Under the pieces are notes generated by a model. It was not told the origin of the DNA. It made no database searches and saw only the letters and a program-made list of their open reading frames with translations. From contig PMHV01000070.1 in assembly GCA_003156805.1 (NCBI GenBank), positions 1 through 32,820 of the forward strand: 32,820 nt of DNA, in the 5' to 3' direction. Positions 1 through 32,820 of this stretch are shown one piece after another. The position numbers and the translations under genes were made by a program. Position 1 is the first letter of the stretch. Every line of letters starts with the position of its first letter. The DNA is from Acidobacteriaceae bacterium. GTDB taxonomy: Bacteria; Acidobacteriota; Terriglobia; Terriglobales; Acidobacteriaceae.

Positions 1-1
1 G

Positions 2-526
2 CAGGCCCTGCTGGCGACGGCTTATTCGCTCGCCGGAATGCTGATTTACCTGGGATTCCGCTTCGAGTGGATTTACGGAGTTGCTGCCGTGGTTACGGTG
101 TTCCACGATACGCTGATCACGGTGGGCGCATTCTCGCTGCTAAACAAGGACATCTCCCTGACCGTCATCGCCGCCATTCTGACCCTGATTGGTTACTCTA
201 ATAACGACACGATCGTGGTATTTGACCGCATCCGGGAAAACATTAAACTGATGCGGCGCGAGAAGCTGGCCGACATTGTCAATCGCAGCATCAATCAGAC
301 GCTGAGCCGAACCATCTTGACAGCCGGGCTAACCTTCCTTACCGTACTCGCACTCTATTTATTTGGAGGCGAAGTGCTGAATGGATTCAGCCTGGCGTTG
401 GTAATTGGCATCCTAATCGGCACGTATTCGTCGATTGCCATCGCCGCCCCGATTCTGGTGGCGTATCAGGACTGGCGGATTGAGAAGGGCAAGCGGCCGA
501 TGGCAACGCCGGGCAGGTCCAAGTAA
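2..526 (+). CDS. secF: SecF, protein translocase subunit (3' part only)
   Basis: Inner-membrane subunit of the SecDF complex, which uses the proton gradient to help SecYEG finish protein export. The reading frame is open from the left edge, so the N-terminal periplasmic domain lies outside the window; the Met at base 38 is internal. The visible 174 residues hold the conserved C-terminal membrane part: the FHD motif (VTVFHDTLITVG), the stretch LIGYSNNDTIVVFDRIREN, and the later hydrophobic segments with FGGEVLNGFSLALVIGILIGTYSS. SecF usually has Ile where this protein has the first Asn of SNND. It ends in a short basic cytoplasmic tail. secD would be expected just upstream. The identity is firm from motif order. 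Confidence 0.96.
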   Translation, partial: QALLATAYSLAGMLIYLGFRFEWIYGVAAVVTVFHDTLITVGAFSLLNKDISLTVIAAILTLIGYSNNDTIVVFDRIRENIKLMRREKLADIVNRSINQTLSRTILTAGLTFLTVLALYLFGGEVLNGFSLALVIGILIGTYSSIAIAAPILVAYQDWRIEKGKRPMATPGRSK

Positions 527-704
527 GGACTCGATGGAGGGCCCGCAATCTTGGTTTGGGGCTGGGTTTGTGCCTTTGTTTGGAGTGGTTTAGCAGCGAT
601 GTGGAGTAGGCAATGGAATCGGGGAATGTCCGGTCAGTCGGACCGAATCTGGGAGCAAAGGGGTCATGGCCGGTGTCTAAGTACACGTGGGCTGTGACTA
701 AGGG

Positions 705-724
705 TTCAGAACTCAGGTTCTGAA
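705..724 (+). promoter_or_regulatory. Perfect inverted repeat just upstream of tonB
   Basis: TTCAGAAC-tcag-GTTCTGAA is a perfect 8-bp dyad with a 4-base spacer. It ends 15 bases before the tonB ATG, directly in front of the purine-rich ribosome binding site (GGGGGAGAG). It could be a repressor operator or an RNA hairpin next to the ribosome binding site. The dyad is seen; the function is inferred. Confidence 0.5.
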
Positions 725-739
725 ACGGGGGAGAGACAT

Positions 740-1477
740 ATGTTTGAAGATAGCCTTCTGGAATCCGGCGGCAGGCTGAAGACGAAGCGGGGACGAACCA
801 CGACTTTCGCGATCATCCTAGAGATAGGCGTGATCATCATCATGGTTCTGATTCCTCTGGTCTTCACCGACGCTCTGCCCAAGCAGCAGTTAATGACCTT
901 TCTGGTGGCCCCCCCGCCGCCACCGCCACCTCCGCCGCCGCCTGCGGCAGCGGTGCATGTGGTGAAGCAGATTCAGACCGACATCGTGAACGGGGAACTC
1001 CGTACGCCCACGAAGATTCCTCAAAAAGTGCAGATGATCAAGGAAGACGAGGCCCCGCCGTCCATGGCGTCCTCGGGTGTGATCGGTGGCGTTCCGGGCG
1101 GCATTCCGGGCGGCCAGATGGGTGGCGTGATCGGCGGCATCATCAGCTCGACGCCGATGGCAGTGCCCAAAGTGGCGACTCCGCAGCGGGTGCGGGTCTC
1201 GATGGGAGTAACGTCGGGCCTTCTGCTGCGCAAGGTCAATCCAACCTATCCGCCTCTGGCGCGGCAAGCGCGCATCCAAGGAGTTGTGCTGCTGCAAGCT
1301 GAAATCAGCAAGAGCGGCGACATTGAAAACCTGCGCCTGATCAGCGGCCATCCCATGCTGGCGCCGGCAGCCATTGAAGCGGTGAAGCAGTGGAAGTACA
1401 AGCCCTACCTTCTGAATGGCGAACCGGTGGAGGTAGATACGCAAGTGCAGGTAAACTTCACGCTGGCCGGAGGCTAG
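740..1477 (+). CDS. tonB: TonB family energy-transducing protein
   Basis: Couples the inner-membrane proton gradient, through ExbB/ExbD, to outer-membrane receptors. The 245 residues show a short basic cytoplasmic tail, one membrane anchor at about 24-45, an uninterrupted run of 11 prolines starting near residue 58 (the usual periplasm-spanning Pro-rich region), a Gly-rich hydrophobic stretch at about 113-135 (repeats of GG with Val, Ile, Pro), and a C-terminal TonB domain at about 155-243. That domain carries the PTYPPLARQARIQG and AVKQWKYKPYLLNG signatures. The start has a strong purine-rich site (GGGGGAGAG) 5-6 bases upstream. exbB and two exbD genes follow, so this is the cluster's energy transducer. 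Which receptor it serves cannot be told. Confidence 0.93.
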   Translation: MFEDSLLESGGRLKTKRGRTTTFAIILEIGVIIIMVLIPLVFTDALPKQQLMTFLVAPPPPPPPPPPPAAAVHVVKQIQTDIVNGELRTPTKIPQKVQMIKEDEAPPSMASSGVIGGVPGGIPGGQMGGVIGGIISSTPMAVPKVATPQRVRVSMGVTSGLLLRKVNPTYPPLARQARIQGVVLLQAEISKSGDIENLRLISGHPMLAPAAIEAVKQWKYKPYLLNGEPVEVDTQVQVNFTLAGG

Positions 1478-1740
1478 ACGGCTGCGGACCGCGCAGTGGC
1501 CGGAGCAGGATAAAAACACGGGCAGCCCTCCCCCTCCCACCTAAAACAGTGGCCGGCAACGGGCACCCCGGCGATCGACAAAGCGGCTGTGTCTTTCATT
1601 TTAAGTGCGGGTGGGATGGCTGCCGGACGCAGGCGGGAATTTCGCCGTGCCGCTTGGATTCAATGGCAGCAGCAGGCTCCGAAAGCGCAACATAATCATG
1701 CAACATCGACGGAACAGTTTCGAGGAGGAAAAAGCAACTC

Positions 1741-2502
1741 ATGTTCGCAGCTAACCTGGCAGCAGTAATTCTCAGTCATGTGCCTGCGGTGGCCGCCTGG
1801 ATCGTGCAAGAAGGCGGCGCCGTTGGTTGGGACCCGATTTCGCTGTGGAAGCAGATGGGTATCATAGCGAAGGCCGTGGTCGTAATTCTGTTCATCATGT
1901 CGGGGTGGTCGATCGGCGTGATGATTGACCGCGCCATGGCGTACAGCGCGGCCCGCAAACAATCGCGCGCCTTCGCCCCGGCGGTAGCCGGAGCGTTGCG
2001 CGACGGGCGCATCGACGAAGCCATCAAGGTGGCCGAGCGCAACAAGAAGAGCCATCTGGCCAAAGTAGTCACAGCTGGTTTGATGGAATTCAAGGCCCAC
2101 CAGGACAGTCCGGGGGCGATTCCGGGCGAAACTATCGAGGCCTCGAAGCGCGCACTGGAGCGCACCGAAGCCATCGTCCACGCCGAACTGAAGCGCGGAC
2201 TGGGCGGTTTGGCCACCATCGGTTCGACGGCTCCCTTCGTGGGTCTGTTCGGTACGGTGATGGGCATCCTGAACGCCTTCAAGGGCATTTCTGAGCAGAA
2301 GGCGACCGGTCTGGGCGCGGTGGCCGGCGGAATCTCGGAGGCGCTGGTGACCACCGCTTTCGGGCTGCTGGTGGCTATTCCGGCGGTGATGATGTTCAAC
2401 TACTTGACCGGCCGCGTGGAAGCGTTCGATGTGGAGATGGACAACTCATCGAGCGAACTGATCGACTACTTCCTGAAGCGGCGGGACGTTCGCCGGGCCT
2501 AG
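1741..2502 (+). CDS. exbB: ExbB/TolQ/MotA-family proton channel
   Basis: Pentameric inner-membrane channel scaffold that, with ExbD, converts proton flow into movement of TonB. The 253 residues contain an N-terminal membrane segment at about 40-60 (MGIIAKAVVVILFIMSGWSI), a cytoplasmic region with basic helices, and two C-terminal membrane segments with the family signature around GLGGLATIGSTAPFVGLFGT and GGISEALVTTAFGLLVAIPA. The conserved Thr residues of the channel (IGSTAPF, LVTTAFG) are present. A GAGGAGG site lies 12 bases before the ATG. The 263-base leader after tonB holds no gene I can support. ExbB versus TolQ is decided only by the neighbouring tonB and exbD genes. Confidence 0.94.
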   Translation: MFAANLAAVILSHVPAVAAWIVQEGGAVGWDPISLWKQMGIIAKAVVVILFIMSGWSIGVMIDRAMAYSAARKQSRAFAPAVAGALRDGRIDEAIKVAERNKKSHLAKVVTAGLMEFKAHQDSPGAIPGETIEASKRALERTEAIVHAELKRGLGGLATIGSTAPFVGLFGTVMGILNAFKGISEQKATGLGAVAGGISEALVTTAFGLLVAIPAVMMFNYLTGRVEAFDVEMDNSSSELIDYFLKRRDVRRA

Positions 2503-2546
2503 GTCTAACAAGGGTCTTAGGGCGGGTGGTTCTGCAATGAGTTGCC

Positions 2547-2578
2547 GTCCGGCGCCGGGCATTGTCCCAGCGCCGGAC
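2547..2578 (+). other. Strong stem-loop between exbB and exbD
   Basis: GTCCGGCGC and GCGCCGGAC form a perfect 9-bp stem; inside it a GGG/CCC pairing extends the hairpin after one mismatch. No U-run follows, so it is not a classic terminator. It lies in the 146-base gap between exbB and the first exbD and could stabilise exbB mRNA or reduce read-through. Confidence 0.6.
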
Positions 2579-2648
2579 CTCCTGACTCTGCGCGGAACAA
2601 AGCCATCTTTTCGCGGCAGTTGTAGCGGGAGTACGGAGAAACCAAGTC

Positions 2649-3110
2649 ATGTCATTAGCGAAGCGGAACGAAGGGGCCAACGTCAACTCTGACATTAACG
2701 TCACGCCCATGGTGGACGTGATGCTGGTGCTGCTGATCATCTTCATGGTAATCACGCCTATGTTGCAGAAGGGCGTGAGCGTGGACATGGCCAAAGTTAA
2801 CAATCCCACGCCGATGGCCGATGCGGATAAGGAAGATGCGCTGCTGGTCTCAGTAATGCGCGATGGGACGGTCTACTTCGGCACCGACAAAGTACCGGTA
2901 GACAGCCTGACGGGCAAAGTGAAGGATCGTCTGGCCAACCGCGCCGACAAACGGGTGTACGTGAAAGCGGATGCGCGCACGCACTTTGGCAATGTGGTGC
3001 AGGTGGTAGACAGCGTTCGCGCCGCAGGCGTGGATGATCTGGGCCTGCTCACCGAGCAGAGGAAAAGCACTCCAAACCCACCGCCAGCCAGTCCGGCGGG
3101 CGGGCAATAG
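2649..3110 (+). CDS. exbD: ExbD/TolR-family biopolymer transport protein (copy 1)
   Basis: Partner of ExbB in the proton-driven motor; a single-span inner-membrane protein with a periplasmic domain. The 153 residues show the N-terminal family motif DINVTPMVDVMLVLLIIFMV, in which the membrane Asp (VDVMLVLL) is the proton-carrying residue of the family. A periplasmic domain of beta-alpha type follows, with VYFGTDKVPVDSL and RVYVKADARTHFGNVVQVVDSVRAAG. The C-terminus is short and Pro-rich. A GGAG site precedes the ATG. It lies 12 bases upstream of a second exbD, and the two differ clearly in the periplasmic half, so they are paralogues rather than a recent duplication. Confidence 0.95.
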   Translation: MSLAKRNEGANVNSDINVTPMVDVMLVLLIIFMVITPMLQKGVSVDMAKVNNPTPMADADKEDALLVSVMRDGTVYFGTDKVPVDSLTGKVKDRLANRADKRVYVKADARTHFGNVVQVVDSVRAAGVDDLGLLTEQRKSTPNPPPASPAGGQ

Positions 3111-3122
3111 AGGAGATCGATC

Positions 3123-3563
3123 ATGAGTATGGCAGTTGGAACCGGCGGAGGCCAAAGCGCGAACATCAACGTGACTCCGCTCATTGACGTTCTTCTGGTG
3201 CTGCTCATCATCTTTATGGTGATCACGCCTTTGACTCCGAAAGGGTTGGACGCGCTGGTTCCGCAGCCGCCTCCGCCCAACGCGCCCAAGAACAACACGC
3301 CCGACCGAACCATCGTGGTGCAGTTGATCGATCGCGGGGCCGGCCAGGACCCGGGCGTGAAGATCAACAACGAAGACGCTACTTGGGACAACCTGCAAGG
3401 ACGCCTGGAGGATATTTACAAGACCCGCGCAGAGAAGGTCATGTTCGTGAAGGGAGATGATGCCATTCCCTTCGCCGACGTGGCCAATGTGATTGACATC
3501 GCCCACGCCGCGGGCGTAGACAAGGTCGGTCTGATCACGGCCAAGATCGAAGCGGGCGGCTAA
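3123..3563 (+). CDS. exbD: ExbD/TolR-family biopolymer transport protein (copy 2)
   Basis: Second ExbD-type subunit, 146 residues. It keeps the same core (ANINVTPLIDVLLVLLIIFM, with the family Asp in LIDVLLVLL). Its periplasmic part is different: a Pro-rich linker right after the membrane span (QPPPPNAPKNN), then TIVVQLIDRG and EKVMFVKGDDAIPFADVANV. The start has an AGGAG site 7 bases upstream, within the 12-base gap after the first exbD, so the two are probably translated together. ExbD works as a dimer in known systems, so two paralogues could form a heterodimer; that is inference. Confidence 0.95.
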   Translation: MSMAVGTGGGQSANINVTPLIDVLLVLLIIFMVITPLTPKGLDALVPQPPPPNAPKNNTPDRTIVVQLIDRGAGQDPGVKINNEDATWDNLQGRLEDIYKTRAEKVMFVKGDDAIPFADVANVIDIAHAAGVDKVGLITAKIEAGG

Positions 3564-3569
3564 GAGACA

Positions 3570-3611
3570 GTCCCGCAGACGACACATTGCATCTGGTCGT
3601 CTGCGCGGGAC
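3570..3611 (+). other. Long stem-loop after the second exbD
   Basis: Starting 7 bases after the stop codon, GTCCCGCAGACGAC pairs with GTCGTCTGCGCGGGAC: 14 base pairs with one 2-base bulge, loop about 12 bases. No U-run follows. It may protect the upstream mRNA from 3' decay or act as a weak terminator before the TPR lipoprotein gene. Confidence 0.6.
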
Positions 3612-3707
3612 GTCCGTGCCCGGGCAAAGGAGAACCGGGGCTTGTCAACCCGTTGTCTCTGGGCCTAGGATTCTGGTAGCAAGATGGCAAGGGAGACTCA
3701 TACCGCA

Positions 3708-4547
3708 ATGAAGAAATACAACCGACCGTTGACGCTGGCGGCAATGGCGCTGGCGCTTCTCGCGACTGCGGGCTGCAACAAGCTGCGCGCCCGCGACCAA
3801 CTCAACAAAGGCGTGCAGGCCTACAAGAATGCCAAGTACGAGGAGGCCATCGACCATTTCCAGCAGGCGGTCGATTTCGATCCGACTCTGATCAACGCCA
3901 AGATGTATCTGGCTACGGCCTACGCGCAGCAATATATTCCCGGCGCCGACACTCCCGATAACAACAAAATGGCGGAGCAGGCCATTGAACAATACAAGCA
4001 GGTGCTGGACATGCCGCACGCGGCGCGCGACCAGAAGGTGAATTCGGCCAAGGGCGTCGCCTACCTGTATCTGAATATGAAGAAGTTCGATGAAGCCAAG
4101 AAGTATTACCGCATGGCTTCCGACACCGATCCCAACGATCCTGAACCATACTATTCGGTGGGCGTGATCGACTGGACGGCATGCTACCAGCCGCGCATGG
4201 AAGAACGCGCCAAGCTCGGCCTGAAGCCGGAAGAGAATCTGAACCCGAAAAACAAGGATCAGAAGAAGGCTTGCGACGAATTGAAGGTTAAGAACGGGCC
4301 GGCGATCTCAGAGGGTATTGAAAGCCTGAACAAGGCGATCCAGCTTCGTCCCGACTACGACGACGCGATGGCATACATGAACCTGATGTACCGCGAGAAA
4401 GCCGACGTGGAATGCGACGATCTCGCCGCCCGTGCCGAAGATCTGAAAACAGCGGACGGATGGGTGGACAAGACCATGGCAACCAAGAAAGCCAAGGCCG
4501 AGAAGCAGCCGGGGCAGCAGGGCATCACCATGGATCAGCCGAAATGA
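3708..4547 (+). CDS. TPR-repeat lipoprotein of the ton cluster
   Basis: Predicted lipid-anchored protein built from tetratricopeptide repeats, which mediate protein contacts. From the ATG chosen here (279 residues) the N-terminus is a lipoprotein signal (MKKYNRPLTLAAMALALLA, then TAGC), giving lipidation on Cys23. TPR-like helices follow: AYKNAKYEEAIDHFQQAVDFDP, a second unit around AEQAIEQYKQVLD, a third (YLYLNMKKFDEAKKYYRMASDTDPNDP) and a late one (ISEGIESLNKAIQLRPDYDDA). GGGAG lies 12 bases before this ATG; an in-frame ATG 24 bases upstream lacks such a site. It follows exbD2 and ends at a strong terminator, so it likely belongs to the same unit as an accessory of the energy-transducing complex. 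Its exact role is unknown. Confidence 0.85.
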   Translation: MKKYNRPLTLAAMALALLATAGCNKLRARDQLNKGVQAYKNAKYEEAIDHFQQAVDFDPTLINAKMYLATAYAQQYIPGADTPDNNKMAEQAIEQYKQVLDMPHAARDQKVNSAKGVAYLYLNMKKFDEAKKYYRMASDTDPNDPEPYYSVGVIDWTACYQPRMEERAKLGLKPEENLNPKNKDQKKACDELKVKNGPAISEGIESLNKAIQLRPDYDDAMAYMNLMYREKADVECDDLAARAEDLKTADGWVDKTMATKKAKAEKQPGQQGITMDQPK

Positions 4548-4597
4548 TGGATCAGCCAAACTAGTTCCCTGCCAAGCTCTTTAGAAGGCAGAGCCTG

Positions 4598-4634
4598 CCC
4601 CTCCGCAGCGAAAAGCGGAGGGGCTTTCTGTTTC
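4598..4634 (+). terminator. Intrinsic terminator after the ton cluster
   Basis: CCCCTCCGC and GCGGAGGGG form a perfect 9-bp stem with an 8-base loop (AGCGAAAA), followed by a T-rich tract (CTTTCTGTTT). It lies 50 bases after the TPR lipoprotein stop and before the glycosyltransferase gene, and so marks the end of the tonB-exbB-exbD unit. Confidence 0.88.
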
Positions 4635-4684
4635 CGGCGAGCGGGCGGAGGCAGTGGCAGACGGGGAGGAATGCGTTTGATGCT

Positions 4685-5542
4685 ATGCTTAACTCACGGG
4701 CGGGATTTGATTGGCATTTGGCCATGGGTGTGGCATTGTTCCAGACATCTACGAATCGGGGTCCGGTTGGGGCGGGCGACGAACGGAATGGGTGCGTGTC
4801 TGTGATTGTGCCGGTCTACAACGAAGTCGGCCACATTCACGAGTTGCTGAAAGCTATCCAAGCCTCGCCGGTGCGGAAAGAGATCGTCATCGTCGATGAT
4901 GGTTCCACCGATGGTACGCGGGAAAGCCTGCAGGCGCTGCCGGCGGCGGACGATCTGATCCTGGTTTTCCACGAGAACAATTGCGGCAAGGGAGCAGCCA
5001 TCCGGACGGCTCTTGAATATGCGCGCGGCGAGTATGTGCTGATCCAGGATTCGGACCTGGAATACGATCCGCAGGATTATCCCGCGCTGCTGCGGCCTCT
5101 GCAGGAGGGCAAGGCGAACGTCGTCTACGGCGTGCGCCCTGATCGTCCGGAGCGCGGGCTGCGCTTTTTTTGGGGGGCGAAGCTTCTGACTCATCTGACC
5201 AATCTGCTGTACGGCGCTGGAATTCACGACGAAGCTACCTGCTACAAGGTTTTCCGCCGCTCGCTGCTGACTCGGGTACAACTGGAGTGCCGGCGTTTTG
5301 AGTTCTGTCCGGAAGTGACTGCGAAACTCTGCCGCATGGGCGAGAAAATTGCGGAAGTTCCCGTTTCTTACGTGCCGCGTTCCGCCGACGAAGGCAAGAA
5401 GATTCGCCACTCCGACGGCTGGCTCGCCATCTGGACGTTGATTCGTTTTCGCTTCTCGATGAAAAAAAGCTGGACACGCCCGAGCGGCGGCGAATCGCCC
5501 GCTCCCTTCGCCGTGGCATTCGATCGCACGCCGCAGCCATAG
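4685..5542 (+). CDS. Family 2 glycosyltransferase (DPM1/polyprenyl-phosphate type)
   Basis: Transfers a sugar from a nucleotide-sugar donor, most likely to a polyprenyl phosphate, at the cytoplasmic face. The 285 residues contain the GT-A fold signatures: SVIVPVYNE at about 39-47, the nucleotide-binding VDDGSTDGT at about 70-78, NCGKGAAIRTALEYARGEY at about 99-117, and the metal-binding DSDLEYDP at 122-129. The following NVVYGVRP and the basic ATCYKVFRR segment fit dolichol-phosphate mannosyltransferase-like proteins. No C-terminal membrane helices are seen, so it is the short soluble type. The ATG has GGGGAGGA 14 bases upstream; a later ATG at 4724 is possible. A GT-C membrane glycosyltransferase follows 48 bases downstream, the usual partner. 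The last 20 codons include an imperfect GC-rich palindrome. Confidence 0.9.
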   Translation: MLNSRAGFDWHLAMGVALFQTSTNRGPVGAGDERNGCVSVIVPVYNEVGHIHELLKAIQASPVRKEIVIVDDGSTDGTRESLQALPAADDLILVFHENNCGKGAAIRTALEYARGEYVLIQDSDLEYDPQDYPALLRPLQEGKANVVYGVRPDRPERGLRFFWGAKLLTHLTNLLYGAGIHDEATCYKVFRRSLLTRVQLECRRFEFCPEVTAKLCRMGEKIAEVPVSYVPRSADEGKKIRHSDGWLAIWTLIRFRFSMKKSWTRPSGGESPAPFAVAFDRTPQP

Positions 5543-5590
5543 GGCAGGCGAGGCGATCCCTCTTCTACGCTCCTGATACACTTCCGCACG

Positions 5591-6859
5591 ATGGAAAAAC
5601 CGTCTTCGACTGCGATTCCAAGGTCAGTGTTGTGGCTTACGCTGCTGTCGTTTGTGCTGCAGATCGCGGTGATTGGAATTTTCCGCCAGTACCGCACGCG
5701 CAGCGCGGACGACCATTTCGGTTTCGGGTGGGAAATGGGCAGAGTGGCGCGTTCCCTTGCCTTGGGACAGGGCTTCAGCAATCCCTACGGCGGTGACACC
5801 GGTCCCACGGCCTGGGAGCCGCCACTGTATCCGTATCTGATGGGCGGCGTATTCAAAGTTTTTGGAATCTACAGTTACGGCTCGGCATGGGCGCTGCTGG
5901 CGATCAACAGCCTGTTGGCTGCTCTGACCAGCATTCCGGTGTTTTTGATTGCCCATCGGACGTTTGGCGAGCGCGTCGCGATGTGGTCGGCATGGGCGTG
6001 GGCTCTTAATCCTTACGTTTGGTATTGGTCGGTTCACTGGATCTGGGACACAACGTTTACGCCGCTGCTGCTCAGTTTGATTTTTCTGCTCGCGCTGGAA
6101 CTGGCGAATTGGGGGGGCTGGCGCGGATGGGCGCTCTTTGGCGCTTTGTGGGGAATTGGCGCGCTGGCCAACCCCACGATGCTGGCGTTCTTGCCGTTGT
6201 GCGGCCTGTGGGTGTGGCGGCAAAGATTTAAGAACAGCCTGCCGTCGTTCGGCGGAGTTGTGCTGTCGTCTGCGGTTTTCTTTCTCGTGCTATCGCCGTG
6301 GCTGGTGCGGAACTATGAAGTCTTCGGTCGATTCGTATTTATCCGCGACGATTTCGGCCTTCAGTTCCGGCTGGGCAACTGGAAAGGAGCCGACGGCATG
6401 CTGATGGCTTACCTGCAGCCGAACCTTAACAAACTGGAGTTCGAAAAATTTCAGGGCATGGGCGAACTGGCTTATGCCGCGGACTGCAAGCGGCTGGCAT
6501 TCGATTGGGTGCGCGCCAACTCCGGGCGCTTCGCTACCATCAGCCTGAAGCGTTTGTTTTATTATTGGAACGGAGTACCCAAGGACACGGCGAGCCGCTC
6601 GCCATGGGATTTTCGGACTTCGCTGTTTCTCGCATCTTCGGTGCTGGCTCTATGGGGATTGGGCCGGGCACTCGGGCAAAAGCGGCAAGGGGCATGGCTT
6701 TACGCGGAGCTTATTCTCGCTTATCCCACAACCTACTATTTCGTTTATCCTCACGCGCGCTACCGGCATCCTATCGAGCCTGAACTGTTCATCCTCATGG
6801 TGTTCTTGCTATCGCAAATCGGGCAACCTTCCCGAACCGGTGTGAGCGATGCGGTCTAG
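5591..6859 (+). CDS. GT-C-type integral membrane glycosyltransferase
   Basis: Predicted polyprenyl-phosphate-sugar-dependent glycosyltransferase of the ArnT/PMT-like class. The 422 residues are mostly membrane helices. After the first helix (about 13-31) comes a periplasmic loop with the acidic pair D40-D41 (RSADDHFGFGWEMG), in the position where GT-C enzymes place their catalytic acid. This is followed by GQGFSNPYG and WEPPLYPYLMGGVFKVFG, the Pro-Pro-Leu-Tyr-Pro-type motif common in this class. Further helices continue to the C-terminus (YPHARYRHPIEPELFILMVF). The upstream GT2 enzyme probably makes its lipid-linked sugar donor. The acceptor (glycan, lipid or protein) cannot be determined. 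Confidence 0.8.
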   Translation: MEKPSSTAIPRSVLWLTLLSFVLQIAVIGIFRQYRTRSADDHFGFGWEMGRVARSLALGQGFSNPYGGDTGPTAWEPPLYPYLMGGVFKVFGIYSYGSAWALLAINSLLAALTSIPVFLIAHRTFGERVAMWSAWAWALNPYVWYWSVHWIWDTTFTPLLLSLIFLLALELANWGGWRGWALFGALWGIGALANPTMLAFLPLCGLWVWRQRFKNSLPSFGGVVLSSAVFFLVLSPWLVRNYEVFGRFVFIRDDFGLQFRLGNWKGADGMLMAYLQPNLNKLEFEKFQGMGELAYAADCKRLAFDWVRANSGRFATISLKRLFYYWNGVPKDTASRSPWDFRTSLFLASSVLALWGLGRALGQKRQGAWLYAELILAYPTTYYFVYPHARYRHPIEPELFILMVFLLSQIGQPSRTGVSDAV

Positions 6860-6969
6860 CGAGCGATTCGTGACTGCGGATTGAAGATGCTGGCGGAGCG
6901 AAGACTCCGGTAGAATCGAATGTTTGCCGAAGCGCCTGACGAGGCCCGGTTTTGAGCGGCCATTTTCGA

Positions 6970-8487
6970 ATGTTCAAGAAAATTCTGATTGCTAATCGCG
7001 GCGAGATTGCAGTGCGCGTCATCCGCGCCTGTCATGAGATGGGCATTGCCGCGGCGGCGGTTTATTCCGAGGTAGACCGTGCCGCGCTGCATGTGCTTAA
7101 GGCCGATGAGGCTTACCCCATCGGTGCCGCGGCGGCGGCGGAGTCTTATCTCAACATTCCGAAGATTCTAGATGTCGCCGGCCAAGCGTGCGCCGATGCG
7201 ATCCATCCGGGTTATGGATTTCTCTCGGAAAACGCCAAGTTCGCCCAGGCTTGCGCTGACGCCGGAATCAAGTTCATTGGGCCCAAGGCCTCCGCGATGG
7301 GAATCATGGGATCGAAGACACGGGCACGGCAGGCGGTGGAGCGGGCGGGCGTTCAGTTGGTACCCGGAACTTCCCGCGGCCTAGACTCGTTTGAGCAAGC
7401 TGGGGAAGTGGCGGAAAAGATCGGCTATCCGGTGATGTTAAAAGCGGCTGCGGGCGGCGGCGGCAAAGGCATGCGTCTGGTGCATACGCCGCGAGAGCTG
7501 AAGGCTGCGCTGGAGGCGGCGCGTGGCGAAGCGGAGCGGGCTTTTGGCGACAGCGAAGTCTACCTTGAGAAGGCCATCGTGAATCCGCGGCATATCGAAA
7601 TGCAGTTGCTGGCCGACGAGCATGGCAACACCGTCTATCTCGGCGAGCGCGAATGCTCGTTGCAGCGAAGGCATCAGAAGGTGCTGGAAGAGTCGCCTTC
7701 GCCCCTGGTGGACGCCGACCTGCGCCGCCGCATGGGCGAAGTGGCGGTTCGTGTCGCGCAGGCCGCGGGCTATACCAATGCGGGCACAGTGGAATTCCTG
7801 GTGGATGCGCAGAAAAATTTCTACTTCCTGGAGATGAACACGCGGCTGCAGGTAGAGCATCCCGTGACCGAGCTGACCACCGGATTTGATTTGGTCCATC
7901 TGCAAATTGGCATTGCGGCGGGAGAGAAGCTGCCATTCAAACAAGGCGATGTGCATCTGCGCGGACATGCCATCGAGTGCCGTATCTACGCGGAAGATCC
8001 GGACACCAACTACGTTCCCAGTCCGGGTAAGATCACGCTGCTGACCGCGCCGTCGGGCCCCGGAATCCGGCTTGACACGGGCATGTATGAAGGTTGGACC
8101 GTGCCCGTCGATTACGATCCGCTTCTGGCCAAGCTGATTGGCTACGGGCAGGACCGGCAGCAGGCCATCGCGCGACTGACGTGTGCTCTCGACGAATACT
8201 TTGTCGGAGGCATCAAGACCAATCTTTCATTGTTCCGGCGCATTGCGCGCGATCCGGATTTTCGCGCGGCCCAGCTCGATACTGGATTTCTGGATCGCAT
8301 GCTGAAACAGCGAGAAGATAAGCCCGACGACCAGCAGTCAGCGGTGGCGGCGATTGCCGCGGGAATTTTCACCGCGCTGGCTTCGGAGGGATCTGGCAAT
8401 TCTGCCGAAGCAAACGGCGCGAACGGAGCGACGAGCAAGACCCCTTCGAATTGGAAGAGCACCGGCCGGGCGGAGGCGCTGCAGTAG
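6970..8487 (+). CDS. accC: Biotin carboxylase subunit of an acyl-CoA/acetyl-CoA carboxylase
   Basis: ATP-dependent carboxylation of biotin on the carrier protein, first half-reaction of acetyl- or acyl-CoA carboxylase. The ATG chosen gives the classic start MFKKILIANRGEIAVRVIRA; an in-frame TTG 18 bases upstream is less likely. Seen in order: N-terminal domain with AIHPGYGFLSENAKFA, ATP-grasp glycine loop AAAGGGGKGMRL near 159-170, ERECSLQRRHQKVLEE, the active-site segment EMNTRLQVEHPVTE, and the C-terminal domain (RIYAEDPDTNYVPSPGKI). At 505 residues it exceeds typical AccC (about 450) through a variable Ala/Asn-rich tail of roughly 55 residues. The carrier gene follows after 30 bases. No carboxyltransferase gene lies nearby. 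Confidence 0.95.
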   Translation: MFKKILIANRGEIAVRVIRACHEMGIAAAAVYSEVDRAALHVLKADEAYPIGAAAAAESYLNIPKILDVAGQACADAIHPGYGFLSENAKFAQACADAGIKFIGPKASAMGIMGSKTRARQAVERAGVQLVPGTSRGLDSFEQAGEVAEKIGYPVMLKAAAGGGGKGMRLVHTPRELKAALEAARGEAERAFGDSEVYLEKAIVNPRHIEMQLLADEHGNTVYLGERECSLQRRHQKVLEESPSPLVDADLRRRMGEVAVRVAQAAGYTNAGTVEFLVDAQKNFYFLEMNTRLQVEHPVTELTTGFDLVHLQIGIAAGEKLPFKQGDVHLRGHAIECRIYAEDPDTNYVPSPGKITLLTAPSGPGIRLDTGMYEGWTVPVDYDPLLAKLIGYGQDRQQAIARLTCALDEYFVGGIKTNLSLFRRIARDPDFRAAQLDTGFLDRMLKQREDKPDDQQSAVAAIAAGIFTALASEGSGNSAEANGANGATSKTPSNWKSTGRAEALQ

Positions 8488-8517
8488 AGTTGCGCGCCGG
8501 CACTACTCACCGCTGTT

Positions 8518-9012
8518 ATGACCTATGACGTCACCATCGACGGCAAGAATTACCGGCTGGAGGCAACCCGCGCCGAGGGCCGGTGGTGGTGCCGTCTCGA
8601 CGGCCACGAGATCGAAGTCGATGCGATAGTGGCTCGTCCGGATGTGCTCTCGCTTCGCATCGGCAACAAGGCCTACGAAGTGAAGTGCGAGCGCGTGGCG
8701 AACGATCTGCACCTGTGGGTGAGGAGCACGCGTTTCTCGGCGGAAGTCCGCGATCCTCGGTCTCTGCGAGGGCGCACGCGCGCCGCAGACGCCAGCGGTC
8801 CACGCAAACTCTCCGCCACCATGCCGGGGAAAGTGGTGCGAGTGCTACTTCAAGAGGGAGCGCAGGTTGACGAAGGTGAGGGCGTAGTGGTGGTCGAAGC
8901 CATGAAGATGCAAAACGAAATCAAGTCGCCGAAAAGGGGAACCATTCAGAAAGTCCTGGTCGCGGAAGGTGCGGCGGTGAACGCGGGCGACGTGCTGGCC
9001 ATTGTCGAGTAA
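8518..9012 (+). CDS. accB: Biotin carboxyl carrier protein with BT-like N-terminal domain
   Basis: Carries the biotin that accC carboxylates. The 164 residues end in a biotinyl domain (MPGKVVRVLLQEGAQVDEGE, then VVVEAMKMQNEIKSP); K130 in the AMKM motif is the biotinylation site. The first 90 or so residues form a beta-rich region ending in DPRSL that resembles the BT/linker domain of propionyl- or methylcrotonyl-CoA carboxylase alpha chains. The pair accC plus this gene therefore looks like an alpha chain split in two rather than a plant/E. coli-type AccB. Biotin would be attached by the BirA encoded about 15 kb further on. It ends convergently with the minus-strand parvulin gene, 48 bases apart. 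Confidence 0.92.
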   Translation: MTYDVTIDGKNYRLEATRAEGRWWCRLDGHEIEVDAIVARPDVLSLRIGNKAYEVKCERVANDLHLWVRSTRFSAEVRDPRSLRGRTRAADASGPRKLSATMPGKVVRVLLQEGAQVDEGEGVVVVEAMKMQNEIKSPKRGTIQKVLVAEGAAVNAGDVLAIVE

Positions 9013-9060
9013 CAAGGTTGAGGAAGCAACCGCCTATTTCCAACCTCTACTTCTCCATCC

Positions 9061-10122
9061 TTACTTCTCCATTCCGTTGCTCTCCAGTACTTTCTTCGCG
9101 TAATAGTTCTCCACTTTAGCCGAGTCGCGCAAGACCTCGTAATAGGCGGCCTTCAGCAACTGTTCGCGGCGGTCGTGAAGCTGCGAGCGAATGGCCTGCT
9201 GCACGCGCGGATCGGACAACTCGCGCTGGCCGGCCGGCTCCTTCGACACCAGCTTCACGATGCGGAAACCCAGCACCTGCTTGGTTGCCGGGTTGCCCAC
9301 TCCAATGATTGGGCTGTACTGGCCGGGCTTCAGCTTCATGACCACGTCGCGAGTGCCGGGATCGGTGTTGCGCAGGGAAGACTCGGGAACCGTGCCCAGG
9401 TCGCCGCCGTTGCCGGATGTTTCCGGATCTTCGGAATAATTCATAGCCAGCGTGGCGAAATCGTCGCCGCTGTCGAGGCGATTGGCGATCATCTGAATCT
9501 TTTTGCGAGCATCGCCTTCATTCTGCGCCTTATTGTTCTGGTTGTGGACCTGCGGGTTGGGCGTAGGCGTCACGAAGATCTGCGCCAGGTGATACTGCGG
9601 CTCGATCAGATTGAACTCGGCCTTGTGCGCGCTGTAGTAGCCGGTGATGTCCTGATCGGTAACGTTGATCTTGGACGACACTTCCTTGTTCATCACTTTG
9701 TCCACGGTAATAGAGCGGCGGATATCGCGCTTGAAGTCTTCGACCGTGATCTTGCGCTCCTTCAAACGCTGGTCGAATTCTTCCTGCGTGTAAGGCGACT
9801 TGATTTCGTTGTATTTGCGGTCGACTTCCTCGTCCGTGGCCAGCAGGCCAAGCTTCTCGGCGCGGCGAATCACGATCTCGTCGTCGATCAGTTGGCGAAG
9901 AATGTTGAGGCGGAGAATGGTGGCCTGTTCTCCGGTGGGGGGTTGCTGGGCGGAAGCTACCTGGTTTACGTAATACTTGTCGACATCCGAACGAAAGATT
10001 TTACGGCCATCGACGGTGGCCATCACGTCGCCGCTGACTTCCGATTTGCAGCCCACCAGCGCCGCCAGCAGAACCGCGCTCACCAGCGCCGCAATCCCGA
10101 CCAAGCTAGAATTTCTTTTCAA
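9061..10122 (-). CDS. SurA/PpiC-type peptidyl-prolyl isomerase lipoprotein
   Basis: Envelope foldase of the parvulin family, 353 residues from a TTG start. The TTG is chosen because AGGAG sits 11 bases upstream and because it gives a complete lipoprotein signal (KRNSSLVGIAALVSAVLLAA, then LVGC, with lipidated Cys25); an upstream in-frame ATG would bury this signal. Next comes a SurA-like helical N-terminal region (RLNILRQLIDDEIVIRRAEK), then the parvulin domain with YHLAQIFV, DDFATLAMNYSEDPETSGNGGDLG and a VLGFRIVKLV end. It follows the DsbA-like gene with a 92-base gap, so the two form an envelope-folding pair. Client proteins are unknown; PrsA-like function is possible. Confidence 0.9.
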   Translation of the reverse strand: MKRNSSLVGIAALVSAVLLAALVGCKSEVSGDVMATVDGRKIFRSDVDKYYVNQVASAQQPPTGEQATILRLNILRQLIDDEIVIRRAEKLGLLATDEEVDRKYNEIKSPYTQEEFDQRLKERKITVEDFKRDIRRSITVDKVMNKEVSSKINVTDQDITGYYSAHKAEFNLIEPQYHLAQIFVTPTPNPQVHNQNNKAQNEGDARKKIQMIANRLDSGDDFATLAMNYSEDPETSGNGGDLGTVPESSLRNTDPGTRDVVMKLKPGQYSPIIGVGNPATKQVLGFRIVKLVSKEPAGQRELSDPRVQQAIRSQLHDRREQLLKAAYYEVLRDSAKVENYYAKKVLESNGMEK

Positions 10123-10159
10123 AGGGAGTTTTTCTCCTAAGTCATCGCTCGAAATCCGT

Positions 10160-10179
10160 GGCGCACCAGGGAGTGCGCC
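10160..10179 (-). other. Small hairpin in the dsbA-like/parvulin gap
   Basis: GGCGCAC and GTGCGCC form a perfect 7-bp stem with a 6-base loop in the 92-base gap between two co-directional genes. No U-run follows. It is one of several GC-rich palindromes in such gaps in this window. Confidence 0.4.
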
Positions 10180-10214
10180 CGGGCGCGGCAAACCTCTGTT
10201 CCGCTGCTCGAATA

Positions 10215-11159
10215 TCACTTGGAGGCTGGCGCCGCCGCTGTTCCCACGTGATCGGGCACGGGCAACCCAGCATCTCTCAAGGCGCGATCCAGTGCGGCGC
10301 GGAGCTCGCTAGTGGGGACGGCCCCGTCGATTCTTTCTCCGTTGATGAAGAGCGTGGGCGTGGCTCCCACTCCGATCGCATCGCCTTCTTTCATGGAGGC
10401 CTTCACCGCCGTCTCATCCTGTGCCTTCACACAGGACTGCAATTTCGGCGTGTCCAGATTGTGCTTCTGGCCCTGCAGCATCGCGAGGCGATCGAGCGCT
10501 TCGAATCGTGCGCCGGACGTCTTCTCGTTGTTTATTTCATGCGGATTGCCGTGGATGTAATCCGCGAAATCCCAGAAAGCGTCGCCGTTCTGCGCAGCCA
10601 GGCAATTCGCATCCACGGCGGCATGAATCGCCCAAGGGTGAATTTCCACCAGGGGATAATCCTTGTAGATGAACGTGACGCGGTCTCCGTACTCCTTCAG
10701 AATTTCGGGAAACAAAGTCTCGTGCATGCGCGAGCAAAACGGACACTCAAGATCGTCGAAATTCACTACCACGACTTTGGATGTCATCGCTCCGCGCGTG
10801 GGGCGCCCTTTGACATCGATCTTGCTCATCACTTCAGCAAAGGGATCTTTATTCAAGTCGAACTTCGTCATCCGCACCATGGAATTCCGGTCTTTGGAAA
10901 TCAGGAAGGTGAGGTCCTGCTTCTTTTCTCCGCTGTCGATGGTCACCACCAACGAATCATAGTTGGGCCAGTCGGAGCTGGGCGACAAGTTGCCAATCAG
11001 AAGGTGAACCTCGGGGGGGATCTTGTAGTAGGAGCGCACTTGCCGCTCAATCTTCCGGGCGATATCAGGGGGGGTGGTTTGGGCAGCGCAGCCCAGACAA
11101 ACCACGAGCAGAACAAGAAAAGAGCGTCGAATTAGATTCACCAGGTACCGCCTCAGCAT
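10215..11159 (-). CDS. DsbA-like thioredoxin-fold protein (CPFC)
   Basis: Predicted envelope thiol oxidoreductase or disulfide isomerase. The 314 residues start with a secretion signal (RRSFLVLLVVCLGCAAQ) that may be a lipoprotein signal with LGC at 32-34. A unique N-terminal domain of about 95 residues follows (SYYKIPPEVHLLIGNLSP onward). The thioredoxin_4/DsbA-type domain comes next with the active site CPFC at 139-142 (VVNFDDLECPFCSRM) and the cis-proline loop GVGATPTLFINGERIDG. CPFC, rather than CPHC, is typical of the BdbD/ScsC-like group. The parvulin lipoprotein lies downstream in the same direction. Redox direction (oxidase or isomerase) cannot be told from sequence alone. Confidence 0.88.
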   Translation of the reverse strand: MLRRYLVNLIRRSFLVLLVVCLGCAAQTTPPDIARKIERQVRSYYKIPPEVHLLIGNLSPSSDWPNYDSLVVTIDSGEKKQDLTFLISKDRNSMVRMTKFDLNKDPFAEVMSKIDVKGRPTRGAMTSKVVVVNFDDLECPFCSRMHETLFPEILKEYGDRVTFIYKDYPLVEIHPWAIHAAVDANCLAAQNGDAFWDFADYIHGNPHEINNEKTSGARFEALDRLAMLQGQKHNLDTPKLQSCVKAQDETAVKASMKEGDAIGVGATPTLFINGERIDGAVPTSELRAALDRALRDAGLPVPDHVGTAAAPASK

Positions 11160-11286
11160 TGGAAGCTTGCTCGATTATCTCATAGAGGAAGAGAGGCGCG
11201 AACTGCGGGCCGTTCTGCCGGCATCCGATAGGGTGAGGAATGCTGCAATCGCGAATCGTGGAACCGTCAATCGCAAACTTTTTTGA

Positions 11287-12306
11287 TTATCTGGCTGCGG
11301 CGGCGTCGAACAGGTTCAGGAATTCGAGTTTTTTCTCCGCGGGCAAGAACGACGCTTCGAAAGAGTTGCGGGCGAGTTCGCGGAGGTGCTCGTCGGTGAA
11401 GCCGAAAGTTTGCTGGGCGAGCTGGTATTCGCGCGCCAGCGTGGTCGAGAACATCGCGGGGTCGTCAGTGTTGAGCGTGATCATGATGCCGTGATCGAAG
11501 TAGGTTCTCGCGGGGTGATCGGCGATGTTGAGGCAGACTCCGGTCCGGAGATTGCTGGTGAGGCAGATTTCGACTGGGACTTGGCGCTGGGCGAGCTCTT
11601 CGAGCAGGTCGGGATCCTGGGCTGCAGTGAGGCCGTGGCCAATGCGCTCGACCCGAAGGTTGAGCGCACCCCAAATGGATTCAGGCGGTCCAGTCTCGCC
11701 GGCATGGGCCGTGAGGCGCAAGCCCTGGTCCGCGGCCCAGGCGTATCCCTCGCGGAAAAGTTCGGGCAGAGCCTTCAGTTCGTCCCCACCGATGCCGACG
11801 CCGACAACGTGGCGGTCACGATAGCGCGCGGCGAGCTCGAAAACCTTTTGCGCCGCTTCGGCGCCGAACTGGCGGACCGCGTCGAAGATCCAGAGCAGCG
11901 AGATGCCGAAATCGCGAGTTCCGCGGACGCGTCCGCGATCGAGAGCTTCGAAGATGGCAGCGAAATCCTGCTTGCGCCAGAGGCAGACTCCGACCGACAC
12001 GTAGACTTCGGCGTGCAGAACGTTTTCTTCTTTCAGCCGCTGCATCAGGCGGTAGGTGATGATCTCGTAGTCTTCGGGCGTGCGCAGGTGCTCGGTGATG
12101 TTCTTGAAGGCGAGCAGAAAGCCTTGGAAATCTTGATACCGATAGAGTTGCTCGACTTCGGCGAGGCTGGAGCGGTCGCCGTGGCGCTGGCGGAGTTCGA
12201 GCAGTGTGGCTGGTTCGATTGCGCCCTCGAGGTGCAGATGAAGCTCGGCCTTGGGCAGGAGGCGAAGGAAACTGCTCGGCGGCCGGTCTGTTGCGGAGGA
12301 CGTCAC
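11287..12306 (-). CDS. add: Adenosine deaminase
   Basis: Hydrolytic deamination of adenosine (or a related 6-aminopurine or aminodeoxyfutalosine) in purine salvage or a side pathway. Amidohydrolase metal and catalytic motifs are all visible: PKAELHLHLEGA with the first zinc histidines, LTAHAGETGPPES, ERIGHGLTA, VEICLTSNLRTGV and NTDDPAMFSTTL. The GTG start used here gives 339 residues, the family's usual length. A longer frame from a GTG at 12354 is open but begins inside a tandem-repeat array and adds 16 unremarkable residues; neither start has a clear ribosome binding site. Bacterial members of this family also include adenine and aminodeoxyfutalosine deaminases, so the substrate is likely but not certain. 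Confidence 0.9.
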   Translation of the reverse strand: MTSSATDRPPSSFLRLLPKAELHLHLEGAIEPATLLELRQRHGDRSSLAEVEQLYRYQDFQGFLLAFKNITEHLRTPEDYEIITYRLMQRLKEENVLHAEVYVSVGVCLWRKQDFAAIFEALDRGRVRGTRDFGISLLWIFDAVRQFGAEAAQKVFELAARYRDRHVVGVGIGGDELKALPELFREGYAWAADQGLRLTAHAGETGPPESIWGALNLRVERIGHGLTAAQDPDLLEELAQRQVPVEICLTSNLRTGVCLNIADHPARTYFDHGIMITLNTDDPAMFSTTLAREYQLAQQTFGFTDEHLRELARNSFEASFLPAEKKLEFLNLFDAAAAR

Positions 12307-12351
12307 TTTCTGATTGTAGATTCTTGGGGGAAGATTTGCGAGGCGGTTCAC

Positions 12352-12375
12352 CACGGAGACACGGAGGCACGGAGA
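12352..12375. repeat. Octamer tandem repeat CACGGAGR x3
   Basis: Three head-to-tail copies of CACGGAG followed by A or G. It begins 7 bases downstream of the stop codon that the frameshifted upstream gene would use, and overlaps the first possible start of add. Degenerate relatives of this text can be seen near 19620 and 20190. Confidence 0.75.
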
Positions 12376-12382
12376 GAGGGAT

Positions 12383-12514
12383 CTAGGTCTTGGAGTTCGT
12401 TAGCCAAGCGAGGGCCTGTGTCTTGATAAGCTCGTACTCGGGAACACTCTTCGGAACCGCGATGCCGCCCAGGAAACGCGTCCCAATGGCACCACGCTCC
12501 GAGATGACCATCAC
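12383..12514 (-). pseudogene. Out-of-frame 3' remainder of the small membrane protein gene
   Basis: Reading on from the preceding gene in the next frame gives 43 further codons from GTG-ATG-GTC onward (VMVISERGAIGTRFLGGIAV, then PKSVPEYELIKTQALAWL) before a TAG stop. The text is smooth, protein-like and joins naturally to the upstream REWGGNIFRG if one G is added to the GGGG run at 12518-12521. The combined product would be 152 residues. Either a real frameshift mutation, a sequencing error in a G run, or programmed slippage would explain it. Confidence 0.65.
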
Positions 12515-12840
12515 TGGCCCCTGAAAATATTGCCGCCCCACTCGCGAACGTAGCGGATTCGATCCTGCGAGACAGTGCGCTTGACGGAACCTTGCTCCAC
12601 GAGCCGAATCTGATCGGTATCGATCTCAAGGTCGGAGACGGGAGACGGCTTGTCTGACCAGAAGCTATACCCGGCGAAAATGATTGCGAAGGCTGTAAGA
12701 TCGAGGGGGTTAACCTGACGCCGAAAGATTATCCGGTCGATTAGGACGAAAGCTAAAACGCCGAAGACCGTCAGCAACAGCGTACGAGAGATCTTGCGCT
12801 CTGTGGAGTCGACCTCTGGAACGATACGGACGCTCGTCAT
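12511..12840 (-). CDS. Small two-helix membrane protein, apparently frameshifted
   Basis: Unrecognised protein of 109 residues as it stands. After a short hydrophilic N-terminus there are two closely spaced membrane segments (about 20-36 and 47-63: LLLTVFGVLAFVLIDRIIF and LDLTAFAIIFAGYSFW), then a soluble beta-rich part (DLEIDTDQIRLVEQGSVKRT, then DRIRYVREWGGNIFRG). This layout resembles bacterial PH-like or photosystem-type membrane-anchored domains in general shape, but I do not assign a family. The stop codon follows immediately after a GGGG run, and the next frame continues with convincing protein sequence (see the adjacent entry), so the gene is probably broken or misread there. It lies 41 bases downstream of the amino-acid permease gene. 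Confidence 0.6.
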   Translation of the reverse strand: MTSVRIVPEVDSTERKISRTLLLTVFGVLAFVLIDRIIFRRQVNPLDLTAFAIIFAGYSFWSDKPSPVSDLEIDTDQIRLVEQGSVKRTVSQDRIRYVREWGGNIFRGQ

Positions 12841-12881
12841 TCCCCGCTCCTGGAAGATATTGTAACCCCAGAAATCTACGA

Positions 12882-14450
12882 CTACTTCTTCGCGAACTCG
12901 CTGCGAGGCCGGCTGTAGAAGATGTAGATGAGCAGACCGAGGCCCAGCCAGATCACGAAGCGCAGCCAGGTGATGACGGTGAGTCCGGTCATGAGGCCGC
13001 CGCAGAGGATGATCGAGATCAGCGGGAACCAGGGGACAAAGGGGACTCGGAACGCGCGTTGGCGATCTGGCTGCCTGCGGCGCAGGATGATCACCCCCAG
13101 CGAAACCAGAACGAAGGCAAACAGCGTCCCGATGTTGGCGAGGTCGGCGGCATCTCCGATGTCCACGAGGCCGGCAGGAATTCCTACGGCGAAACAGGCG
13201 ATCCAGGTGGACCAGTACGGCGTCTTAAATTTCGGGTGTACCGCGGAGAACAGCTTCGGCAGCAAGCCGTCGCGCGACATGGCGTACCAGATGCGTGCCT
13301 GCCCGTATTGAAACACGAGCAAAGAAGAGATCATGCCCGTCAGCGCTCCGATCACGATGACCGAGCGGAAGAGCGGGTGCACACCCAGATACTTCATCGC
13401 GTAGGCCACGGGCGCTTCGGCGGCCGCACCGGACACGAAGGTTGTGTACTTCATCATGCCGAGCAGGACGACGGCCACGCCGACGTAGAGCAGCGTGCAG
13501 ACCACCAGCGACATAATGATGCCGAAGGGCAAATCTTTTTGCGGATTGCGCGATTCCTCGGCGGCCGTGGAGACCGAATCGAATCCGATGTAGGTAAAGA
13601 AAACAATGGCCCCTCCGGTAACGATTCCGGCGAAGCCAGAAGGCGCGAAGGGCGTCCAGTTCGCGGGCTTCACCAGCATTCCACCGACTACCAGGAAGGT
13701 CAGGATGGCGCCGATTTTGACCGCCACCATAATGTTATTGGTCTCCGCCGACTCCTTCACTCCGCGCACCAGCAGCAGCGTGAGAATGAAAACGATGAGG
13801 AAGCCGGGGAGATTGAAATAGGCACCCGTCCACTGCCCGCCGGCCCAGACCGGACTCGCAAATTTTTCCGGCAAGTTGAGGCCGAATACCGCCAGTTGCG
13901 CTTTTGTATAGCCGGCAAAGCCAACCGCGACTGCGACGTTCGAGACTACGTATTCGAGGATCAGGTCCCAGCCGATGATCCAGGCAAAAATTTCGCCGAG
14001 GGTCGCGTAGGAGTAGGTGTAGGCGCTGCCAGCGATGGGAATCATCGACGCCAGTTCGGCGTAGCACAATCCGGCAAAACTGCAGGCGATCGCGACCAGG
14101 AAAAACGAAATCGCGATCGATGGCCCGGCGGGCGGGCGTCCGTGCATGAGCGCTCCCGCCGTGCTGCCGGTGCGCAGTAAATTCACGATTACGTCGAGCG
14201 CCTGCGCATGCAGGAGGGATGGAGCCTGGAAATATTCGCCCGCGGCCGCGGTGCCGGTCAGGATGAAAATTCCGGAGCCGATGATGGCGCCAATGCCCAG
14301 CGCAGTCAGCGACCAGGGGCCGAGAGTTTTTTGCAGGCGCTGGCCGGGAGCTTCCGACTCCGAGATCAGCTTGTCGATGGACTTGCAGCAGAAAAGCTGA
14401 CTGTTGGACGTGCGCACAGTGCCGGTCGGGTCCGTGGATGATTCAGACAA
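12882..14450 (-). CDS. APC-superfamily amino-acid permease (cationic amino-acid transporter type)
   Basis: Inner-membrane amino-acid transporter, 522 residues, about 12-14 membrane helices. The first helix carries the family's substrate-site text LGIGAIIGSGIFILTGTAAA. The next helices read SFFLVAIACSFAGLCYAELA and SAYTYSYATLGEIFAWIIGWDLILEY, typical of the CAT/YfnA group. The TTG start is supported by GAGGAG 11 bases upstream; no ATG exists before the first helix. Unusual: about 38 residues (EYFQAPSLLHAQALDVIVNL and on to MHGRPP) are inserted between helices 1 and 2, where most relatives have only a short loop. Substrate preference cannot be read from the sequence. Confidence 0.92.
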   Translation of the reverse strand: MSESSTDPTGTVRTSNSQLFCCKSIDKLISESEAPGQRLQKTLGPWSLTALGIGAIIGSGIFILTGTAAAGEYFQAPSLLHAQALDVIVNLLRTGSTAGALMHGRPPAGPSIAISFFLVAIACSFAGLCYAELASMIPIAGSAYTYSYATLGEIFAWIIGWDLILEYVVSNVAVAVGFAGYTKAQLAVFGLNLPEKFASPVWAGGQWTGAYFNLPGFLIVFILTLLLVRGVKESAETNNIMVAVKIGAILTFLVVGGMLVKPANWTPFAPSGFAGIVTGGAIVFFTYIGFDSVSTAAEESRNPQKDLPFGIIMSLVVCTLLYVGVAVVLLGMMKYTTFVSGAAAEAPVAYAMKYLGVHPLFRSVIVIGALTGMISSLLVFQYGQARIWYAMSRDGLLPKLFSAVHPKFKTPYWSTWIACFAVGIPAGLVDIGDAADLANIGTLFAFVLVSLGVIILRRRQPDRQRAFRVPFVPWFPLISIILCGGLMTGLTVITWLRFVIWLGLGLLIYIFYSRPRSEFAKK

Positions 14451-14478
14451 GAGGTTGTTATCTCCTCACAGCGGGAGT

Positions 14479-14505
14479 CGGGCATGGGTTGTCGCCCCAT
14501 GCCCG
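14479..14505. other. Perfect 10-bp palindrome between the small basic protein and the permease
   Basis: CGGGCATGGG and CCCATGCCCG form a perfect stem with a 7-base loop. It lies downstream of the 53-residue gene and just upstream of the permease ribosome binding site. No U-run is present on either strand. It could be a stabilising hairpin or a REP-like element. Confidence 0.6.
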
Positions 14506-14518
14506 GATTGCTGAAAGC

Positions 14519-14680
14519 CTACCTCTTCGCCTGGCCGCGTGCCAGCTTCTTTACTTTGGGCTTCTTCGATCCGCGAGCGTAATCGCGGGGTTTCAGTGGG
14601 TTCTCCGCCTTGCGCTTCTTGCGGGAAGCGCGTTTGGCTTTCTTGCGTTCTTCTTTAGCTAGCTTGGTTGTGTTTGCCAT
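14519..14680 (-). CDS. Small Lys/Arg-rich protein (53 residues)
   Basis: A short open frame from an ATG, MANTTKLAKEERKKAKRASR, then KKRKAENPLKPRDYARGSKK, then PKVKKLARGQAKR and stop. Nearly half of the residues are Lys or Arg and there are almost no hydrophobic residues, so it should be disordered and bind nucleic acid or another polyanion, like small histone-H1-like or ribosome-associated basic proteins. It lies between pcrA and the permease, in the same direction. The ribosome binding site is weak (AAGAAAG). I do not recognise a family. The composition is unlike random intergenic DNA, and the frame starts and stops cleanly. Confidence 0.65.
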   Translation of the reverse strand: MANTTKLAKEERKKAKRASRKKRKAENPLKPRDYARGSKKPKVKKLARGQAKR

Positions 14681-14761
14681 GAATGCTTTCTTGGATTAAG
14701 TGATTTTGGAATCGTGTAAGTGAGTAATTCGAAAACCGGAACTTCTAAGCCGGCGATTGAG

Positions 14762-14809
14762 AATTGCCCAATTACAAAATTGCCAAATTACACAATTACT
14801 CAATTGCCT
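14762..14809. repeat. Octamer tandem array AATT-N-C-N-N x6 at the pcrA stop codon
   Basis: Six contiguous 8-mers: AATTGCCC, AATTACAA, AATTGCCA, AATTACAC, AATTACTC, AATTGCCT. The array is strikingly AT-rich for this genome and touches the pcrA stop codon (on the minus strand it begins at the last base of TGA). Confidence 0.8.
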
Positions 14810-17586
14810 CAGGCCCGCTCCAGTTGGGCATACTTCTCCACCAGCTTCTTCAAGCCGAAGCGAGGAAATTGTACAGTAATCTTGGCTTCTTCGCCTTCTC
14901 CTTCGCGCTGGTACACCGTGCCTTCGCCATATTTCGGATGTTTCACTCTTTGGCCCGGGCGGAAGCCGCGCTTGCCAGTGGGCTCTTCGACGGGCGTTTT
15001 GGGGAGAGTAAATTTCTTGCCGCGGCTGGCAAAGAACTCGGCAATGTTCTCAATGGAGTTGTAGGGCTTGGCTGGAACCGTTGGTTTTCCGGCGCGACCG
15101 CCGTATTGGTTTCGGCCGCTCTCGCGGCCTCGCCACGCTGCGCTCTGGTCTTCGTCTTCGTAGGAATAGTGCGTGGAAGTGTGATCGTTGCTGAGCGACT
15201 GAGCGGGCGAGCCTGCCCTGTGCAACGTCGAAGCGTCGCCCGCGCCAACACGGCCAGTGCCTGCACGAGACATGCTGCCACATCTGCCCAACTCCTCGAT
15301 GAGCTGCATCGGCACTTCTTCCAAAAATCTTGAAGGCACGCTGGCTTCGGGCAGGTCGGTGCCGTATCTTCGGCGGTAAACTGCACGGGTGAGGATGAGC
15401 TGGTCCATGGCGCGGGTCATGCCAACGTAGCAGAGGCGGCGCTCTTCCTCGATGTCGTCGGGCTGCAGCATGGTGCGCGAATGCGGGAAGAGACCTTCTT
15501 CGAGCCCACTGAGAAAGACCAGCGGAAACTCGAGGCCCTTGGCCGCGTGCAGGCTCATGAGCGTGATTTGCGCGCGCTCGTCGTAGTCGTCGGCGTCGGC
15601 GATGAGCGCGGCATGGTCGAGGAACTGGTCGAGAGTTTCGGCGCGGTCGCGCGAGTCGGCGGCAGCATTGACCAGTTCGCGAAGGTTCTCGATGCGGGAG
15701 AAAGCTTCCGGCGTGTCCTCGGCCTCGAGCAGCTTGATGTATCCCGTGCGGTCGATGAGGAATTTCAGCAGGTCGGCGGTGCTGACCGTGGGGATGGGGA
15801 ATGAATCTGCGGCAGATGCCTGCATCCCGGTATCAGGCGCGCCATTGGGTCGCTCTTCTTCCTGAACGATGGCCGGCAAGACGCTGTCGCTTATGTCTGC
15901 AGGGCTTTCATTTCCGGTGTAGGCTCCACCGAAATCGAAGGCTGTGTTTTCAAATTCAGTGGGGTCGAAGGCTGCTGCATCTTCGGTGTTCTCGTTGGTC
16001 GGGTACGTCTCGTTGGCAGGCGCGGGCGAGCCTGACCTGAGCAAAGCCGAAGAGTCGCCCGCGCCCACACTTTCTCTTCCCGCGCTTTCTTCCAGTTGCT
16101 CGGCAAACGTTCCCGCCTGCAGCGCCCGCGCGTCTTCGATCAACTGCTGAAAATTCTTGAGCGCTGACAACGCGCGCTGTGGCAAGAGTTGGCGGCGGAT
16201 CGCTTCTCCGATCGCTCCCCACAATGACAGGCCGGTTTCCAGCGCGAGGTGCTCAATGGTGTCAATGGTGCTCTTGCCGATGCCGCGGACCGGAGTGTTA
16301 ATCACGCGCAGCAGCGAAATCGTGTCATCGGGATTATGGATGACTTTGAGATACGAGATCATGTCTTTGATCTCGGAGCGCTCGTAGAAAGAAAATCCGC
16401 CGACCACTTTGTATTTGAGCCCGTAGCGCCGCATGGCTTCTTCAAACAGGCGCGACTGCGAGTTGGTGCGATAGAGCACGGCCGCGCGCGGAGTTCCGCC
16501 GCGTGCGTTTTCAGCACGACCGGCTTCGCGCAAATACTTCGCAATGTGATCGGCGGCAAAGAGCGCTTCGTTTTCGCCGTCCGGAGCTTCGTAGTAGCCG
16601 ATTTTGGTGCCGCCCTGGCGCGAGGTCCAGAGGTTCTTGCCTTTGCGGCGGATGTTGTTTGCAACTACTGCCGATGCGGCATGAAGAATATTCTGCGTGG
16701 AGCGGTAGTTCTGCTCGAGGCGGATAATCTTGGCTTCGGGAAAATCTTTTTCGAACTCCAGAATATTGCGAATGTCGGCGCCGCGCCACGAATAAATCGA
16801 CTGATCTTCGTCGCCGACGGCGCAGACGTTGTGGCGCTCGCCGGCCAACATCTGCATGAGTTCGTATTGCGGGCGGTTGGTGTCCTGGTATTCGTCGATC
16901 AGCAGATATCGAAAGCGGCGATTGTAATACTCGCGCACTGGCGCGGCCACCTTGAGCAAGCGCGTTGCTTCCAGCAGCAAATCGTCGAAATCGAGCGCGT
17001 TGGCCTTGCGCAGTTCCTTGCGGTATTCCTCGAACAGATGCGCGATCTTCTCGTTCTTGGGGTCGGCCGATTGCAGGTAAAGTTCCTGCGGATCGAGCAT
17101 GTGATTTTTCGCCCAGGAGATGCGCGAGAGCACGGTGCGCGGCGTGAGTTGTTTGTCGTCGACACCGAGGCGCTTCATGATCGACTTGACCACCGACTGC
17201 TGATCGCTTTCGTCGTAGATCACAAACTTCTTAGTATGGCCAATCGGTGGTTGACCGGGCGTGGCCGAAGGGATCTGCAGGGCTTCAATGTCGCGGCGCA
17301 GCACGCGCACGCAGAACGAATGAAACGTCGAGATGACCGGCTTGGCGATACTGAGTCCGCCGACAAGCTTCTCGACGCGCTCACCCATTTCCGCGGCGGC
17401 TTTGTTGGTGAAGGTCATCGCCAGAATGGATTCCGGCATCACGCCCATGTGCTCGATCAGGTAGGCGATGCGGTAGGTGATAACCCGCGTCTTGCCGCTG
17501 CCCGCGCCGGCGAGGATCAGCACTGGCCCCTCGGTCGTTTCGACGGCCTCGCGCTGCTGCGGGTTGAGTTGATCGAGAAAAGACAA
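14809..17586 (-). CDS. pcrA: UvrD/PcrA-type superfamily 1 DNA helicase
   Basis: ATP-driven 3'-5' DNA helicase for nucleotide-excision and mismatch repair and for removing RecA or stalled polymerases. All SF1A motifs are present: Q-motif LNPQQREAV, Walker A AGAGSGKT at 26-33, TFTNKAAAEM, Walker B LLIDEYQDTN, VGDEDQSIYSWRGAD, LEQNYRST, LMSLHAAKGLEFPLVFLSGL and EERRLCYVGMTRA. The C-terminus carries the Tudor-like RNA-polymerase-binding module (KHPKYGEGTVYQ). At 925 residues it is about 180 longer than usual. The excess lies in two variable linkers, one of about 100 residues in the 2B domain and one before the C-terminal module. Each linker contains one copy of the palindromic element described separately (VGAGDSSALLRSGSPA and VGAGDASTLHRAGSPA). 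Confidence 0.97.
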   Translation of the reverse strand: MSFLDQLNPQQREAVETTEGPVLILAGAGSGKTRVITYRIAYLIEHMGVMPESILAMTFTNKAAAEMGERVEKLVGGLSIAKPVISTFHSFCVRVLRRDIEALQIPSATPGQPPIGHTKKFVIYDESDQQSVVKSIMKRLGVDDKQLTPRTVLSRISWAKNHMLDPQELYLQSADPKNEKIAHLFEEYRKELRKANALDFDDLLLEATRLLKVAAPVREYYNRRFRYLLIDEYQDTNRPQYELMQMLAGERHNVCAVGDEDQSIYSWRGADIRNILEFEKDFPEAKIIRLEQNYRSTQNILHAASAVVANNIRRKGKNLWTSRQGGTKIGYYEAPDGENEALFAADHIAKYLREAGRAENARGGTPRAAVLYRTNSQSRLFEEAMRRYGLKYKVVGGFSFYERSEIKDMISYLKVIHNPDDTISLLRVINTPVRGIGKSTIDTIEHLALETGLSLWGAIGEAIRRQLLPQRALSALKNFQQLIEDARALQAGTFAEQLEESAGRESVGAGDSSALLRSGSPAPANETYPTNENTEDAAAFDPTEFENTAFDFGGAYTGNESPADISDSVLPAIVQEEERPNGAPDTGMQASAADSFPIPTVSTADLLKFLIDRTGYIKLLEAEDTPEAFSRIENLRELVNAAADSRDRAETLDQFLDHAALIADADDYDERAQITLMSLHAAKGLEFPLVFLSGLEEGLFPHSRTMLQPDDIEEERRLCYVGMTRAMDQLILTRAVYRRRYGTDLPEASVPSRFLEEVPMQLIEELGRCGSMSRAGTGRVGAGDASTLHRAGSPAQSLSNDHTSTHYSYEDEDQSAAWRGRESGRNQYGGRAGKPTVPAKPYNSIENIAEFFASRGKKFTLPKTPVEEPTGKRGFRPGQRVKHPKYGEGTVYQREGEGEEAKITVQFPRFGLKKLVEKYAQLERA
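15203..15251 (-). repeat. In-frame palindromic element, copy A, in pcrA
   Basis: A 49-bp unit with perfect 8-bp inverted ends GCGGGCGA and TCGCCCGC. It matches copy B at 43 of 49 positions. On the coding strand it encodes VGAGDASTLHRAGSPA near residue 779, in the linker before the C-terminal module, and it is open in all three frames of that strand. Confidence 0.8.
16022..16070 (-). repeat. In-frame palindromic element, copy B, in pcrA
   Basis: Second 49-bp unit with the same perfect ends GCGGGCGA and TCGCCCGC. It encodes VGAGDSSALLRSGSPA near residue 506, in the enlarged 2B-domain linker, and is read in the same frame as copy A. All three coding-strand frames are open, while one frame on the other strand has a stop. 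Confidence 0.8.
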
Positions 17587-17669
17587 TGCGGAAGCGGCTC
17601 CGGAGTTGATGATTCAATTTTACAGGATTGAGGATCTGCGATTGCTTAGGGACAGAGTAAGAGCATTGC

Positions 17670-18515
17670 TCATACCCACGCCCCCATCAAATGTCCCAGG
17701 CCGCCGCGGACGCACAGGGCATCGTCGCGGTCTTTGAAATAGCGCGCGTTGATTTGCTCGCGTTGCAGAAGCTGGGTGCGATGGAATCCCAAACTCTTCA
17801 GCTCGTCCTGCAATTTTGCGGGGTCGAAGAACAGTTGAAAAGGTTCTCCATACCGGGCCACACGCCTGGAAAGCGCGGCAAGGGCCATCCTCTGCCCAAC
17901 GTTAAGCAGCTTGCGATCCACAGCAAAATCAAAGACCACGCCGCTGCCCGCAGGCATTCTCGCAATGAAGCTCAAAGTAGTCATGCAGGCTTCACGCGTG
18001 AGATAAGGCGTTACGCCCAGCCAGGAGAAAAATGCCGCCGCGTCTGTATTGAATCCCGACCGCTCAAGCCCATCTGCCAGCGTTTGCTGTTCGAAGTCGA
18101 TGGGCACGAAGGTCAAAGACGGCGGGATCGGAATGCCTGCAGCCCGCAATTGTTCACACTTCCAAGCCTGCGTTGCGGGATGATCGACCTCGAACACCCA
18201 TAGACCTGGGTAAGGGTTCCGGTATGCGAAGGTATCGAGTCCGGCGCCGAGGACCACATATTGCGCCACACCATGCCCGACGGCATGGGCGAGTTCGTCC
18301 TCGGCGTAGCGGCTGCGCGCCGCCATGAACGCCCGGAAGGCCCGCGAAAAAGCATGGCCTTCTTTGGGATTGGATCGCAGTGCTTCGGCGGCTTCAGAGC
18401 CAATGATGCTCAGAGCCAGAGGATCGTCGAGAACTCTGGGGTGGTCCAGAAGCTGGTGCGCGGCCCGGCGAATCGCTACCCGATGCGCAGTTTTGCTGAA
18501 TTTGCCTTCTTGCAT
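17670..18515 (-). CDS. SAM-dependent methyltransferase (LCMT/TIGR00027-like)
   Basis: Predicted class I methyltransferase of the leucine-carboxyl-methyltransferase-like group, 281 residues. Seen: an N-terminal FSKTAHRVAIRRAAHQLLD region, RAFRAFMAARSRYAEDELA, the SAM-binding loop YVVLGAGLDTFAYR at about 86-99, the acidic strand FEVDHPATQAWK, DFEQQTLADGL, and WLGVTPYLTREACMTTL. This order is typical of the actinobacterial and acidobacterial TIGR00027 family, whose substrates are mostly unknown; some members act in polyketide or small-molecule modification. It lies 83 bases upstream of pcrA in the same direction, with no obvious functional link. Confidence 0.85.
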   Translation of the reverse strand: MQEGKFSKTAHRVAIRRAAHQLLDHPRVLDDPLALSIIGSEAAEALRSNPKEGHAFSRAFRAFMAARSRYAEDELAHAVGHGVAQYVVLGAGLDTFAYRNPYPGLWVFEVDHPATQAWKCEQLRAAGIPIPPSLTFVPIDFEQQTLADGLERSGFNTDAAAFFSWLGVTPYLTREACMTTLSFIARMPAGSGVVFDFAVDRKLLNVGQRMALAALSRRVARYGEPFQLFFDPAKLQDELKSLGFHRTQLLQREQINARYFKDRDDALCVRGGLGHLMGAWV

Positions 18516-18582
18516 GTTTCAGACCGAGCAGCGTTGGTCCGGGAGGAGGGTACACGAAAAGCCACAACAGGCACGCCCAGAG

Positions 18583-18978
18583 TTATCCCTCGGCTCCCAC
18601 ACTCGCCGATTTGCACTCCTCACACGGGCAAACTTCGCGCAGGAATTTCCACGAGTAGAGACCGAGATCGTGGTCGTCGTTCCACGTGAACTTGATGGCG
18701 TATTTGCCGACGGCTTCGGCGGAGACGGGCTTAGCGGCCGGCTTAAACATGGGCAGCGCGCCGGGGGCGAGTCTCGCCGGCTGGCCTGGCTTGCGTCCGG
18801 CTTTATCGCGCTCTTCGTTGCACATCGCGCACGGGCAAGCATCGCGCAGATAGACGAAGCCATAGTGCGAAACGTGGCCGTCTTTCCACTCGATGTCGAC
18901 GCCGGTGCCCGTGGTGAGGTTCACCTTCACCGACTTAGGATCTGTGGAAGCGGTGGGGGACTGGAGCGGGGACTGCAT
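18583..18978 (-). CDS. DUF971 (GBBH-like N-terminal domain) protein
   Basis: 131 residues with the DUF971 fold, also found at the N-terminus of gamma-butyrobetaine hydroxylase and fused to Mrp/ApbC iron-sulfur carriers. Two similar cysteine clusters are visible: FVYLRDACPCAMC in the first half and SWKFLREVCPCEEC near the end, the second following NDDHDLGLYSW. The three-cysteine pattern in each suggests metal or Fe-S binding, or a zinc site. The middle is a Pro/Ala-rich spacer longer than in most single-domain members. It lies 67 bases upstream of the methyltransferase gene. The biochemical role is unproven for stand-alone members; a link to iron-sulfur assembly is inferred from the family. 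Confidence 0.88.
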   Translation of the reverse strand: MQSPLQSPTASTDPKSVKVNLTTGTGVDIEWKDGHVSHYGFVYLRDACPCAMCNEERDKAGRKPGQPARLAPGALPMFKPAAKPVSAEAVGKYAIKFTWNDDHDLGLYSWKFLREVCPCEECKSASVGAEG

Positions 18979-19106
18979 GGGTTCAAGTATCGCACAGGGT
19001 ATGGCTCGAACTTAGCGTCTCAGGAACGGAGAGTCAAATCGAAAAGGTGGGCCGCAGGCAGTCGGAACACGATGCGTCCGTACCGGCAGCCTCAAGCCAC
19101 CAGGTT

Positions 19107-19250
19107 CTAATGAGATGGGCTCAGTGTGGTGGACGCAGTGCGGCCTGTGACCAGCCCAATGGCCAACCCGCCCAACGCTCCCGCGAGAATACCCATCAGC
19201 ACCAGTACCAGAACGCTCTCCACCAAGGTCGCTTTCCCGCGATTCTGCAC
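19107..19250 (-). CDS. Possible 47-residue single-span membrane protein
   Basis: From a GTG with GGGGGA a few bases upstream the frame reads MQNRGKATLVESVLVLVLMG, then ILAGALGGLAIGLVTGRTAS and a short tail. It has one strong membrane segment preceded by a basic N-terminus. The text RGKATLVE followed by MGILAG resembles a type IV prepilin N-terminus (RG-FTLIE with a hydrophobic IGILAA), but there is one extra residue between Gly and Glu and no pilin body. It lies divergently to rpmB. A longer frame upstream is open but not convincing. It could be a real microprotein, a remnant, or chance. Confidence 0.4.
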   Translation of the reverse strand: MQNRGKATLVESVLVLVLMGILAGALGGLAIGLVTGRTASTTLSPSH

Positions 19251-19317
19251 GTTTCCCCCTGTTTCGCCACGGTCGGCTGAGAACTGAATTCTACCTCTTC
19301 CGCGCCAGCTCAGCGAA

Positions 19318-19347
19318 TTGTCAGCGAGGGTGCAAGTCCTGTAAAAT
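19318..19347 (+). promoter_or_regulatory. Sigma-70-type promoter of rpmB
   Basis: TTGTCA (5 of 6 to the consensus -35), an 18-base spacer, and TAAAAT (5 of 6 to the consensus -10). Transcription would start near 19354, about 36 bases before the rpmB ATG. It is the best promoter match seen in the window. Confidence 0.7.
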
Positions 19348-19389
19348 AAGAGTTTCCGATAAGGCTTCTGAAAGGAATCTGTACCCGTC

Positions 19390-19578
19390 ATGTCACAACA
19401 ATGCGATATCTGCGGCAAGAAGCCGCAAGCGGGAAACCGCATCAGCCACGCTCACAACGTTACCAAGCGGCGCTGGAACGTGAACCTGCGCCCGGTGCAT
19501 GCCCGCGTGGGCGCGGCCACCAAGCGGATGCGCGTATGCACGTCCTGCTTGCGCAGCGGCAAAGTGGTCAAGGCCTAG
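19390..19578 (+). CDS. rpmB: 50S ribosomal protein L28
   Basis: Small protein of the large ribosomal subunit, 62 residues, complete. It has the L28 opening MSQQCDICGKKPQAGNRISH, the central RRWNVNLRPV and the end RMRVCTSCLRSGKVVKA. Both CxxC pairs (C5/C8 and C51/C54) are present, so this is the zinc-binding (C+) form rather than the zinc-free paralogue. An AAGGAA site precedes the ATG by about 14 bases. It is a lone plus-strand gene within a long minus-strand run and has its own promoter. No rpmG lies next to it. Confidence 0.97.
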   Translation: MSQQCDICGKKPQAGNRISHAHNVTKRRWNVNLRPVHARVGAATKRMRVCTSCLRSGKVVKA

Positions 19579-19666
19579 GGAATCAGCCACAAGGGCGCGA
19601 AGGCTGTTGCCGAAGCACAAAGGTTCCTCCGTGCCACCTCGTGCCGTTCACGGTTCCCTGCATTCC

Positions 19667-20140
19667 TTATTGAACGCCCAACAACTGAATGTCGAAGATG
19701 AGCGTTGCGTTGGCCGGGATCGGACCGCCGGGTGTGCCGCTTGCACCGTATCCCAGCTCGGGCGGAATGCGCAACTGGCGCTTGCCGCCGACCTTCATCC
19801 CAGCCACTCCTTCTTCCCATCCCTTGATAACCTCGCCGTTGCCGATGGTGAAGTCGAAGGGTGTGCCCGCATCAACTGAGCTATCGAATTTTTTTCCTGT
19901 GGTCAGCCAGCCGGTGTAATGCACACGCACGTGGCTGCCTTCTTTTGCGACCTCACCGGTGCCAATCCTGATCTCCCAATACTGCAGGCCGTCGGCCGTT
20001 TTCACGCCGTCGCCCGTCACCTTGCTGGGCGCGTTGGTGTTAGGATGCGCCGGGGTCGTGGATTTCTTGGTTGCGCTTTGCGCCAGCACGAACACCGCCG
20101 TCAGCGCTAGGATGACAACTGCTGCAACATACTTCGTCAT
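19667..20140 (-). CDS. Secreted FKBP-type peptidyl-prolyl isomerase
   Basis: Proline isomerase acting in the envelope, 157 residues. A signal peptide (KYVAAVVILALTAVFVLAQS) is followed by a low-complexity Thr/Pro/Asn linker and one complete FKBP domain: VRVHYTGWLTTGKKFDSS, GNGEVIKGWEEGVAGMKVGG, and IPPELGYGASGTPGGPIPAN, ending FDIQLLGVQ. The binding-pocket Tyr, Asp, Trp and the ELGYG tyrosine are all in place. GGAG sits 7 bases before the ATG. It is the second secreted isomerase in this window, of a family different from the parvulin. Confidence 0.95.
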   Translation of the reverse strand: MTKYVAAVVILALTAVFVLAQSATKKSTTPAHPNTNAPSKVTGDGVKTADGLQYWEIRIGTGEVAKEGSHVRVHYTGWLTTGKKFDSSVDAGTPFDFTIGNGEVIKGWEEGVAGMKVGGKRQLRIPPELGYGASGTPGGPIPANATLIFDIQLLGVQ

Positions 20141-20159
20141 TCATGGCTCCTTCAGAAAC

Positions 20160-20183
20160 ATCTTAACCACAATCTTAACCATA
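20160..20183. repeat. 12-base direct repeat upstream of the FKBP gene
   Basis: ATCTTAACCACA and ATCTTAACCATA lie head to tail, 11 of 12 identical, in the 114-base gap between ridA and the FKBP gene. The rest of that gap holds a degenerate relative of the CACGGAG repeat and no gene. Confidence 0.5.
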
Positions 20184-20254
20184 AAGGCCCCAGAGATGCA
20201 CAGAGCTTTTCATACTCCTCTTTGGTTCCCCATGTTCTCTGTGATGGAGTTTTC

Positions 20255-20632
20255 TTAGGCCAGCGCCATCACGTCAATTTCCACCAACACATCCTTGGGC
20301 AGGCGCGCCACTTCTACCGTGGAACGGGCAGGCGGCGCGGAACTGAAGTACTTCCCGTAGACCTCGTTCATGGCTGCGAAGTCGCCCATGTTCTTGAGAA
20401 AGACGGTGCAGCGGACAACTTTCTCCAAGCCGCTTCCTGCAGCCGTCAGAATGCCGGCCAGGTTCTTAAGCACGCGATCGGTCTGCGCAGCCACGTCTCC
20501 GGTGACGACTTGCTGCGTCGCAGGATCGATAGCGACCTGACCGGATACGAAGATGAACCCGTTGGCTTTGATGGCCTGCGAGTAGGGACCGATGGCTTGT
20601 GGGGCGTCTTTGGTGGAGATAACTTCGCGCAT
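20255..20632 (-). CDS. ridA: RidA-family enamine/imine deaminase
   Basis: Hydrolyses reactive 2-aminoacrylate and related imines released by PLP enzymes, protecting other enzymes. The 125 residues are full length: DAPQAIGPYSQAIKANGFIF, then VSGQVAIDP, RVLKNLAGILTAAGSGLEKV, CTVFLKNMGDFAAMNEVY, and PPARSTVEVARLPKDVLVEI. The substrate-binding Arg in PPARST and the Glu in the last strand identify the archetypal RidA subgroup. It works as a cytosolic trimer in the family. It lies 114 bases upstream of the FKBP gene, with no evident pathway partner. Confidence 0.96.
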   Translation of the reverse strand: MREVISTKDAPQAIGPYSQAIKANGFIFVSGQVAIDPATQQVVTGDVAAQTDRVLKNLAGILTAAGSGLEKVVRCTVFLKNMGDFAAMNEVYGKYFSSAPPARSTVEVARLPKDVLVEIDVMALA

Positions 20633-20644
20633 GGGTTACACCGG

Positions 20645-20658
20645 TTCTCAGTTCTCAG
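20645..20658. repeat. TTCTCAG heptamer, two copies
   Basis: Two contiguous TTCTCAG units 12 bases upstream of the ridA start, with the inverted text GAGAACT 31 bases further on (20690-20696). The rest of the 163-base gap holds no gene I can support. The array is too short to be sure it is more than chance. Confidence 0.35.
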
Positions 20659-20795
20659 TTAATCACGCCACCATTGCCACAGAAGCACCGAGAACTCAGA
20701 CGATCAAATCTACCACGCGCCCGCAGCGGGAGTGCGGCAACAGCAGCTGGTGGCAGGATGATTGGCTGGAAGCTAGTGGCACAAATTTGGAAATG

Positions 20796-21962
20796 CTACA
20801 GCGCTCCTCCCGCTGCCGCGCCCGAGGCCCATGCCCACTGAAAATTCAATCCGCCAAGATGCCCGGTCACATCCACAACTTCGCCAATGAAGAAGAGGCC
20901 CGGAACCTTCCGGCTCTCCATGGTCTTGGCCGAGAGTTCGTCGGTATCGACGCCGCCGGCCGTTACTTCGGCTTTTTCGTATCCCTCGGTCGTTGAGGGC
21001 GTGAGCTTCCAGGCATGCAATTGCCGCTCCCAGTCGGCCAGTGCCTGATTCGTCAACGAAACCGGCGGATGCAGTTCGAGCCGGCGGTCGGCAAGCCGGT
21101 CCGGCAGGAACTTCCTAAGTTCCGTGCGCAGCGCACCCAGAGTTCTTGACGTTTGTTGATTACAGACCGCCGCGGTCACCTCACATCCGGGCGCCAGGTC
21201 AATCACAATCGGCTGAGACTGCTTCCAATACGATGAAATCTGAAGGATCGCAGGGCCACTCAGCCCGCGATGCGTGATCAGCATTTTTTCGCGGAATTGC
21301 TCGCTGCCGCACGACGCAATCACCTCGGTCGAAATTCCGGCAAGATCGCAATATTTTGCCCGGTCTTCCGCGCTCAACACCAACGGCACCAATGCCGGCC
21401 ATGGTTCGCGAATCTCAATGCCAAACTGCCGCGCGATTTGGTACCCGAACGGCGTCGCGCCGATCTTTGGAATCGAGAGTCCTCCGGTTGCGACTACGAG
21501 CGCCTGCGCCCGAAATTCCGCGTTGTCGGCGCGTGCAACAAACTCCTTTTCACGGCTCACTTCATGAACTCGCGTGTTGGGAAAGATCACAACCCTGGCG
21601 TCGCGGCATTCGCTCTCCAGCATGGCGACAATATCGCGCGCCGAACGATCGCAGAAAAGCTGGCCGAGAGTCTTTTCGTGGTAAGAAATGCGATGCTTCT
21701 CGACCAGCGCAATAAAATTCGCGGGCGTGTAACGAGCCAGAGCCGATTTACAGAAGTGTGGATTGGAAGAAAGAAAATTTTCCGGCTGGCAATGGCGGTT
21801 GGTGAAGTTGCATCGTCCGCCGCCGGAGATGAGAATCTTTTTGCCTACTTTGTCGGCGTGTTCGAGCACCGCGACCCTGCGTCCCCGCTTGCCGGCCTCG
21901 GTCGCACACATCAGCCCCGCTGCGCCTCCACCCAGAATCAGAGCGTCGAACGAATAAGTCAC
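20796..21962 (-). CDS. BaiN/HI0933-family flavoprotein (NAD(P)/FAD-dependent oxidoreductase)
   Basis: FAD-binding oxidoreductase of the YhiN/BaiN group, 388 residues. Seen in order: Rossmann motif ALILGGGAAGLMCATEAG at the N-terminus, GKKILISGGGRCNFTNRH (family hallmark), ALVVATGGLSIPKIGATPFG, ITHRGLSGPAILQISSYW, TAGGVDTDELSAKTMESR, and the C-terminal flavin site GEVVDVTGHLGGLNFQWAWA. Some relatives act in bile-acid dehydroxylation, but most have no known substrate. It follows the uncharacterised gene upstream by only 6 bases, so the two are probably cotranscribed with coaX. Confidence 0.93.
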   Translation of the reverse strand: MTYSFDALILGGGAAGLMCATEAGKRGRRVAVLEHADKVGKKILISGGGRCNFTNRHCQPENFLSSNPHFCKSALARYTPANFIALVEKHRISYHEKTLGQLFCDRSARDIVAMLESECRDARVVIFPNTRVHEVSREKEFVARADNAEFRAQALVVATGGLSIPKIGATPFGYQIARQFGIEIREPWPALVPLVLSAEDRAKYCDLAGISTEVIASCGSEQFREKMLITHRGLSGPAILQISSYWKQSQPIVIDLAPGCEVTAAVCNQQTSRTLGALRTELRKFLPDRLADRRLELHPPVSLTNQALADWERQLHAWKLTPSTTEGYEKAEVTAGGVDTDELSAKTMESRKVPGLFFIGEVVDVTGHLGGLNFQWAWASGAAAGGAL

Positions 21963-21968
21963 AGGCAG

Positions 21969-22736
21969 TCACATGTAGAACAAACTGAGGCGCGGCAAGC
22001 CGTACTTCTCGATGAGCCGCTTGTGGACGTATTGCTTTTGCAGTTGCTCGATCTGCGCCGCCGCCATCTTGCGGCGGTAAGGAGCCAGATCGCGATCGGC
22101 TTCGGCGCGGACGCTCACGATCTCATCATCCGGCGTTGCGGCCAGCAGCGCAGCAAACAACTTCTCTTCCAGAACGGTGAGGTGCCGCTCCAGATCTTCG
22201 AGGCCGGCGGAGTTCTTGCTTTCTAATTCCTGGGCAAGCTTGCGCAGTGTGGCCGCTGCCTCTGCCGCAACTGCTTGAGCAGGAAAGCTTCCGCCTTGTG
22301 GCAATTTCGAGGCGTCGATCACTTCGGCATTGCGGCGCAGAAACGCCGCGATCGTCTCCGGCTCAAATCCTCGATCGGCACCAGGCCTCACGGCTGTTTC
22401 GGAGTGCGATTCTTCGCTCGCCATTCCCACGGACGCCTCTTTCATAGCTTCCGCAGCGGCCAGCACCTCCTGCGAACAGTACGCCAGGCTGTTTATCTTC
22501 TTCGTTTTCGATGGGCGCTGATCGTAACGGTCGAAAGCTGCGTCGATCCCGCGCAACGCCGCCTCCAAGGCGATACCCGCGTCCTTCCATGTTTCGATCA
22601 GCGCCCAGTCGAGAGTCGAGAGCATCAGTCCGGCGCTCCGCCGGCGCTGAAAGTGCTCTTCAATTTCGGTGAAGTAATTGAAATAGTTTTCCACGGCGGA
22701 TTCAGCGAGGCGGGCGCAGGCGTTGCCCGGGTCCAT
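21969..22736 (-). CDS. Uncharacterised alpha-helical protein
   Basis: I do not recognise a family. From the ATG chosen here it is 255 residues starting MDPGNACARLAESAVENYFN. The N-terminal third contains FTEIEEHFQRRRSAGLMLST, LDWALIETWKDAGIALEAAL and KKINSLAYCSQEVLAAAEAM. The rest is strongly helical and charged (ATLRKLAQELESKNSAGLED, then LEEKLFAALLAATPDDEIVS) and ends in a basic segment (KQYVHKRLIEKYGLPRLSLFYM). No membrane segment or signal is seen. The frame is open further upstream, but that part lies inside coaX and is Arg-rich. Its start overlaps the coaX 3' end by 35 bases, suggesting translational coupling, and it is 6 bases from the flavoprotein gene. A regulator or DNA-processing role is possible but unsupported. 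Confidence 0.75.
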   Translation of the reverse strand: MDPGNACARLAESAVENYFNYFTEIEEHFQRRRSAGLMLSTLDWALIETWKDAGIALEAALRGIDAAFDRYDQRPSKTKKINSLAYCSQEVLAAAEAMKEASVGMASEESHSETAVRPGADRGFEPETIAAFLRRNAEVIDASKLPQGGSFPAQAVAAEAAATLRKLAQELESKNSAGLEDLERHLTVLEEKLFAALLAATPDDEIVSVRAEADRDLAPYRRKMAAAQIEQLQKQYVHKRLIEKYGLPRLSLFYM

Positions 22737-23619
22737 TCTTGGTCCTGGACGGCGCTGTAGACGCCTCTTTGAAAGCAGCCTTGGCCACCGGTTCCCGTCG
22801 TCCGGTCGCGTTGCGCTCCCAGATGATGCGCAGCCCTTCGAGCGTGAGGAAGTCATCTACGACCTTGATATATTTCGATCCTTCGCCGATCAACGGAGCC
22901 AAGCCGCCGGTCGCCACCACGTGAGTTTCACTGCCGATCTCTGCCAGCAGCAGCTCCAGAATGCCATCCACCAGCCCGAGATAGCCGTAGTAAAGCCCAG
23001 ACTGCATACTGGCAACCGTATTCGTGCCGATGACGCTCGCGGGTTTGCGGATGTCCACACGCTGCAAGCGAGCAGTGTGTCCAAAAAGCGCTTCGGCGGA
23101 AATCCCCAGGCCGGGACAGATTACGCCGCCCCGGTACTCGCCTTTCGCGGTTACGCAGTCGAACGTGGTCGCCGTACCAAAGTCAACGCATATGCAGGGC
23201 CCACCGTATTTTTCGAACGCGGCCACCGAGTTCACAATGCGATCGGCCCCGACTTCGGCCGGATTGTCGTACAGCACCGGCATGCCGGTCTTCACTCCCG
23301 GTTCGATGAACAGCGGCTTGGAGTTGAAGTAACGTTCGCAGACTTGCCGCAGCGTGGAATCAAGTGGTGGCACCACCGAAGAGATCACTATGCCATGAAT
23401 TCCCGAAACCGCGAGACTGGCCATGGCGAACAAATTCCGGAACAGCACACCATACTCGTCTACCGTGCTGGTTTGCTCGGTAGTGACGCGCCAATTGGCC
23501 AAAAGCCGCTGGTCGTGCGAAGTTTCGCCCGGCGACGCTACGCTTGGGTGCACATCGGCCTCGTAGTCGAATACGCCCAGCACCGTGTTGGTATTGCCGA
23601 CATCTAGAACCAGAAGCAT
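22702..23619 (-). CDS. coaX: Type III pantothenate kinase
   Basis: First step of coenzyme A synthesis (pantothenate to 4'-phosphopantothenate). The 305 residues carry the ASKHA-fold motifs: phosphate-binding LVLDVGNTNTVLGVFD at the N-terminus, NPAEVGADRIVNSVAA, CVDFGTATTFDCV with the catalytic-site Asp, GGVICPGLGISAEAL and VVATGGLAPL. It is about 45 residues longer than usual. The surplus includes a polar insertion near residues 25-35 and a basic tail (ATGRREPVAKAAFKEAS and on) that is coded in the region overlapping the next gene. It sits downstream of birA, a common arrangement for coaX. Confidence 0.96.
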   Translation of the reverse strand: MLLVLDVGNTNTVLGVFDYEADVHPSVASPGETSHDQRLLANWRVTTEQTSTVDEYGVLFRNLFAMASLAVSGIHGIVISSVVPPLDSTLRQVCERYFNSKPLFIEPGVKTGMPVLYDNPAEVGADRIVNSVAAFEKYGGPCICVDFGTATTFDCVTAKGEYRGGVICPGLGISAEALFGHTARLQRVDIRKPASVIGTNTVASMQSGLYYGYLGLVDGILELLLAEIGSETHVVATGGLAPLIGEGSKYIKVVDDFLTLEGLRIIWERNATGRREPVAKAAFKEASTAPSRTKNGPGQRLRPPR

Positions 23620-23658
23620 GCCTCTCCAGATTTCTAGGCGGACAAACCGCCGATTGCC

Positions 23659-23680
23659 GGCCGGGCGAAAAGCCCGGGCC
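23659..23680 (-). other. GC-rich hairpin directly after the birA stop
   Basis: GGCCGGGC and GCCCGGGCC pair over 8 bases with one bulged C around a 5-base loop (GAAAA on the plus strand). It abuts the birA stop codon within the 61-base gap before coaX. It resembles the other gap palindromes; no U-run follows on the minus strand. Confidence 0.5.
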
Positions 23681-24817
23681 CTACTGCGCTCGCACCGTAC
23701 CGCTCAAAACCGTCTGCACTCCGAGCGCACTCCGCACCCGCAGAAACCCGCGTTCATCCAGTCCGTCCGTGGTTCCCTCAAAGCTTGAACCATTCTCTTC
23801 GATGCGCACCTGCTTGCCGCGGACCCATGAGGAACGCTCTTCAAAGCGCTGTAGAATCGACTGCCGCGCCTCCGGATTCTCGATCAAGTCGCGATACTCG
23901 CGGTCCAGCGATTTTAGCAAAGCCGCCGCCAGTTCCACGCGCGACCGCTCGCTGCCCGTGGCCAACCGCAACGAAATTGCCTGCGCCGCCACTTCCTCCG
24001 GAAAACTGGTCTGGTTCACGTTAATGCCGATTCCCACCACCACATGGCGCACTCGGGTTGCCTCGGCATTCATTTCCGCAAGAATGCCGCAGAACTTCTT
24101 GCCTTCGATCAGCAAATCGTTTGGCCATTTCAGATCCGCGTTTACGCTTGGATCCACCTGCAGGAGTGCCGCGTGCACCGCCAGTCCCGCGGCCAGCGAC
24201 AACGGCAGCACCTCCGAAGGCGGCAGCGCCGGCCGCAACACCACCGAACAATAAATGCCCCTGGAGCGTGTCGAGTGCCAGGAATGCGCTCCGCGGCCCC
24301 GTCCCGCAGTTTGTTCTTCCGCCAGGAAGACCGTGCCTTCCGGCGCGAGTTCGGAGGCGGCGGCCATGGCTGCCGTATTGGTTGAGCCAATCTTGTAGAA
24401 GTGATGCAGGTGCGCCTCGAAGATGGTCCCACGAATCAACGGCCGAAGAATTTCTGGCAACAGCAAATCGGGGACCGCGCGCAACTGATAGCCCGTCGCC
24501 GGATGTCCCGCCACGTCCACACCCAAGCCGCGTAGCTGCTGGATCAGCCGCCACACCTCGGAGCGAGTCGAGGAAATCTCCTCGGCGATCTTCGTTCCGC
24601 TTACCACCACCGTAGCGTGCTCCATCAGCAACCGCACGATGCGGCCCAGACGAAGATCCGTTGGTTGGGGCTTGCGATCGCGAGGCGCGGCCGCTTCCGC
24701 CCGCGAAGGCCTGCGCCCGCGAATTGTACCGTTCTTCTTGATGCGGAGATTATGCGGGAGAGAAGACGAAACCACAAATCGGGCATCCGACGATCGCCGT
24801 CGGCCAAAACGGTCCAA
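23681..24817 (-). CDS. birA: Bifunctional BirA: biotin-protein ligase with DNA-binding domain
   Basis: Attaches biotin to the carrier protein via biotinyl-AMP. It has an N-terminal winged helix (GRIVRLLMEHATVVVSGTKI, then LIQQLRGLGVDVAGHPATGY), suggesting it also represses transcription as in E. coli. The catalytic domain shows KIGSTNTAAMA, AEEQTAGRGRGAHSWHS (biotin loop), LKWPNDLLIEGKKFCGILAE with the catalytic Lys, and VVVGIGINVNQ. A C-terminal SH3-like domain ends SALGVQTVLSGTVRAQ. The listed frame begins at a TTG with no ribosome binding site; the first 55 or so residues are Arg-rich and probably not conserved. A GTG at 24775 is another option, and the ATG at 24625 would cut the winged helix. 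The target carrier is likely the accB product in this window. Confidence 0.93.
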   Translation of the reverse strand: MDRFGRRRSSDARFVVSSSLPHNLRIKKNGTIRGRRPSRAEAAAPRDRKPQPTDLRLGRIVRLLMEHATVVVSGTKIAEEISSTRSEVWRLIQQLRGLGVDVAGHPATGYQLRAVPDLLLPEILRPLIRGTIFEAHLHHFYKIGSTNTAAMAAASELAPEGTVFLAEEQTAGRGRGAHSWHSTRSRGIYCSVVLRPALPPSEVLPLSLAAGLAVHAALLQVDPSVNADLKWPNDLLIEGKKFCGILAEMNAEATRVRHVVVGIGINVNQTSFPEEVAAQAISLRLATGSERSRVELAAALLKSLDREYRDLIENPEARQSILQRFEERSSWVRGKQVRIEENGSSFEGTTDGLDERGFLRVRSALGVQTVLSGTVRAQ

Positions 24818-24845
24818 GACAGTGCCATGCGTTGTTCAGGTTCTT

Positions 24846-24880
24846 GCTGACGGCTGAGAGCTGACGGCTGACAGCTGACG
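24846..24880. repeat. Heptamer tandem array GCTGA-N-R x5 after nadC
   Basis: Five contiguous units: GCTGACG, GCTGAGA, GCTGACG, GCTGACA, GCTGACG. The array begins 5 bases downstream of the nadC stop codon (minus strand) and fills about half of the 68-base gap before birA. The same unit occurs in five copies after the receiver-domain gene. Confidence 0.85.
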
Positions 24881-24885
24881 GCGGT

Positions 24886-25764
24886 TTATGCCGGCACAAC
24901 CCGCAGGCTCATATCGACGGCTTGCGGCGAGTGGGTCAGCACCCCTACCGAGATGAAATCAACGCCGGTCTCCGCGTACTCGCGAACATTTTCCAGCCGG
25001 ATTCCGCCCGAGCACTCCAGTGGAATACGCGGCTCGAGTTTCGCGCAACGCTCGACTGCGCGGCGCACGTCTTCCGGCGTCATGTTGTCCAGAAGAATCG
25101 CCTCCGCACCGCCCGCCAGTGCCTGCTCCAGTTCGTCCATGGTGCGCACTTCCACTTCGATTGGCTGTGACCCGCGCCGGTTGCGATGTGCGCGCTCCAG
25201 CGCGGGCGCGACGCCGCCCGCCAGCGTGAGGTGATTGTTCTTGATGAGTACGCCGTCGGAAAGATCGAGCCGGTGATTCTGGCCGCCTCCGCAGCGCACC
25301 GCGTACTTGTCGATCACACGCAGCCCCGGCGCCGTCTTCCGCGTATCGAGAATGCGCGCCTTGGTACCGGAGACAACGTCCACGAACTTCCGGGTCAAGG
25401 TAGCAATACCGCTCATCCGCTGCACAAAATTGAGCATCACGCGCTCGCAGGAAAGTATCACCCGCGCATTATGCCTGATCACCGCTACAGATTGCCCTTT
25501 GTGCAGCCGCACGCCGTCGAAAATCTCTGGATGCGTGGTGACTTCATAGTGCGAGGTCACGGCGCCGTCCAGCGCTGCATAAACGTCAAAGATGCGGCCC
25601 ACACAGCCGATACCGGCGAGAATGCAGTCTTGCTTGGCAAGAATAGTGGCCGCAGCCTGCTGATTGGCGTCCACGCAGGCGTAACTGGTGGCATCGCGCG
25701 TAGCCCGGTCTTCGAGCAGCGCGTTCTCCAGGATGGCGGTGATGCGGCGTGAATTCCAATCCAT
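24886..25764 (-). CDS. nadC: Quinolinate phosphoribosyltransferase (nicotinate-nucleotide pyrophosphorylase)
   Basis: Converts quinolinate and PRPP to nicotinate mononucleotide in de novo NAD synthesis. The 292 residues are full length. Key text: ALLEDRATRDATSYACV near the N-terminus, CERVMLNFVQRMSGIATLTR, ILDTRKTAPGLRVIDKYAVR, CGGGQNHRLDLSDGVLIKNNH (binding site Arg, His and Lys residues), IEVEVRTMDELEQAL, ILLDNMTPEDVRRAV, and ECSGGIRLENVREYAETGVD. It lies 40 bases downstream of valS and 68 upstream of birA, in the same direction. nadA and nadB are not in the window. Confidence 0.97.
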   Translation of the reverse strand: MDWNSRRITAILENALLEDRATRDATSYACVDANQQAAATILAKQDCILAGIGCVGRIFDVYAALDGAVTSHYEVTTHPEIFDGVRLHKGQSVAVIRHNARVILSCERVMLNFVQRMSGIATLTRKFVDVVSGTKARILDTRKTAPGLRVIDKYAVRCGGGQNHRLDLSDGVLIKNNHLTLAGGVAPALERAHRNRRGSQPIEVEVRTMDELEQALAGGAEAILLDNMTPEDVRRAVERCAKLEPRIPLECSGGIRLENVREYAETGVDFISVGVLTHSPQAVDMSLRVVPA

Positions 25765-25774
25765 GTTCGTGTAG

Positions 25775-25795
25775 GGCGGGCGTCCCTCGCCCGCC
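25775..25795. other. GC-rich palindrome between valS and nadC
   Basis: GGCGGGCG and CGCCCGCC form a perfect 8-bp stem with a 5-base loop (TCCCT), in the 39-base gap between two co-directional genes. Its arms resemble the ends of the 49-bp element in pcrA (GCGGGCGA and TCGCCCGC). Confidence 0.6.
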
Positions 25796-25803
25796 TGCAG
25801 TTT

Positions 25804-28569
<2,766 letters not shown>

Positions 28570-28597
28570 CGGTGTGTGGCTGTAGAAACCAGTGTGG

Positions 28598-28637
28598 GGA
28601 CAGCCGCCCCCGGCTGTCCGACCGGGCAACACCCGGT
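28598..28637 (-). promoter_or_regulatory. Two tandem hairpins in the valS leader
   Basis: GGACAGCCG/CGGCTGTCC is a perfect 9-bp stem with a 4-base loop. Two bases away on its promoter-proximal side, ACCGGG/CCCGGT is a perfect 6-bp stem with a 5-base loop. Both lie between the predicted promoter and the valS ATG. There is no U-run and the leader (about 90 bases) is too short for a T-box, so any control would be of another kind; the larger hairpin may equally be a REP-like repeat. Confidence 0.45.
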
Positions 28638-28666
28638 GGTTTCGCCAGCATCAGATTGAACTTTTG

Positions 28667-28696
28667 ATCTTACAGGCGCGAGAAAAGAAGGGTCAA
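28667..28696 (-). promoter_or_regulatory. Likely promoter of valS
   Basis: On the minus strand, TTGACC (5 of 6 to consensus), an 18-base spacer, and TAAGAT (4 of 6). Transcription would start near 28660, about 90 bases before the valS ATG, and could read on into nadC, birA and coaX. Confidence 0.45.
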
Positions 28697-28745
28697 ACCA
28701 GTAACAGCATTAAGGTCATCCTAGGGACCGAAGATTCTACCGAGA

Positions 28746-28780
28746 GCTGATAGCTGACGGCTGATAGCTGAGGGCTGAGA
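28746..28780. repeat. Heptamer tandem array GCTGA-N-R x5 after the receiver gene
   Basis: Five contiguous units: GCTGATA, GCTGACG, GCTGATA, GCTGAGG, GCTGAGA. The array begins 8 bases downstream of the stop codon of the receiver-domain gene (minus strand). It has the same unit, copy number and orientation as the array after nadC. Confidence 0.85.
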
Positions 28781-28788
28781 GCCGCTCT

Positions 28789-30948
28789 CTACTTCTTCTC
28801 CGCCATTTTCCGGGAGATTTCTTCCACCAACCTCGGGCGCAGATCGGCCAGCACTCGGTCCACGATGCTGGCGATGGCAGTGGGATCGGAGATTGAGGGA
28901 GCGGTCGAGACTTCCTGCGCAAACTTCTCGGCGCCAGCGGCCACTGCCAAGGCCGCAGTCTCTGCAGGCACACATTCCGGCACTTCAAGATCCTCGATCT
29001 TCGATGGTTCCATCGCTTCGATCGTCTTGGCATCGCCCGCGTCGCGAGTCTTATGCCAACTTGCCCAGGCTGCCGCCGCGCTGGCAACCGCGTCGCTATC
29101 CTGCTCCGTCTTCTCGGCTGGCGGCGTGATGGAGTTGCTGTCAGCCGCAACGGGTTCGGTAACCTGCAATGGCGTTTCTACTGACCCCAACTGTTGCGCG
29201 TCTGCAACAGCAACTTCCGCCGTGGCCATCGGCGCCACAAACTCGGCCTCGCGCCCAGTTTCTTCCGCAGGCAGAGCCGCCTCCGGCGTGGAACTGCTCT
29301 CCAATTTCGTCTCGACCTGCACGATTACCGGAGAACTCTCAGGAAACGCTTCAGACACGACGCCAACAGCTACCGCGGCTGGTTGGACGAGATCGGTCGA
29401 TGTGCTCCCCGCTTCTGCGGGAATCGCGGCTGCCACCGGGGCGACCGCAACCGTTTCTGTTTGCGCGTCGGCCACGCAAGCCGAAACGGACTCCGCCGCC
29501 GCTGCGCTTCTGGCTAACTCCGGCTCTGGAGCCGGCGCCGGATCAGCCATCGCTTCCACAACCGCAGAAGAGCTTTCCATGGGCGCAGGTTCCATGGGCG
29601 CAGATTCCGGCGTCGTTGCTACTGCAAAACCTGCGGCGCTAACCTCGGCAGCGGCAAGAGTCGCCGCAGAGGCCTGCATTTCCTGTTCCAGCGAGACCGA
29701 CGCTTCCTCAGGACCGAGTGCCGAAGGCACGGCCATCCAGCGTGAACCCTGCGCACTCTCTGCGATCACGGATTCAATCGCCGCCATGGCTCCTGCCGTG
29801 GCCGCCATCGTCGCCGGCAAATCTTCCGCTTCCGCAGACGATTTCTCAACTCCGTGTCCGTCGCCGTTCGCCTCCTGGTGGCCCGGCTGCGGTTGCACTG
29901 AGGACATTCCCGCCATTACTTCGGCGTCCGCACCCGCAACCGTTTCCGCCTTGGTTTCGCTCTTGTCTTCACTAGGGGCCGCAACCGTTAGGGGCGTTTC
30001 CGTGCTCACCCTCTCGGCTGAAGGAGTCTCGGAGTCGGCTTCCGCTTGGACCTGCGTGGTTTCTGGTCGAGCCTCCGTGCCGGCTTCAGGCTTCTCTTCA
30101 GTCTTGCCCTGCACTTCAGTCTTGCCCTGCACCTCGTCCCGGCTGCTGGAAGGCGTATCTGCGGCAACCTGATTCTCCCCGGCCGGCGCGACTCCATCCG
30201 TAATGCGCACGTGCTCGGCAATCGCTGCGATCGCCGCCATCTCTTCCGGGGTTACACCCTGGGAAAGACTCGCAGGCGGGGCGGCCGCTGCGGCATCACT
30301 GCTCGTCGCCACCGGTTCTGGCGTTTCATTCTGCTTCTGCTCTTTGCCTGCCGTAGTTTTCTCTACCACCGTGCGCAGATCCCGGTTCACCGGGTTATAG
30401 ACCGAGGAATCGTCTTCAACTTTTTCCCCGCTCGCGCCATTCCCTTTGGGCAAGCCGATGCGGTTTCTCCATCCTCCAGACTCACTCCCCGCTTCGGAGC
30501 CGCTGCCACGGCTCGCTTCCTCTACTCCCGCACCCGCGCGGCCAAAGCGTCCCGGCTTGGACGATTCCGGGCGAGGCACAACTTTATCTTCCAACTTCGC
30601 CAGTGCGCTGAGCAATTCGCTGGCTTCGAACGGCTTGACGATGAACCCCTCTGCCCGCACCCGCTGCGCTTCCTGGGGTTTAAACGGCTCCAGCTTGCCT
30701 ACGGTGAGCAGCACGGGAATCCGGGCCGTCTCCTGAGAATCCTTGAGGCGCTGGCACACCTCCAGACCACTGTAGCCAGGCATGTAAACGTCCAGGACGA
30801 CGAGGTCGGGCTTGTGCTCTGCGATCTTTTTGAGCGCGGCTGAGCCATTATTAACGGTAATGACTTCGTAACCGGCGTCCGCCAGAATTTTGCGCCCCAT
30901 GTTCTGGGCGGTCACGCTGTCATCGGCAAGCAGTATCTTCCGGGCCAA
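28789..30948 (-). CDS. Receiver-domain protein with very long Ala/Glu/Pro-rich tail
   Basis: Response-regulator receiver without a recognised output domain. From a TTG with GAGGA 6 bases upstream it has 719 residues; the frame is open 20 codons further but lacks a start signal. Residues 1-120 are a complete receiver: acidic pair D9/D10 (LLADDSVTAQ), phospho-acceptor D53 (LVVLDVYMPGYSG), T82 and K105 (FIVKPF). About 560 residues of low complexity follow, rich in Ala, Glu, Val, Pro and Ser, including EVQGKTEVQGKTEEK and MEPAPMESS repeats. The last 35 residues regain structure (ISDPTAIASIVDRVLADLRP, then RLVEEISRKM). The stiff acidic tail with a structured end suggests a tether presenting the receiver to a partner. 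No histidine kinase lies nearby. Confidence 0.88.
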   Translation of the reverse strand: MARKILLADDSVTAQNMGRKILADAGYEVITVNNGSAALKKIAEHKPDLVVLDVYMPGYSGLEVCQRLKDSQETARIPVLLTVGKLEPFKPQEAQRVRAEGFIVKPFEASELLSALAKLEDKVVPRPESSKPGRFGRAGAGVEEASRGSGSEAGSESGGWRNRIGLPKGNGASGEKVEDDSSVYNPVNRDLRTVVEKTTAGKEQKQNETPEPVATSSDAAAAAPPASLSQGVTPEEMAAIAAIAEHVRITDGVAPAGENQVAADTPSSSRDEVQGKTEVQGKTEEKPEAGTEARPETTQVQAEADSETPSAERVSTETPLTVAAPSEDKSETKAETVAGADAEVMAGMSSVQPQPGHQEANGDGHGVEKSSAEAEDLPATMAATAGAMAAIESVIAESAQGSRWMAVPSALGPEEASVSLEQEMQASAATLAAAEVSAAGFAVATTPESAPMEPAPMESSSAVVEAMADPAPAPEPELARSAAAAESVSACVADAQTETVAVAPVAAAIPAEAGSTSTDLVQPAAVAVGVVSEAFPESSPVIVQVETKLESSSTPEAALPAEETGREAEFVAPMATAEVAVADAQQLGSVETPLQVTEPVAADSNSITPPAEKTEQDSDAVASAAAAWASWHKTRDAGDAKTIEAMEPSKIEDLEVPECVPAETAALAVAAGAEKFAQEVSTAPSISDPTAIASIVDRVLADLRPRLVEEISRKMAEKK
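30096..30131 (-). repeat. 18-bp perfect tandem duplication inside the receiver-protein tail
   Basis: Two identical 18-base units (CTTCAGTCTTGCCCTGCA on the plus strand) side by side, encoding EVQGKT twice. The period is a multiple of three, so the frame is kept. A looser in-frame repeat (MEP-APMES) lies about 500 bases further into the tail. This points to tail length changing by slippage. Confidence 0.8.
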
Positions 30949-30979
30949 AGGAAATCCTCTGATGAGGGGAGATATCGCG

Positions 30980-31008
30980 AAGGTAACCTGACCTAACTCG
31001 TAAGTCAA
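30980..31008 (-). promoter_or_regulatory. Possible promoter of the receiver gene
   Basis: On the minus strand, TTGACT (5 of 6), a 17-base spacer, and TACCTT (weak -10, 3 of 6). Transcription would start near 30973, about 25 bases before the TTG start. A weak -10 is common where an activator helps. Confidence 0.35.
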
Positions 31009-31037
31009 TGAGCAGGCGGGGGGTAAGCAGGTTACCT
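30981..31037. promoter_or_regulatory. Perfect 10-bp inverted repeat flanking the receiver promoter
   Basis: AGGTAACCTG (30981-30990) and CAGGTTACCT (31028-31037) are exact inverse copies separated by 37 bases. One overlaps the weak -10 box and the other lies 19 bases upstream of the -35 box. Each arm is itself nearly palindromic, as transcription-factor half-sites often are. The rest of the 163-base gap before bamD holds no gene I can support. Confidence 0.5.
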
Positions 31038-31171
31038 CGGTTCAGCACCTACCGGCGGATGGGTGGCAGGCGCCTCTGCAAAAAGGAGCTTCGGGCGTCC
31101 ACGGAATACGAAGCGGGAACAGCAGGCTCCCAATTCCTACAGCCTTCGACGTCGCCTATCCCGCGGCTGAC

Positions 31172-32695
31172 TCAGAATGGGATGATTTTCTTGATTCCCT
31201 TCTTCTTCTTTTTCTTGCTGCTGGAAAGTTCGGAATCGCTGGCCAGGCTGGAACTGGCATCGGCGCCCGCGGCGGCCGCACTGCCCGCTGGCCCCTGCTG
31301 GATTTCGTTTACCTGCGCCGGTGGTGGCAACGGCTGCTGATCAGCAGCAGCCTGGTTGGTCGGCGTCAGTTCATTTGGATCTGGTGTCCGCAAGCCGGTC
31401 TCCGGCGTCGCGGTCGGGGTTAGTTCATTCGGGTCCGCCGCCGCCCCGGCACCCGGCCGGGCAAATGGCTGGCCGTTGGCCGGAGAAACGCCCGGAGAAA
31501 CGCCCGCAGAGACGGCTGGAGCGGCGTCCGATCGAGGCGTCGGATCGCTGGCCGCTGGGGGCCCGCTGTTCACCACATCTGCCGCCAGGCTGTGCTCGTC
31601 TCCCGCTGGCATCCCCAGTGCTTGCCTGGTTGTATCTTGCACGACTTCACGGGCCGACACCGGCGTCGGATCCTCCAGCGTCGGCTCACCCACCTTCGCC
31701 GCCTGGTCCACAACCGGACCCTTTTTCACCACGCTCATCAACTTGCCGAACGTCGTCGTCTCCCGCCGGCTTTCATCTTCCGCCTTGTTGCGGGCCACCG
31801 CTGCCTTCGTCGGCCGCGGGATGGGTTGATGCAACGCCGCCAGGCGTTTTTTCGCGTCATCGGCGCGGTCCATTATGGGATATCGCGTAATGATCCGGGA
31901 ATACGTCTCCGCCGCACTCTTGCTCAACTGCTCGATCATATTGGCCTTGATCTGTTCGCTCACGCAGCGCGGCTGCGGACTGGTCTTGATGCACGTCGGT
32001 CTGGCTCGTACCAGCGCGATCTGGCCTTCGTAGTCCTGCCCCAGCAGATACAGCGCTTCGTCCGCTCGGCTGTACAGCGGGTACTTGTCCATCATGGACT
32101 TCAACCGCGCGATCGACGCCGGATACGACATCCGCATGTAGTAGAACTTTCCGATCCCAAATTCCCGGTCTGCCAGCACTTCCTGCACTTCCAGCAATCG
32201 CTGTTTTGCCTCCGGCACCAATTTGCTGTCCGGAAACTGCATGATCAGGCCGCGGTATTCGTCTTCCGCGCGTTTGGCATGAGTGTAATCGCGGTCCGCT
32301 TTTTCCATCTGCTGATACTGAATGTTGGCGATCTTCAACTGCGCTTCAGCCGCTTCCGGCATGTTGGGAAAGAACGTAATGAAGTCGCGATACTCCTGCT
32401 CGGCCTGCTCCAGAGACGCCGTTCCGCCCTCCGCGTACCACGAATCGCCCACCGCCAGCTTGGCTCGCGCGATGTACTCCGAGTCCGGATAGGTGTTGAT
32501 CAGCGTTTGCAGGGTCATGCGCGCCACTTCGAAACGGTTGTGCTTCATCGCGTCCATCGCCTTGTCGAACAACACCTTGTCCGGCTGCTTCGACCCCACA
32601 TTGGCCAGCGGATTGGCGGACTTCTTGTTCGTGCAAGCGACCGTGATCGCCAGCAGCAGGCTCAGCACAGCAATAAATGAAATTCGACGTGACAT
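31172..32695 (-). CDS. bamD: BamD-like outer-membrane assembly lipoprotein with long C-terminal tail
   Basis: Component of the BAM complex that inserts outer-membrane proteins. The ATG used (GAGG 5 bases upstream) gives 507 residues and a lipoprotein signal (RRISFIAVLSLLLAITVAC, Cys20). The BamD/YfiO TPR region follows: LFDKAMDAMKHNRFEVARMT, LQTLINTYPDSEYIARAKLA, YRDFITFFPNMPEAAEAQLK, YRGLIMQFPDSKLVPEAKQR, IGKFYYMRMSYPASIARLKS and a last repeat ending TRYPIMDRADDAKKRLAAL. BamD is normally about 240-280 residues; here a disordered tail of over 200 residues is added, with DPNELTPT twice, GVSPGVSP, and a run of six lysines near the end (SSSKKKKKKGIKKIIPF). The extension is unusual; the core assignment is good. 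Confidence 0.9.
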   Translation of the reverse strand: MSRRISFIAVLSLLLAITVACTNKKSANPLANVGSKQPDKVLFDKAMDAMKHNRFEVARMTLQTLINTYPDSEYIARAKLAVGDSWYAEGGTASLEQAEQEYRDFITFFPNMPEAAEAQLKIANIQYQQMEKADRDYTHAKRAEDEYRGLIMQFPDSKLVPEAKQRLLEVQEVLADREFGIGKFYYMRMSYPASIARLKSMMDKYPLYSRADEALYLLGQDYEGQIALVRARPTCIKTSPQPRCVSEQIKANMIEQLSKSAAETYSRIITRYPIMDRADDAKKRLAALHQPIPRPTKAAVARNKAEDESRRETTTFGKLMSVVKKGPVVDQAAKVGEPTLEDPTPVSAREVVQDTTRQALGMPAGDEHSLAADVVNSGPPAASDPTPRSDAAPAVSAGVSPGVSPANGQPFARPGAGAAADPNELTPTATPETGLRTPDPNELTPTNQAAADQQPLPPPAQVNEIQQGPAGSAAAAGADASSSLASDSELSSSKKKKKKGIKKIIPF

Positions 32696-32732
32696 TAACA
32701 CCTCAATATGCTCGTCTGATTGTCTTTTCCGG

Positions 32733-32780
32733 CGTCATCCCGAAGTCCCGCGTTTTCACCAGCGGGACGAGGGATCTCCC
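32733..32780. repeat. Intergenic palindromic repeat upstream of bamD
   Basis: GTCCCGC and GCGGGAC form a perfect 7-bp stem with a 10-base loop, embedded in text (CATCCCGAAGTCCC on the left, GACGAGGGATCTCC on the right) of the kind that recurs between genes in many acidobacterial and other soil-bacterial genomes. That recurrence is from general knowledge; only one copy is in this window. The rest of the 119 bases after the bamD start holds no gene. Confidence 0.45.
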
Positions 32781-32820
32781 GTGCGCACACGGCCGCCCCT
32801 TTTCAAACTGAGCCACTACC

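Follow-up and report, generated by a model that had tools for sequence, protein, structure and literature searches.

The two repeat blocks in the pcrA gene of the window (the whole stretch of 32,820 nucleotides that was analysed) are probably nested repeats, in which a unit of 24–25 bp entered older REP-type hairpins in tolerant linkers of the protein. REP-type hairpins with GTGG-like heads first lodged in two such linkers, and, as presence and absence between species show, the unit, with the pattern CTTCGRCNN(N)GCTCAGGGCAGGCTC, lies in each hairpin loop. It has likewise entered REP hairpins of an ABC exporter gene and of thiE.

Composite structure of the two pcrA repeats

PcrA of the PDB entry 1pjr matches the product of the gene (Table 1) at E 9e-181, with gaps at the linkers. 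The aligned stretches cover residues 4–490, 601–780 and, weakly, 874–924 of the query, and both repeat copies fall in the two gaps, that is, in expanded linkers, as the initial annotation of this DNA had supposed. Some pcrA match was found in all 61 genomes searched (the one that contains the window, hereafter the own genome, included), not in every case at full length. The best named PcrA relatives belong to the Acidobacteriota (for example Candidatus Sulfotelmatobacter), which makes an acidobacterial host very likely, again as suggested.

The repeats at 15203–15251 and 16022–16070 are identical at 43 of 49 positions; when pcrA was shuffled 40 times with its dinucleotides preserved, the closest 49-mer match reached 34. 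Their ends, GCGGGCGA and TCGCCCGC, form perfect 8-bp inverted repeats, extended to 11 bp in the copy at 16022–16070. The palindrome measures 41 bp, and the remaining 8 bp lie on the head side of the hairpin. The two copies are translated in one common frame of pcrA, one as VGAGDASTLHRAGSPA and the other as VGAGDSSALLRSGSPA, and all three frames of the coding strand are open through both, in agreement with the initial annotation, which had described a 49-bp element with these properties. On the opposite strand, three of three frames are open in copy 1 (15203–15251) and one of three in copy 2 (16022–16070). As a single strand, the 57 nt at 16014–16070 fold better than shuffled versions (z −3.1; 2 of 200 as good), and the 57 nt at 15195–15251 fold no better (z −0.3; 66 of 200).

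Table 1. Features of the window discussed in the text
Feature	Position	Strand	Description	Basis
pcrA/uvrD-type helicase gene	14809–17586	−	925 codons, two expanded linkers	ORF; PDB match to PcrA 1pjr
Site 1 hairpin	16022–16070	−	GTGTGGG head; arms 16022–16029 and 16055–16062 (11 bp with outer bases); read VGAGD..GSPA	
Site 1 inserted unit, in loop	16031–16054	−	24 bp, CTCTTCGGCTTTGCTCAGGTCAGG on coding strand; read SSALLRSG	Match to genome-wide core
Site 2 hairpin	15203–15251	−	GTGTTGG head; arms 15203–15210 and 15236–15243; read VGAGD..GSPA	
Site 2 inserted unit, in loop	15212–15235	−	24 bp, CGCTTCGACGTTGCACAGGGCAGG; read ASTLHRAG	Comparison with L037, L043
Intergenic hairpin without core	25771–25795	+	GTAG-tagged; GTAG GGCGGGCG TCCCT CGCCCGCC	Fold of 25766–25800, z −4.4

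Each copy is a composite of a short outer hairpin, GCGGGCGA…TCGCCCGC, with a GTGG-like head, and an inner 24-bp unit. When the own genome was searched for further copies, the 41-bp composite was found, at up to three mismatches, in pcrA only, whereas the inner 22-bp core occurs at 34 places and the core pattern at 52. The search with the whole 41-mer would suggest that an ancient conserved linker peptide was duplicated locally within pcrA, and two similar peptides in one gene would fit this. The dispersed inner core (34 to 52 places depending on the pattern) refutes it, and the aligned pcrA orthologues, from which both peptides are absent as such and which in congeners have the hairpin minus 8 residues, also speak against such a duplication, which we consider very improbable.

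Orthologues with and without the inner unit

The alignment of pcrA orthologues revealed congeners with the hairpin and without the core at both sites. At site 1, the exact empty 17-nt hairpin GCGGGCGACTCGCCCGC is present in congener G017 (L046), and the protein alignment of congener G036 (L037) reads HVGAGDSPA, with no 8-residue insert. At site 2, G036 carries the same exact empty hairpin and reads RVGAGDSPA where the window reads RVGAGD[ASTLHRAG]SPA; mutated relatives of the hairpin are found in L043 and L052, and the flanks are 26 bases apart in the filled gene vs 2 in L043. Orthologues of the ABC exporter gene and of thiE likewise carry or lack 24 bp within the same hairpin, the 8 residues being present in 4 of 29 rows of the exporter (one decayed; the truncated L280 is left out) and in 4 of 30 rows of thiE.

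In rows whose two flanks can be aligned right to the insertion point, the spacing is 25–26 if filled and 1–2 if empty, a difference of 24 bp. Such rows comprise nine of the ABC exporter, thiE of L240 and others, pcrA site 2 of L043, and pcrA of L050 compared with L046, L048 and L051; the insert length at site 1 was taken from 41-nt filled vs 17-nt empty hairpins. Many aligned rows gave other spacings because linker length varies for other reasons, and one pair with a spacing of 25 (L256 and L249) was dropped, its flanks aligning poorly. At coding sites with an alignable empty row the insert thus measures 24 bp, or 8 codons, and in three apparently non-coding filled/empty pairs it measures 25–26 bp. 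Selection for the reading frame after insertion would explain this difference. In a comparison of G004 with G017 over 31.6 kb at 88–96% identity, one of 18 indels of at least 9 bases is the core (26 bases). In the comparison of L024 with L159, the core is inserted in the arm of a stem.

The core in thiE of G018 (L264) begins one position later and has a different reading frame, an argument for an independent insertion there. The tree of the ABC exporter, whose filled and empty labels were set by eye from the orthologue alignment, requires 4 changes for the 4 filled rows, at least 3 of them forced by starred branches; repeated loss instead of gain of the unit may also underlie such trees.

These comparisons bear on the earlier proposal of a mobile, protein-modifying palindrome. 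That hairpin and core move or are copied as one palindromic element of 41–49 bp is unlikely, and for pcrA largely refuted: the composite was found in pcrA only, the hairpin of congeners is empty at both sites, and the core lies in stems of different sequence, in both tag orientations and also at hairpin-free sites. What favours one element is that the pcrA copies agree in hairpin subtype, in insert boundary and at 43 of 49 bases, and that the core has the same orientation in CGCGGGCG-type hairpins (L149, L200, L248) and in the pcrA pair. Since the pcrA copies have hairpin subtype and insert boundary in common, gene conversion between them may have taken place. The proposal therefore stands insofar as the repeat is dispersed, adds peptides in frame and behaves as mobile by presence and absence, but the 49-bp block is not the mobile unit.

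No consistent target-site duplication was seen in the few filled/empty pairs, one junction showing a CTTCGG repeat. Template switching or microhomology repair at hairpin-stalled forks, which would copy a stretch from another repeat copy with no dedicated unit, is possible though doubtful. Junction microhomologies (CTTCGG at L046, CCTTCG at L248), the 25-bp tandem copies at L012 and the excess of hairpin sites are consistent with it; however, the insert ends vary by no more than one or two bases between unrelated sites, and the insertions in thiE, the ABC exporter and L024 lack comparable junction homology as judged by eye. This explanation overlaps with the nested insertion preferred here and differs from it in the mover.

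Distribution of the unit and its relation to hairpins

Of 45 genus genomes, the own genome among them, 40 contain the core and five have none; in the phylum it was found in 22 of 297 genomes. The reversed control had no hit in either set. The core occurs in several families of Acidobacteriota and in contigs classed as viral, and lies at many sites besides pcrA, the ABC exporter gene and thiE, for a minority of which the gene status was established. Its orientation relative to the REP tag is of both kinds, the host stems differ in sequence, some sites have no hairpin, and tandem 25-bp copies are present at L012. Stem covariation across core copies amounted to 56 of 181, against a shuffled mean of 31.4 and a maximum of 45 in 1000, in a set that came mostly from searches that had fixed part of the motif. 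Judged from these sequences, the unit looks like a mini stem-loop with a covarying 3-bp stem, a fixed inner loop and a fixed 3' tail. The peptides PSTSLRAG and PALSEVEG were seen here only in frames over core copies.

A related 20-mer is present in complete plasmids from cultured strains, Sphingobium among them (22 records at E 0.1–0.4). A search with a 32-mer that includes the core gave one plasmid record (21 bases, E 0.06) and, at E 0.1, no phage and no E. coli record; the core is therefore not general in cultured collections. A 30-mer with the CGACAAGCTCAG form matched 70 phage records, 68 of them Pseudomonas phages, at one place each, and these were taken as one shared chance match. An artefact of metagenome assembly or of adapters could be suspected, since the own genome is a 75-contig draft and the titles of all 80 named PcrA relatives mark them as MAGs. 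It is hardly conceivable, though, as the copies are mutated yet in frame, with 24 bp in three genes, the filled rows trace to different projects (SRVP, palsa, BP, JOPF) via identical pcrA loci, five of the 45 genus genomes have no core, and the related 20-mer is found in plasmids of cultured strains.

In core-only searches 13 of 83 copies lay in hairpins of at least 7 bp, against a mean of 0.33 and a maximum of 3 in 500 shuffles, which, like the other shuffle tests, ignore the relatedness of copies. The count drew on 50 own-genome, 28 phylum and 30 genus loci (the genus search gave 1,116 places in all) and leaves out copies that deviate from the exact core pattern, contain N or lie close to the end of a locus, and thus both pcrA copies, as well as L200 and the thiE orthologues from the hairpin-primed search, which were kept in a separate listing of 95 copies. 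A tag adjoins the stem in 8 of the 13 hairpins (GTGG in 5, GTAG in 3); pcrA has just the GTGG-like heads. Within this set, the own genome contributed a hairpin of at least 7 bp in just 1 of 30 copies. A looser first test gave a net score of at least 7 for 2 of 39 own-genome copies vs 2.7% of permuted pairs, which is no excess, and for 7 of 29 copies from other genomes vs 2.2%. Among viral copies (80 loci from at least 120 viral stretches) 3 of 90 lay in hairpins, with a shuffle mean of 0.24 and a maximum of 3. With no own-genome excess in the first test and little in viral copies, an invariable location of the core in hairpin loops was rejected; loops are therefore at most one preferred kind of site.

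The outer hairpin agrees with the definition of REP palindromes as stem-loops of 20–40 nt, its empty stem-loops measuring 17–18 nt plus the head, and also with the many copies expected of REPs, as the own genome has 8 exact empty 18-nt copies of the stem. Four own-genome hairpins of 41–42 nt hold the core, all inside genes. A loose hairpin pattern matched 28 own-genome sites vs 18 for the reversed control, so that part of the 28 reflects chance, and the hairpin GGGACGGGCG..CGCCCGTCC from congeners' pcrA linkers occurs at just 2 places there. The palindrome at 25775–25795, previously regarded as a possible minimal relative of the pcrA blocks, is real and GTAG-tagged, and is best read as an empty hairpin with the stem type of those in pcrA; the 25-mer at 25771 has a single copy in the own genome at up to three mismatches. 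No RAYT transposase flanked by matching REPs was found in the own genome (95% complete). Of its two Y1_Tnp genes with an E of at most 0.001, one is flanked by GGTGG-tagged hairpins of a different stem, CGCAGCGCT, and the other by CCCACCCGTG hairpins. A RAYT-like gene (L034) was considered as having the core for its own end; this was rejected because, of the two hairpins that flank the gene, one is split by the core, and because the core is missing from L159, a paralogue of that flank in the own genome.

Proposed mode of spread and comparison with known systems

Under nested insertion, the unit would most likely spread by copying via single-stranded DNA at hairpins exposed during replication, with a copying factor that would act in trans; REP hairpins would be one type of entry site. 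No enzyme or intermediate that moves the unit was found, and no transposase was tied to it. More tentatively, a structured unit of 24–25 bp, with a 3-bp covarying stem, a fixed TTCGRC-NN(N)-GCTCA loop and a fixed CAGGC or GAACG tail, might spread across bacterial phyla by recognising single-stranded hairpins, with a preference for REP loops, also those within conserved genes, in which it would repeatedly add peptides of 8 residues at one and the same position in separate lineages. The unit changes proteins in frame, and the extra linker sequence is probably near-neutral. If mobile as a unit, it would to our knowledge be among the smallest mobile DNAs, and it would account for peptides such as PSTSLRAG and PALSEVEG, which recur widely in predicted proteins. 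With both filled and empty orthologues, pcrA, thiE and the ABC exporter offer a natural experiment on how the unit moves and on a possible attraction to REP hairpins.

MITEs are defined by terminal inverted repeats of their own and a target-site duplication. The unit itself has just a 3-bp inner stem and no terminal inverted repeats of this type, since the long arms are part of the host hairpin and are retained by relatives that lack the insert. Text searches of the literature returned no description of the core unit, though a published one may still exist, and core strings of 12–14 letters matched only papers unrelated by title.

The outer hairpins resemble GTAG-type and intragenic REPs, which in PMC3733652 are short palindromes with a GTAG or GTGG tag, also inside genes; the same paper lists the UvrD/REP helicase as one of the proteins decorated by REPs, and mentions genes with two hits. 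The inner 24-bp unit, in contrast, is not part of the REP described there and also occurs away from hairpins. The parallel drawn earlier with Rickettsia palindromic elements, likewise palindromic repeats in frame in conserved proteins (PMC3733652), holds for the effect, in-frame peptides, but no sequence link was seen and there are two nested layers here; the CGTC tag given in that text for RPE-4 and RPE-6 does not lie directly beside the pcrA hairpins, as judged by eye. PARCELs, too, are palindromic coding repeats, patchy over bacteria and thought mobile, but according to PMC2996958 they consist of tandem motifs of 25 residues in ORFs to which no function is assigned, whereas the inserts here are single, of 8 residues and in conserved genes. 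REPs are also specific insertion sites of IS1397, IS621 and ISKpn1 (PMC1525189); those are full insertion sequences, and 24–25 bp leave no room for a gene.

The unit resembles the small dispersed repeats (SDR) of cyanobacteria, which are about 24 bp long, dispersed and found at constant positions inside other repeats. SDR units measure about 21–27 nt. The size of 24–25 bp, at 52 places, fits, and constant-ended insertion within other repeats was found in the REP hairpins of three genes and in other hairpins. Cyanobacterial SDRs, for example SDR5 (Elhai and co-workers, 2008), are cited in PMC4390886, PMC3116915 and PMC2884548, and according to PMC4390886 SDR5 is inserted within HIP1. The likeness is one of size and of nesting, and the present unit differs from SDRs in having another host phylum, a REP hairpin as its host repeat and in-frame peptides added to conserved genes.

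The two blocks in pcrA and their inner unit

Two blocks had been proposed in the initial annotation as copies of a 49-bp palindromic element lying in expanded linkers of pcrA, and both were recovered at the positions proposed, with 43 of 49 bases matching (best of 34 in 40 dinucleotide-shuffled versions of pcrA). The host gene was confirmed by a match to PcrA 1pjr (E 9e-181), and alignment to this protein likewise bore out the expanded linkers: the first block lies in 490-601, 110 residues that correspond to two in 1pjr, and the second in 780-874, ahead of the C-terminal domain, the match to this last domain being weak. All three coding-strand frames are indeed open through both blocks. Folded as a single strand, site 1 was better than shuffled sequences (z -3.1), and site 2 was no better (z -0.3).

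The view that the 49-bp block itself is dispersed held only for its inner part. Allowing up to 3 mismatches, a 41-bp pattern was found at 2 places in the own genome, both within pcrA, whereas the inner 22 bases alone, at the same tolerance, were found at 34 places (control 0). The 16-base centre occurs exactly at 43 places; with one mismatch allowed there are 95, the reversed control giving 17. TTCGRCN{2,3}GCTCAGGRCAGG was found 52 times in the own genome and is present in 40 of the 45 genus genomes, the own one counted (no control matches across all 45), and CTTCGRCNNNGCTCAGGRCAGG in 22 of the 297 genomes of a phylum sample (control 0). In IMG/VR, at least 120 stretches in viral-classed contigs carry the core, compared to 1 with the pattern reversed. 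Among plasmid records, a 32-mer spanning the core gave 1 weak match, and it had no match in phage or E. coli records. In 42 own copies the centre is flanked by nearly invariant bases, CCC ahead of it (present in 39, 39 and 40 copies) and GCAGGC behind it (each base in 36-41 copies), and conservation drops outside them. Core copies throughout the genome and conservation bounded at its ends therefore identify the inner part as an independent dispersed unit.

Of 346 copies examined, 221 have a 3-bp stem formed by the bases directly preceding TTCG and those directly following GCTCA (CCC/GGG 165, TCC/GGA 32, GGC/GCC 8, TGG/CCA 5, and others). Full pairing was seen in 56 of the 181 copies other than CCC/GGG, against a shuffled mean of 31.4 (maximum 45 in 1000), a test weakened by the relatedness of the copies and pattern bias. 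A sister form, whose tail is GAACGG, occurs in plasmids of cultured Proteobacteria. At locus L016 of the own genome, an open frame of 373 residues has a core copy close to its end, and this copy may have shortened a gene.

Features of the window and of the loci compared
Feature	Location	Strand	Description
Site 1	window 16022-16070	-	block in pcrA (14809-17586)
Site 2	window 15203-15251	-	block in pcrA (14809-17586)
Short array	window 24846-24889		14-bp repeat GCTGACGGCTGANA
Short array	window 28739-28782		14-bp repeat GCTGACGGCTGANA
Tandem core copies	L012 (own genome), ~1450-1546	-	25-bp period
RAYT-like gene	L035:1432-1926 (own genome)		flanked by inverted GGTGG-tagged hairpins, REPtron-like
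RAYT-like gene	L034:1306-1962 (own genome)		flanked by CCCACCCGTG hairpins, one interrupted by the core
Sister repeat	L430-L437		plasmids of Sphingomonas, Sphingobium, Novosphingobium, Polaromonas, Comamonas and Variovorax; inner loop as in the core, tail mostly GAACGG; in L431-L437 on each strand, both copies close together

Filled and empty hairpins

The own genome holds 8 copies of an empty 18-nt hairpin, GCGGGCGCCCTCGCCCGC, and 4 core-holding (filled) hairpins of 41-42 nt, pcrA accounting for two of these and thiE and an ABC exporter gene for one each; a loose hairpin pattern gave 28 sites, against 18 for its reversed control. Alignment of PcrA orthologues, the check proposed for presence or absence, revealed congeners empty at both sites. 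Site 2 reads RVGAGDSPA in G036 and RVGAGD[ASTLHRAG]SPA in the window, while site 1 reads HVGAGDSPA in G036 and is a 17-nt hairpin, GCGGGCGACTCGCCCGC, in G017. In the ABC exporter, 4 of 29 rows are filled at the C-terminus, among them a decayed copy with 4 mismatches (L291), and in thiE 4 of 30. In ThiE, the stretches on either side of the insert align to thiamin phosphate synthase 1g4t at 80-113 (a weak match) and at 118-205, between which 1g4t has a short connection.

With both flanks aligned up to the site, filled rows have a spacing of 25-26 and empty rows one of 1-2, and the insert is therefore 24 bp, alike for 21-base and 22-base cores. The rows behind this length are nine of the ABC exporter, L240 and others of thiE, L043 at pcrA site 2, and L046, L048 and L051 compared with the pcrA gene of G012 (L050), which carries the core in reverse; spacings in the remaining rows differ owing to linker variation of other origin. 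Three pairs (L046, L248 at 2300, and L024), taken as non-coding from their position outside aligned genes and not from annotation, gave an insert of 25 bp, L046 also aligning as 25-26 and 26. The pcrA blocks are interpreted as REP-type hairpins, each having received the 24-bp unit.

On a tree of the ABC exporter gene without the linker, the filled state requires 4 changes, of which starred branches force at least 3, and on the thiE tree 4, at least 2 of them forced, gain and loss being counted alike. Filled ABC rows clustered no more than with shuffled labels. At the ABC site, the core is 22 bases long in the own genome and in G025, and 21 in G002, and the thiE core of G018 (L264) begins a base later than its counterpart in the own gene and has a different reading frame; from these sequence differences, separate gains are favoured at both sites. 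Both orientations relative to the REP tag occur (with the tag to the left in L149, L209, L215, L228 and L231, and to the right in L173, L180 and L181), and the core is reversed in pcrA of G012.

Congener pcrA linkers (L036-L065) carry many different hairpin repeats, e.g., GGGGACGGGCGCCCTCGCCCGTCC and GCGGGGCGAAGCCCCGC, as if the two linkers were landing pads for such repeats across the genus. In other Acidobacteriota pcrA genes (L099, L103, L050), linker core copies lie at other places, frames and strands and are read as SPFDYAQGR, PSTSLRAG and PALSGVEGA. The middle linker of the own ABC exporter (L149) holds a further REP-like peptide, VGTGASPVQ, which varies across the genus.

Insertion sites and probable mobility

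In core-only searches, perfect stems of at least 7 bp lay within 5 bases of the unit in 13 of 83 copies, compared to a mean of 0.33 for shuffled flanks (maximum 3 in 500) and 1.2 for permuted flanks (maximum 5 in 200). Just outside the stem of these hairpins, GTGG was found in 5 and GTAG in 3. Counter to this, an earlier hairpin score picked out 2 of 39 own copies (permuted pairs 2.7%) and, in other genomes, 7 of 29 (2.2%). Only 1 of the 30 own copies in the 83-copy set has a stem of 7 bp, and 3 did so among 90 copies from 80 viral loci. Other insertion sites were tandem copies, other repeats, plain flanks and one stem arm.

The unit is dispersed, present or absent between species, near-constant in length and in frame in three genes. 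It would probably be mobile through a factor acting in trans, single-stranded hairpins would be the preferred targets, and the peptides added are probably near neutral. Two Y1_Tnp (RAYT-like) genes are present in the own genome. Processing of single-stranded REP in vitro is reported for E. coli TnpAREP (PMC8266576), and TnpAREP-like enzymes are therefore candidates for the REP layer.

Comparison with known repeats

No description of a 24-bp unit in REP hairpins within conserved Acidobacteriota genes was found among the papers listed by the literature searches. PMC3733652 describes intragenic REPs, with UvrD/REP helicases among their hosts, as well as genes that took two hits, and PMC1525189 describes REPs as targets of insertion sequences. 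In cyanobacteria, according to Elhai (2008) as cited in PMC4390886 and others, very small repeats enter another repeat at a fixed position; here a 24-bp unit is found in REP hairpins.
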